Shown here in pieces: positions 1 through 48,873 of a stretch of 48,873 bases of DNA. The stretch's first letter is position 1; each line of letters begins with the position of its first letter. The notes below the pieces were generated by a model, which worked only from the letters and a program-made list of their open reading frames with translations, made no database searches and was not told the DNA's origin. A program made the position numbers and the translations under genes. The DNA comes from Paenibacillaceae bacterium (GTDB lineage Bacteria > Bacillota > Bacilli > Paenibacillales > NBRC-103111): NCBI GenBank assembly GCA_029256065.1, contig JAQSYT010000003.1:1-48873 (forward strand), read 5' to 3'.

Positions 1-386
1 CAGGCAGAGGATCTCTGTACCTCTAACTATTACCTTGACTCAGGGCAGAGTGCCAAACCCCTTACTTTCCCTGAGCTAATGGGATAGTGGACGGAAAGGG
101 GCCGCTGCACAACTGCCACGCTAGTTGAAACAGCTCAACCGCAAGCTTGTCTTATGAATGACGGCCAGATAGAGTGGGCTCCTAGTGGCTTTCGCTGCCC
201 TTTCGCACGCTATCCCCTTAGCTCAGGCAGAGAATCTCTATACCTCTAACTATCACCTTGACTCAGGGCAGAGCGCCAAGCCCCTTAACTTTTCCTGAGC
301 TAAAGGGATAGTGGACGGAAAGGGGGACGCTGCACACCTGCCAAGCTAGCTGAACTAGCCCCACCACAAGCTTTGTCTTATGGAAG
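1..386. repeat. Direct repeat pair, about 160 bp each, period 223 bp
   Basis: The segment 1-160 recurs at 224-386 with roughly 85% identity by eye. Both copies start CAGGCAGAG, run through CCTCTAACTAT and CTTGACTCAGGGCAGAG, contain CTGAGCTAA-GGGATAGTGGACGGAAAGGG, and end near GCAAGCTT-GTCTTATG. The first copy is probably cut by the window edge, so the array may continue to the left. No open reading frame with a ribosome binding site spans it. It fills the gene-free stretch left of hrpB (1-407), and I see no other gene there. Confidence 0.85.
198..324. repeat. MITE-like inverted-repeat element, about 127 bp
   Basis: The left arm CGCTATCCCCTTAGCTCAGG (208-227) is the reverse complement of CCTGAGCTAAAGGGATAGTG (294-313) with two mismatches. 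Pairing continues less perfectly outward through CCCTTT (198) and AAAGGG (324). A single strand could fold into a long hairpin with a roughly 66-nt loop. The right arm recurs at 71-90, and its core CTGAGC-N4-GGGATAGTG recurs at 30471-30489 and 30549-30567. No transposase is nearby. Calling it a miniature mobile element is inference; it could equally be an intergenic hairpin repeat. Confidence 0.6.
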
Positions 387-407
387 TCGGTTTAACTGTC
401 GGTTAAT

Positions 408-3092
408 CTATTTGTCTTGCAGCTTGGGACGGACCCGGTTGGTGGGGATGGCCTCCAGAGGATTATCCGGCCAGTAGTGTTTGGGGTACCGCCCCTTCAG
501 GTCCTTTTTCACGTCAAAGTAGGTTTCCCGCCAAAAGCCCGCCAGGTCCCGGGTGACTTGCACCGGGCGCTGGGCTGGGGAAAGCAGGTGAATCACCACC
601 GGCACCCGTCCGCCGCCGATCCGCGGTGTTTCGGTTAAGCCGAAGAGCTCCTGCAGCCGAACTGCCATAAAGGGTTGGGCAGGATCGGTGTAATCCACCG
701 GTATCCGCGAGCCGCTGGGCACGTGAAGATGAGTCGGCGCGTAACGGTCCAGCTCCTGGCGGCGGCTCCAGTCCAGCAGCCCGGTTAATGCTTCCCCCAG
801 ATTCAGCCGGGTCACATCCTGCTTGCTGCGCATGCCTTCGGCATGGGGTCCCAGCCAGTCCGGCAGAGTGGCAAGCAAGGTTTCCTCCGACACATCCGGC
901 CAGGAGGGGTCCGCAAGATGCATAAAGCGCAATCGCTGCAAAAGCTGCGTGGATGCCTTCGTCCAAGGCAGTGCCTCCGTTCCCTCCTTGGCAATAGCGG
1001 CAAGCAGCGCCTTAGCCACCAACGCGGGCGGAGGATTTTGAAGCGGCTTCTCCTTCAAAATTAGCGCACCCAGCCGCAGACATCTTTTGGCCCGCACCGC
1101 TTGCGCCGCTTCTTCCCATTCCACCGTCTCCTCTTCCTCCACACTTTCCTTCAAATATATTTCCAAATGACCAGGCTCGACTGGCGCAGCCAAGTAAATT
1201 CTGCTGTCCGTCCCCTGGTCATCCAGCTCCGCTGCAACCAGATAAGGCATACCTGCAAGATGCTGATCGGCCGCCATTTCCGCTCCCCGCCCATTGGACA
1301 AAAGATACCGCCCCCGGGAGCGCAACTGGCCAATCCGGTCCGGATAAGCAAAGGCAAGCAGCAGCCCGCAATAGGCCAGCTCCCCGCCAGGTCCGGCGTA
1401 AGCAGGTACGGGCTCAGCCAGCGGGGAGGCAGCGCCAGGTCCGGCAGGAGCAGATGCCGACGAAGCCAGCGGAGTGGTGGTGCCATACCCAGTGGGAGCA
1501 GGTGCCGACGAAGCCAGCGGAGTGGTGGTGCCAGGTCCGGCCGGGGCCGGGAGGGAGTCCAACTCCCGCCTCCACCACGAGGCTTCCTGGCGCACCCGCG
1601 CCAGGGCTGCCGGATCGGCCCGCAATCCCAAACTGCGGGCCTCGCCTCCGGCGTGGCGCAGCGCCTCGACACGCAGGCGCAAATCCGCATTGGGCGGGGC
1701 CCCCTCCGCCGCGCGGAGCACGTCCCGCTCGCCGAGCAAGGCGGCGAGCTCGCAGCCCAGGGCGTGAAGGCCCAGCTCCCGGGCCTTCAATGCCATATGG
1801 GCCAGCCGGGGATGGAGCCCCAGCCCGGCCATAGCTCTGCCGTGGGGCGTAACGGCTCCGTCCGCCCCAAGTGCACCTAAGCGCCGGAGCAGCGCCCGCG
1901 CTTGGGCTAAGGCTGCCGCAGGCGGCGCATCCAGCCAGCGCAGCTCCTCGGGCGCGGCGCCCCAGGCCGCCAGCTCCAGGCACAGCGGCGCAAGATCCGC
2001 CTCCAGGATCTCCGGGGAGGTGCGGGCGGGCAGCTGCCCCTGGTCCTGCTCCGGCCACAGCCGGTAGCAGATGCCAGGGCCCTGCCGCCCGGCGCGGCCC
2101 CTCCTCTGGTCGGCAGAGGCAACCGACACCGGCACCGTGTCCAGCCGGGTCATTCCGGTCCGCGGCGAAAATCGCGGCACACGGGAGAGCCCTGCGTCCA
2201 CCACAACCCGGACGCCGTCCACGGTCAGGCTGGTTTCGGCTATGGAGGTGGCCAGCACCACCTTGCGCAGCCCCGGCTCAGCGGGGGCCAGCGCCAGATC
2301 TTGGGCCTCCTGCGGTAGGGTGCCGTGAAGCGGAAGCACCCTCACCGCACCGCCTGACCCGCCGCCCAAGAGGGAAGTAAGCCGAACCTCTGTCCGGCGG
2401 ATTTCACCTGCTCCCGGCAGGAACACCAGAATATCCCCCTGGCTTTCCCGCAGGGCAGCCGCCACAGCAGCAGCCGTCCGGTCCTCCAAGCGCCCTTCCG
2501 GACGCTTGGAGGTGTAGCGTGTTTCCACCGGATAAGCCCGGCCTGTGCTGACCACAACCGGCACATCCCCCATCAGCGCCGCCACCGGCTCCGCCTCCAG
2601 CGTGGCAGACATAACCACCAGCTTCAAATCTCCGCGGAGCAGCTCCTGGGATTGCAGGCACAGCGCCAGCCCCAGATCTGCATGAAGGCTGCGCTCATGG
2701 AACTCGTCGAACAGCACCGCCGCCACCCCTGCAAGCTCCGGATCCTCTTGAAGCATTCGTGTCAGCACCCCTTCGGTGATGACTTCAATCCGGGTTTTCG
2801 GTCCCACCCGGGTGTCCATGCGCACACGGTAGCCTACCGTTTGCCCAACCTGCTCACCCAGCATTGCCGCCATGTAGCGGGCCGCCGAACGGGCCGCCAG
2901 CCGCCGGGGCTCCAGCATGAGAATCCGTTTGCCCTCTACCCATGGCTCCCCAAGAAGCGCCAGCGGCACCCGGGTGGTTTTACCTGCGCCGGGGGGCGCT
3001 ACCAGCACCGCTCCGGTTCCATGGTCGAGAGCTTTTTTCAGTAGGGGCAGCGCTTCATCTACAGGCAAGCTCCCCATTTCCCTAATGTTCAT
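408..3092 (-). CDS. hrpB: ATP-dependent helicase HrpB
   Basis: A DEAH-type superfamily 2 helicase of 894 residues. Walker A GAGKTT is at residues 35-40, the DEFH Walker B box at about 129-132, the SAT motif follows, and motif VI QRRGRAGR is at about 329-336. The C-terminal end (WRETYFDVKKDLKGRYPKHYWP) is the HrpB C-terminal domain, which separates it from HrpA. HrpB proteins are usually a little over 800 residues. The extra length here comes largely from a Pro/Ala/Gly/Thr-rich tandem repeat at about 514-568. The cellular substrate of HrpB is poorly defined; RNA unwinding is assumed from the family. It is transcribed divergently from the MerR-type gene at 3216. Confidence 0.93.
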   Translation of the reverse strand: MNIREMGSLPVDEALPLLKKALDHGTGAVLVAPPGAGKTTRVPLALLGEPWVEGKRILMLEPRRLAARSAARYMAAMLGEQVGQTVGYRVRMDTRVGPKTRIEVITEGVLTRMLQEDPELAGVAAVLFDEFHERSLHADLGLALCLQSQELLRGDLKLVVMSATLEAEPVAALMGDVPVVVSTGRAYPVETRYTSKRPEGRLEDRTAAAVAAALRESQGDILVFLPGAGEIRRTEVRLTSLLGGGSGGAVRVLPLHGTLPQEAQDLALAPAEPGLRKVVLATSIAETSLTVDGVRVVVDAGLSRVPRFSPRTGMTRLDTVPVSVASADQRRGRAGRQGPGICYRLWPEQDQGQLPARTSPEILEADLAPLCLELAAWGAAPEELRWLDAPPAAALAQARALLRRLGALGADGAVTPHGRAMAGLGLHPRLAHMALKARELGLHALGCELAALLGERDVLRAAEGAPPNADLRLRVEALRHAGGEARSLGLRADPAALARVRQEASWWRRELDSLPAPAGPGTTTPLASSAPAPTGYGTTTPLASSASAPAGPGAASPLAEPVPAYAGPGGELAYCGLLLAFAYPDRIGQLRSRGRYLLSNGRGAEMAADQHLAGMPYLVAAELDDQGTDSRIYLAAPVEPGHLEIYLKESVEEEETVEWEEAAQAVRAKRCLRLGALILKEKPLQNPPPALVAKALLAAIAKEGTEALPWTKASTQLLQRLRFMHLADPSWPDVSEETLLATLPDWLGPHAEGMRSKQDVTRLNLGEALTGLLDWSRRQELDRYAPTHLHVPSGSRIPVDYTDPAQPFMAVRLQELFGLTETPRIGGGRVPVVIHLLSPAQRPVQVTRDLAGFWRETYFDVKKDLKGRYPKHYWPDNPLEAIPTNRVRPKLQDK
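1389..1553 (-). repeat. In-frame 48-nt tandem repeat inside hrpB
   Basis: About 3.5 copies of a 48-nt unit encode a 16-residue repeat of the type PAPTGYGTTTPLASSA. The two best copies (starting near 1454 and 1502) are almost identical over 33 nt, and flanking copies have drifted. The repeat keeps frame and inserts a flexible, uncharged linker between the helicase core and the HrpB C-terminal region. Such near-identical copies are expected to vary in number by slippage. Confidence 0.85.
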
Positions 3093-3215
3093 TTAATTCC
3101 CGCCCCTTTCTCTCTCCTGCAATCTGGTTCTCATTCCCCACTGCCGTTATACTGGAAAAAGAGGCCGATTCCGGCCATAATTCCTGCCCCTACCAGCCCC
3201 CGAAGGAGTATTGAT

Positions 3216-4184
3216 ATGAATATCTTCCATATTACAGAGGCGGCCCACCGTCTTGGCGTCAGCACCAGAACCATCCGGTTTTATGAGGAAAAGGGACTGC
3301 TCACCTTCACCAAGGATCCTGTTAACGGATACCGCCTTTTTAACGAACATGACCTGCTCCGCCTGGAGACCATCCTTGTGCTCCGGGAAGCCGGTTTGTC
3401 TATTCCCGACCTGCGCAATGTGCTGGAAACCCACGGGATGGGCCGGCAGGAGGAAAGTCTCTATTTGCTGGAGCTCCAGCGTTCTCTCCTGTATGCCCGG
3501 CGCCTGGATTTGGACAGCCAGATCCGGATGAATGAGGAGCTGATCCGCAGCTTCTCCCATGAGGGCATTAGCCTGACGCCGTTACTTCACCACCAGGCAG
3601 GGGATCTGCGCAAGCAGCGGGAGCTCCGCAGCAGCTGGGCCGACCATTACCGCTTCGATCTTCAAGCCGAAGGCTTTGATGCTCTAGTGACAGAGGGCAG
3701 TGCCCAATATCCCGGCTACGGAGACGCCATTCGGCTGATGGCTCAATTGCTTGACCCGAAGCCCGGCGAGTCCGGCCTGGACATCGGGACAGGCACCGGC
3801 AATCTGGCGGAATCCATTAGCAGACACGGGGCTGTCATGAAGGGGATTGACCAATCCCGGAGAATGCTGCAGGTATGCAGGCGCAAATTCCCCATGATGG
3901 AAACCAAGCTCGGCAACGCTCTAGCCATTCCGTATGATGCGGGCACCTTCGATTTTGCTGCAAGCGGCTATGTTTTTCATCTGCTTGCACCCGAAGAGCG
4001 GAGCCAAGCGCTCTCCGAGCTGCTGCGGGTTCTTAAGCCCGGAGGGCGCTTCGCCATCTGCGCCCTTCTTCCGGAGGAGGCCTGGTCCTTCGCCGCTGCC
4101 GCTCTTGACCGCCTGCAGCTCCAGCTTCACCCGCTTCCGGGGCATAGCCAGGTCCATGTGCTTGTTGCGGCAAAACCCTGTTGA
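3216..4184 (+). CDS. MerR-family regulator fused to a SAM-dependent methyltransferase
   Basis: 322 residues from ATG 3216, with AAGGAG at 3203-3208. Residues 1-75 are a MerR winged helix-turn-helix (FHITEAAHRLGVSTRTIRFYE, then KGLLTF and NGYRLFNEHDLLRL), followed by the usual coiled-coil helix to about 120. The C-terminal half is a class I methyltransferase with motif I GLDIGTGTGNLAES near residue 187 and a late motif RVLKPGGRFAIC. The domain order suggests a regulator whose effector part is a methyltransferase domain, or an enzyme that autoregulates. The substrate is unknown. It is followed at 72 nt by a second methyltransferase. Confidence 0.85.
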   Translation: MNIFHITEAAHRLGVSTRTIRFYEEKGLLTFTKDPVNGYRLFNEHDLLRLETILVLREAGLSIPDLRNVLETHGMGRQEESLYLLELQRSLLYARRLDLDSQIRMNEELIRSFSHEGISLTPLLHHQAGDLRKQRELRSSWADHYRFDLQAEGFDALVTEGSAQYPGYGDAIRLMAQLLDPKPGESGLDIGTGTGNLAESISRHGAVMKGIDQSRRMLQVCRRKFPMMETKLGNALAIPYDAGTFDFAASGYVFHLLAPEERSQALSELLRVLKPGGRFAICALLPEEAWSFAAAALDRLQLQLHPLPGHSQVHVLVAAKPC

Positions 4185-4256
4185 CCTTCACGCAGCGTGA
4201 ACCTGTATAGTGAAATCACCGCCGGCCGGCGACTCCATACAGGAAGGAACATTCAC

Positions 4257-4946
4257 ATGCCCGATCATGACCAGGTTTATAACAGGCAAGCCAAGCTTTA
4301 CGACCGTATGACATCCTGCCAGCCCAGCCTCCTGCCCGCAATTCTTGCTATCCGCTCCCTGGAGGGGCTGGACATCGTAGACACAGGAGCCGGCACTGGC
4401 CGCCTGGCTTCCGTTCTGGCTCCTTATGCCCGCACACTGTCGGTATTTGACCGCTCGGAGGCCATGCTCAGCCTGACCCAGGAAAAGGTTTCCGCTCTGC
4501 TGCCTGCAGACCGTTTCCACTGTGGCACTGCCGATCACCGCAGTTTGCCTGTAGCGGACAGCTCCGCTGATCTGGTGACTGCAGGCTGGAGCATCTGCTA
4601 TTTGGCCAGCAGCAATCATGCGGACTGGCAGATATCCCTGGAGCAGACCATTGCTGAATTCCGGCGGATTCTCCGCCCGGGAGGAACCATTATCATTTTT
4701 GAAACCATGGGGACCGGCACCAACGGGCCGCAGCCACCGGATTTTCTCACCCGCTATTACCGCCAGCTAGAGGAGACGTACGGCTTCTCCTTTTCCTTGC
4801 TCCAGCTGGACTATACCTTCAGCAGCGTCGAAGAGGCAGCGGAGCTCACGAATTTCTTCTTCGGGGAAGCCTTGTCCCGGCAGGCGCTTGCCAATGGAAC
4901 GTCTGTTGTTCCCGAATGGGCAGGCATGTGGACACTGACCGTGTGA
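4257..4946 (+). CDS. Class I SAM-dependent methyltransferase
   Basis: 229 residues. The ATG at 4257 is preceded by AGGAAGGA (4241-4248) at good spacing; an upstream GTG at 4197 has no such site and is rejected. Motif I is VDTGAGTGRLASVLAP, the acidic residue after strand 2 is in VFDRSEAML, and the post-core motif is FRRILRPGGTIIIFETMG. It resembles UbiE/COQ5-type enzymes, but the substrate cannot be assigned. It follows the MerR-methyltransferase fusion on the same strand and is likely co-transcribed. It is convergent with rarD. A small perfect dyad, GTGAAGCAGCTTCAC at 4943-4957, overlaps its stop codon but lacks a T tract. Confidence 0.82.
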   Translation: MPDHDQVYNRQAKLYDRMTSCQPSLLPAILAIRSLEGLDIVDTGAGTGRLASVLAPYARTLSVFDRSEAMLSLTQEKVSALLPADRFHCGTADHRSLPVADSSADLVTAGWSICYLASSNHADWQISLEQTIAEFRRILRPGGTIIIFETMGTGTNGPQPPDFLTRYYRQLEETYGFSFSLLQLDYTFSSVEEAAELTNFFFGEALSRQALANGTSVVPEWAGMWTLTV

Positions 4947-4988
4947 AGCAGCTTCACGTACCAGTCAGGTTGTATCATGCCGCTTGTA

Positions 4989-5894
4989 TCAGGCTGCTTC
5001 GCAGGCTTTCGCCCGGGCCCGGCTTGCTTGAGCTGCGGCCCGCAGCGAGGACCAGGTATAGACAAAGAGCGCCGCCCAAATCAGGCCAAAGCTGATCCAG
5101 CGTGCCGTATCAAAGGTTTCGTGATACACCGCTACACCGAGAATCAGGGTAATGGTCGGACCTACGTATTGGATAAAGCCGATGGTGGACAAGGACAGAG
5201 TGCTTGCCGCTTTGGCGAACCAGAACAACGGCATCACGGTAGCCCCGCCTGCCAGCAGCAGCAGAATCCAGTGCCAGGCATCCAGCCCGACCGTGCCGGC
5301 GTGTCCCGTGAATTGGGTGAATAGCAGATAAACAGCGGCAATGGGAGCGACAAAGGTGGTCTCCCACGCCAGACCGAGAGTGGCGTCCACATTGGCTTTT
5401 TTCTTAATCAGGCCATATACGGCAAAGCTGCCCGCCAGCACCAGGGATACCCATGGCAAGCGGCCGTGCTCGATGGTTACCACAGCTACACCGGTAAAGG
5501 CCAGGGCAATCGCCGCCCATTGTCCGGCGCGGAGCCTTTCCTTTAGGAACAGTACGCCCAAAACTACATTCAGCAGCGGATTCATATAGTAGCCCAGACT
5601 GGTTTCCACCATATGGCCGTTGTTTACCGCCCAGATGAATACCAGCCAGTTGGTGCTGATGAGAACAGATGCCAGCCCCAGGTAACGGGCCGTCCGTTTG
5701 TTCCTGACCACCTGCCGGTATTCACTGAAGCGGCGGGATACGAGAATAATCCCCATCAAAAATACAAGCGACCATACCATACGGTGTCCCAATATTTCCC
5801 ACGCAGGCACCTCATCCAGCGCCTTCCAATAAAGCGGGAGAAATCCCCACGCTAAATATGCCAACAAGGCATAGGTAAATCCTTTGGTGTTCAT
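4989..5894 (-). CDS. rarD: RarD-type EamA family permease
   Basis: 301 residues, about ten predicted membrane segments in two EamA repeats. The start MNTKGFTYALLAYLAWGFLP followed by YWKALDEVPAWEILGHRMVWS is typical of RarD. The ATG at 5894 has AGGAGG (5904-5909) nine bases upstream. The alternative TTG at 5915 lies upstream of that site and is rejected. The protein is a drug/metabolite-transporter superfamily member of the cytoplasmic membrane. RarD was named for a chloramphenicol-sensitivity association, and its true substrate is unknown. It is a single gene. Confidence 0.88.
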   Translation of the reverse strand: MNTKGFTYALLAYLAWGFLPLYWKALDEVPAWEILGHRMVWSLVFLMGIILVSRRFSEYRQVVRNKRTARYLGLASVLISTNWLVFIWAVNNGHMVETSLGYYMNPLLNVVLGVLFLKERLRAGQWAAIALAFTGVAVVTIEHGRLPWVSLVLAGSFAVYGLIKKKANVDATLGLAWETTFVAPIAAVYLLFTQFTGHAGTVGLDAWHWILLLLAGGATVMPLFWFAKAASTLSLSTIGFIQYVGPTITLILGVAVYHETFDTARWISFGLIWAALFVYTWSSLRAAAQASRARAKACEAA

Positions 5895-6067
5895 CCTTCT
5901 TATCCTCCTGCTCAATCCCGCAAATTTTCAGTCATTGCTTTGTCGCACTAAAGGCTTATTATAGCACACTGTGCCGGATTTGGGACCGGGGCCGGGAAAG
6001 CTCCTGCCAGTGCGCCGCGGCTAATATCAAGTGCTGTGACATACAGAAGCAGCGGCTCCCGCAGCGT

Positions 6068-6096
6068 ACAAAACAGGCCGTCCATCCGGACGGCCT
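6068..6096 (-). terminator. Rho-independent terminator after the chemoreceptor gene
   Basis: A 9-bp perfect stem, AGGCCGTCC (6075-6083) with GGACGGCCT (6088-6096) and a 4-nt loop. Read on minus it is followed by TGTTTTGT, so it terminates the gene ending at 6131. Confidence 0.8.
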
Positions 6097-6130
6097 GCCG
6101 TTTACCGCGAGGCGCCTGACGCCCCGCCGC

Positions 6131-7834
6131 TTATCCCTTTACTTTAAATTGCTGCAGCAGCTCCTGCAGGCTGTCCGCCAGACGAGACAGGTCGGCAGAG
6201 GATGCCGACACCTCTTCCATGGAAGCCAATTGCTCTTCCGACGAAGCGGCTACCGTCTGGGTGTTCATGGAGGTGCTGCGCGCTACTTCCTCCAGACCGC
6301 CGAAGGTCTGCTCGGCCTCCTCCACCTGCTCTACGATAACATTGGTAATCCGCGTGGTTTCCCGGACCTTGGTCTCCACTTCCTTCACGGCCTGGACGAT
6401 TTCGCCGAACTTCCGGTCGGTTTCCTCAACCGCCGCCATGCCTCCATTCACCTGATTCTTCACCTGGACCATAGACCCTACGGTCCGCTCAATATCCGCA
6501 CGGATATCGCCGATGAGTACCGCAACCTTTTCCGCAGAGCTCCGGGAGCCCTCTGCCAGCTTCTTCACTTCACCCGCCACCACAGCAAAGCCTCTGCCGG
6601 ACTCTCCGGCCCGTGCCGCTTCGATTCCCGCATTTAAGGCCAAGAGATTGGTTTGCACCGCAATACCGGCAATCACCTTCACCATCTCCTCGATTTGCTC
6701 TGAGCGATGGGCCAGGCTGCGGATCGCCGTATCCGATTGGTCCACGGCTCCGTGGATTTGTGTCATCTGAGCCACCGTGCGCTGAACGGCCTGCGCCCCT
6801 TCTCCTGCAAGCTGGCCTGCCACCGAGGTTTTGTCCAGCGCTTCGCGGGAATCCGCGCCGATGGTGTTCATGCCCGCGGCAATATCCTGCATAAGCTTGC
6901 CGCTTTCGTTAGTTGCACTCAGCTGGGAATCAGCCCCGGCGGAAATATCCTGGATAGACATGGCGATATGCTCCGTAGCCTTGCTGGTTTCATCGGCGCT
7001 TACGGTGAGGATTTCCGCTGTGCCGGCTACCTGTTCGGCAGTGGCAGCCGCCCCTTGAATCAGGCGTGTCAACCCGTCGCGCATCCGGTTAAAGCTGTTC
7101 ACCAGCATGCCAATCTCATCCAAGGAGCGGTCTGCTACCTCCACAGTGAAATCTCCTTGTCCGGCAGCCTCCAGGGAGGTCTTCAGCCTTCCGATCCGGC
7201 GGGACAAGCCCCAGACGAAGAAGAAGATGGCCACAACCGATACCACCAGCACCCCGGCCAGGATGATCCACACCAGCCGCATGGCTTCATTAGCGTGCTG
7301 GAGCACTGCAGCTTCGGAGGTTCCGGCGAATAGAATGCCGATGGTTTCCCCGCCTGCGTTTTTTAGCGGCAGGTAGGAGGTCTGGTATTCCTCCCCCAGA
7401 ATAGTGGCGGTTCCCTCGTAGGCTCCGCTTTGCTTCAATACCACCTCTTCCACAGCAGGATCAACAGTGGTTCCCGCAGCCCGGCTGCCGTCCTCCTTCA
7501 GAACAGTGGTTGCCACCCGGGTATTGCCTTGGAAAAGGGTTATCATATTCCCTGTTGCCGTTTTGATTTCATCAAGAATTTCATTATTGCCACTCATGTT
7601 CTGGGCGCCTTTGTAAAAGCCGTCGGCCTTGACGGACCACTCACCGGGATACCGGGTATCCATATATTTTAAAGCAAGAGCATTGGTGCCGATTGCATTC
7701 TGCGATACCTCATCACGGATGCCGTCCTTGAGCATCATCAGGAACATTTGAGACATAGTGACCGCCATCATAAGCAGCAGCAGCAAAAACATCAGAAAAA
7801 TCTTAGGTCCCAACTTCATTTTACGAAGTAACAT
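6131..7834 (-). CDS. Methyl-accepting chemotaxis protein
   Basis: 567 residues. The ATG at 7834 is chosen because GGAAAGGA lies about nine bases upstream; an in-frame ATG at 7855 lacks a site. Order: N-terminal membrane helix ([20 protein letters not shown]), an extracellular Cache-like sensor (to about residue 180), a second helix ([20 protein letters not shown]), a HAMP domain, and a long coiled-coil signalling domain. The conserved hairpin tip [20 protein letters not shown] lies around residue 400. It signals to CheA/CheW; the ligand is unknown. No other chemotaxis gene is nearby. The gene carries the sigma-H/0A-box-like motif described at 7894-7922. Confidence 0.95.
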
Positions 7835-7893
7835 TTGCTCGCTTCCTTTCCACATGTAAGTCTAAGCTGTTTGATTCGGTAACTTTCTTACCT

Positions 7894-7922
7894 TCATTCG
7901 ACATTCTTCTTCACAACCCTTT
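7894..7922 (-). promoter_or_regulatory. Sigma-H-like promoter with Spo0A box, chemoreceptor gene
   Basis: On minus: AAAGGGTTG (7914-7922), an 11-nt spacer, then GTCGAATGA (7894-7902). This fits the Bacillus sigma-H pattern RNAGGAWWW-N11/12-RNNGAATWW with one mismatch in each element. TGTCGAA (7898-7904) matches the consensus Spo0A box. The -10 element lies 59 bases from the chosen ATG. The same motif with identical spacing lies before the diguanylate cyclase at 21607. Confidence 0.5.
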
Positions 7923-8075
7923 ATACCAATTGAAGCCATCAATAATTTAAATTACATTTGAATTCTTTTTACGTTAGGCTTGATCCATAATAACCACCCT
8001 GTCACCAGCCCACGAAGCCGGCATATGCTGTCAACAGCCAGACATGAAGGCTTGAGGAAGAACAGGAGGATGCTT

Positions 8076-8417
8076 ATGCCGCCCCGTTATTGGATTATTG
8101 TCGATATGTCGCAGTTTATGCTGCATCTGCTGGAGGGAGACCGGGTGGTGAAGTCTTATCCCGTGGGGATCGGCACCATTGCCTCCGCTTCACCCGATGG
8201 AACGTTCAGGATCATCAACAAACAGCCCAATCCCGGGGGCCCCTTTGGTGCCTTCTGGATGGGGTTGTCCAAACCCCATTACGGCATCCATGGAACCAAC
8301 CGTCCGGACTCTATCGGAAAGCGGAGCTCCCATGGATGCATCCGGATGTTTAATCCTGATGTGCTTGATTTGCAGGCGAAGGTGCAGATCGGCACGGAGG
8401 TCCGGATCCGAAAATAA
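8076..8417 (+). CDS. Short L,D-transpeptidase (YkuD domain)
   Basis: 113 residues, almost exactly one YkuD catalytic domain. The ATG at 8076 is six bases after AGGAGG (8064-8069); the ATG at 8070 abuts that site. The active-site motif SSHGCIRM places the nucleophile at about Cys88, with the partner His in HYGIHGTN. These enzymes form 3-3 cross-links or attach proteins to peptidoglycan, outside the cell. No signal peptide, membrane segment or LysM domain is visible, unlike the 164-residue B. subtilis YkuD, so export is unexplained. It is a single gene. Confidence 0.88.
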
Positions 8418-8576
8418 ATTATATGACACTATTATAACATAACGAGTTATATATTCAGGGATACATGTTACATTTTAAGCAACATTGAGATAGAAGTGAT
8501 TTCCCTTTCCCGAAAATTCGCTATAATCAAGCCAGAGAGATGGAAAGTAACATCCCATAGTGAGGAGAGGGTAACC

Positions 8577-8891
8577 ATGAATATGCGGTTGAGGGCGATG
8601 AAGAAGCATGTTTTCTTTTGCGGCAGCGAGCATTGTGAGGGCCAGGAGTCCAGCGAAGTGATGGAAGCGATGAAGGAGAAGCTGGTTGAGGCGGGTATCC
8701 ACAAGGAAATTAAGCTGAGCAAAACCAACTGCTTAGGTCTGTGCGGAAACGGCCCATTCGCCTTGGTATACCCGGATGGCATTTGGTATTACAACCTGAC
8801 CACAGATGACGCTGAGCGCATCGTGATGGAGCATCTGGTAAATAATGAGCCGGTGGAAGAGCTGATCATGCACCGGATCTCCGCCACCTGA
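8577..8891 (+). CDS. Thioredoxin-like (2Fe-2S) ferredoxin domain protein
   Basis: 104 residues from ATG 8577 with GAGGAGAGG at 8562-8570. Two cysteine pairs, in HVFFCGSEHCEG and in NCLGLCGNGP, match the NuoE/thioredoxin-like [2Fe-2S] fold. The GNGPFALVYPDGIWY segment is typical of stand-alone members often labelled (2Fe-2S) ferredoxin. It probably carries one cluster for electron transfer; the partner is unknown. A perfect TATAAT lies at 8522-8527 with no convincing -35. The gene ends 6 nt from the convergent alkA stop. Confidence 0.85.
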   Translation: MNMRLRAMKKHVFFCGSEHCEGQESSEVMEAMKEKLVEAGIHKEIKLSKTNCLGLCGNGPFALVYPDGIWYYNLTTDDAERIVMEHLVNNEPVEELIMHRISAT

Positions 8892-8897
8892 CTGAAG

Positions 8898-9797
8898 TTA
8901 ATACAGCGTTCTCCATAGATAAAAGGTTGCATAAGCACGCCATGGCTGCCAGGAACGGCTCATCGCCTCCACTTCAGGCAGGGCAGGCTTCTCCGTCCGG
9001 CCCAGCCTCATGCGGATGGCATGGTGCAGCCCCACATCAGACAACGGGAATGCATCCGGGTTGCGCAGACAGCGCATGGACACATACTGGGCGGTCCACG
9101 GACCGATTCCCCGCACCTCCATCAGCCGTTCCTCCGCCTGCCGGAAGTCCCCCATTTGCAGGAGCTGTTCCTTGGACAGCTCTTTTTCTGCGATTAACCG
9201 GGCCACAGTAAGCAGCGTCTCCGCTTTGAACCGGCTGAACTTCAGCAGCTGAAGCTCCTCAGGAGGAAGAGCGGCCAGGCGGTCAGCGCCGGGAAAGAGC
9301 ATGTATTTGCGGCCCTCATGCTCCAGACTCTCCCCGTAGGTTTCCACCAGCCTTTTCTTCAGGGTGTGTGCGAAGGAAAGATTGATCTGCTGCCCGATGA
9401 CCGTCCAGCATAATGCCTCCAAAAGACTGGGCACTCCTACCAGCCTCAAGCCCCTGTACTGCTCCGCTACAGGCTGCAGCACCGGATCCCCGGCACATAA
9501 GGCATAGAAGTCCTCCAGCTGGGAATCCAGGTCCAGCCATTCCCGGACAAAGGACACCGCTTCGTCCCGCAGCGCGGCAGAAGGACTTCCATTCAGAAAG
9601 CGGACAAGAAGCTCATTGCCAGTCTGCTCCTCTTCAATCGCCAGGAACACCGTTTCATTTCCGACCCTCAGCGCTTTGTACACCGTCCCGCCCTCCACCT
9701 GATGAAGGCATTCCGATTCATTACGCTTCAAGTACCCCAGTGAATGCCCGAAGCTGTAATCCTGCGGCACTGCAAGCCGCACAAGGCTTTCTGTCAT
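8898..9797 (-). CDS. alkA: DNA-3-methyladenine glycosylase II
   Basis: 299 residues, the size of B. subtilis AlkA. The ATG at 9797 has GGAGGAGG (9807-9814) nine bases upstream; longer in-frame extensions lack a site. The helix-hairpin-helix VRGIGPWTAQY is followed by the catalytic aspartate in PLSDVGLHHA (about Asp254), defining the HhH-GPD superfamily. The WTVIGQQINLSFA segment is also characteristic. It excises alkylated purines in base excision repair in the cytoplasm. It is a single gene; no Ada-type regulator is adjacent. Confidence 0.92.
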   Translation of the reverse strand: MTESLVRLAVPQDYSFGHSLGYLKRNESECLHQVEGGTVYKALRVGNETVFLAIEEEQTGNELLVRFLNGSPSAALRDEAVSFVREWLDLDSQLEDFYALCAGDPVLQPVAEQYRGLRLVGVPSLLEALCWTVIGQQINLSFAHTLKKRLVETYGESLEHEGRKYMLFPGADRLAALPPEELQLLKFSRFKAETLLTVARLIAEKELSKEQLLQMGDFRQAEERLMEVRGIGPWTAQYVSMRCLRNPDAFPLSDVGLHHAIRMRLGRTEKPALPEVEAMSRSWQPWRAYATFYLWRTLY

Positions 9798-9957
9798 ATC
9801 CGCCAACCTCCTCCAATATTTTATAGAATGTGGTGCCAGAATGCTTTTCCATGGGGTATAATGACTGTTGAGACAGCTCTCGCGGATCCTTACACCAAGC
9901 AGGCTGCCCATATAGCTCGCACTGCAGCGGGCGCCGCATACCGGAGGTGGATGCCCC

Positions 9958-10560
9958 ATGCCAGATATTGTTCTCCAACCCTTAAGCCCCAAGCTGTCGG
10001 AGCAGGCATTGTCCCGTTATATCCAGACGTTCCTTGACCAGGAGAGAATGTCCGTCCATACCTTTATGATGCTGGAGAAGCTCCGGCGCAACAAGGGCTA
10101 CCGGAACAGCGGCTACTCCCTGTGGGATTATTATGCTACCGAGCGCAGGCGCCGTCCTTATATTATCTCGGAGCAGACCCTCAAAAGCTATTCCCACAAG
10201 CTGGACGAAGTTCTGGTGTATTGGGATCACCGTTATTTGGAAGCGGCTTCACCCTTTGCCCGCACCAGCGGAGTATGTATTACCCGCTACAAGGAGATCG
10301 CCGCCAATCTGGAGCAATGCCCGCCGACTCTGTATCTGTTCGACCAGGATTACCAGTGGTCACTCGTGCGGACGGATGAGTCCCAAAATGAGATGGAATG
10401 GAATTGCCTGCAAATCGGCGAAATTGGCTCGCGCCCTAAGACTACCCGCAAAACGGCAGCAGTTACCACCACCATTACGATGCCATCCGGCGGTCCCGGG
10501 AGTGCAGCCTCCAACCTCGTTCCGCTGCTCCAGGCTGTACCCAAGATAACGCAGCTCTAA
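9958..10560 (+). CDS. Conserved-looking hypothetical protein
   Basis: 200 residues, not recognised. The ATG at 9958 sits 10 bases after GGAGG (9943-9947). Residues 1-150 are rich in Tyr, Arg and Trp and look globular (ERMSVHTFMMLEKLRRNKG, YSLWDYYATERRRRPYII, YLFDQDYQWSLVRTDES). The last 50 residues are a low-complexity Thr/Pro/Gly/Ser tail. There is no signal peptide or membrane helix. It is a single gene bounded by a strong terminator. The ribosome binding site and the terminator support its being real. Confidence 0.75.
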   Translation: MPDIVLQPLSPKLSEQALSRYIQTFLDQERMSVHTFMMLEKLRRNKGYRNSGYSLWDYYATERRRRPYIISEQTLKSYSHKLDEVLVYWDHRYLEAASPFARTSGVCITRYKEIAANLEQCPPTLYLFDQDYQWSLVRTDESQNEMEWNCLQIGEIGSRPKTTRKTAAVTTTITMPSGGPGSAASNLVPLLQAVPKITQL

Positions 10561-10591
10561 GGGGTATCATATAACGTTAACAGACCTAATC

Positions 10592-10631
10592 AAAACTGCT
10601 CCCCGGGCCGATGCCGGGAAGCAGTTTTTTT
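10592..10631. terminator. Bidirectional terminator between convergent genes
   Basis: The stem AAAACTGCTCCCCGG (10592-10606) pairs with CCGGGAAGCAGTTTT (10613-10628), with one imperfect position. It is followed by T on the plus strand and preceded by A-rich sequence, so it can also serve the minus-strand metY. Confidence 0.88.
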
Positions 10632-10666
10632 GGTTTATATAAGGTTAATAACTACAGAGCGGTTCC

Positions 10667-12049
<1,383 letters not shown>

Positions 12050-12240
12050 TTATAATATTTGAATCATATCAACTTTACGCGGCTGCGTCAATTGATTTAC
12101 TTCTTTTTCCTGCCCTCAAATTCCTGCTCCCTCCCCCGAAAATATGCCGTCCTTATAAAGTCCTTGCCGGGTATGGAGATAAACGGCATGGTTATACTAA
12201 AAGCGTACAACCATCTTTCTCCAAAGAGAGACCCCGCGAC

Positions 12241-12732
12241 ATGACGAGAGAACGCTTGATTTTGATTGCTGGCTGGATTATTGTCACCGCAGCCGCCCTG
12301 CTCCTGCTGAACCGCACAAATTGGCGCCGGTTTGCCGCCGGATACCTGATGGCCCAGAATGTGACTTGGCTGAATGTCCTGATCCATTGCCGGCTGGGCA
12401 TGTTCACGTATCCCGTACGGGAATTTCCCAAAGCCACAGATGCGGGCTTCACCTTGCAATACCTTGTTTACCCCGCCGTTTGCGGCTTCTGTATCCTGTT
12501 TGAACCCAGTGGCCCATTTTGGAAAAAAGGCTTATATACCCTGGCATGGCCCACGGCAGTGGTCATCTTCCGCATTATACTGATGCGCTATACCCGGCTT
12601 ATTGCCGCTTATCATTACAATTTGCTGCTGGATTGGTCCACAGTGGTTGTCCTTTTTCTCATTTCCATAGGTGTCACCAAATGGATCTTCCGGAGTCCGG
12701 CATATCTGCAGTCGGAGGAGAGGATTGCTTGA
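12241..12732 (+). CDS. CBO0543-type integral membrane protein (first of pair)
   Basis: 163 residues with about five hydrophobic helices (LILIAGWIIVTAAALLLL at the start, LLDWSTVVVLFLISIGV near the end). Motifs such as HCRLGMFTYPVREFPKATDAGF and LQYLVYPAVCGFC are shared in kind with the next gene. The ATG at 12241 follows a weak AAAGAGAG site. The function is unknown; the CBO0543 family is a set of small membrane proteins that often occur as adjacent paralogues in Bacillales. Its TGA stop overlaps the TTG start of the next gene. Confidence 0.8.
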   Translation: MTRERLILIAGWIIVTAAALLLLNRTNWRRFAAGYLMAQNVTWLNVLIHCRLGMFTYPVREFPKATDAGFTLQYLVYPAVCGFCILFEPSGPFWKKGLYTLAWPTAVVIFRIILMRYTRLIAAYHYNLLLDWSTVVVLFLISIGVTKWIFRSPAYLQSEERIA

Positions 12733-13220
12733 GATTGGATTATTGGATCCTGCTGGGTGTCTGGGTGCTTTCTTTCCTGCTTTTATTCCTTATTCCCCGG
12801 GATAAAAGACGATTGGCTCTGATTGCCTACCTGTTTAAACAATCCCTCACCTACCTGCTGGGCCTGGTTGCCGTTGAATACGGGCTGCTGGAATATCCGG
12901 TACGGATGCTGGCCAGTGTCAACCGGACGAGTTTCACCTATGAATACATGGCATATCCGGTTATATGCGCATTGTTCAACGCTTATTATCCGGTAAAAGG
13001 CACCCGGCTTCGCAAGCTGCTCTATTATGCAGCCTTTTGCACGGGCCTGACCGTCCCCGAAGTTCTGTTGGAGCGGTACACGGATCTGGTCCGTTATATC
13101 CACTGGCATTGGTGGACCACCTGGCTGTCGCTTTTGGTGACGTTTGTGGCAACCCGCACCTTCTGTGTACTGTTCTTCAAACGCATCAACTGCAAAACCG
13201 AACAACCCAAAAGTCCCTGA
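12729..13220 (+). CDS. CBO0543-type integral membrane protein (second of pair)
   Basis: 163 residues, exactly the length of its neighbour. The TTG start at 12729 overlaps the preceding TGA (TTGA) and is five bases after GGAGGAGAGG (12714-12723), so translation is coupled. Hydrophobic helices occur at the same relative positions. Matching motifs are YGLLEYPVRMLASVNRTSF against the first copy's FTYPVREFPKATDAGF, and YEYMAYPVICALF against LQYLVYPAVCGFC. This supports duplication with divergence and perhaps a heteromeric complex. The cargo or role is unknown. Confidence 0.8.
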   Translation: MRLDYWILLGVWVLSFLLLFLIPRDKRRLALIAYLFKQSLTYLLGLVAVEYGLLEYPVRMLASVNRTSFTYEYMAYPVICALFNAYYPVKGTRLRKLLYYAAFCTGLTVPEVLLERYTDLVRYIHWHWWTTWLSLLVTFVATRTFCVLFFKRINCKTEQPKSP

Positions 13221-13254
13221 ATCCGCATGCAGCGGAGCAGGGACTTTCGCTTTT
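13209..13254. terminator. Terminator overlapping the stop codon of the membrane-protein pair
   Basis: AAAGTCCCTG (13210-13219) pairs with CAGGGACTTT (13238-13247), and an inner TCCGC/GCGGA stem lies at 13222-13236. CGCTTTT follows on plus. The TGA stop of the upstream gene (13218-13220) is inside the stem. It may also act on pdaA in the other direction. Confidence 0.8.
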
Positions 13255-13267
13255 CTCGGATGTTTAC

Positions 13268-14080
13268 CTACCTGTAGGTGCGGACCGTCAGCTGATCCAA
13301 ATGCTTAAAGGTATAGCCCCGGGTTTTGGCTTCGTCAAGGATCCGGCCCAGCGCCTGGGCATTATCCCGCGATACGGAATGAAGGAGCAGAACCGCGCCG
13401 GGGTGGAGCTGCTCCATAACCCGGTTATAGGCATAATCCGCCCCCTTCTGCTTGTCCGGCTCCCAATCCCTATAAGCAATGGACCAGAACACGCTGGTGT
13501 AGCCCTGGGCGGCACATTCGGACAGCACCCGCTCGCTGAAAATCCCCCGGGGCGGCCGGAGATATTTCATCGTCTTCTCGCCGGTCAACGCCTCCACCCC
13601 GGATCGGACCTTCTCCAGCTCTTCTGCTATACGGGCCGCGCCAAGGGTGCTCATATCAGGATGGCTCCAGGAGTGGTTGCCCACCGTATGACCCTCCGCA
13701 GCCATCCGCTTGATCAGCTCCGGCTGATCCTTAATATAGTGGCCGGTGACGAAAAAAGCCGCAGGCACCTGTTTTTCCTTCAGCACATCCAGAATCCCCG
13801 GCGTAAATCCGTTCTCGTATCCGTTGTCAAAGGTCAGGTAAAGCTCTTTCTCTTCCGTGTTTCCCAAGAAAATGGCATTATGCCGCTTCAGCACGTCCAT
13901 AAAGCCCTCTTGGGCAATGGAGGGAAGCTGCCCGTTTTTGCTTCTGTAGAATCCGAAGCTGTAGGACCTTCCCGTGTTTTCCTGCTGCGCTCTAACCGCT
14001 GTCCCGTCCATAGCCAATGCTGCCGAAGGCATACCTGCCAGTATGGCCACCGCCGCGGCAACCGCCATTAAACGCCTCAT
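13268..14080 (-). CDS. pdaA: Polysaccharide deacetylase, PdaA type (delta-lactam-biosynthetic)
   Basis: 270 residues. ATG 14080 is preceded by AGGGGTGA. A signal peptide is clear (MRRLMAVAAAVAILAGMPSA, cleavage near ALA). The NodB fold carries TFDNGYE at about 83-89, the form typical of PdaA, then the metal-binding HSWSHPD, LRPPRGIFSE, VFWSIAYRDW and LLLHSVSRDNAQAL. PdaA de-N-acetylates muramic acid on the way to muramic delta-lactam in the spore cortex, outside the inner membrane of the forespore. Length matches B. subtilis PdaA (263). It lies 82 nt downstream of the helicase gene on the same strand. Confidence 0.92.
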   Translation of the reverse strand: MRRLMAVAAAVAILAGMPSAALAMDGTAVRAQQENTGRSYSFGFYRSKNGQLPSIAQEGFMDVLKRHNAIFLGNTEEKELYLTFDNGYENGFTPGILDVLKEKQVPAAFFVTGHYIKDQPELIKRMAAEGHTVGNHSWSHPDMSTLGAARIAEELEKVRSGVEALTGEKTMKYLRPPRGIFSERVLSECAAQGYTSVFWSIAYRDWEPDKQKGADYAYNRVMEQLHPGAVLLLHSVSRDNAQALGRILDEAKTRGYTFKHLDQLTVRTYR

Positions 14081-14162
14081 GCTGTTCACCCCTTGGTCAC
14101 GATTATCCTCTGTTTCCCCCACAAAAGGGAGACAAGGGTAATATGGCTCAAAGAGGCGGAGT

Positions 14163-16493
14163 TCAACCTTCCTGATTGTTCCAAGTATTGCGTAAGGGCA
14201 TGAGCTCGGGAGGCTTCCATTCATCCGGGAGCAAGTCCCAGTAAGGAGCTTGCCGGTACCGGTCATCCGCCAGCAGCAGGGTTCCCGTATCGGTTTCCGA
14301 CCGGATCAGCCTGCCTCCGGCCTGCAGCACCTTGCCCATCCCCGGGTACACATAAGCATACTGGAACCCGTCACGTCCGCGGCGGTTGTAATAATCCTTG
14401 ATCAAATTGCGCTCCAGCCCCAACTGGGGCAGCCCGGTTCCAATTACGGCCACAGCCTTCAGCCTGTCCCCAGGCAGATCGATCCCCTCAGAAAAAATGC
14501 CGCCCAGCACCGCAAACGCCAATACCGGCATCTCCCCGTCCGGGCGGAAGCAGGCGAGAAATGCATCCCGCTCCTCCTCTCCCATACCCGCCTCCTGAAG
14601 GAGCACCTGACGGCCGGTGGCTGGAAACTCCTCCATAAAACGGGCATGGACCTTGCGCATGTAATCATAGGAGGAGAAGAACGCAATGGCATTGCCCGAC
14701 TGCTGCTTAAGCAGCTCCGCGATCAATCCGGCAACAGGACTGATGTTGTGCTCCCGGTCCCGGTAACGGATAGAGACGGGGGCATGCAGCACCCGCAATT
14801 GCTCCCTGTGGAAGGGAGACGGGACCGCCAGCCCGTAATCCTCTTCTCCCCCGCCCAGCAGCTCCTGGTAAAAGCGGATAGGGGACAGCGTGGCGGAGAA
14901 AAATATGTGGCTGCGGAAGCCCTTGCCCGCTTGCTCCAGCTGCTTGGACGGATTAAGGCAAAACAGCCGCAGGCGCAGCTCATGCCGGTCCTCCTCCAGA
15001 TAAACGGCATACTCCTCCCCGAACCAACCGGCCACGCGGAGATAACCCAGCACCGCATAATAGGTGTTCGCCAGCAGACTGTCCGCAGGGCCATTCTGGA
15101 GCGCAGCCCCGGATGCAAGCAGCCCTTCCGCCTCCTGCCGGAACTCCTCCAGTAAGGGCGCCAGCTCCTCCGGGGGCGCAGCGAGGAGCGAATCTCCACC
15201 TTCTTGAAGCTTTTTGCGCATGGAGATAAACCAGGCGTTAATGGCCCGGGCGGACCGGTAAAGGCCTGCAGAGCCCTTGAAGCTCCGCCTCAGCTGGAGA
15301 AAGGCGGACTTGTCCAATACAGCAGAGTACATGGCCCTGGCCCGATCCGGCAAATTATGAGCCTCATCCGCCAATACCACGGTTTTTTTGCGGTCGCCGT
15401 CTCCCAGCCGCTTCAGCGCCGCCACCGGATCGAACACGTAGTTATAGTCGCCGATTATGGCATCCGACTCATAAGCCGCATCCAGCGACAGCTCGAAGGG
15501 ACAGACCCGGTGCTCCCGGGCATAGCACTCCACAACACTGCGGGTGATGGCTGTCTCATGGCCCAGGAGATCCAGCATGGCCCCGTTGATCCGGTCATAA
15601 TGCCCATGGGCAAAGGGACAAGCCTCCGGCGTGCAGCGGACCTCCTCTTGGAAACAGATTTTCTCTTTAGCAGTCAGTGTTACCCGGCGGAACACCAGGC
15701 CCTGCTTGTCCATTAGCCCAAACGCTTCCTCAGCGGCCGCACGTCCGGTAGTCCGCGCGGTGACATAAATAACCCGCTCCAGCACCTCCTCGCCAACCGC
15801 CTTAATGGCTGGAAACAGGGTGGACATGGTTTTTCCCGTGCCGGTGGGAGCCCGGACAAACAGCTTGCGCCCTTCCCCAATGGCCTGATAGACCGCTCCC
15901 GCCAGCTTGCGCTGGCCGGGACGGTAGTCGGCATACGGGAAGGGCAATGATTTGATGCTGGACCCGCGCAAAGCCAGATGGGCAGCGGTGATGCGGGCAA
16001 AGGGCGCATAAACAGCAATCATCCCGGCAACCAGCTCCTCCAGCTCCGCGGAGGAGAATCTGCGGTCCACAGCATGGCGCTGATCCGTCAGGGTATGGAC
16101 ATACAAAAGGCGTACCCCGATTGCCTCAAGCCCTTCCTGCCGGGCATACAGATAGGCATAGATGCAGGCCTGGGCCCAATGGACCGGCAGACCTGCGGCA
16201 ATGGCCGGTGTATCCAGTGCCGCTGCGGTAGATTTGATCTCCTCGATGAAGAGCTCTTCCCCTTTCCTCCGCAACCCGTCACACCGTCCCTCCAGCCAGA
16301 ACAGAAGCTCCTCGAAGGGAAATTCCCCTGCCAGGAATACCTCTGTCCGGTCCTCAGACCCGTATTCCGCCTGGATGGCCTTATGGATCCGGGTGCCTTC
16401 CGCCAGCGGGGCGCCGGTCCGGAAGCCTCCATCGATGCTCCCCGCCCGGTGGGCATACTCCGCCAATCCGCGGACGGAAACGGAAATTTTCAC
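14163..16493 (-). CDS. PD-(D/E)XK nuclease fused to an XPD/DinG-type helicase
   Basis: 776 residues. The GTG start at 16493 overlaps the TGA of the upstream isochorismatase gene (GTGA). Residues 1-170 resemble a RecB/Cas4-like nuclease: an aspartate in GRCDG (Asp72) and E-x-K in IEEIKST (Glu85, Lys87). The helicase has Walker A APTGTGKT (Lys221), a DEAH box (376-379), and a cysteine set (ICFQEEVRCTPEACPF, then HRVCPFE) consistent with the XPD/DinG [4Fe-4S] domain. It most likely unwinds 5' to 3' with linked nuclease activity in DNA repair. This architecture is known among Firmicutes proteins labelled only as ATP-dependent DNA helicases. The nuclease part lacks the four Cys of true Cas4. Confidence 0.88.
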   Translation of the reverse strand: MKISVSVRGLAEYAHRAGSIDGGFRTGAPLAEGTRIHKAIQAEYGSEDRTEVFLAGEFPFEELLFWLEGRCDGLRRKGEELFIEEIKSTAAALDTPAIAAGLPVHWAQACIYAYLYARQEGLEAIGVRLLYVHTLTDQRHAVDRRFSSAELEELVAGMIAVYAPFARITAAHLALRGSSIKSLPFPYADYRPGQRKLAGAVYQAIGEGRKLFVRAPTGTGKTMSTLFPAIKAVGEEVLERVIYVTARTTGRAAAEEAFGLMDKQGLVFRRVTLTAKEKICFQEEVRCTPEACPFAHGHYDRINGAMLDLLGHETAITRSVVECYAREHRVCPFELSLDAAYESDAIIGDYNYVFDPVAALKRLGDGDRKKTVVLADEAHNLPDRARAMYSAVLDKSAFLQLRRSFKGSAGLYRSARAINAWFISMRKKLQEGGDSLLAAPPEELAPLLEEFRQEAEGLLASGAALQNGPADSLLANTYYAVLGYLRVAGWFGEEYAVYLEEDRHELRLRLFCLNPSKQLEQAGKGFRSHIFFSATLSPIRFYQELLGGGEEDYGLAVPSPFHREQLRVLHAPVSIRYRDREHNISPVAGLIAELLKQQSGNAIAFFSSYDYMRKVHARFMEEFPATGRQVLLQEAGMGEEERDAFLACFRPDGEMPVLAFAVLGGIFSEGIDLPGDRLKAVAVIGTGLPQLGLERNLIKDYYNRRGRDGFQYAYVYPGMGKVLQAGGRLIRSETDTGTLLLADDRYRQAPYWDLLPDEWKPPELMPLRNTWNNQEG

Positions 16494-16984
16494 TGGGCTT
16501 CCAGAATGGCATCAATAGCCGGGTAGGAGATCATGTTGCGGTCCCGGGTCACCTCAGGGACCACGGAGGGATTTTTGCTGACGATGCCTTTTTGCAGCAT
16601 AACCGTTTTGAAGCCCCGCTCCGTGCCGCCACCATAGGTGAAGGTCACGCAATATTCCGCCGAAAAGCCGGATACGATAACCAAATCCACCTTTTCCTTG
16701 CGGAGCAGCTCCTCCAGCTCCGTTTGCCAGAACGCATTATTGAAGTTTTTCCAGACGGTATGATCATCCTGCCCGATGTTCACCTGGGGAATAATCTCGC
16801 AGGCCAGATCATCCTTGGACTGGCCTGGGCTGAGATGCCGCACATGCACGATGCAATGTCCCTTGGCCCGCAGCCGCTCCGATACGTAATTGATATATTC
16901 GCAGGCATCCTCCGCCCCGCTTTCCTTCACACAATCCCCCAGATAAGCCAGCTGCATATCCACAATCAGCAATGCTATTTTCAT
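16490..16984 (-). CDS. Isochorismatase-like cysteine hydrolase
   Basis: 164 residues. The ATG at 16984 lies nine bases after AAGGGG (16994-16999); the upstream ATG at 16990 is too close to that site. The catalytic triad is visible: Asp9 in LIVDMQ, Lys79 in TVWKNFNNAF, and Cys112 in SAEYCVTF, with the usual cis-peptide region before the Cys. The family hydrolyses amides or related bonds (nicotinamidase, N-carbamoyl substrates); the substrate here is not identifiable. Its stop overlaps the helicase start, so the two are co-translated. Confidence 0.88.
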   Translation of the reverse strand: MKIALLIVDMQLAYLGDCVKESGAEDACEYINYVSERLRAKGHCIVHVRHLSPGQSKDDLACEIIPQVNIGQDDHTVWKNFNNAFWQTELEELLRKEKVDLVIVSGFSAEYCVTFTYGGGTERGFKTVMLQKGIVSKNPSVVPEVTRDRNMISYPAIDAILEAQ

Positions 16985-17077
16985 GTCCATTGTCCCCTTC
17001 CAACTCTACAAATTTTCAAACACTTGTTCCTATTCTAACAGTCTGTCCCGGGGGCTGGCAATGTCTAAAAAACGCAC

Positions 17078-17106
17078 AAAAAGAAGCCGGGAGGTTAGCC
17101 CCGGCT
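17078..17106 (-). terminator. Terminator after the small unknown gene
   Basis: A 7-bp stem, AGCCGGG (17085-17091) with CCCGGCT (17100-17106). On minus it is followed by TCTTTTTGT. It overlaps the stop codon of the gene at 17105 and would end the WG-repeat transcript before the isochorismatase gene. Confidence 0.7.
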
Positions 17107-17344
17107 ACGGCTTAAACACGAACAGCTTTTTACCCAAATGGGCTTCGTTCACCTTCCGGGAAACAGCAGAGGCATACCGGTCCAGCGACTCGGCGAATTC
17201 CGCATCTCCCAGCGCCTGGACCGGGAAATCGGAAAAGCCGGGGCCGCCCCCTTTATGCCGCCAGCTTCCGTCCAAAAACACGTAGTTTTTTGCGCACAGT
17301 ACAGCCCGCTTGCTATCACTGGCCTTGGTGCCCATGGACAGCAT
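17105..17344 (-). CDS. Small hypothetical protein
   Basis: 79 residues, not recognised. The ATG at 17344 is preceded at four bases by GGGGAGG (17349-17355). A longer reading from a GTG at 17437, which overlaps the stop of the WG-repeat gene, would give 110 residues, but the added 31 are low-complexity. The body (MLSMGTKASDSKRAVLCAKN, then FLDGSWRHKGGGPGFSDFP) looks globular and soluble. It follows the WG-repeat gene by 89 nt on the same strand and ends in a terminator hairpin. These two signals are the main evidence that it is expressed. Confidence 0.55.
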   Translation of the reverse strand: MLSMGTKASDSKRAVLCAKNYVFLDGSWRHKGGGPGFSDFPVQALGDAEFAESLDRYASAVSRKVNEAHLGKKLFVFKP

Positions 17345-17433
17345 CAGTCCTCCCCGGAATGTGATGGGGTTAGGATGCCGCGCCGGGGCAGAGGCTACCC
17401 GTGCGGATGTTTGGCAAGACTGGCTGCCTGGAC

Positions 17434-19479
17434 TCACGGGTGAAAGGAGCGCCAGAAGGCACCGTTTTTGTCCAGAATCGGGTCCAAATCAGTGAAAGGG
17501 ACAGTGAACTGGGGGAATCCCGCGGCGTAAGGGGCAATCTCATAGGGTGTGAACAGCAGATGGAGGTCATTCTCCGTCACATAGAACAGCTGATCCTCTG
17601 AAATGCCCTTGTAATTATCCGGCCAGACATAGGGATAGGCACCGCTGTCGATCTGTTTTTTGACAATGGCGCTAAGCACCTTGAGGTAACCGCTTTCCGG
17701 CTTGAACAGATCCTTCAATACATAGAACCGGCCTGATCCCAGATCGACAGGCGGATATACCCGGGAGGGCATGCCGTGGGCTGCGCCGAAGGGGTAGTCA
17801 TAACCCTCCAGCAAGAGCTGCAGCAGCCTGCCGCGGTAGAATACCACCTGGAAGTCGCCGGTATAGGACGATTCCAGCTGCTGTGCTGCGGGCACAGGCT
17901 TCACCTTGGACAGCTCAGCCAGCCGCCGGTTCACCTGCTCCCGGACAGAGGGAGGGGTGATGCCCTCCACCTGGGGATAATAAACCAGATAATCCTTATT
18001 GGGCTTATATTTCAGCTCCTTCACCAGGTACGGGAGCGTCAGTGGAATCACGGTGTTTTGCGCCCATACCACCCGGCCTGCCGGAGTCAGATAAGACAGC
18101 CGGTTATCCACCTGGGCCCGGATCAGGCCGCCTTCTAAGGATAGGGTGCCGCTTCCCGGAACAAGGGGCAGACGGGTGATCCGCTTGCCGTCAGGACCGA
18201 TGAAGAAGGTGTTCTTGGCATCCTGGACAGAGGCCGCCCCCCGGTTAAAGTCCTCCACCGCCAGGAACTGAAAGTTGGAATACAAATTGCCGTTCAGGTC
18301 GGATATGGCATAGCGGGTGCCCAGATACGGCTTCGCCGGATCAATGGACTTGCCCAACGCCGCACGGCCCTGGCCCAAGAGCCGGATGTCCGCATACCCT
18401 GCCGGAATGGTGAACTTGCCGCTTGTGTTAATCAGCCCGTAATTAGCACCGTAATCCTCCGCCGTATTGACCACCGCATGCCCCTCCTGGAAGGGCTGTG
18501 CCCCGGTAAAGGCCGGAGCAATAACCGCGGCGCCTTGCTCATTCACAAATCCGTACTTGCCTCCCTCGGCGGCCTGGTACGCCATTACCCCTTCGGAAAG
18601 AGGGCCAACGAAGGCATAGGGCAGTTCTGTGAGGGCTTCCCCCTTCAGGCCAATCAGCCGGTACAGTCCGTTCTTCACCTTCACGACGGCTTTGCCGTTC
18701 TGGAAATCCGTCCCTTCCATGAAGGAGGCGGGAATGGCTTCTCCCCCCTCCCTGTCCAGATAGCCGCATGCGGTGCTTTCACCCTGACCCATCAGATAGA
18801 ACAAAGCCCTGCCCTCGCTGTAGGCCTGGATGTAGGAGTACACCTTATCGGGAGGCGTCACCCGCCTGCCCTGCTCGTCAATGACATATGCCCCTTTACT
18901 GTCGGATACAACCGCTCTGCCCTCCGAGAATGGGCCAATGCTGTCAAACCGGGGCTCCACAACGAATTGACCGCGGGTGTTGATGATCCCGTTTTTGCCG
19001 TCCTTGGAGACGACCGCAAGCCCATTGCTCTGGAAGCTCTCCGCATAATCATAAACAGCCGGAAGCCGCAGCTTGCCGCCCCCGTCCACATAACCCCATA
19101 ATTGACCGGAGGTGGTGTTGACGCTTGCGGGAAGCAGCGCCGGCGCCCGGTAGGCGCGGTCATCCTCTCCGCCGGCCGGCACCGCGTAGCGGACACGCTC
19201 GGCTGGCCCTTCCGTGGTCCAGTCCATCACCGACAGCGAAGGGCCTGTCTCTGCTGCCCAGCCCAGCACCAGATTGTGGCCGCTTCTCCCGTTGACGGCA
19301 GCAGGCACCGCATATAAGGACTGCACCGCCACCTCCGGCCACCGCCACCGGCCGGTCTCTGCCCAGCCCCAGCCGCTATATTTGTAGACTGTCAGCCATA
19401 ACCCGTCCGGGCTTCGGGACAATGCTGCCGCTTCCCAAATTCCATCTCCGTCAAAATCCCCTACTGCATGCATGCTCAA
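17434..19479 (-). CDS. WG-repeat protein with C-terminal DUF3298-like domain
   Basis: 681 residues from a TTG at 19479, with AGGAGG (19487-19492) seven bases upstream; an ATG two codons later is less well spaced. The N-terminus has an FG-GAP-like calcium motif (GDFDGDGIWEAA). From about 125 to 420 there are repeated WG/KWG-type units (WGYVDGGGKLRLPAVYDYAE, KNGIINTRGQFVVEPRFDSI, KYGFVNEQGAAVIAPAF, NYGLINTSGKFTIPAGY). The C-terminal 200 residues end in LLFTPYEIAPYAAGFPQFTV, typical of DUF3298/RsiV-like domains. Such proteins are usually extracytoplasmic, yet no signal peptide precedes the start. The function is unknown. Confidence 0.85.
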   Translation of the reverse strand: MSMHAVGDFDGDGIWEAAALSRSPDGLWLTVYKYSGWGWAETGRWRWPEVAVQSLYAVPAAVNGRSGHNLVLGWAAETGPSLSVMDWTTEGPAERVRYAVPAGGEDDRAYRAPALLPASVNTTSGQLWGYVDGGGKLRLPAVYDYAESFQSNGLAVVSKDGKNGIINTRGQFVVEPRFDSIGPFSEGRAVVSDSKGAYVIDEQGRRVTPPDKVYSYIQAYSEGRALFYLMGQGESTACGYLDREGGEAIPASFMEGTDFQNGKAVVKVKNGLYRLIGLKGEALTELPYAFVGPLSEGVMAYQAAEGGKYGFVNEQGAAVIAPAFTGAQPFQEGHAVVNTAEDYGANYGLINTSGKFTIPAGYADIRLLGQGRAALGKSIDPAKPYLGTRYAISDLNGNLYSNFQFLAVEDFNRGAASVQDAKNTFFIGPDGKRITRLPLVPGSGTLSLEGGLIRAQVDNRLSYLTPAGRVVWAQNTVIPLTLPYLVKELKYKPNKDYLVYYPQVEGITPPSVREQVNRRLAELSKVKPVPAAQQLESSYTGDFQVVFYRGRLLQLLLEGYDYPFGAAHGMPSRVYPPVDLGSGRFYVLKDLFKPESGYLKVLSAIVKKQIDSGAYPYVWPDNYKGISEDQLFYVTENDLHLLFTPYEIAPYAAGFPQFTVPFTDLDPILDKNGAFWRSFHP

Positions 19480-19688
19480 GGCGACCCCTCCTAGAAGTTA
19501 CTGACAAGGCATATGCCATAAGCATATGGGGACACAAAGATGGAAATGCCTGCCCGGCCTATGAAATTCGCAACATGCACGCGCCGCCAAAATCCGCTAC
19601 AATAGAAATAGCCCTTGGAAAAGCTCTCCAAGAGGCCTGTGCTAATAAAACATAATCACACCCTTATATAAAAAAGGAAGGTACCCCC

Positions 19689-20498
19689 ATGCTTCAGGAG
19701 CCCCAGTCCCTGCGGGATGATGAATTGGCTGCGGAATCCGCAGAAGAGGCGGATGCGTTAAGACTCTGTCCCCGCTGCAATATGCTTAAGCCCCTGTCCC
19801 ACTTTATGAAGCGGACAGGCAAGCGCTCAGGCCGGAACGCCCGCCGCGGCATGTGCCGTTCCTGCCGCAAAAAAACCAAAAAGCTCCGGCGTCCCACCGG
19901 CCAGGAGGGCCATGCCCCGCAGCAGAGCACAGAGCCTGCATCGGGCAGCCCTGCTCCCGCGGTGGACAACCCCGGGCTCACGCCGCATGCATCAGGAGCA
20001 ATTGACGCCGGAAGCCCCTGCCCTGCTCCCGGCCTCCAAGGGGAGGAGTATTCCCTCCAATTGCCCCTGCGCAGACTCAGCAGGCGGCCCTTGCCGGAGC
20101 CGCCACCCAAGCCGCCCGGACCAGATGCGTCTGCCCTGCGCCCTACCCGGGAGGGCATTATCCGCATGCGCGGGCATACGGACAAGGGACGCCGCTGGGT
20201 GCAGGAGACGGATTTAGAAACTGCTTCCGTCCTGGTAAAGGAGTACGCCGCCGTAGTGGTCAACGCCCATACCATCCGCCGTCTGTACTCCAATAAGAAA
20301 TTCAAGCGCTACATCCTGATGCGGGATCAATATACCTGCTATTTTTGCGGAGAATACGGCGACACCATTGATCATCTCCTCCCCCGCTCCCGGGGCGGCC
20401 ACACAACCCCCCTGAACTGCGTCTGCGCCTGTTCGCTGTGCAATCAGAGCAAGGCCAACCGCAGTCTGGAGGACTTCATGGAAGGGGTAGAGGAGTAG
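19689..20498 (+). CDS. HNH endonuclease with N-terminal zinc-finger-like motif
   Basis: 269 residues. The ATG at 19689 follows AAGGAAGG. Residues 27-59 carry CPRC and CRSC, a zinc-ribbon-like pair in a very basic stretch. Residues 65-150 are a Pro/Gly-rich linker. The C-terminus is a compact HNH domain: YTCYFCG (Cys217, Cys220), the catalytic IDHLLPRSRGGH (Asp228, His229), then NCVCACSLCNQSK. It likely nicks or cuts DNA; the biological target is unknown. Stand-alone HNH proteins of this type are common in Firmicutes, and nothing nearby marks it as mobile or defensive. It ends 8 nt from the convergent diguanylate cyclase. Confidence 0.85.
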   Translation: MLQEPQSLRDDELAAESAEEADALRLCPRCNMLKPLSHFMKRTGKRSGRNARRGMCRSCRKKTKKLRRPTGQEGHAPQQSTEPASGSPAPAVDNPGLTPHASGAIDAGSPCPAPGLQGEEYSLQLPLRRLSRRPLPEPPPKPPGPDASALRPTREGIIRMRGHTDKGRRWVQETDLETASVLVKEYAAVVVNAHTIRRLYSNKKFKRYILMRDQYTCYFCGEYGDTIDHLLPRSRGGHTTPLNCVCACSLCNQSKANRSLEDFMEGVEE

Positions 20499-20506
20499 CT
20501 GAGCGT

Positions 20507-21607
20507 TCAGGCCTCCGACGACGTCAGATGGTCGCAGATCCGGTTGCGGCCCTTGCGCTTGGCCTGATACAGATAAGCGTCCGCATGCTCCAGAAGGCGC
20601 TCCCCCTCCATCCCCTTGCCATAGGGATGGAGTCCGATGCTTATGGTCACCATCCGGTTCTCCAGCTCCGGATGGTCCAGAAGCTCCACATTTCCCCGGA
20701 TCCGCTCCAGTACCTGGCGGACCTCCTCCAGCGTCCGGTCCGTGAATACGATGGTAAACTCCTCGCCGCCGTAACGGGCGGCAAAATCGCTGCTGCCCAC
20801 TCCCTCCCTGATAACGGAAGCAATTCGCTTGAGCACCTGATCCCCGGCCTGATGCCCGAAGGTATCATTCACCGACTTGAAGAAATCCACATCCAGCATG
20901 GCCACATGAAGAGAGAACCCTTCTGAATCCGTATACCGCAGGAGCATCTCCAGATGCTCGTTTAACGCCGCCCGGTTGTACAAGCCGGTCAGGGGATCGG
21001 TTCTCACCATCTTATCCTTAATCACATTCTGGATCATCAGATTCTGCTTATCCACCGATTCAATCCGCAGCTCCTGCAGGAGCTCCATGCCCCTTTCCAT
21101 GGAATTCATAGCCACAAAGGCGGAAACCCCAAGGATAACGGGGATAGCCAGCCACTCCACCAGGGATGTCCGGTCCCGCAGCACTGGAAACAAGGCTGTC
21201 ACAGCCAGGAATGCGACAAAATTCATAAGCGCTGTATAGACCACAAAACGGCGCTGGAAATACATAATAGAAACCACAATCGGTAAAATCCACAAGGCCT
21301 GGATATAGTCCAGGCTGTGATGCGCCACGATCAGTACGGAGCAGATCAGAGTGGTCATGCCGACTACAACCCAGTGGTATGCGCTTTTCAGCCGCAGGTA
21401 AAGAAGCTCGCCCACACAGAGAATGGCGAAGTTGATGCCGCCGGGAATAATCATATAGCTCAATTGGGCCTCCCAGCTTCCTCCTCTGCCAACCAGAAGC
21501 ATAATCTCCTCCGCCAACAGAACCAGGAGCAATACCCACCAGAAAGAATTGAGAGACTTCCGATTCCACCGACGGTTATTCAAGCCGAGAAAATCATCCT
21601 GTTTCAT
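20507..21607 (-). CDS. Membrane diguanylate cyclase (GGDEF)
   Basis: 366 residues. The ATG at 21607 has GGGAG upstream; an ATG at 21667 would leave almost no leader after the promoter at 21680-21708. Six membrane helices occupy residues 15-175 (for example FWWVLLLVLLAEEIMLLVG). The GGDEF domain has DPLTGLYNRAALNEHL, DVDFFKSVNDTFGHQAGDQ and an intact RYGGEEF active site, so it should make c-di-GMP. The inhibitory I-site RxxD is replaced by GSSD, so product inhibition is probably absent. The input signal is unknown. Confidence 0.92.
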   Translation of the reverse strand: MKQDDFLGLNNRRWNRKSLNSFWWVLLLVLLAEEIMLLVGRGGSWEAQLSYMIIPGGINFAILCVGELLYLRLKSAYHWVVVGMTTLICSVLIVAHHSLDYIQALWILPIVVSIMYFQRRFVVYTALMNFVAFLAVTALFPVLRDRTSLVEWLAIPVILGVSAFVAMNSMERGMELLQELRIESVDKQNLMIQNVIKDKMVRTDPLTGLYNRAALNEHLEMLLRYTDSEGFSLHVAMLDVDFFKSVNDTFGHQAGDQVLKRIASVIREGVGSSDFAARYGGEEFTIVFTDRTLEEVRQVLERIRGNVELLDHPELENRMVTISIGLHPYGKGMEGERLLEHADAYLYQAKRKGRNRICDHLTSSEA

Positions 21608-21679
21608 AATATCGTCTCCCGCAAATCCGACCTCGTTCTCGTTATGTGTATAGGTCTTTGCACCCATTGACCTGCGTAG

Positions 21680-21708
21680 TAATTCGACATTCTTTTAGCA
21701 ATCCCTTT
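21680..21708 (-). promoter_or_regulatory. Sigma-H-like promoter with Spo0A box, diguanylate cyclase gene
   Basis: On minus: AAAGGGATT (21700-21708), an 11-nt spacer, then GTCGAATTA (21680-21688). The -10 part is a perfect RNNGAATWW and the -35 part has one mismatch to RNAGGAWWW. TGTCGAA (21684-21690) is a consensus 0A box. Compared with 7894-7922, ATAAAGGG and AGAATGTCGAAT are identical and separated by 9 nt in both. Confidence 0.5.
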
Positions 21709-21899
21709 ATTATGCAAAAAATATAGAATAGGTGAATTCTTATACATTTTATCCCGTTTTTATCCAGACCAACCCTTACCGCAGGCCTTTCCCGCCAGTC
21801 CTCCAGTATTTCCCCTCCGGCTTATTCACCCCTCCCTCCTCTGGGGAATATGGTGGTGGCATAGGCTTTTATCCCATATGCTGCGGAGGTTATTTACGT

Positions 21900-22805
21900 A
21901 TGGATTGTTATCCGGTGTACCCGTATTTCAGTAAGAAAAAGATGTGGAAGGAAGAGCCTGTGTCCTTCCCTCCCCAGCACCAGCCGGTCCAGCCTGGTCT
22001 GGAGTATGTCATGAATCCGCTGCCCATCTTCGAAAATCCGGCTTACCGGGGCAGCGGAAAGCTGGCGGGGCGCACCGCTATCATCTCCGGCGGCGACAGC
22101 GGCATTGGCCGGGCTACAGCCATTGCCTTCGCCAAGGAAGGAGCCCATTTGGTGATTCCCTACCTGTATGAGGAACGGGATGCGGAGGAAACCAGAGCAC
22201 GGATTGAGGAGCTGGGAGGTAGCTGTGTTCTTATGCGCGTGGATCTGACAGCCAAAAAAGCCTGCCAGGAGGTGGTGGATTGTGCCATCGCCACCTTCGG
22301 CAGACTGGATATTCTGGTGAACAACATCGGCGTGCAGTATCCCCAGGAGAAGCTGACGGACATCACCGAGGAGCAGCTGGAGCATACCTTCCGCACCAAT
22401 ATCTTCTCTTACTTCTTCATGACTCAGGCGGCATTGCCTCACTTGAAGTCCGGCAGCTCCATTGTCAATACGGCCTCAATTACGGCTTACCAAGGGGAAA
22501 AGACGCTGCTGGACTATTCCTCCACAAAGGGTGCTGTGGTTTCCTTCACCCGTTCATTGGCCTTGAACGTGGTGGAGCAGGGCATCCGGGTCAATGCAGT
22601 GGCTCCCGGCCCCATCTGGACACCGCTGATTCCCTCCAGCTTCTCCGCCGCCCGTGTGTCCCGATTCGGTACAGACACTCCCATGAAGCGGGCGGGGCAG
22701 CCCTTCGAGCTGGCGCCCGCGTATGTATACCTGGCCTCGGATGACTCCCGTTATGTCACCGGAGAGACTATCCATGTTAACGGCGGCGATTTCATTACCA
22801 GCTGA
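21900..22805 (+). CDS. Short-chain dehydrogenase/reductase
   Basis: 301 residues. The ATG at 21900 is nine bases after GGAGGT (21885-21890). A 45-residue N-terminal extension (MDCYPVYPYFSKKKMWKEEP, then QPGLEYVMNPLPIF) precedes the Rossmann fold, as in the YhdF/YhxC group of Bacillales SDRs. The cofactor loop is SGGDSGIGRA, the catalytic residues are Ser in NTASITAY and Tyr/Lys in DYSSTKGA, and the C-terminus has YVTGETIHVNGGDF. It is an NAD(P)-dependent oxidoreductase of unknown substrate, and group members are often linked to general stress. It is convergent with the RCC1-like gene, 9 nt apart. Confidence 0.9.
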   Translation: MDCYPVYPYFSKKKMWKEEPVSFPPQHQPVQPGLEYVMNPLPIFENPAYRGSGKLAGRTAIISGGDSGIGRATAIAFAKEGAHLVIPYLYEERDAEETRARIEELGGSCVLMRVDLTAKKACQEVVDCAIATFGRLDILVNNIGVQYPQEKLTDITEEQLEHTFRTNIFSYFFMTQAALPHLKSGSSIVNTASITAYQGEKTLLDYSSTKGAVVSFTRSLALNVVEQGIRVNAVAPGPIWTPLIPSSFSAARVSRFGTDTPMKRAGQPFELAPAYVYLASDDSRYVTGETIHVNGGDFITS

Positions 22806-22814
22806 AGCGGCGGA

Positions 22815-24929
22815 TCAGCGGAATAGAACCCTTCCCGGTACAGGATCCGTTTGCCCGAAGGGATTGTAGCCCAGGAGGCTAATTTGGTTATGGGCGTTCA
22901 CAAGCACGTGATAGTGCAGCCCGGGCCCTTCGATATTGTAATCATAAAAAGAGGATATAAACTTAATTGGCGCAGGAAGCGCCGCCTTCAGCCTGATCTT
23001 GTACCGGTCCTCGTCGGCGGTTCCGTCCTTATGCACCTTGAGACTGCCGCTGATACGGGCGATTTCCCGGGTATGGGCAGGCTGCACCTGGGGGCTCACC
23101 GACAGGACCTCCAGCTTGCCGGTGTTTTTTTTCCACTCCATGTTCATGTCGAGGCGAATTTCCCGGAGATCCCCGGTTTCCTCCAGCGCCCATACCTGCA
23201 AGGGCTCAGCGGTGTGGAACACAAAGTCATCTACCGACAGCTCCTTGACTGGATTAAGCCCAATAACGGAACGGAACAGGTATCCTCCCTCCTTGGAGCG
23301 GTCCGCATAAAATACCTTGCCGTCCTCCGTCAGGGCCATAAACACATACGGATTGCCGTACAAGGAACGGATTCTGCCGGTCCAGCCCCCCTCAGCCGGC
23401 ACCTTTTCTGCGCCTGCAGGCACCAGTCCGGCAGCGGGTGTGGCGCCGGCTGCAGCGGCCGCTTGCCCATCGGTGCCGGCAATCTGCTCCACAAAAACCA
23501 GCTCCAATTCTCCACGGCCGTCCAGGAGCAGCAGGCGGTCACCGCCGGCTGCCATCTCCTTCACCGGATAGGAGAGCATCAGCGGCTTGGAGGAGGCAAA
23601 GTCCTTTTCCCACAGCAGGATTCTGCCCGCCGTATCCAGAGTTACCGGGTAACCCGATACAAAGTGGAGATCCTTAAGGTCCGCCGCGCCCTGTACAGCG
23701 GCAGTGGTACGGTCTGGCTGCATAACGCGGAGGGTTCCATCCTCCATAATAAAATATGGGCGTCCGGGAGCAGCTACCGTCTTCCGCACACCGGGAAGCT
23801 CGCCCATGTCCTCCCAACGCTCCAGAATAACCGGAACTCTGCCCAGTTGGCCATCCATATTCCGGCCCCAGGTATACACCCGGCCCTGTCTGTCCAGGGC
23901 CAATGCATGGTGGTTGCCCGCCTCAAGACCGACAATACCGGAGAGGCCCTCCACCTTTACAGGGTCCAGCACTGTTCCCGTGCCTGCACCCAGCAAGCCG
24001 TCCCCGTCTTTCCCAAAGCCCCATACCGTCCCGTCCTGCCGGGTAAACAGATAAGTACCCTCTCCGGCTACAGCCATGTTCACCGCACCGGCTAACCGTG
24101 GCTCCGCGGCAAGCTTTTGCTCGCGGGGACGGTAGTGCATCACCTCGCCGCTCTCCATGCGGATCAGCGCTTCATCCTCATAACCTGCCGCAACCGTTGC
24201 GGCTCCCTGCTGAATAAGAACGGTATGGTTTTCGGCCTTCAGGATATCTCCGCTTAGGCCCGCCGCATACCATAGCTTACCGCTCTGCTCCTGGACAAAA
24301 AGCGAGAAAGAGGTGCCATAGATAGCCGTCACCCCGGAAAAATTCCCGAATAAGAGAGGCTTTCCCGTTTCCCTAGGCAAGTACCATACCTTCCCGTCCT
24401 TGCGCAGGGCAAACAATGTGCCGAACATCTCATCCAGCTGCTGGATGGAGATGATCTCCGTGAGCCCCTCCACCTGCTGGGGCTTCTCCTGGTCCTTGAC
24501 GCCCAGCTTCAGGACATGTCCGTCGGCAGTCAGCAGATAGCTGCGGGTCATCTGAACCACAGGGCGGTCTGCGGCCACCCGCCGGGGCCCGACCTGCCCT
24601 TCAGGGGGATTGAAGCCCCAGCCCCAATGCCAGGCTGTGCCATCCCGGTCAATGGCAAAGGAGAGCCCCGGCTTACTCCCGTAGCCTGCAGCGTCAAAAA
24701 TCCGTCCGGCTGCTATGGAAGCCACCGGAACCTTAACCTGGGAGTCCCCTGACTCCCCGATAGAGGGACTGGGAGCAGGCGGAACCGCTGTGGCGTTGGG
24801 GGATGGAGAGGCTGTGGGGACTGGCGTCACTTCTGGTGCCGTCTGCCGGTCCGGCTCACAGCCAAATATAATAACAGCAGCCAGTAGCCAGCTGATTAGA
24901 AGCAGTATCGGTTTGTTATACCGGGCCAT
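22815..24929 (-). CDS. RCC1-repeat lipoprotein
   Basis: 704 residues. The ATG at 24929 has GGAGGT seven bases upstream. The N-terminus is a lipoprotein signal (LLLISWLLAAVIIFGC, lipidated Cys24), followed by a Pro/Thr/Ser-rich linker to about 60. RCC1-type beta-propeller units follow: GTAWHWGWGFNPPEGQVG, GTVWGFGKDGDGLLGAGTG and HHALALDRQGRVYTWGRNMD, with degenerate units between. It should be anchored on the outer face of the membrane and act as a binding scaffold. The partner is unknown. It is a single gene. Confidence 0.85.
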   Translation of the reverse strand: MARYNKPILLLISWLLAAVIIFGCEPDRQTAPEVTPVPTASPSPNATAVPPAPSPSIGESGDSQVKVPVASIAAGRIFDAAGYGSKPGLSFAIDRDGTAWHWGWGFNPPEGQVGPRRVAADRPVVQMTRSYLLTADGHVLKLGVKDQEKPQQVEGLTEIISIQQLDEMFGTLFALRKDGKVWYLPRETGKPLLFGNFSGVTAIYGTSFSLFVQEQSGKLWYAAGLSGDILKAENHTVLIQQGAATVAAGYEDEALIRMESGEVMHYRPREQKLAAEPRLAGAVNMAVAGEGTYLFTRQDGTVWGFGKDGDGLLGAGTGTVLDPVKVEGLSGIVGLEAGNHHALALDRQGRVYTWGRNMDGQLGRVPVILERWEDMGELPGVRKTVAAPGRPYFIMEDGTLRVMQPDRTTAAVQGAADLKDLHFVSGYPVTLDTAGRILLWEKDFASSKPLMLSYPVKEMAAGGDRLLLLDGRGELELVFVEQIAGTDGQAAAAAGATPAAGLVPAGAEKVPAEGGWTGRIRSLYGNPYVFMALTEDGKVFYADRSKEGGYLFRSVIGLNPVKELSVDDFVFHTAEPLQVWALEETGDLREIRLDMNMEWKKNTGKLEVLSVSPQVQPAHTREIARISGSLKVHKDGTADEDRYKIRLKAALPAPIKFISSFYDYNIEGPGLHYHVLVNAHNQISLLGYNPFGQTDPVPGRVLFR

Positions 24930-25076
24930 AGGATAAACCTCCCTGTCTCTTTGGGGATTTCCTTATGGAAGCTACTATTAGAGACGCTTACATCTGTTGG
25001 AATGTTTCGCCAATGGCCATTCTTTCTTTAGGGGACAGGCAGGCAAAAAAAGTTCCGGTAAAACAAAATAATTAGC

Positions 25077-25123
25077 TTTACAAAAGTAAGTTACTCATGC
25101 TAATATACTTACATAAAGTAAGT
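25077..25123 (+). promoter_or_regulatory. doxX promoter with two palindromic operators
   Basis: A -35 TTTACA (25077-25082) and -10 TAATAT (25101-25106) are 18 bp apart. Two dyads overlap them: TTAC-AAAA-GTAA (25078-25089) and ACTTAC-ATAAA-GTAAGT (25107-25123). Their centres are about 31 bp, or three helical turns, apart, on one DNA face. The half-sites resemble those of HxlR/DUF24 redox regulators such as YodB/CatR, which control a DoxX-type gene (catD) in B. subtilis. The link to that family is inference. Confidence 0.65.
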
Positions 25124-25159
25124 TAATTCAAAAACACAAGAAAACAGGGAGGAATTAGC

Positions 25160-25546
25160 ATGTTGGATACAGGTTTATTGATTATACGTTTGGTAGTAGG
25201 GTTGACCTTGATGGGACACGGAACCCAAAAGCTGTTTGGCTGGTTTGGAGGCTACGGTCCCAAGGGCACCGGAGGCTGGATGGAATCCATCGGCATGAAG
25301 CCGGGTGTGGCCATGGCAGTAATGGCGGGATTATCTGAGCTGGTGGGCGGCCTTCTGTTCGCCGCCGGGCTGTGGCTGCCGGTTGCCGCCGTGCTGATCG
25401 CCGGCACTATGCTGGTTGCCATCGTGAAGGTACATGGTCCTAACGGCTATTGGACCGACAAGGGCGGTTACGAATATAACCTCCTGCTGATCGTAGTAGC
25501 CGTGGCTCTTGCCCTGACCGGCCCCGGTCTGTATGCAATCGGCTGA
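25160..25546 (+). CDS. DoxX family membrane protein
   Basis: 128 residues with four hydrophobic helices. ATG 25160 follows GGGAGGA (25147-25153). The signature LIIRLVVGLTLMGHGTQKLF, GWFGGYGPKGTGGWMES and GLLFAAGLWLPVAAVLIAG is typical of DoxX. B. subtilis CatD is a DoxX protein in the quinone/catechol response, and family members elsewhere act in thiol or sulfur redox stress. The palindromic operators upstream support inducible expression. No dioxygenase gene (catE) is adjacent. A terminator follows at 25562. Confidence 0.9.
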   Translation: MLDTGLLIIRLVVGLTLMGHGTQKLFGWFGGYGPKGTGGWMESIGMKPGVAMAVMAGLSELVGGLLFAAGLWLPVAAVLIAGTMLVAIVKVHGPNGYWTDKGGYEYNLLLIVVAVALALTGPGLYAIG

Positions 25547-25561
25547 TCGCAAGCTGTCGAG

Positions 25562-25592
25562 CGCCGCCTGGCTTATGCCGGACGGCGTTTTT
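25562..25592 (+). terminator. Terminator after doxX
   Basis: CGCCGCCTGGC (25562-25572) pairs with GCCGGACGGCG (25577-25587) with two G-U pairs and a TTAT loop, followed by five T. Confidence 0.85.
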
Positions 25593-25664
25593 GGCGCGCT
25601 GCATAGAACCCTTGCCTGCAAGCCATAGTATGGGTAAAGATGGCGCGTAAAGGAGGCGGCGGGC

Positions 25665-25895
25665 TTGAGCCCAGATTTCCAGGAGGAACAAAAGACAGCA
25701 GCAGCGGGTTTCCCGGAGGCGGACGCCATGGTTAAGGGCGGCGGGGATGCAGAGGATGACATGGAGGTGGCAGCCTTGACGGGTTTGGCTCAATGGATAA
25801 ACTGTCAGGGCGATTCAGGGGAAACAGCCGCTTTAATGGACCGGCTGGAGGCGGATTTGCCCGGCAAGGTGGAGCGCAGCGGAAAGCCGTCCTGA
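25665..25895 (+). CDS. Small acidic hypothetical protein
   Basis: 76 residues, not recognised. The TTG start at 25665 is eight bases after AAAGGAGG (25649-25656), a near-perfect site, and a strong terminator follows at 25931. The product is acidic and Gly/Ala-rich (KGGGDAEDDMEVAALTGLAQ), with no signal peptide or helix. It begins 119 nt after doxX and is separated from it by a terminator, so it should have its own promoter, which I could not place. Confidence 0.65.
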   Translation: MSPDFQEEQKTAAAGFPEADAMVKGGGDAEDDMEVAALTGLAQWINCQGDSGETAALMDRLEADLPGKVERSGKPS

Positions 25896-25930
25896 AGCGG
25901 CCGTCTTACGCAAGTGCTTCCAACAGAAAG

Positions 25931-25977
25931 AAAGGCTGTCCCCGTCATGTTTATGACGTTTAGGACAACCTTTTTTT
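25931..25977 (+). terminator. Terminator after the small acidic protein gene
   Basis: AAAGGCTGTCC (25931-25941) pairs with GGACAACCTTT (25963-25973), and an inner CGTCAT/ATGACG stem lies between them. A run of seven T begins at 25971. It faces the convergent thiM stop at 25997. Confidence 0.85.
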
Positions 25978-25996
25978 GTGTGCAGGCTGCTTGAGC

Positions 25997-26806
25997 CTAC
26001 TCCACCCTGGCCAGAATGGCCGCTTTCTTCACGAATTCGCCCTCCACTTGGCTCAGCTGGTTCAAGAGCTCGATCTGGAAGGTTCCGGGACGGTCGCCAC
26101 CGGATACCTTCAGCGCTTCCTCAGCAGCTACGCCGTAGTAAGCCAGGGCGGATACTGCGGCTTTGACCAGGTCCTTCTCCACCGCGGCGAAGGCTCCGAT
26201 CACCGAGGTGAGCAGACAGCCGGTGCCCGTAACCTTGGTCAGCAGAGGGGTGCCGTTGCTGACCTTCCAGGTAGTGCTGCCGTCGCTGACAATATCGTCG
26301 GCACCGGTCACTACCACCACGCAGCCCAGCTTCCGGGCTGCCTGGCGTGCCAGCTCTACCGCATCCGATGCGGTGTCGCCGCCGTCCACACCCTTGATGG
26401 TGCCGGATTCACCGATCACATTGGCTACCTCTGCAGCATTGCCGCGCAGGATGGAAACCTTCACCTCGTCCATCATCCGCCGCGCCGTTTCGGTCCGGTA
26501 CGGGGTAGCGCCTGCGCCGACGGGGTCAAAAACCACCGGCACACCGTGGACATTGGCAGAACGTCCAGCCACATGCATGGCGTGGACTACGGTTTCATCC
26601 AGGGTGCCCATGTTCAGCACCAAAGCGCCGGCGATTTTGGCCATGTCGGCCACTTCCTCCTTGGCGTAGGCCATCACAGGAGACGCGCCCAGGGCCAAGA
26701 GGCCGTTAGCCGTAAAGTTCGTCACCACCACATTGGTGATGTTGTGGACCAGGGGCTTTTGCTCCCGGACCCGGATCAGGTTTTGCTCCAGCTCATGTAA
26801 CTCCAT
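25997..26806 (-). CDS. thiM: Hydroxyethylthiazole kinase
   Basis: 269 residues from ATG 26806. The sequence [48 protein letters not shown] and the catalytic loop [11 protein letters not shown] define ThiM. It phosphorylates 4-methyl-5-(2-hydroxyethyl)thiazole in thiamine salvage, in the cytoplasm. A TPP riboswitch and intrinsic terminator fill the leader, so thiamine pyrophosphate should switch it off. thiE and thiD, its usual partners, are not in this window. Confidence 0.95.
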
Positions 26807-26858
26807 TATAACCCAGCTCCCTCTTATCGTTAATCCAGCAAACGGACGCGCAGCACAG

Positions 26859-26890
26859 AAAAAAGACACTTCGCCAATAGCAAAGCGCCT
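26859..26890 (-). terminator. Riboswitch-controlled intrinsic terminator of thiM
   Basis: On minus, AGGCGCTTTGC (26880-26890) pairs with GCGAAGTGTCT through a short loop, with four G-U pairs and no mismatch, and is followed by six T. It lies between the TPP aptamer and the thiM start, the place expected for an attenuator. Confidence 0.8.
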
Positions 26891-26897
26891 CAAACGG

Positions 26898-26990
26898 GCA
26901 AGCTCCCTACGCTGGCATGATCCAACAGGTTCCAATGGTAAACGGCGGACAGCCGTACTCTCAGCCCGCTCCTGCGGACTCCCATGCTTT
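26898..26990 (-). promoter_or_regulatory. TPP riboswitch (THI element)
   Basis: On minus the leader contains GGGAGTCCGC, GCGGGCTGAGAGTACGGC, GGAACCTGTTGGATCATGCC and AGCGTAGGGAG in order. These are the conserved CUGAGA loop, the GAACCUG-GGAU-AUGCC pyrophosphate-binding segment and the GCGUAGGGA 3' strand of the THI box. Terminal AAGC and GCTT can close P1. It senses thiamine pyrophosphate and most likely promotes the terminator at 26859-26890. Confidence 0.95.
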
Positions 26991-27006
26991 ATATGCAATT
27001 ACGATC

Positions 27007-27035
27007 ATCTTACCAAGAAGAGCTGTGGTTGGCAA
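27007..27035 (-). promoter_or_regulatory. Sigma-A promoter of thiM
   Basis: On minus: TTGCCA (27030-27035), a 17-bp spacer, then TAAGAT (27007-27012). Transcription would begin about 10 bases before the riboswitch. Confidence 0.7.
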
Positions 27036-27059
27036 TGCGAAACCGCATCAGCCGGCAGC

Positions 27060-27380
27060 TTAAAACTTCACCAAATCCTGGCGGATGGGCGTGAAGGTAT
27101 CCAGCAGCGCGGAATCCTCCTCCAGCGCAGTCACTCCGTGTTTGGCATTGCTGGGAATAGCGATGGTCTGACCGGCGGAAACCTCCGTTTCCTTGCCGTC
27201 GATGCGGAAGGTAAAGCGTCCGCGCAAGCAGTAGCTCATCTGCTCATGGGGGTGGCTGTGCTCATACCCTTCCGCGCCCGCTGCAAAACGGACCTCCATC
27301 ATCATCAGGCTGCCCGTTGCGTTCAGAATACAACGTTTTACACCAGGCTCCGCATTTTCCCATACTCCGATATTGCTCAC
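27060..27380 (-). CDS. Cupin-domain protein
   Basis: 106 residues. The GTG start at 27380 is ten bases after AGGAGG (27391-27396). A single cupin_2 barrel is visible: motif 1 EHSHPHEQMSYCLRGRFTF with His, His and Glu metal ligands, motif 2 AGQTIAIPSNAKHGV with the last His. It probably binds a divalent metal; enzymatic or sensory role is unknown. It lies upstream of the thiM promoter and probably forms its own unit. Confidence 0.85.
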   Translation of the reverse strand: MSNIGVWENAEPGVKRCILNATGSLMMMEVRFAAGAEGYEHSHPHEQMSYCLRGRFTFRIDGKETEVSAGQTIAIPSNAKHGVTALEEDSALLDTFTPIRQDLVKF

Positions 27381-27508
27381 TATATACCTGCCTCCTGTCT
27401 ATACTTGCATCTCCTCTAAGCATACCTATCCAGCCTGGAGATGTCCATAGCCCGCTCCCAGAGCCGCCGCTTGTCAGAGAGGCTGTGGCCGGACCGTTAG
27501 CCGCAGGA

Positions 27509-28063
27509 TTAATCCCAAGGCTCTGTCAACGATACGCCGATAGCCTCAATGAAATATACAGCCTGCTTCAGCTGCTGGTCCCGGTTGGGGATAACGAGAT
27601 CACAGCCGAACAGGAGCCGGACTTCTTCATCGTATCCGGCCAGACGCCGCTCCTGCTCCTCCTGGGGCAGACCGCGCTCCGCCAGACGCCGGGCGCATTG
27701 CTCCTTTTCCGCGTAGACACCCACCAGCAGCACCTGGTCCCGGAAGCGCTCCTTCACCTTTAAGGCGCCGGAGGCGTCCAGCACCACGGAGTGGGGGCTC
27801 ACATCCTGAATGGCCGCCGACACTGACGCCATAGAGGTGCCGTACATATTCCCCTGGTACTCCGTAATTTCCAGCAGCTCGCCTGAAGCGTACATGTCCC
27901 TTAGTTGTCCGGCGCTGCCGAAGTAATATTCTCTTCCGTGTAATTCCCCTTCCCGGGGAGTCCGGGAAGTCCAGGTAACGATCCGGGGCAGGCCGAGCTT
28001 AGCCTGGAGCGTGCTTTTGCCCGCTGCGCTGGGACCCTGCAGAACAACTAGCCGATGCGACAT
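27509..28063 (-). CDS. Guanylate kinase-like P-loop protein
   Basis: 184 residues. The ATG at 28063 has GAGGCGG (28068-28074) upstream; an ATG at 28081 lacks a site. The P-loop is LQGPSAAGKSTLQ. The guanylate-kinase phosphate region TWTSRTPREGELHGREYYF and YGTSMASV follow, so the GMP-binding core is largely kept. It differs from the usual housekeeping Gmk (which has GPSGAGKGT and is longer at both ends), so it may be a paralogue with a changed substrate. A minus-strand TATAAT lies at 28096-28101, back to back with the promoter of the next gene. Confidence 0.78.
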   Translation of the reverse strand: MSHRLVVLQGPSAAGKSTLQAKLGLPRIVTWTSRTPREGELHGREYYFGSAGQLRDMYASGELLEITEYQGNMYGTSMASVSAAIQDVSPHSVVLDASGALKVKERFRDQVLLVGVYAEKEQCARRLAERGLPQEEQERRLAGYDEEVRLLFGCDLVIPNRDQQLKQAVYFIEAIGVSLTEPWD

Positions 28064-28076
28064 GATACCGCCTCTT

Positions 28077-28105
28077 TTCACATTCGTATCCCTTTATTAT
28101 ACAAT
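28077..28105 (+). promoter_or_regulatory. Sigma-A promoter of the second GGDEF gene
   Basis: TTCACA (28077-28082), a 17-bp spacer, then TACAAT (28100-28105). It overlaps the minus-strand -10 of the guanylate-kinase-like gene, so the two promoters face away from each other and may interfere. Confidence 0.65.
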
Positions 28106-28153
28106 AAAATCGGTGATCTGATTATTTTCATTTTTGTTGGGAGGGAAGCGGGC

Positions 28154-29734
28154 TTGAATTCTGAGACTTTTATTTATATCACCCTCATTACCACCTCCGG
28201 GGCCCTGAACGTGCTCCTCTTTCTATACGCCTTGGCTGACAAGACCCGCTCACAAACGATGAAGGCTTTTGCCGGAGTTACTGCAACGGCAGCCCTTTAC
28301 TGCTTCGGCACCGCTCTGCAGCTGGCCAGCAGCACCCTTGGTGCGATTAAGCTCTGGATCAGCGTGGCGTATCTGGGCATGGCATTTTCGCCGCCGTTCC
28401 TGCTAATTCTGGTTTACCGCTATACCGGAGCGGATAAATGGCTTTCCCGCAGAGTGGCGGGACTTCTTTTCGTCATCCCTGCCATAACCTGTCTGCTGGT
28501 GGCAACCAATGATCTGCATCATTTGTTCTACAAGTCCGTATTCCTGAGGCCGGATGCACCATCTCCAATGGCGGACATCATCATCGGTCCCTGGTATATT
28601 GTCCACGGCGCCTATACCTTCGGCAGCATGTTCCTGGGAGCCTGCCTGCTGGTCGGTCAATGGCGGACAGCCTCCACCGTATACCGCAAGCAGGTTTTCA
28701 CCTTGTTCCTTGGAACGATGCTGCCGATAATTGCATCCTTCTTGTATCTGATGGGCCTGATCCCCTATAATATGGACCCGGTTCCCTTTATCTTAATTTT
28801 TACAACCTCCTTGTACGTCTGGGCCATCCGGACCACGGATCTGTTCCAGGTAGTGCCAATCGCCAGAGGATACGTGTTTGAAAGTATACGGGACGGCGTG
28901 CTGGTGCTGGATCTGGCAGGGCGGCTGGTAGACTATAACCCGGCGGCCCGGGGCATGATTCCGGCGCTGTCCCCTGAACGGATCGGCGAAGAGCTGGATT
29001 CTGTCTGGGCAGAGGAGCCTGGCTCGGAGAAACTGCCCCGTGAGATGGACGGACAGGGGGATTCGGAACGGACCTGGCGGACCCGCTGGAGGGGAAAAGG
29101 GGAGGAACGGTATTTTGAAATCCGCTCCCTGCCCGTACGTTCGAAAAATCACCGTCAGGTGGGACGGATGCTGATGCTGATCGATGTGACAGAGCATGTC
29201 CGTTACGAGGAGAAGCTGCTCAGGCTGGCTTCCTATGACGGGCTGACGGGGATATATAACCGGGCCCACTTTATGGAGGAAGCCCGCCGGCTGCTGGCGG
29301 AGGCGGAGGGAAGCCGCTCAGCCTTATCCTTGGTTTTATTCGATGTGGACCACTTTAAGAATATTAATGACCGGCTGGGCCACTCGGCGGGAGACCAGGC
29401 CCTGGTCCACCTGGTGGACATCTGCCGGAGTGAGCTACTGGAGGGGGAAATCCTCGGCCGGTATGGCGGCGAGGAATTCGTCCTGTGCCTGCCCGGCATC
29501 GGGCTGGCTGAAGCCGGGCGGCGCACGGAGCTTATCCGGGCGGCCATTGCCGGCTCGGCCCTGCCCACCTCTGCCGGACCGCTGCGGCTGACAGCCAGCT
29601 TCGGCGTGGTGGAGGCAGGAGGAGCAGCGGCAGGCTACGGGCTGGAGCCGCTGCTCCAGGCCGCCGACCAGGCTCTATACCAGGCCAAGGCTGCTGGCCG
29701 GAACGCCGTCCACTACAGTCAGGGAATCGGATGA
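28154..29734 (+). CDS. 7TM sensor diguanylate cyclase (GGDEF)
   Basis: 526 residues. The TTG start at 28154 is seven bases after GGGAGGGA; a longer frame from 28055 would overlap the promoter. The first 215 residues form seven hydrophobic helices of the N-terminal histidine-kinase 7TM type. A PAS-like domain follows (FESIRDGVLVLDLAGRLVDY). The C-terminal GGDEF domain has DGLTGIYNRAHFMEE, DVDHFKNINDRLGHSAGDQA and RYGGEEF, so it is probably active. The I-site RxxD is absent (LEGE). It should synthesise c-di-GMP in response to a membrane or extracellular cue. Confidence 0.92.
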   Translation: MNSETFIYITLITTSGALNVLLFLYALADKTRSQTMKAFAGVTATAALYCFGTALQLASSTLGAIKLWISVAYLGMAFSPPFLLILVYRYTGADKWLSRRVAGLLFVIPAITCLLVATNDLHHLFYKSVFLRPDAPSPMADIIIGPWYIVHGAYTFGSMFLGACLLVGQWRTASTVYRKQVFTLFLGTMLPIIASFLYLMGLIPYNMDPVPFILIFTTSLYVWAIRTTDLFQVVPIARGYVFESIRDGVLVLDLAGRLVDYNPAARGMIPALSPERIGEELDSVWAEEPGSEKLPREMDGQGDSERTWRTRWRGKGEERYFEIRSLPVRSKNHRQVGRMLMLIDVTEHVRYEEKLLRLASYDGLTGIYNRAHFMEEARRLLAEAEGSRSALSLVLFDVDHFKNINDRLGHSAGDQALVHLVDICRSELLEGEILGRYGGEEFVLCLPGIGLAEAGRRTELIRAAIAGSALPTSAGPLRLTASFGVVEAGGAAAGYGLEPLLQAADQALYQAKAAGRNAVHYSQGIG

Positions 29735-29890
29735 GGGCAGCTTAGGTGGGGAGCGCCGCCTGGACAGGCAGCGGGCGGCATGGATCAGGGGGGGTAGCGG
29801 CGCCCTTTTGGACATTATCCCATAGACTCAGGACAGCTTTTTCCTGGGGCGTGTTTGCAAACTCCGAGGGGAGCAGCTAATGCTCAAATT

Positions 29891-29954
29891 TTCGTTCCAG
29901 GCAAGGCACTTTTGCGTGAGTTCACCGGAGGGTACGTCAAGCAAAAGTAACGAA
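29891..29954. repeat. Two-step hairpin, possible dispersed element
   Basis: An outer stem TTCGTT (29891-29896) with AACGAA (29949-29954) and an inner stem ACTTTTGC (29908-29915) with GCAAAAGT (29941-29948). The loop holds a small GTGA/TCAC hairpin. It has no T tract and no flanking gene end, so a terminator is unlikely. It may be an RNA structure or a repeat remnant. Confidence 0.5.
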
Positions 29955-30137
29955 GCAAGGGGCGAAAAGGCGGTGAAAGATGCCCTTAAGCGGGTTTTCA
30001 TACACGGTCTAGGTTATTAATGGTACGGCAAAACAGGTTTACTCAAAGTAAAGCCGACCCTCACCGTATGTTCGACTGCCGAAACAGCGTCGTCACTAGG
30101 TAATTTTAAAACCATGATCAAACGCGCCATTTGTTGC

Positions 30138-30384
30138 CGAACTTTCCGACACTTACGGGATACAAACAGACCAATTTCAAGACCACCTCTCACCTTCCGT
30201 CCGTAACGGAACTATCCGACTCTTACAGAGCTTAGCCAGGCCAATTTCAAAAATAATGGAACTATACGCCCCTTAGAACCGGATTCTTTACCATTTTACC
30301 TGTAGAATCTCCTGTAAGGGCTGCTCAGTTCCGTTAAAATTCCGGAGGCCCGATTTTGGGCATGTAAGGGTCTCTTTGTTCCGT
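30138..30384. repeat. Five copies of a GGAACT-CTTAC motif in both orientations
   Basis: Three forward 43-nt units (30138-30180, 30208-30250, 30258-30300) run from GAACT(T/A)T-CGAC-CTTA to CCAATTTCAA or CCATTTTACC. Two reversed copies (about 30313-30336 and 30363-30384) read GTAAGGG-N7/8-GTTCCGT. Consensus on one strand is approximately ACGGAACTATCCGACTCTTA. Forward and reverse copies could pair. No coding frame is preserved. Confidence 0.75.
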
Positions 30385-30470
30385 AAGAGCCTCTCTCCTT
30401 TCCTCTTGGTCGAGTAAGCCTCCTTCCTCAATACGCCTACCCTCAACGCTGCACATACCCGCTATCACAC

Positions 30471-30571
30471 CTGAGCAAAGGGGATAGTGTTTACACCTGC
30501 GCACAAAACACATATCCCTCTCTCTCTGTGCTCGCCATCTTATCGTTCCTGAGCAGAGGGGATAGTGTCCG
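30471..30571 (+). repeat. Two copies of the CTGAGC-GGGATAGTG motif
   Basis: CTGAGCAAAGGGGATAGTG (30471-30489) and CTGAGCAGAGGGGATAGTG (30549-30567) are 78 bp apart. They match the right arm of the element at 198-324 and the copy at 71-90, 30 kb away, so this is a dispersed family. The first copy is preceded at once by GCTATCAC (30461-30468), a partial inverse. Confidence 0.75.
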
Positions 30572-30691
30572 AACATTCGTGCAGGCAGGATTCTGCCGCT
30601 TACTCCCTGCTTTTGTAATATCCCTGCATTTCCGTATAACGGCGCAACTTTACAGGTTATGGAAGCGTCTCACACATGGTAGGAATTTTCC

Positions 30692-32353
30692 ATGCGGGAG
30701 ATGATGATTTTGTTTCCAATCATATATAAACCTGTTGGCCAGACCGTTCTGGCTGCTTTGGTCCTGGCGGGAGCCGCTGCCTGGGGTGCTCCAGGTATTA
30801 CGCACGCGGCCGAAACACGCCTAACCGTTACGCTGCCGACCTTTCAAGTGACGCTAAACGGACAGCGTGTAGACAACCGCAACCGGGGATACCCGCTTAT
30901 TGTGTACAAGGACATTACTTACTTCCCTATGACCTGGTACGACTCCCGGCACCTTGGTCTGGAAAATACCTGGTCCGCTGACCAAGGGTTATCCGTGCAG
31001 CAAAGCAGCATAACGGCCTTTTACCATGACTATGCTTCGGGTGAGACAAACACCGCTAGCAGCTATAGAGCTGAGCTGGCCGATGGACCAATTACAGTCA
31101 ATGGGCAGATCATCGATAACCGGACCGAGGAGTACCCGCTCCTGAGCTTTCGGGATGTCACCTATTTCCCGCTGACCTGGCGCTATGCCCATGATGCCTT
31201 CGGCTGGGAGTATGACTGGAGCGACTCCAGCGGACTCTCCATCCGCTCCGCCAACCCGCAGGTGAAGGATGCGGGGCTTCTGGAGTATGCGGCAGGCAAC
31301 GGCTTTGCCGTTTACCAAGGGTATTATTATTTTGCCGAAACAGACGGCGCAATGAATCATATCTACCGGAGTCCTATAAACGATCCGGGAGCCCGGGAGC
31401 ATGTATACGAATATGTATACAGTACGGACCATAGAGCAAACATCAAAATGGGCTTTTTAGCGCGAGATGGGGCACTTTGGCTTTACTATCATATTGGCGG
31501 CGGGATCATGGGCAGTGACCGTTACGTAAAGCTGAATGAGGACGGCACAGCCGGAGAAGAGCTTTCCGGATATATTGATTTCGCCGACACCCCAATCGGG
31601 CGGCTGGTAATTGATTATGGCGTTCCTCCCTCTGGAAACAACCTACATCTGCTTCCCCCGGGGGAAGCCTTTTCGTTAGCGAATATCTCCAGTTGGGCAA
31701 TTGGAAATCCGTCCATGATTTACGGCTGGGCTATCACAACTACACCTGAATCCGGCACCGCCTACACCAAGGGTGGATTAGGGGTGGAGGGAGCTTCAGC
31801 ATACGTCCTCGTATCCCCTTATCCGGAAACAAAAGCGAATCAGGCCGAAGGCAGCCGGATCTGGAAACTGGGCCTGGAAGGCGGGAAGCAAGCAGCCATT
31901 TCTCAAGAATCTGTTTCCAGATTCAAAATCACCAGCGACGGGCGCATCTTATATGTAAAAACAGCCGACGGCCTCCTTTATGCCTCCGATCTGGACGGAC
32001 AGCATGAAGCCCTGCTCTCCGGGCAGCACAAGGTGCATGAATTTGATTCGGTTGGCGGAACAGTGTTTTTTACGGTGCTGCAGGAGGATGGCTGGACGTA
32101 CCGGCTCTACAAGGCGGTGGGGAGCGGTAGAGTACCGGAGGCAGTTTCAGAAGAGGCCTTTTCCTCCGTACAATTCACCGATAGCCGGATACTGGCTCAA
32201 ACTCCGGGGAATATGCCTACGTTGAACATTTACGATGACCAAGGAAAGCTGCTGACGCGGATTGCCGGAAAGGCGGAATCCGTTTATACGGACGGAAAGC
32301 TCCTGCTGCTCAAGCTGGAGGATGAGCCGTCTTTGAAGGTTTTCCAATTCTAG
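30692..32353 (+). CDS. Secreted protein with two copper-amine-oxidase-N-like domains and a beta-propeller-like region
   Basis: 553 residues. The ATG at 30692 is six bases after AGGAA. A signal peptide is evident (VGQTVLAALVLAGAAAWGAP, cleavage near THA). Two similar units follow, PLIVYKDITYFPMTWYDSRH and PLLSFRDVTYFPLTWRYAHD, the stalk-like domain fold common in Paenibacillus secreted proteins. From about 195 to the end come short beta repeats like DUF5050/TolB-type propellers (NGFAVYQGYYYFAETDG, DGRILYVKTADGLLYASDLD). It is probably cell-envelope associated. The ligand is unknown. It is a single gene. Confidence 0.82.
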   Translation: MREMMILFPIIYKPVGQTVLAALVLAGAAAWGAPGITHAAETRLTVTLPTFQVTLNGQRVDNRNRGYPLIVYKDITYFPMTWYDSRHLGLENTWSADQGLSVQQSSITAFYHDYASGETNTASSYRAELADGPITVNGQIIDNRTEEYPLLSFRDVTYFPLTWRYAHDAFGWEYDWSDSSGLSIRSANPQVKDAGLLEYAAGNGFAVYQGYYYFAETDGAMNHIYRSPINDPGAREHVYEYVYSTDHRANIKMGFLARDGALWLYYHIGGGIMGSDRYVKLNEDGTAGEELSGYIDFADTPIGRLVIDYGVPPSGNNLHLLPPGEAFSLANISSWAIGNPSMIYGWAITTTPESGTAYTKGGLGVEGASAYVLVSPYPETKANQAEGSRIWKLGLEGGKQAAISQESVSRFKITSDGRILYVKTADGLLYASDLDGQHEALLSGQHKVHEFDSVGGTVFFTVLQEDGWTYRLYKAVGSGRVPEAVSEEAFSSVQFTDSRILAQTPGNMPTLNIYDDQGKLLTRIAGKAESVYTDGKLLLLKLEDEPSLKVFQF

Positions 32354-32440
32354 GGCAGGGGATTTTTGCTTCCTCCCTGAGGCGTGGTATGATAAAGCCA
32401 ATAAGGCACGTCCACCATACTCAAGGGAGTTTGATTTCCG

Positions 32441-33682
32441 ATGAAAAATGAACTCATTCAGCGCTTCACCTCTTATGTGAAGATAGATACCCAAGCCAAC
32501 GAGCATAACGACACCTGTCCCTCCACAGAGGGGCAATGGGCCTTGGCCCACAAGCTGGTGGAGGAGCTGAAGCAGCTTGGCATGTCCGAGGTAACGGTTG
32601 ACGAGCATGGCTACGTCATGGCCACCCTGCCGGCCAACACGGACAAAGCCTCGGTGCCGGTTATCGGCTTTTTGGCCCATATGGACACGGCTCAGGATTA
32701 CAGCGGCGCCAATGTGAACCCGCAGCTGATCGAGAACTACAACGGCCAGGACATTGTGCTGAATGCCGCCAGCGGCACCATTCTGTCGGTATCGGCATAC
32801 CCGGAGCTGGCCGGCTACAAGGGCCAAACTCTGATCACCACGGACGGCACAACCCTCCTGGGCGCCGACGACAAAGCAGGCATCGCCGAAATTATGACGG
32901 CTATGGCTTATCTGCTCGCCCACCCGGAGGTTCCCCATGGCAAAATCCGGGTAGCCTTCACGCCCGATGAGGAAATCGGCCGGGGCCCCCATAAATTCAA
33001 TGTAGCTGCCTTCGGTGCGGCTTTTGCCTACACCTTGGACGGAGGCCCTCTGGGCGAGTTGGAATACGAAAGTTTCAACGCCGCTGCCGCCACCGTAACC
33101 TTCAAGGGTGTGGTTGTCCACCCCGGCACCGCCAAGAACAAGATGGTCAACTCGGCCAAGGTAGCCATGGAGTTCAACAGCCGGCTGCCTAAGGAGGAGG
33201 CTCCCGAGTTTACCGAAGGGTATGAAGGCTTTTATTACCTGCAGCACATAAACGGCACCGTGGACAGCACTACTATGCGCTATATGATCCGCGACTTCGA
33301 CCGGGAAAGCTTCATTGCCCGCAAGAACCGGATCGTGGAAATCACCCGGGAGCTGGAGGCCGAATATGGTCCGGGCAGCGTCAAGGTGGAGATTAAGGAC
33401 CAATATTACAACATGCGGGAGAAAATCGAGCCGGTGAAGGAAATCGTGGATGTGGCCCATCAGGCTATGGTCAACCTGGGCATCAAGCCCATCGTAAAGC
33501 CGATCCGCGGCGGCACCGACGGCTCCCAGCTTTCCTATATGGGCCTGCCGACGCCCAATATCTTTGCAGGCGGGGAAAATTTCCACGGCAAGTACGAGTA
33601 TGTGTCTGTGGATACGATGCTGAAGGCTACCCAAACAATCGTTGAAATTGTCCGGCTGTTCGAGGAAAAGGCACAGGCGTAA
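32441..33682 (+). CDS. pepT: Peptidase T (tripeptidase)
   Basis: 413 residues, the usual PepT length. ATG 32441 follows AAGGGA. M20 family features: FLAHMDTA (zinc ligands His80 and Asp82), the bridging Asp in [12 protein letters not shown], the catalytic Glu in [13 protein letters not shown], and [12 protein letters not shown] near the C-terminus. It removes the N-terminal residue from tripeptides in the cytoplasm using two zinc ions. It is a single gene ending in two strong hairpins. Confidence 0.96.
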
Positions 33683-33715
33683 ACCAGCGGAGCTGAAAAT
33701 AACTGTAACCAACCA

Positions 33716-33768
33716 TCCCCCAAAAGTGACGAGATGCTTCGAAGCAAATTCCGGGTACTTTTGGGGGA
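33716..33768. repeat. Long hairpin downstream of pepT
   Basis: TCCCCCAAAAGT (33716-33727) pairs perfectly with ACTTTTGGGGGA (33757-33768), with a nested perfect palindrome TGCTTCGAAGCA (33735-33746). No T tract follows directly. It lies just before the true terminator at 33808. It may be a 3' stabiliser, a small RNA, or an interspersed element. Confidence 0.65.
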
Positions 33769-33807
33769 GCCCCCGAATGAAAATGCACAATACATAGCAT
33801 TTTCGCA

Positions 33808-33837
33808 AAAAAGGCGTTGCCTAAGCAGCGCCTTTTT
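33808..33837. terminator. Bidirectional terminator between pepT and the methyltransferase gene
   Basis: AAAAAGGCGTTGC (33808-33820) pairs with GCAGCGCCTTTTT (33825-33837) with one G-U pair and a CTAA loop. A and T tracts on the two sides let it work in both directions. Confidence 0.9.
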
Positions 33838-33862
33838 CCATGAGGGGATGTTACCGCGGCAG

Positions 33863-34462
33863 TTACGGCCGGGCCCAAATCAGGCTGCCCATGCCTGCCC
33901 AGCAGCGTTCTGTGCGCTCCACCCGCAGCCCTGCCTCCTGGACCAACGCGTCAATATCCCGGGTGAGGTGGCAGCCGACCATCCGGTGCATAAGGGGATC
34001 CGCCGCTTTTTGCAGGAAGGACAGCGGCCGGTTCGTGCTTTTGCCATGCTCCAGCAGGAGAATTCTTCCTGTAGGCCGGCACCACCGGCGCATCTTCTTA
34101 AGCACAGCCAATGGATGCTCATAAGCGCATAGGGACAACGTGGATATTACGGTGTCAAAGCCCTGCTCCGGCAATGGCAGACCTTCGATATCGCCGCAGA
34201 CAAACTGCACCTCCAACTGGCTGCGGGCTGCAGCCTTTCTGGCGTGCTCCAGCATACCGGTGCTGAAATCTACAGCCGTCACACGGACCCCCGGCGGATA
34301 ATACGGGAAGTTGGCTCCCGCACCTACTGCCAGCTCCAGCACCTGGCCTTCGGCTGCTTCCAAGAGACGTCGCCTCCAGTCCACCAGGACGGCGGTCTCC
34401 CGTTTGACTGCATAGGACCGCGCTTGTTTATCAAAAACCTCCGGCTTTGGCCGGTTTGCCAT
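33863..34462 (-). CDS. Class I SAM-dependent methyltransferase
   Basis: 199 residues. The ATG at 34462 is seven bases after AAAGGA; an ATG at 34471 overlaps that site. Motif I is VLELAVGAGANFPYYPPG, the acidic residue is in VTAVDFSTGML, then CGDIEGLPLPEQGFDTVIST and MRRWCRPTGRILLLEHG. The pattern with N-P-Y-P after motif I and the LLEHGKS segment resembles UbiE-like and phospholipid methyltransferase-like proteins. The substrate is unassigned. It is divergent from mscL. Confidence 0.85.
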   Translation of the reverse strand: MANRPKPEVFDKQARSYAVKRETAVLVDWRRRLLEAAEGQVLELAVGAGANFPYYPPGVRVTAVDFSTGMLEHARKAAARSQLEVQFVCGDIEGLPLPEQGFDTVISTLSLCAYEHPLAVLKKMRRWCRPTGRILLLEHGKSTNRPLSFLQKAADPLMHRMVGCHLTRDIDALVQEAGLRVERTERCWAGMGSLIWARP

Positions 34463-34551
34463 GACTCTCATCCTTTCTGCCTGCTGCCGCCGCAAGGGAC
34501 AAGCAGTATGGTATAATAAAACGAATTTATGAATACAGGGGGCTTATGTAC

Positions 34552-34941
34552 ATGTGGAAAGACTTTAAGGCCTTTGCATTAAAGGGAAATGTGCTGGATC
34601 TGGCGATCGCCGTCATTATCGGCGCCGCCTTCGGCAAAATTGTCACATCGCTGGTGAATGACATCATCATGCCGCTGGTGGGGCTGCTGATTGGAGGCGT
34701 CAAGCTGGACGGGCTCCAGTACCAATATGGGGATGCCGTGCTGAAATACGGCGTGTTCCTGCAGTCGGTGGTGGACTTCTTCATTATCGCCGCTTCTCTC
34801 TTTCTTGTCATCAAGCTGGCTGGCAAGCTGAAGCGCAGGGAGGAAATCAAGGCCCCGGCGGCCCCGGCTCCCAGTGCGGAAGTGGCGCTTTTGACAGAAA
34901 TCCGCGATGCTCTGCGGAAGAATGGCAATTCGGCCGGCTGA
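34552..34941 (+). CDS. mscL: Large-conductance mechanosensitive channel
   Basis: 129 residues. The ATG at 34552 is nine bases after AGGGGG; the ATG at 34546 is only three bases from it. [20 protein letters not shown] is the typical N-terminal amphipathic helix and start of TM1. [20 protein letters not shown] follows, TM2 is [20 protein letters not shown], and a charged C-terminal bundle ends the protein. It forms a homopentameric pore that opens on hypo-osmotic shock. A perfect TATAAT lies at 34512-34517 without a good -35. Confidence 0.96.
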
Positions 34942-34956
34942 GTTCAAAGACGCGCC

Positions 34957-35006
34957 AAAAGCCTGGCATACGGGAAGCATCCGCTCCCGGTGCCAGGCTT
35001 TTTTTT
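34957..35006. terminator. Bidirectional terminator after mscL
   Basis: AAAAGCCTGGCA (34957-34968) pairs with TGCCAGGCTTTT (34991-35002), with an inner CGGGA/TCCCG stem and a run of eight T in total. It also faces the convergent gene at 35026. Confidence 0.9.
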
Positions 35007-35025
35007 GCAAAAAATAAAGACGCGG

Positions 35026-35319
35026 TTACACTTCCCGGTCCACCAGCAGGCGCTTCACTTGTGCCGGTTTGGCAAAATAGCTTCCTGCTTCGGCGAAGAA
35101 GCCGGTAAAATGCGGGGTATTGTTATGGAAGTCAATCGCCTCCATATCCTTCCACTCCTCCACCACAATGAAGGTTTCCGGCTCGTTGGCCTGACGGAAC
35201 AGGTCATAGCTGATATTGCCTTCCTCCGCCTGGGAGCCTGCCACCAGCTCCTTGGATTTCTCCAGGAACGCCTCAACGTATTCCGGCTTAACATACAAAC
35301 GGGCATGAATGATAATCAC
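35026..35319 (-). CDS. Antibiotic-biosynthesis-monooxygenase-fold protein
   Basis: 97 residues. The GTG start at 35319 lies nine bases after AAGGAG and gives the usual family start VIIIHARLYVKPEYVEAFLE. A longer ATG start at 35343 would place the ribosome binding site inside the gene. The ferredoxin-like fold markers GNISYDLFRQANEPETFIVV and EEWKDMEAIDFHNNTPHF match the ABM/YgiN group. Members are small dimeric proteins, some quinol monooxygenases; activity here is unproven. It is a single gene. Confidence 0.88.
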   Translation of the reverse strand: MIIIHARLYVKPEYVEAFLEKSKELVAGSQAEEGNISYDLFRQANEPETFIVVEEWKDMEAIDFHNNTPHFTGFFAEAGSYFAKPAQVKRLLVDREV

Positions 35320-35385
35320 GGGCCATCTCTCCTTTTTGGGCATCTACCTTTCCATCCTACTCCCTTTTGCCGGGTCAAGCTATGT

Positions 35386-36339
35386 CTATTGTTCGAACAC
35401 GGACAGGAATCTCCCTACTGCCCGTTCCTCCCGGACATTCACTGCCACATTAATTTCGCTGCCGATACGGGGGATGGGACGCAAGTCGGCTACTACCATG
35501 CCGGCACAAAGGCTGCTTTCGCATTCCACCCGGACATGCATGGGCCGGTAGTCCAGCAGCTCGGGATGTACGGCGGCGATTACCGCCAACGGGTCGTGGA
35601 GCGGAGCGCTGTCCATGAAGAAATTGCTCCGCCGGTAGAATTGAAAATAATGCTCCAGGCTGTCCCTCATGAAGCGCACCACAGGCAAAACCTCCTCCGG
35701 CGCTTCGCGCAGCAGGATTTCCAGATGGCTGCGGGTCACCCGGGTGCGGAGCGTAACGTCCAGACCAATCATGGTAAGGGGAAAGCCTGCGGTGAACACT
35801 CTGTCGGCAGCCTCCGGGTCTCCCCAGAGATTGGCCTCCGCCACCGGCGACACATTGCCCGGTGCAAATACCGTCCCGCCCATAACCACCGCCTGCTTCA
35901 GCAGCGCTGGCAGCCGGGGCTCCAGCTCAAGCGCCAAAGCCAGATTGGTCAGCCTGCCCATGGTCACCAGGGTCAGCTGGCCGGGGTTCTCCCGGGCCAG
36001 ACGGCAGATAAGCTCCGGCCCCGGCTCCTCCACTGGCTGCCGCTTAGGGGCAGGCAGCTCAACGCCGCCCAAGCCGTTATCCCCGTGCACATGCACAGCA
36101 TATTCCCGCTGGGGGCGCACCAGAGGTTTTCTCGCCCCTAAGGCTACCGGAATGCCGCAGCCTGGTGCAGCCAGGTCCAGAAGGCGCAGGGTATTGTCTG
36201 CGGATTGTTCGGTAGCGATGTTGCCGAAGCAGGTGGTGATGGCCTCCAATTGGATCCGCGGGGAACGGAGCGCGAATAAAATAGCTAACGCATCGTCAAT
36301 GCCCGTATCGGCATCGATGATCATGCGGGTGGGCTGCAT
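35386..36339 (-). CDS. Inosine-uridine preferring nucleoside hydrolase family protein
   Basis: 317 residues. ATG 36339 has AGGAGG eight bases upstream. The calcium site DADTGIDDA (residues 9-17) is the family signature. TMGRLTNLALALE, VVMGGTVFAPGNVSPVAEAN and the C-terminal HDPLAVIAAV complete it. It hydrolyses the N-glycosidic bond of ribonucleosides in the cytoplasm for base salvage; the preferred base cannot be read from sequence. It is a single gene. Confidence 0.93.
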   Translation of the reverse strand: MQPTRMIIDADTGIDDALAILFALRSPRIQLEAITTCFGNIATEQSADNTLRLLDLAAPGCGIPVALGARKPLVRPQREYAVHVHGDNGLGGVELPAPKRQPVEEPGPELICRLARENPGQLTLVTMGRLTNLALALELEPRLPALLKQAVVMGGTVFAPGNVSPVAEANLWGDPEAADRVFTAGFPLTMIGLDVTLRTRVTRSHLEILLREAPEEVLPVVRFMRDSLEHYFQFYRRSNFFMDSAPLHDPLAVIAAVHPELLDYRPMHVRVECESSLCAGMVVADLRPIPRIGSEINVAVNVREERAVGRFLSVFEQ

Positions 36340-36552
36340 GTTGATTTCCTCCTGATTTTTTAACTTTTTGATTATTTTCAGAATATTCTTATTTGTCTGA
36401 TAATTAAAATTGTTGTAGAATAGGATTTATATCCCGCCCCCTAGCCGTTATCCTGTTTCCAGCACATGCATCGTTTGGTTTCCGGACAGAGATTCCTTGG
36501 AGAGGGGTCTTTGTGATCTTCACATTCTACTATCCAGAAGGAGGAGCCGTCT

Positions 36553-38451
36553 ATGCCGTTCTTGGACAAGCTGTCCCATTACCGTGAAAAGGAACATCAG
36601 CTGCATTGGGAAGGTACGTTTATGGATTACCTGGACATGGTCAAGGAACGGCCGGAAATTGCCGGACTGGCCCATGACCGCATCTACCGGATGATCGAAG
36701 CCGCCGGCGTGGAGGATAAAGGAGACGGCCGCCGGGAGTACAAGTTCTTCAGCTCCCAATTGTACGGGCTGGAGGATGATTTGCAAACCCTGGTAGAGGA
36801 ATACTTCCGCCCTGCCGCCCTGCGCCTGGATGTGCGCAAGCGGCTATTGCTGCTCATGGGCCCTGTCAGCGGAGGCAAGTCCACCCTGCTGGCCCTGCTC
36901 AAGGATGGCATGGAGAAATTCTCCCGGACAGAGGCCGGAGCCGTCTATGCCATTAAGGGCTGCCCCATGCAGGAGGAGCCCCTCCACCTGATTCCCCATG
37001 AACTGCGGGGAGAGTTTCAGACGGAATACGGCGTGAGCATTGAAGGGGACCTGTGCCCCGTCTGCCGCATGCGCCTGGACCTGGAATATGACGGCCGTGC
37101 AGAGCGGATGCCTGTCACCCGGGTGCTGTTCTCGGAGGCCAAACGGACCGGCATCGGCACCTTTGCCCCCTCAGACCCCAAGTCCCAGGATATTGCCGAC
37201 CTTACCGGTAGTATTGACTTTTCCACCATCTCCCAATACGGCTCCGAGTCCGATCCCAGGGCGTACCGCTTCGACGGCGAGCTGAACAAAGCCAACCGGG
37301 GCCTGATGGAATTCCAGGAAATGCTCAAGTGCGACGAGAAGTTTCTCTGGAACCTGCTGTCTCTAACTCAGGAGGGCAACTTCAAGGCCGGGCGTTTCGC
37401 CCTGATTTCCGCTGACGAGCTGATAATTGCCCATACCAACGAAACCGAGTACCGGTCGTTTATCGCCAATAAAAAGAACGAAGCTCTCCACTCCCGGATG
37501 ATAGTCATGCGCATTCCCTACAATCTGAAGGCCAGCCAGGAGGAACGGATCTACGACAAGCTGATCAAGCAGTCCAACATCAAGGGAGTGCATATTGCTC
37601 CCGGCGCTTTGAAGACCGCAGCGGTATTCAGCGTTCTCTCCCGGCTGAAGGAATCCAAGAAGCCCGGCATGGATCTGATGAAGAAGCTGTATCTGTACGA
37701 CGGCCAGGAGGTGGACGGCGCCAAAAGCGGCGATGCCGCCGAGCTGTACAAGGAGTTCTCCGACGAGGGTATGTCCGGGGTGGATCCCCGGTACGTCATT
37801 AACCGCATCTCCAGCGCCCTGATTAAAGGGGACAAGCCCTGCCTCAATTCTTTGGATGTGCTGAGATCCATGAAGGAGGGACTGGACCAGCATGCCTCCA
37901 TTTCCCGGGAGGAGCGGGAGCGGCTGCTGAACCTGATCACCATGGCCCGGGCAGAGTATGACCACCACGCCAAAACCGAGGTGCAGCGGGCGTTTGTCTA
38001 TTCCTTTGAGGATTCAGCCCATACCCTCATGAACAACTATCTGGACAATGTGGAGTCCTACTGCAACGGCTTTAAGCTGAAGGACCCCATCACCGAGGAG
38101 GAGCGGGACCCGGACGAAAAGCTGATGCGCTCCATCGAAGAGCAAATCGGCATTTCGGAAAATCAGAAAAAAGCCTTCCGGGAAGAGATTCTGATCAAAA
38201 TCTCCTCGTTAGCCCGGCGTGGCCAGAAATTCGAATACTCCTCCCACGAAAAGCTGAAGGAGGCCATTGAAAAGAAGCTTTTCGAGGATCTGAAGGACGT
38301 GGTGAAAATCACTACCTCAGCGAAAAATCCCGATGAGGGCCAGCTGAAGCGGATCAACGAGGTGTCCGCCCGGCTGATGGACCAGCACGGGTACTGCCCC
38401 TCCTGCGCCAATGAGCTGCTGAAGTATGTGGGCAGTCTGCTGAACCGGTAA
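36553..38451 (+). CDS. prkA: PrkA AAA+ family protein
   Basis: 632 residues, the B. subtilis PrkA length. ATG 36553 follows AAGGAGG. The AAA core has Walker A GPVSGGKST (103-111); a cysteine pair CPVCRM lies near 174; and the C-terminal PrkA domain contains VQRAFVYSFEDSAHTLMNNY. A late CPSCANELLKY closes it. PrkA was described as a serine protein kinase and later reported to have Lon-like protease activity. It affects sporulation in B. subtilis. It is the first gene of the conserved prkA-yhbH-spoVR cluster. I could not place a sigma-E or sigma-F promoter in the AT-rich 36340-36552 leader. Confidence 0.95.
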   Translation: MPFLDKLSHYREKEHQLHWEGTFMDYLDMVKERPEIAGLAHDRIYRMIEAAGVEDKGDGRREYKFFSSQLYGLEDDLQTLVEEYFRPAALRLDVRKRLLLLMGPVSGGKSTLLALLKDGMEKFSRTEAGAVYAIKGCPMQEEPLHLIPHELRGEFQTEYGVSIEGDLCPVCRMRLDLEYDGRAERMPVTRVLFSEAKRTGIGTFAPSDPKSQDIADLTGSIDFSTISQYGSESDPRAYRFDGELNKANRGLMEFQEMLKCDEKFLWNLLSLTQEGNFKAGRFALISADELIIAHTNETEYRSFIANKKNEALHSRMIVMRIPYNLKASQEERIYDKLIKQSNIKGVHIAPGALKTAAVFSVLSRLKESKKPGMDLMKKLYLYDGQEVDGAKSGDAAELYKEFSDEGMSGVDPRYVINRISSALIKGDKPCLNSLDVLRSMKEGLDQHASISREERERLLNLITMARAEYDHHAKTEVQRAFVYSFEDSAHTLMNNYLDNVESYCNGFKLKDPITEEERDPDEKLMRSIEEQIGISENQKKAFREEILIKISSLARRGQKFEYSSHEKLKEAIEKKLFEDLKDVVKITTSAKNPDEGQLKRINEVSARLMDQHGYCPSCANELLKYVGSLLNR

Positions 38452-38500
38452 ACATGCGGCGGCAAGACGCTATACAAATGATTAAGGAGGGATCAGGTCC

Positions 38501-39727
38501 ATGCAAAAGCCGCTTTTCGTGCTGTCCCGGGATGATTGGTCGCTCCACCGGAAGGGGGAAAGGGATCAGGAACGTCATGCCCGCAAGGTGAAGGAGGCCA
38601 TCCGCAAAAATTTAAAGGAGCTGGTCAGTGAGGAAGCGATTATTACCTCCCAGGGGGAGCGGATTGTGAAGGTGCCGATCCGGGAAATGGACGAACCCCG
38701 GTTCCGTTACGATTACGGGAACCAGCAGCATGTGGGCCAGGGCAACGGAGGCACCAAGGCCGGAGATGTGATCGGCCGGGCCTCCCGGAACGGCCAAGAG
38801 CCCGGCCAGGGTCAGGAGGGCCAGCCGGGGGACCAGCCCGGCGTGGACTATTACGAGGCCGAGGTGACGGTGGACGAGCTGGCGGAGCTGATCTTCGAGG
38901 ATCTGCAGCTGCCCCGGCTGCAGCGGAAGAATGAAGCGGATATGTCCATCGACGATATCCGCTTCAACGACATCCGCCGCAAGGGGATGATGGGCAACAT
39001 CGACAAACGCCGGACGCTGCTGGAGTCCCTGAAGCGCAGGAGCCTGTCCGGCGGCGGGGCTGGCGGCTACAGCGAAGGAGCGTCGGCGGCCTGGAGCGCC
39101 GATGCCGGCGGGGCCGAATTTTCCGCCGGCGGGCCAGCCGGTCTTATCAAGAACGAGGACATGCGCTTCAAAACCTGGGAGGACATCAGGAAGCCCCAGA
39201 GCAATGCGGTGGTGATTGCCATGATGGATACCTCCGGGTCCATGGGCAGCTTCGAGAAGTATATTGCCCGCAGCTTCTACTTCTGGATGGTGCGGTTCCT
39301 GCGCACCCGCTACGAGCGGGTGGAGGTATGCTTTCTCGCCCATGATACCGAGGCCAAGCAGGTGACGGAGGAGGCCTTCTTCACCAAGGGGGAAAGCGGC
39401 GGCACCCGCTGCTCCTCCGTCTATTCCCTGGCGCTGGACCTGCTGGACCGGGAGTATCCCGGCTCCGCGTACAACGCCTATGCCTTTCATTTTACCGACG
39501 GGGATAATATCGATTCGGACAATGCCCTGTCTGCGGAGCTGGTGAAGCAGCTTCTTCTGCGCACCAACCTCATGGGCTACGGCGAAATCAGACGCTATAT
39601 GCGGGTCAGCCGGCTGTGGGACAGCCTCTCCGCCATCCGGCATGAGGCGTTCACCACCTCCGTGCTGCAGGAGAAAGGCGATGTGCACCGGACGCTGAAG
39701 CAGTTTTTTGGGGAGGGAACAGCATGA
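38501..39727 (+). CDS. yhbH: YhbH/YeaH (DUF444) von Willebrand A-domain protein
   Basis: 408 residues. ATG 38501 follows AAGGAGGG. The N-terminal part (FVLSRDDWSLHRKGERDQER) and VPIREMDEPRFRYDY are DUF444 hallmarks. A Gly/Gln-rich linker spans about 80-125, and another Gly/Ala/Ser-rich stretch about 185-215. The VWA metal site DTSGSMGS is at about 243. Orthologues act with PrkA and SpoVR in sporulation (Bacillus) and stress (E. coli YeaH). It is 49 nt after prkA and overlaps spoVR by ATGA. Confidence 0.94.
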   Translation: MQKPLFVLSRDDWSLHRKGERDQERHARKVKEAIRKNLKELVSEEAIITSQGERIVKVPIREMDEPRFRYDYGNQQHVGQGNGGTKAGDVIGRASRNGQEPGQGQEGQPGDQPGVDYYEAEVTVDELAELIFEDLQLPRLQRKNEADMSIDDIRFNDIRRKGMMGNIDKRRTLLESLKRRSLSGGGAGGYSEGASAAWSADAGGAEFSAGGPAGLIKNEDMRFKTWEDIRKPQSNAVVIAMMDTSGSMGSFEKYIARSFYFWMVRFLRTRYERVEVCFLAHDTEAKQVTEEAFFTKGESGGTRCSSVYSLALDLLDREYPGSAYNAYAFHFTDGDNIDSDNALSAELVKQLLLRTNLMGYGEIRRYMRVSRLWDSLSAIRHEAFTTSVLQEKGDVHRTLKQFFGEGTA

Positions 39728-40983
39728 ACCAAACGGAGGCGGAGGCGCTGGAGCAGGCCATTGAGTCGATTACCGGCATGGCCGTGGAGGCCGGGCTGGA
39801 TTTTTTCACCATGCGCTATGAGGTTTGCCCTGCGGAGACACTGTACTCCATCGGCGCCTATGGCATGCCCACCCGGTTCACCCACTGGAGCTTCGGCAAA
39901 ACCTATCACCGGATGAAATCCGAATATGACTACGGGCTAAGCCGGATTTATGAGCTGGTGATCAACTCTGACCCCTGCTACGCCTTTCTGCTGGATCACA
40001 ATACGCTCCTGCAAAATAAGCTGATTGTGGCCCATGTGCTGGCGCACAGCGATTTTTTCAAGAACAATGCCATGTTCAGGGGAACGGACCGGCGGATGGT
40101 GGAGCGGATGGCGGTGTTTGCCCAGCGGATGCGGGCCTTCGAGCAGGAGTTCGGCAGCGATGCGGTGGAGGAGACGCTGGATGCGGGGCTGGCGATTCAT
40201 GAGCATGTGGACCCGCACACCCGCTTCGGCGCCAAGGGCGGCTTCCAGGAATCCGAGGGCGGCGCCAAGGACGTGATCGGCTTTATCGCCGGGGAGAGCC
40301 GGCATCTGGCCGACTGGCAGCGGGAGGTGCTCTATATGCTGCGGGAGGAAATGCTGTACTTCTGGCCGCAGATGGAGACGAAGATCATGAATGAGGGCTG
40401 GGCCACCTTCTGGCATCTGCGGCTGGTGCGGCAGCTGGAGCTGACAGGGGCGGAAATTATGGATTTTGCCAAAATGAACGCCGGGGTTGTCCAACCGGGA
40501 ACAAGCAGCCTGAACCCCTACTATTTGGGAGTCAAAATGCTGGAGTACATCGAGCGGCACAAGGGATTGGACGCGCTGTTCGAAATCCGGGAGACGGAGT
40601 CGGATGTATCCTTCCTCCGCAACTATCTGGACAAGACGCTGGTGGAGGAAATGGATCTGTACCTGTTCGGCAGGAAGGACGACCTCTACGTGGTCACCTC
40701 CAAGGATGTGGAGGAGGTGAAGCAGGCGCTCATCCGCCAGCGCACCAACGGCGGCTTTCCTTATGTGACCGCCATGGATGCGGACCATGGCGGCCGCGGC
40801 GAGCTGCTGCTGCTCCACCGCTACGATGGGCTGGAGCTGGACCGCAAGTATGTGGACCGGACCCTGCCCCTGGTCCACCGCCTGTGGGGCAAGCCCGTCC
40901 ACCTGGAAACCAGGGACAAGGAAAACAAGAGGCTGGTCTACAGCTTTGACGGGGAGAAGGTGCAGACCGGCTTGGCGGGGTAA
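39724..40983 (+). CDS. spoVR: SpoVR family stage V sporulation protein
   Basis: 419 residues, somewhat shorter than the B. subtilis protein (about 468). The ATG at 39724 overlaps the yhbH stop (ATGA). Family signatures include THWSFGKTYHRMKSEYDYGL, NSDPCYAFLLDHNTLLQNKL, VLAHSDFFKNN, and MNEGWATFWHLRLVRQLEL. SpoVR is needed for normal spore cortex in B. subtilis; the molecular activity is unknown. It completes the prkA-yhbH-spoVR unit. Confidence 0.95.
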   Translation: MNQTEAEALEQAIESITGMAVEAGLDFFTMRYEVCPAETLYSIGAYGMPTRFTHWSFGKTYHRMKSEYDYGLSRIYELVINSDPCYAFLLDHNTLLQNKLIVAHVLAHSDFFKNNAMFRGTDRRMVERMAVFAQRMRAFEQEFGSDAVEETLDAGLAIHEHVDPHTRFGAKGGFQESEGGAKDVIGFIAGESRHLADWQREVLYMLREEMLYFWPQMETKIMNEGWATFWHLRLVRQLELTGAEIMDFAKMNAGVVQPGTSSLNPYYLGVKMLEYIERHKGLDALFEIRETESDVSFLRNYLDKTLVEEMDLYLFGRKDDLYVVTSKDVEEVKQALIRQRTNGGFPYVTAMDADHGGRGELLLLHRYDGLELDRKYVDRTLPLVHRLWGKPVHLETRDKENKRLVYSFDGEKVQTGLAG

Positions 40984-41416
40984 CAGCGCTGGATGATGGA
41001 TAGTGAGTTGGGTGATGGCGTTGGGTGATGGATGATAGAGCTGGCTGCTTGAGAACAGCGCCGGGCGGTTTCTTTGCCGCATTGTAATAAAAAGCTATCC
41101 CCTGGGCCATGAGCAAACCGGAGGGATAGCTTCTTTTTGTGTACGAATGGGATTTATTGCAGCCGTCTCCGGAATTCATGGTCAGTTGCTCAATCGGCTC
41201 CAATGGCGGTCTTCTCGAGAACTCCGCATAAGAGATGTCAACCTAGCCGGACAGAGGATCCGCTATTCAGCGGAAAATCAACGTTTTTGAAATTATGCGG
41301 CCACAGGATCCTTTATGCGCCAGAAATGAGCCGGTTTCTCCAGCTTCCAAGAGCAATAGCGCATCGTGTGTCCGCGAAAAATTCACAACTGTACCATTTG
41401 GCAAAATAGCGGAAGC
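40984..41416. other. Intergenic region with terminator and a degenerate repeat pair
   Basis: 433 bases without a gene. It holds short GGTGATGG direct repeats (about 40990-41035), the terminator at 41092-41138, and a degenerate pair: CAGAGGATCCGCTATTCAGC (near 41260) and CACAGGATCCTTTATGCGCC (near 41303). Three short frames cross it but lack ribosome binding sites. Confidence 0.65.
41092..41138 (+). terminator. Terminator of the prkA-yhbH-spoVR unit
   Basis: AAGCTATCCC (41092-41101) pairs perfectly with GGGATAGCTT (41123-41132), with a 21-nt loop, followed by CTTTTTGT. The loop contains CATGAGC, which with GGGATAG recalls the dispersed CTGAGC-GGGATAG family; this may be chance. Confidence 0.78.
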
Positions 41417-44400
41417 TCAGTCCGGCCGGGTCAGCTCAATCCGCGGCGCACCTCGCAGCCCGAACCGGACAAAGGTGTACCGGTCCGTATAGATGCAGGT
41501 ACCAGGCGGAATATCCTTGTCGGTCCAGCCCGGTTTATCCTTGAAGCTGTCCGGTCCGATTTTGTAGACCTCGCCTTTGATATGATGGTGCGGTCCCAGA
41601 AGGTTGCGGCAGCTGTTCACCAGCTCCAGCGTGATGGCATTCTCTCCTTGCCGCAGATATGGCGTAATATCCGCCTCATACGGCTCCCACAGGAATACCT
41701 CTGCTTCCTGTCCATTGATCACCAGACGGCTGACCACAGCATCGGGTGCCCCGCCGAATATCCACCGGGCAGCAGCAACCCCCTCCAGGTCCAGAGAGGC
41801 CTTCATTTGCAGCCGAATTTTTCCGGCGTAGAAGGGGAAGCCCTGGCGGACCAGATCGTCGCTTGCTGCTTTTTCCGGCAGCTCCGTTAGCGTGAAGGGC
41901 CCTTCACCAAACACCGCGCGATGTTCCCCGTCCGAATACGGAGAATCTCCTGCTACTCCGAAGGCACCCACGATATAGATGCTCTCCAGCTCCGTATCCA
42001 GTTTCAGCTTGTTGCCCTCGGATTCGAATGCGCGGGCCTTCTCCAGAGCCTCATAGGTTTCCGGCGAGTTATCAAACAGGGTCTTCAAAACAACTGTGTT
42101 CTCCCCCGGCACAACCAGAGCGGCAATATCCAGCTTGCGGAAGGCGGTATCCCGCCACCAGCCGCAGTCCGATGCTTCCACAGGCTGTCCATTCAAATGG
42201 ATGGACAGGCCTTCGGGCTTTTCGACCACAAGGTACAGTGACCTGGGCGCTGCCGTATCGAATCCGACGCGGAACTGGAAAGCCAGCTCCACCCCAACAG
42301 GCCGCCCATAGGCCAGCAGCTTTTCCTGGAGCAGGATGACAGGCTGCGGCTCCGACCATGGGCCGTCCTCTACCCGCCAGCGGCAGGTGTCCAGGGTGAG
42401 GCTGTTCAGGTCAAGTGCCTGCATGGCCCACTCCCCTTCAAGCACGAATGGACGAACGGAATTAAGGGATGGAGTGGACGTGGACGACTGGTGGAGAGGA
42501 CTGGAGGGCTCCAACTCCTGAAGCAGCAGCCATGAGCCTGCCGGATACAGATCTAGACGCAGCCGGACGCAGCTGTCCGCCTCCTCCTGCTCCACCGGCC
42601 GGACCCCGCCTGTCCTGAGATCCAAGGCCGCTACTTTTCCGCAACGGGCAAGCTCCACCTGCGCCCGCCCATAGCGCTCCCCGCCGGAATTCACCAGATA
42701 ATATACCCTGCGGCCGGCCCACTCCAGCGTCTGCACATTGACGTCATCGGACACAATGGGCGCTCCTGCCGCATCCCGCACCCGGATAAAGGCTGCGCCC
42801 GGCCCGCCAACTGACTCCAGCAGCGCATCCGGATTCCACTCCGGCTGGAAGGCCTTCCCCAGCAGCTCCTGCAGCCCCGGGTCCTGCTCACCGTCCACCA
42901 GCGCCGGGTAAGGCGAGAAGGCAACCAGCCTGCCGCCCTCCCCCACAAACTGCTCCAGCAGCTCCAGCGTTGTACGGCTCACTGTAGCGCAGGGAGGCAG
43001 AACCACAGTGCGGTAAGCCGCCTCCCCGATAATGAAGCGCCCCTGCTCAACCCTGCCGTGGCGGATAATCAGGCTTTCGCTGCCGTAGTCATGCTCTACG
43101 AAACGCTGGCACAGCCACCTGGTCAGCCGGGCGAAGGCTTCATGGTACGGCCTGATCCGGGACACATCCGTCCCGGACAGCTCCACCCAGGCGGTGCGCA
43201 CCGGATGGAGCAGCAGCACCTCCGCCTGGCGGGTCCCCTCCGACAGCACCATGGATAACCGGGCGAAATAATCGTTGAACGTCCGGTATTCCTCCCACCA
43301 GGGCTGCTGGAAGAACAAAGACGGCGGGTAGTCCCGCTTGCACAGTCCCCGCAGGCTGTAGCCCTGCAGATGCTGGCACAGGAGATTGATGCCGTGAACG
43401 AACTGCCACTCCCCGATCCGCTTCAGATCCTCAAACCCGGCGTTCCAGCCGGAGCAGCCGAAGCTTTCGGTGATGGCCTGCTTCTTGCCCAGCTGGCGGG
43501 CGGCGGAGCTGACCTGCTTGGGTACAATAGGCTCCTCACCGGTAAAACGGCCCAGCCAGTCGCAGCCGGGAATCTGCAAGTATTCATAGAAGGCCATAGG
43601 ATCACCCGTGGAGGTAACCTGATGCATCAGCTCCTGCTCATCCACCACATGGCCCACTGAGGACCAGCCCCGCTCCCCGCACCAATCCCCAATCTGCTTG
43701 GCATAGGATCCTGCGAACATACCGGTGACGCATTCCCAGAAGCGGTAGCGGTGCCCGGAGCAGTCCTCCGTCTGGCCAAAAAGCGCCGGCAGTGCCTCTC
43801 TCACGTCATAGCCATAGGAGTCTGCAAAAACCGCCTCCAGCTCAAAGGACCATGGAATTTGCCCGCGGGCAAACTGCGGCTCATCGGTAAATATTCCCTT
43901 AATTTCCGCACCTGCCTCTGCTCCGAACCGGCTCCAATACGCCTCGTGGATGTCATCCAGAAACGCCCGGACTGCCTGCACGCTCAATGTATCAATATAA
44001 TAAGGGTTGATCTCGTAATAGATCCGCAGGTCGGCGTCTACCGCTGCTGACCCCTCAGGGAGACGGACAACCCCCTGCTCAGTCCTCCGGTAAAGCCCCA
44101 CTGTGGTGTCCCGCTCCCCGGCGAAGGGCCCGCCTTCGCAGATCAGCCTCTTCTGCTGGTATGCAACCCCGCGGGCAGGAACCTTGCCGTCGGCAAAGCC
44201 GCTGGGCCAGCCGTTCTCGTCATACAGCCAGGGGGACAAGCCCAGCTCCCTGCTTTTGCGGATGCATGCATCCACAGCGGCCATCCAGTCCTCTCCCATA
44301 TACGGCGTCTCCAGCCCTGCCCGGGCATGCATAAAAAAACCGCCGATTCCCGCCAGCTTCATCTCCTCCAGCTGGCGCTCCAGCTCCGCCTGATCCAGCT

Positions 44401-44473
44401 TGTCGTTCCAGGACCACAGCGGAACCGAGCGGTACATAGCAGGCGGATTGCGCAGCTGCTCCAGTTTGTCCAT
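41417..44473 (-). CDS. GH106-like glycoside hydrolase (alpha-L-rhamnosidase type)
   Basis: 1018 residues. The ATG at 44473 follows GGTGGAG; longer frames lack a site. The start RNPPAMYRSVPLWSWNDKLD, GIGGFFMHARAGLETPYMG, then LYDENGWPSGFADG are characteristic of the GH106 family. The middle carries GTDVSRIRPYHEAF and the C-terminal third is beta-rich with a sugar-binding jelly-roll-like segment (VEKPEGLSIHLNGQPVEASD and LVINGQEAEVFLWEPYEADI). No signal peptide, so it acts inside on imported oligosaccharides. It lies downstream of the response regulator and kinase; a minus-strand TATAAT at 44524-44529 may give it its own promoter. Confidence 0.85.
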   Translation of the reverse strand: MDKLEQLRNPPAMYRSVPLWSWNDKLDQAELERQLEEMKLAGIGGFFMHARAGLETPYMGEDWMAAVDACIRKSRELGLSPWLYDENGWPSGFADGKVPARGVAYQQKRLICEGGPFAGERDTTVGLYRRTEQGVVRLPEGSAAVDADLRIYYEINPYYIDTLSVQAVRAFLDDIHEAYWSRFGAEAGAEIKGIFTDEPQFARGQIPWSFELEAVFADSYGYDVREALPALFGQTEDCSGHRYRFWECVTGMFAGSYAKQIGDWCGERGWSSVGHVVDEQELMHQVTSTGDPMAFYEYLQIPGCDWLGRFTGEEPIVPKQVSSAARQLGKKQAITESFGCSGWNAGFEDLKRIGEWQFVHGINLLCQHLQGYSLRGLCKRDYPPSLFFQQPWWEEYRTFNDYFARLSMVLSEGTRQAEVLLLHPVRTAWVELSGTDVSRIRPYHEAFARLTRWLCQRFVEHDYGSESLIIRHGRVEQGRFIIGEAAYRTVVLPPCATVSRTTLELLEQFVGEGGRLVAFSPYPALVDGEQDPGLQELLGKAFQPEWNPDALLESVGGPGAAFIRVRDAAGAPIVSDDVNVQTLEWAGRRVYYLVNSGGERYGRAQVELARCGKVAALDLRTGGVRPVEQEEADSCVRLRLDLYPAGSWLLLQELEPSSPLHQSSTSTPSLNSVRPFVLEGEWAMQALDLNSLTLDTCRWRVEDGPWSEPQPVILLQEKLLAYGRPVGVELAFQFRVGFDTAAPRSLYLVVEKPEGLSIHLNGQPVEASDCGWWRDTAFRKLDIAALVVPGENTVVLKTLFDNSPETYEALEKARAFESEGNKLKLDTELESIYIVGAFGVAGDSPYSDGEHRAVFGEGPFTLTELPEKAASDDLVRQGFPFYAGKIRLQMKASLDLEGVAAARWIFGGAPDAVVSRLVINGQEAEVFLWEPYEADITPYLRQGENAITLELVNSCRNLLGPHHHIKGEVYKIGPDSFKDKPGWTDKDIPPGTCIYTDRYTFVRFGLRGAPRIELTRPD

Positions 44474-44620
44474 GCTTTTCTCCACCTTTCCCCTCGGTGC
44501 AAACAACTTTCCTTTTACCATCGATTATAGTTCTTCGACAGACAGGGGATAAGGCGGGGAATGCCACATACAGGGCAGGTTTCGCATGATAACCGCTTGA
44601 CCTGACGACCGGCTGCTTGC

Positions 44621-46426
44621 TTACAAGAAGCCGGAGTAATCCTGACCGGGTGCCGGAGCGGGGATCGTCACCTGAACGGATGTCCCCCAGCCCGGTTTGC
44701 TTAAGATCCGCAGCCCGTATTCCCGGCCATAGGACAGCGTAAGCCGCTTGTTCGTATTGAACAGTCCGATATGCGCCCGACCCCCGGCTTCACCGGGATG
44801 CTGAGCATCATCATTCCTGCCCAGCTCCCGGTTGATCCAGTCCATTTTGTCCCGACTGATGCCTGCCCCGTTGTCAATCACATGGATGCGGGTGCCGGAG
44901 GAAACCGAACGGATACGGATTTTCAGGCTGCCGCTCCCTTGTTTCTCCTTAATGCCGTGGTCGATGGCGTTTTCCAGCAGCGGCTGCAAAATCAGCTTCA
45001 GCACAAACCGGCTCCGCGTTTTCTCCTCCACATCCCAGATCACCTGGAATTTTTGCCGGTTGCGGATTTTCTGGATTTCCAGATAGATATCCGCATAGCC
45101 GATTTCCTTTTCCAGCAGCACCGTTTGCTCCGGGTTGGACAGCACGTACTTCAGAATATCGCTTAGATGCTCCAGCATCAAGCTGGCTTCATTAGGACGG
45201 CCGGTCAAGGCCAGGGTTTTCCAGTTGATGATTTCCAGCGTGTTGTACAAAAAATGCGGATTGATCTGGGACTGCAGCGCTAGCATCTCCATAAACCGGA
45301 GCTTGTAGTTCCGTTCGGACAGCTGCGTCTTCAGATAGCTCTGCTCCACGAAGGTCTGAATAAGATTATGCAGAATAAACCCGTATTCATCCTTAACCTT
45401 GGGCGGAGGCTCCGGCAGCTTCTTGCCCTGCTCCGCCGACTTGATGATGGAGACAATGTATTTCAGGCTTTCATAATTTCGCCGGGTCAGCCAATAGGTG
45501 ATATACACCCCCAGCATGAGAGAAGCCAACAGCAGCAGCGAGGTAATCTGGAAAAGCCGCGAGGGGATCCGGTACAGCACGTTCTGGGGAATCAGGGACA
45601 CAATATACAGTCCATGCCGGTTGGAATCCAGCCGCGACAGGGTATAGGTCCCGTCATGGAGCCGGATGGAGGAGTTCCCCGCCGCGTCCGTCACCTTCTG
45701 CAAATCCGACCTGTTTAGCCTTCCGGCTGCGCCCGCTTGCAGCAGAACACCGTGGCGGTGGTCCATGATCAGTATGGTTTGCTCCAGGGACAGCAGCAGC
45801 TCCTGCAACTGGGACTCAATAAACTTGGGATACAGATTCAGCACAATTACACCGCTGGGTTTGGGCGAACCGGCCGCATACAGCTTCCGGAAAATCGAGA
45901 TGACCCTAGTGCTCTCGATGCCGTACTGGTTGATCTGCCGCTCCTCCAGCCAGGAATCCGTATCCTGAGGGGCGTAGAAGGAGTTTAGCCAGCTTTTGTC
46001 ATAGAAGGTGTTCAGAACGGTCAGCCCCTCCGAGGAGGTAAGCACCTTGCCGTAGGGATTGTCGTAATACACATAAATGGAGTGGATATAAGGGCGGGCA
46101 TTGGCGGGGGCGCCGAGAAAGTTGCTGATCAAATCAAGAGCAAGGGTCTGGTCATAGGTCAGGGTCGGCGAATTCAGAATGGATTTCAGCCGGACGGAAA
46201 TGCTCTGATTGGTCTGATAATTAAGTGAAAGCGTATCCATTTCATTCAGAATCAGCTCCAGATTATCCCGGGACTGGGACAGCAAGCTTTGATTCTTCTG
46301 ATTGACATCCTCCTTGACATAATGCTGGGTGATCAGAATGGACAAGGAGCCCAGAAGGAGGATAGGAATCAGCAGCGGCACCAGAAAATAGATCAGATTC
46401 TTCACGATGTAATGGTTTTTCCACAT
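44621..46426 (-). CDS. YesM-type sensor histidine kinase
   Basis: 601 residues. ATG 46426 follows GGGAG and begins 9 nt after the response-regulator stop. TM1 is LIYFLVPLLIPILLLGSLSI, an extracellular sensor of about 250 residues follows, then TM2 (LFQITSLLLLASLMLGVYIT), HAMP, and a His_kinase domain with QSQINPHFLYNTLE (phospho-acceptor His391). The ATPase has N box ENAIDHG and G box DNGAGIS. These kinases sense sugars or oligosaccharides and phosphorylate the adjacent AraC-type regulator. Confidence 0.94.
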   Translation of the reverse strand: MWKNHYIVKNLIYFLVPLLIPILLLGSLSILITQHYVKEDVNQKNQSLLSQSRDNLELILNEMDTLSLNYQTNQSISVRLKSILNSPTLTYDQTLALDLISNFLGAPANARPYIHSIYVYYDNPYGKVLTSSEGLTVLNTFYDKSWLNSFYAPQDTDSWLEERQINQYGIESTRVISIFRKLYAAGSPKPSGVIVLNLYPKFIESQLQELLLSLEQTILIMDHRHGVLLQAGAAGRLNRSDLQKVTDAAGNSSIRLHDGTYTLSRLDSNRHGLYIVSLIPQNVLYRIPSRLFQITSLLLLASLMLGVYITYWLTRRNYESLKYIVSIIKSAEQGKKLPEPPPKVKDEYGFILHNLIQTFVEQSYLKTQLSERNYKLRFMEMLALQSQINPHFLYNTLEIINWKTLALTGRPNEASLMLEHLSDILKYVLSNPEQTVLLEKEIGYADIYLEIQKIRNRQKFQVIWDVEEKTRSRFVLKLILQPLLENAIDHGIKEKQGSGSLKIRIRSVSSGTRIHVIDNGAGISRDKMDWINRELGRNDDAQHPGEAGGRAHIGLFNTNKRLTLSYGREYGLRILSKPGWGTSVQVTIPAPAPGQDYSGFL

Positions 46427-46435
46427 CCTGCTCCC

Positions 46436-47197
46436 TCATTCCTCCCCCGGACCCTCATGCCGGAAATCCCGCGGATTTTTGCCGTAGAAGGCCTTGAAGG
46501 TTTTCGAAAAATTTTTGGGGTTGCTGTAGCCCACCAGATCGCTGATTTCATAGGTGCGGTAGCTGGGGTCGGCCAGAAATTCCGCCGCCTTGCCCATTTT
46601 CACCGAAATCAGATAGTCACTGAAGGAGCTGCCGGTTTTCTTTTTAAAGTAGGAGCTGACATAATACGGATTCATATGGACAATCCGGGCCACATCCTTC
46701 AGGCCGGCATCCTTGTAGTTTTCATCCACGTAGGCCTTGATCCGGGCAACGAGCACATCACTTCCCGCAGCCGCCTGGCCGGCGCCGGCACCCTCGGGCA
46801 CCGTTTTCCGGCCCCCCTGCTCCCGGTCCAGCTCCTCCTTGAGCTTCGTAAACACCTGGGCCAGCTCCTTGTACTTGGTGGGCTTCACCACGTAGTCCCG
46901 GGCGCCGTAGATGAGGGCTTCCTTCACCAGCTCAAAATCCTTGTGGCCGGTCAAGAACACAATCTTGGTCCGGTCGTTGCGGTTATGAAGCTCCCTGGCC
47001 AGCTCCAGCCCCGACATCACCGGCATTTTGATATCCGTCAGGATCACGTCCACCTGCTGCTGGCCGAGAAACTCCAGGGCCTCCTGGCCGTTCTCCTTGT
47101 CCCCGACCACCGCAAAGCCCAGCTCATCCCAGGGGAAGTAGCTGCTGATGCCGTTACGGATTTCGTATTCGTCATCCACGATAAGCAAGCGGTACAT
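46436..47197 (-). CDS. YesN-type response regulator with AraC DNA-binding domain
   Basis: 253 residues. The ATG at 47197 follows GGAGGG; an upstream extension to 47269 is not coding-like. The receiver domain has LIVDDEYE, phospho-acceptor Asp55 in LTDIKMP, and the Lys in VVKPTKY. A Gly/Ala-rich linker leads to a two-helix-turn-helix AraC domain (AGLKDVARIVHMNPYYVSSY and ISDLVGYSNPKNFSKTFKAF). It is shorter than most YesN-type regulators, lacking an inter-domain region. It likely activates the divergent binding-protein gene. The 277-bp divergent region 47198-47474 contains a TATAAT at 47283-47288 (+) but no sure -35. Confidence 0.94.
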   Translation of the reverse strand: MYRLLIVDDEYEIRNGISSYFPWDELGFAVVGDKENGQEALEFLGQQQVDVILTDIKMPVMSGLELARELHNRNDRTKIVFLTGHKDFELVKEALIYGARDYVVKPTKYKELAQVFTKLKEELDREQGGRKTVPEGAGAGQAAAGSDVLVARIKAYVDENYKDAGLKDVARIVHMNPYYVSSYFKKKTGSSFSDYLISVKMGKAAEFLADPSYRTYEISDLVGYSNPKNFSKTFKAFYGKNPRDFRHEGPGEE

Positions 47198-47474
47198 GGC
47201 TAACCCTCCAAGCCCTCTGTGCAGGATTTTCTCCGTTTGAAGCATTATAACATGAACGTAATGGCCCATAAGGACACTATTCTATAATCTCCATCCCTTT
47301 TCTTAAAATACCATGCCTTTTTGGGAGAACGTCTTGAAAAACAGATAGAATAAACAGGGCAAACTCTATAAATACCTCCATTTCAAAGCAGGACCCGGCT
47401 TGATAGGATTAAAGCATGGCGGTTAGGTTGCAGCCGTCACACTTCGGAATCAGATTAAGGGGGCAACAAGGAAT

Positions 47475-48815
47475 ATGAACAGAAAAGCATGGACCTTTGG
47501 AACGGCGTCTGTTGTTTTGCTTTCGTCTTTGACTTTGGCCGGCTGCGGCTCGTCGTCGCCGGAAAACACCGCGTCTCCGGGAGGAGCTTCAGCCCCGCAG
47601 CAGCAGGTGACGCTGCGTTTCTCCTGGTGGGGCAGCGATGTTCGCCACAAGGCGACGCTGGCGGCGCTCAACAAATACATGGAGCTGCATCCGAATGTGA
47701 AAATCGATGCTGAATACGGCGGCTTCGACGGGTATGAGCAGAAGCTGAAGACCCAGCTGGCAGGCGGGACGGCGCCGGACTTGATCCAGGTGGACCAACC
47801 CTGGCTGTACGACCTGTCAGGTCAGGGGGATGTGTTCCTGAACCTGAATACCGTGAAGGACCAACTGGACCTGAGCGGGTTTGACGCCAAGTTCCTGAGT
47901 GACTACACCACTGTCAAAAATGAGCTGCAGGGGCTTCCCACCGGCTTGAACGGCATGGTGATGACGTATAACAAGGATTTTTTCAAGAAGTACGGCATTC
48001 CCGAGGATACTGTATTCGACTGGGAAAATGTGATGGAAATCGGCAAGAAGGTGAAGGCGGCCAGCAACGGCCAGGATGCCCTGATCAATGTGGACCCCAC
48101 AACGGTAGCCGATATGTTCAAGTTCTATGTCCGCCAGAAAAACGGCAATTCCTTCATCAAGGATGATTACACCCTGGGCTTCGGCAAGACCGAGGCTGTG
48201 GAAGCCATGGAGCATATCCGCAGCTTTATCGACTCGGGAGTGATTCTGCCCTTCGAGGAATCCTCAGCCTACGACAAGAAGATTGAGCAATTCCCCAAGT
48301 GGCAGAAGGGCCAGCTGGGCATCACCATGAACTACGCCTCGCTGATTCCCGCGCTGAAGAAGGATGTCACCTTCAAAACCGGGGTTCTGCCCCTGATCGT
48401 GACCAAGGATGCCAAGAATACCGCAGTGGTTACCCGGCCGTCCCAGGTATATGCGATCAACAAGAAGTCCAAGAATGTGAAGGAAACGGCAGCGCTGCTG
48501 AACTGGCTGGTGAACGACAAGGAAGCGGCCGTGATTCTTGGAGATGCCCGGGGAACCCCGGCGTCTGGCCAGGCCCTGAAGGCGTTGGAGGAGGCCGGGA
48601 AGCTGGATGCGGATATCGCCGCCGCCACCACGATTTCGCTGAAGACAAGTGGCGGTCCGGAGAATGGCTTGACCAACAATGCAGAGCTGGTGAAGGTCAG
48701 AACCGACGTGATTCAAAAGTTGGCTTACAAAAAGCTGACGCCGGAGCAAGCCGCCGATGAAATGATCAGCAGCCTCAACGCCAAGCTGAAGGAATTAAAG
48801 AGCAGCAGCAAATAA
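47475..48815 (+). CDS. ABC transporter sugar-binding lipoprotein (CUT1 family)
   Basis: 446 residues. ATG 47475 follows AAGGGGG (47457-47463) and AAGG closer in. A lipoprotein signal ends in LTLAGC (Cys24), then a Ser/Gly/Pro linker. VTLRFSWWGSDVRHKATLAA, AGGTAPDLIQVDQPWLYDLS and the later KGQLGITMNYASLIPALKKD are typical of extracellular solute-binding family 1. It binds a sugar or oligosaccharide outside the membrane and delivers it to permeases presumably encoded just beyond the window. It is divergent from the two-component genes. Confidence 0.94.
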   Translation: MNRKAWTFGTASVVLLSSLTLAGCGSSSPENTASPGGASAPQQQVTLRFSWWGSDVRHKATLAALNKYMELHPNVKIDAEYGGFDGYEQKLKTQLAGGTAPDLIQVDQPWLYDLSGQGDVFLNLNTVKDQLDLSGFDAKFLSDYTTVKNELQGLPTGLNGMVMTYNKDFFKKYGIPEDTVFDWENVMEIGKKVKAASNGQDALINVDPTTVADMFKFYVRQKNGNSFIKDDYTLGFGKTEAVEAMEHIRSFIDSGVILPFEESSAYDKKIEQFPKWQKGQLGITMNYASLIPALKKDVTFKTGVLPLIVTKDAKNTAVVTRPSQVYAINKKSKNVKETAALLNWLVNDKEAAVILGDARGTPASGQALKALEEAGKLDADIAAATTISLKTSGGPENGLTNNAELVKVRTDVIQKLAYKKLTPEQAADEMISSLNAKLKELKSSSK

Positions 48816-48850
48816 CACATACAGGCTGCAAGGGATGGGAGTGAAGACGC

Positions 48851-48873
48851 TTGAAGCTCAAGCGCATATTGCA
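48851..48873 (+). CDS. Start of a probable ABC transporter permease (cut by window end)
   Basis: A TTG at 48851 would begin MKLKRIL, a common start for CUT1 permeases, with GGGAG about nine bases upstream. Only seven codons are visible. An ATG at 48835 in another frame (MGVKTLEAQ) is the alternative. The call rests on position after a sugar-binding lipoprotein. Confidence 0.35.

Follow-up and report, generated by a model that had tools for sequence, protein, structure and literature searches.

The window analyzed here, 48,873 nucleotides from a Paenibacillaceae bacterium, holds a chemoreceptor gene and a diguanylate cyclase (GGDEF) gene whose leaders look alike. This raises the question of which promoter type precedes the two genes, and whether it points to a regulon shared by other sensory genes of the family. 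A window motif search located ATAAAGGG-N9-AGAATGTCGAAT with 0 mismatches at 7896-7924(-) and 21682-21710(-), which confirmed the initial annotation in that two minus-strand leaders have common elements exactly 9 nt apart; the positions first given (7894-7922 and 21680-21708) were 2 bases too low. Further copies were found nowhere else in the window, even with up to 3 mismatches allowed, and 0 of 100 dinucleotide shuffles contained the motif. By a rough estimate, about one such common gapped pair is expected by chance in 48.9 kb over an assumed ~200 possible gapped layouts, and motif sharing between the two leaders, taken alone, is weak and not decisive evidence. The motif is raised above chance by the layout of spoVG, conservation in GGDEF orthologues, the family-wide excess and the gene classes downstream. 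A long-range structural cause such as a repeat or mobile element was not supported, as only the promoter elements are common to both sites. The features are as follows, with their basis in brackets.

7914..7922, minus strand: sigma-H-type -35 element AAAGGGTTG before the chemoreceptor gene (motif and layout)
7895..7903, minus strand: sigma-H-type -10 element TGTCGAATG before the chemoreceptor gene (motif and layout)
7897-7903, minus strand: perfect 0A box TGTCGAA, 0 mismatches, in the chemoreceptor -10
6131..7834, minus strand: chemoreceptor with sCache_3_3, HAMP and MCPsignal domains (domain scan; start ATG 7834)
21700..21708, minus strand: sigma-H-type -35 element AAAGGGATT before the GGDEF gene (motif and orthologue comparison)
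21681..21689, minus strand: sigma-H-type -10 element TGTCGAATT before the GGDEF gene (motif, orthologues and layout)
21683-21689, minus strand: perfect 0A box TGTCGAA, 0 mismatches, in the GGDEF-gene -10
20507..21607, minus strand: membrane-bound diguanylate cyclase with intact GGEEF (start ATG 21607)

The likely start codons, ATG 7834 (AGGAAG ahead) and ATG 21607 (GGGAG ahead), give leaders of ~61 nt and ~74 nt from the -10 elements. The longest open frames of both genes start further upstream; for the GGDEF gene, such an alternative start would leave the mRNA almost leaderless. Among named genomes, that of Paenibacillus sp. YN15 is nearest, and the GGDEF protein is 90% identical to its counterpart there. 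It carries GSSD in place of the expected inhibitory RxxD site, and product inhibition may, judging from the sequence, be missing. Elsewhere in the window (36553-40983, plus strand), genes for PrkA, a DUF444 (YeaH-like) protein and SpoVR lie in a row.

Fit to the sigma-H promoter class

The published sigma-H consensus comprises a -35 element RNAGGAWWW and a -10 element RNNGAATWW (PMC8510167). The layout common to both window sites, AAAGGR-WWN, 10 nt and TGTCGAAT, is that of sigma-H promoters. Both -35 elements match the consensus except at position 6, where G replaces A; the chemoreceptor element departs from it at position 9 as well (G for W). AAAGGG is also found in the minC sigma-H promoter of C. 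difficile, which indicates that G is tolerated in the -35 (PMC7438776). In the -10 region, the GGDEF element (GTCGAATTA) is perfect and the chemoreceptor element (GTCGAATGA) has one mismatch. The gap between the nine-base elements is 11 nt at both sites, within the accepted 11-12 nt and equal to that of spoVG in the family.

For calibration against a gene outside the window, we used the classic sigma-H target spoVG. This gene is preceded, in 25 members of the order (the window's genome included), by GAAGGAWTT-N10-TGTGGAAT with TGTGGAA(T) at the -10, and element spacing is identical to that of the window sites in 22 of the 25. A sigma-H matrix was built on the published consensus (PMC8510167) and the spoVG sites, and no base was favored at the fourth -10 position. 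It scored the chemoreceptor site at 16.5 and the GGDEF site at 20.8; for comparison, 17 C. difficile sigma-H promoters, which are supported by a sigH-mutant transcriptome (PMC7438776), scored 12.6-22.7. Only three loci in the window reached a score of at least 14, both sites included. In 1.2 Mb of a same-genus relative (G001), the GGDEF promoter ranked best among 692 upstream regions; strong sites were too few in this 1.2 Mb to demonstrate spacing specificity. The consensus, spoVG and the C. difficile promoters thus support the original proposal of a sigma-H-type promoter with correctly spaced elements. By sequence, this assignment is very likely at the GGDEF gene; at the window chemoreceptor it is probable.

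Conservation and family-wide occurrence

We searched 104 Paenibacillaceae genomes, namely the window's own assembly (G000; 492 contigs, 79% complete), two same-genus relatives (G001 and G002) and 101 more. In the GGDEF leader, AAAGGRATT and AATGTCGAAT were kept in three species while the spacer diverged, which looks like a promoter footprint. The orthologues in G001 and G002 carry a consensus-perfect -35 (AAAGGAATT). The chemoreceptor site, in contrast, is degenerate in G001 (AGAGGGTTA-N10-TGTCGAAAG, with the -10 core kept) and absent from the leader of the G002 orthologue. Conservation supports the motif at the GGDEF gene, and the case for the window chemoreceptor is weaker than first claimed. 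Two other chemoreceptor genes of the assembly, encoding proteins of 716 aa (G000:C232) and 656 aa (G000:C140), carry stronger sites (AAAGGAATTCGTATAGATTTGTCGAAG and GAAGGATAATGTAGAATTATGTCGAATT, respectively), both kept in G001.

Across the 104 genomes, AAAGGAWW-N11-TGTCGAAT gave 166 matches versus 5 for the reversed control. The motif thus withstood the frequency comparison by which the initial annotation might have failed, as far as near-perfect sites are concerned. With two mismatches allowed, no enrichment was seen in G000 (35 versus 58 for the reversed control), so that only near-perfect sites carry signal. A start codon led by a ribosome binding site lay within 150 nt of 55 of 130 sites (42%), compared to 5.9% of random positions (open frames of at least 100 aa; median leader 54 nt).

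A domain scan of 98 downstream proteins showed a strong enrichment of histidine kinases, chemoreceptors and GGDEF proteins, with HisKA in 18, MCPsignal in 15, GGDEF in 12 and EAL in 2. Based on the 24 chemoreceptor and 14 GGDEF genes in G001 and an assumed 6,800 genes, ~0.35 MCP and ~0.2 GGDEF proteins would be expected by chance. The chemoreceptor matches are not independent, since 13 of the 15 form one orthologous group of ~720 aa, which excludes the window chemoreceptor and is represented in the assembly by G000:C232; the GGDEF matches fall into 5-6 orthologous groups. Similarly, in G001 strong sites precede 4/38 chemoreceptor and GGDEF genes versus 3/509 other upstream regions (Fisher p = 6e-4; the two gene sets were trimmed slightly differently). 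Enrichment before these genes, as anticipated at the outset, was hence found both family-wide and in G001, and the gene-class enrichment supports, at the level of the family, one regulon joining taxis and c-di-GMP signaling. The second diguanylate cyclase of the window (28055-29734; HisKA_7TM, PAS and GGDEF) is without a sigma-H-type site, so the site does not belong to every GGDEF gene; it makes a good negative control. At a c-di-GMP phosphodiesterase-like gene (HD_5; L030), TGTCGAAT is present with a poor -35, and this site was left out of the counts. Family sites also precede mbl/mreB-like, ftsE and divIVA genes, which agrees with C. difficile, where sigma-H is reported to control genes for division and shape (PMC7438776).

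Several further sites were observed. A ketoacyl-ACP synthase III-like gene (G000:C289:5754-5780, L001; L111) has an AAAGGG-N13-TGTCGAAT site, which is conserved in G001, and a site lies upstream of a similar gene in G119 (L426). An AbrB/Abh-like gene of the genus g21 is preceded in ~25 species by AAAGGAATT-N10-TGTGGAAT (L446-L451, L453 and similar loci), a sigma-H-type promoter with TGTG as in spoVG. Additionally, AAAGGATTTTGGAAATAACTGT[C/A]GAAT is repeated with one and the same spacer at G061:C68, G093:C56, G060:C130, G093:C16 and G104:C76; some copies lie on short contigs, as if in a repeated or mobile element.

The 0A box over the -10 element and alternative explanations

A consensus Spo0A box, TGTCGAA, had been described over the -10, and it is indeed perfect at both sites. 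The -10 element in the family is TGTNGAAT, with base counts of C 166, G 41, A 21 and T 9 at its variable position; 25 of the 41 G-type sites represent one AbrB-like site type. Because C is the preferred base of the sigma-H -10 in the family, the resemblance to a 0A box comes almost free. The C can be replaced, as T or A stands in its place at near-identical sites (L177, L461 and the recurrent AAAGGATTTTGGAAATAACTGT[C/A]GAAT sites). As a separate observation, the gene that precedes spoVG retains a TGTCGAA at its 3' end in many Paenibacillaceae (L190, L197, L200 and others), where it encodes Val-Glu near the stop; either a genuine 0A box or mere conservation of the coding sequence could account for this.

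Three C. difficile genes with sigma-H promoters, spo0A, lplA and ssuA, have TGTCGAA at the -10 (PMC7438776), and the Spo0A DNA-binding domain binds the upstream fragments of these three genes in vitro and not that of spoVG (PMC3485338). Spo0A binding at the window sites is plausible by this precedent, and Spo0A might act at their -10 boxes. The search of G000 revealed sigE, sigF and sigG, which encode sporulation sigma factors, but no spo0A and no sigH. The two absences probably reflect assembly incompleteness, with 21% of the genome absent. In another genus of the family (G008), sigH was identified by tblastn, and NCBIfam confirmed the match as TIGR02859.

One alternative is that TGTC has been kept for binding of Spo0A~P, such that sigma-H fires each promoter and Spo0A~P afterwards adjusts it or turns it off. 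Besides the perfect boxes and the excess of C at position 4 (166 vs 41, 21 and 9), a base that Spo0A contacts in its box, the GGDEF orthologues of three species keep the C whereas almost all spoVG sites have TGTG, and the selective binding of C. difficile Spo0A to lplA and ssuA (PMC3485338, PMC7438776) points the same way. However, C may just be the base that sigma-H prefers in Paenibacillaceae, the near-identical sites named above have T or A instead, and no second perfect box lies near either window site. Furthermore, at B. subtilis spo0A the 0A4 box, which lies over the -10 of its sigma-H promoter Ps, had a minimal effect (PMC12090719), and the 79% complete assembly lacks a detectable spo0A. 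On balance, we regard retention of the base for Spo0A~P as doubtful. That the resemblance arose by chance, at least at the chemoreceptor site, appears unlikely: a common gapped pair of such size is not very improbable once all layouts are considered, ~0.8% of background upstream regions reach the score of this site, and it is not kept in G002, yet its layout equals that of spoVG and its -10 core is retained in G001. For the GGDEF site, conservation in three species makes chance very unlikely.

Two other sigma factors were considered as readers of the motif. An ECF factor with overlapping specificity would fit the many such factors encoded in G000; it is nevertheless a highly improbable reader, as the layout is exactly that of spoVG and the published sigma-H promoters, and the family matches include ftsE, divIVA and mbl, consistent with known sigma-H biology. 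Flagellar sigma-D promoters are the usual class for chemoreceptors in Bacillus, as established for B. subtilis (PMC5200910), and chemoreceptor and GGDEF genes are typical motility genes. A matrix for TAAA-N15-GCCGATAT scored only 4.6 and 3.6 in the two leaders, near the background median of 3.3, which leaves sigma-D scarcely credible here.

Proposed mechanism and relation to known systems

We consider it highly probable, from sequence, that both sites are sigma-H promoters, that the sigma-H regulon of Paenibacillaceae has a sensory branch, and that the -10 element doubles as a consensus Spo0A box. Sequence, spacing, conservation and gene-class enrichment were observed directly; sigma-H dependence, start site and timing are deduced from them. 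As exponential growth ends, RNA polymerase with sigma-H would bind AAAGGR(W)3 and TGTCGAAT, and transcription would start ~7 nt downstream of the -10 element. Both genes would thereby be expressed under sigma-H from transcripts with leaders of ~50-70 nt, as members of a putative sensory branch that comprises chemoreceptor, diguanylate cyclase and histidine kinase genes. Spo0A~P could bind the consensus box at the -10 and modulate or block the promoter.

The promoter type is known, and it is the set of sensory target genes that looks new: no description of a sigma-H sensory regulon of chemoreceptors or c-di-GMP enzymes was found in the open-access papers searched. If the assignment is correct, chemoreceptors and c-di-GMP enzymes of Paenibacillaceae would belong to the transition-phase program, instead of or besides the flagellar one, and taxis and c-di-GMP would be tied to the sporulation decision. 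Such a regulon gives gene-by-gene predictions for cultured relatives, and the one-base C/G difference offers a clean test of the effect of a 0A box on a sigma-H -10.

The window sites share -35, spacing and -10 with the known sigma-H promoters in Bacillus and Clostridioides (spoVG, spo0A Ps, and C. difficile lplA, ssuA, minC and ftsZ). The genes differ, as a chemoreceptor and a diguanylate cyclase follow the window sites and neither class occurs in the published C. difficile table (PMC7438776). The sigma-D (FliA) promoters of Bacillus chemoreceptors, in turn, serve similar gene classes, whereas their TAAA-N15-GCCGATAT pattern is absent from the window leaders. As with 0A4 at Ps of B. subtilis spo0A (PMC12090719), a Spo0A box lies on a sigma-H -10; B. 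subtilis spo0A has three further boxes nearby, whereas each window leader has a single perfect predicted box.
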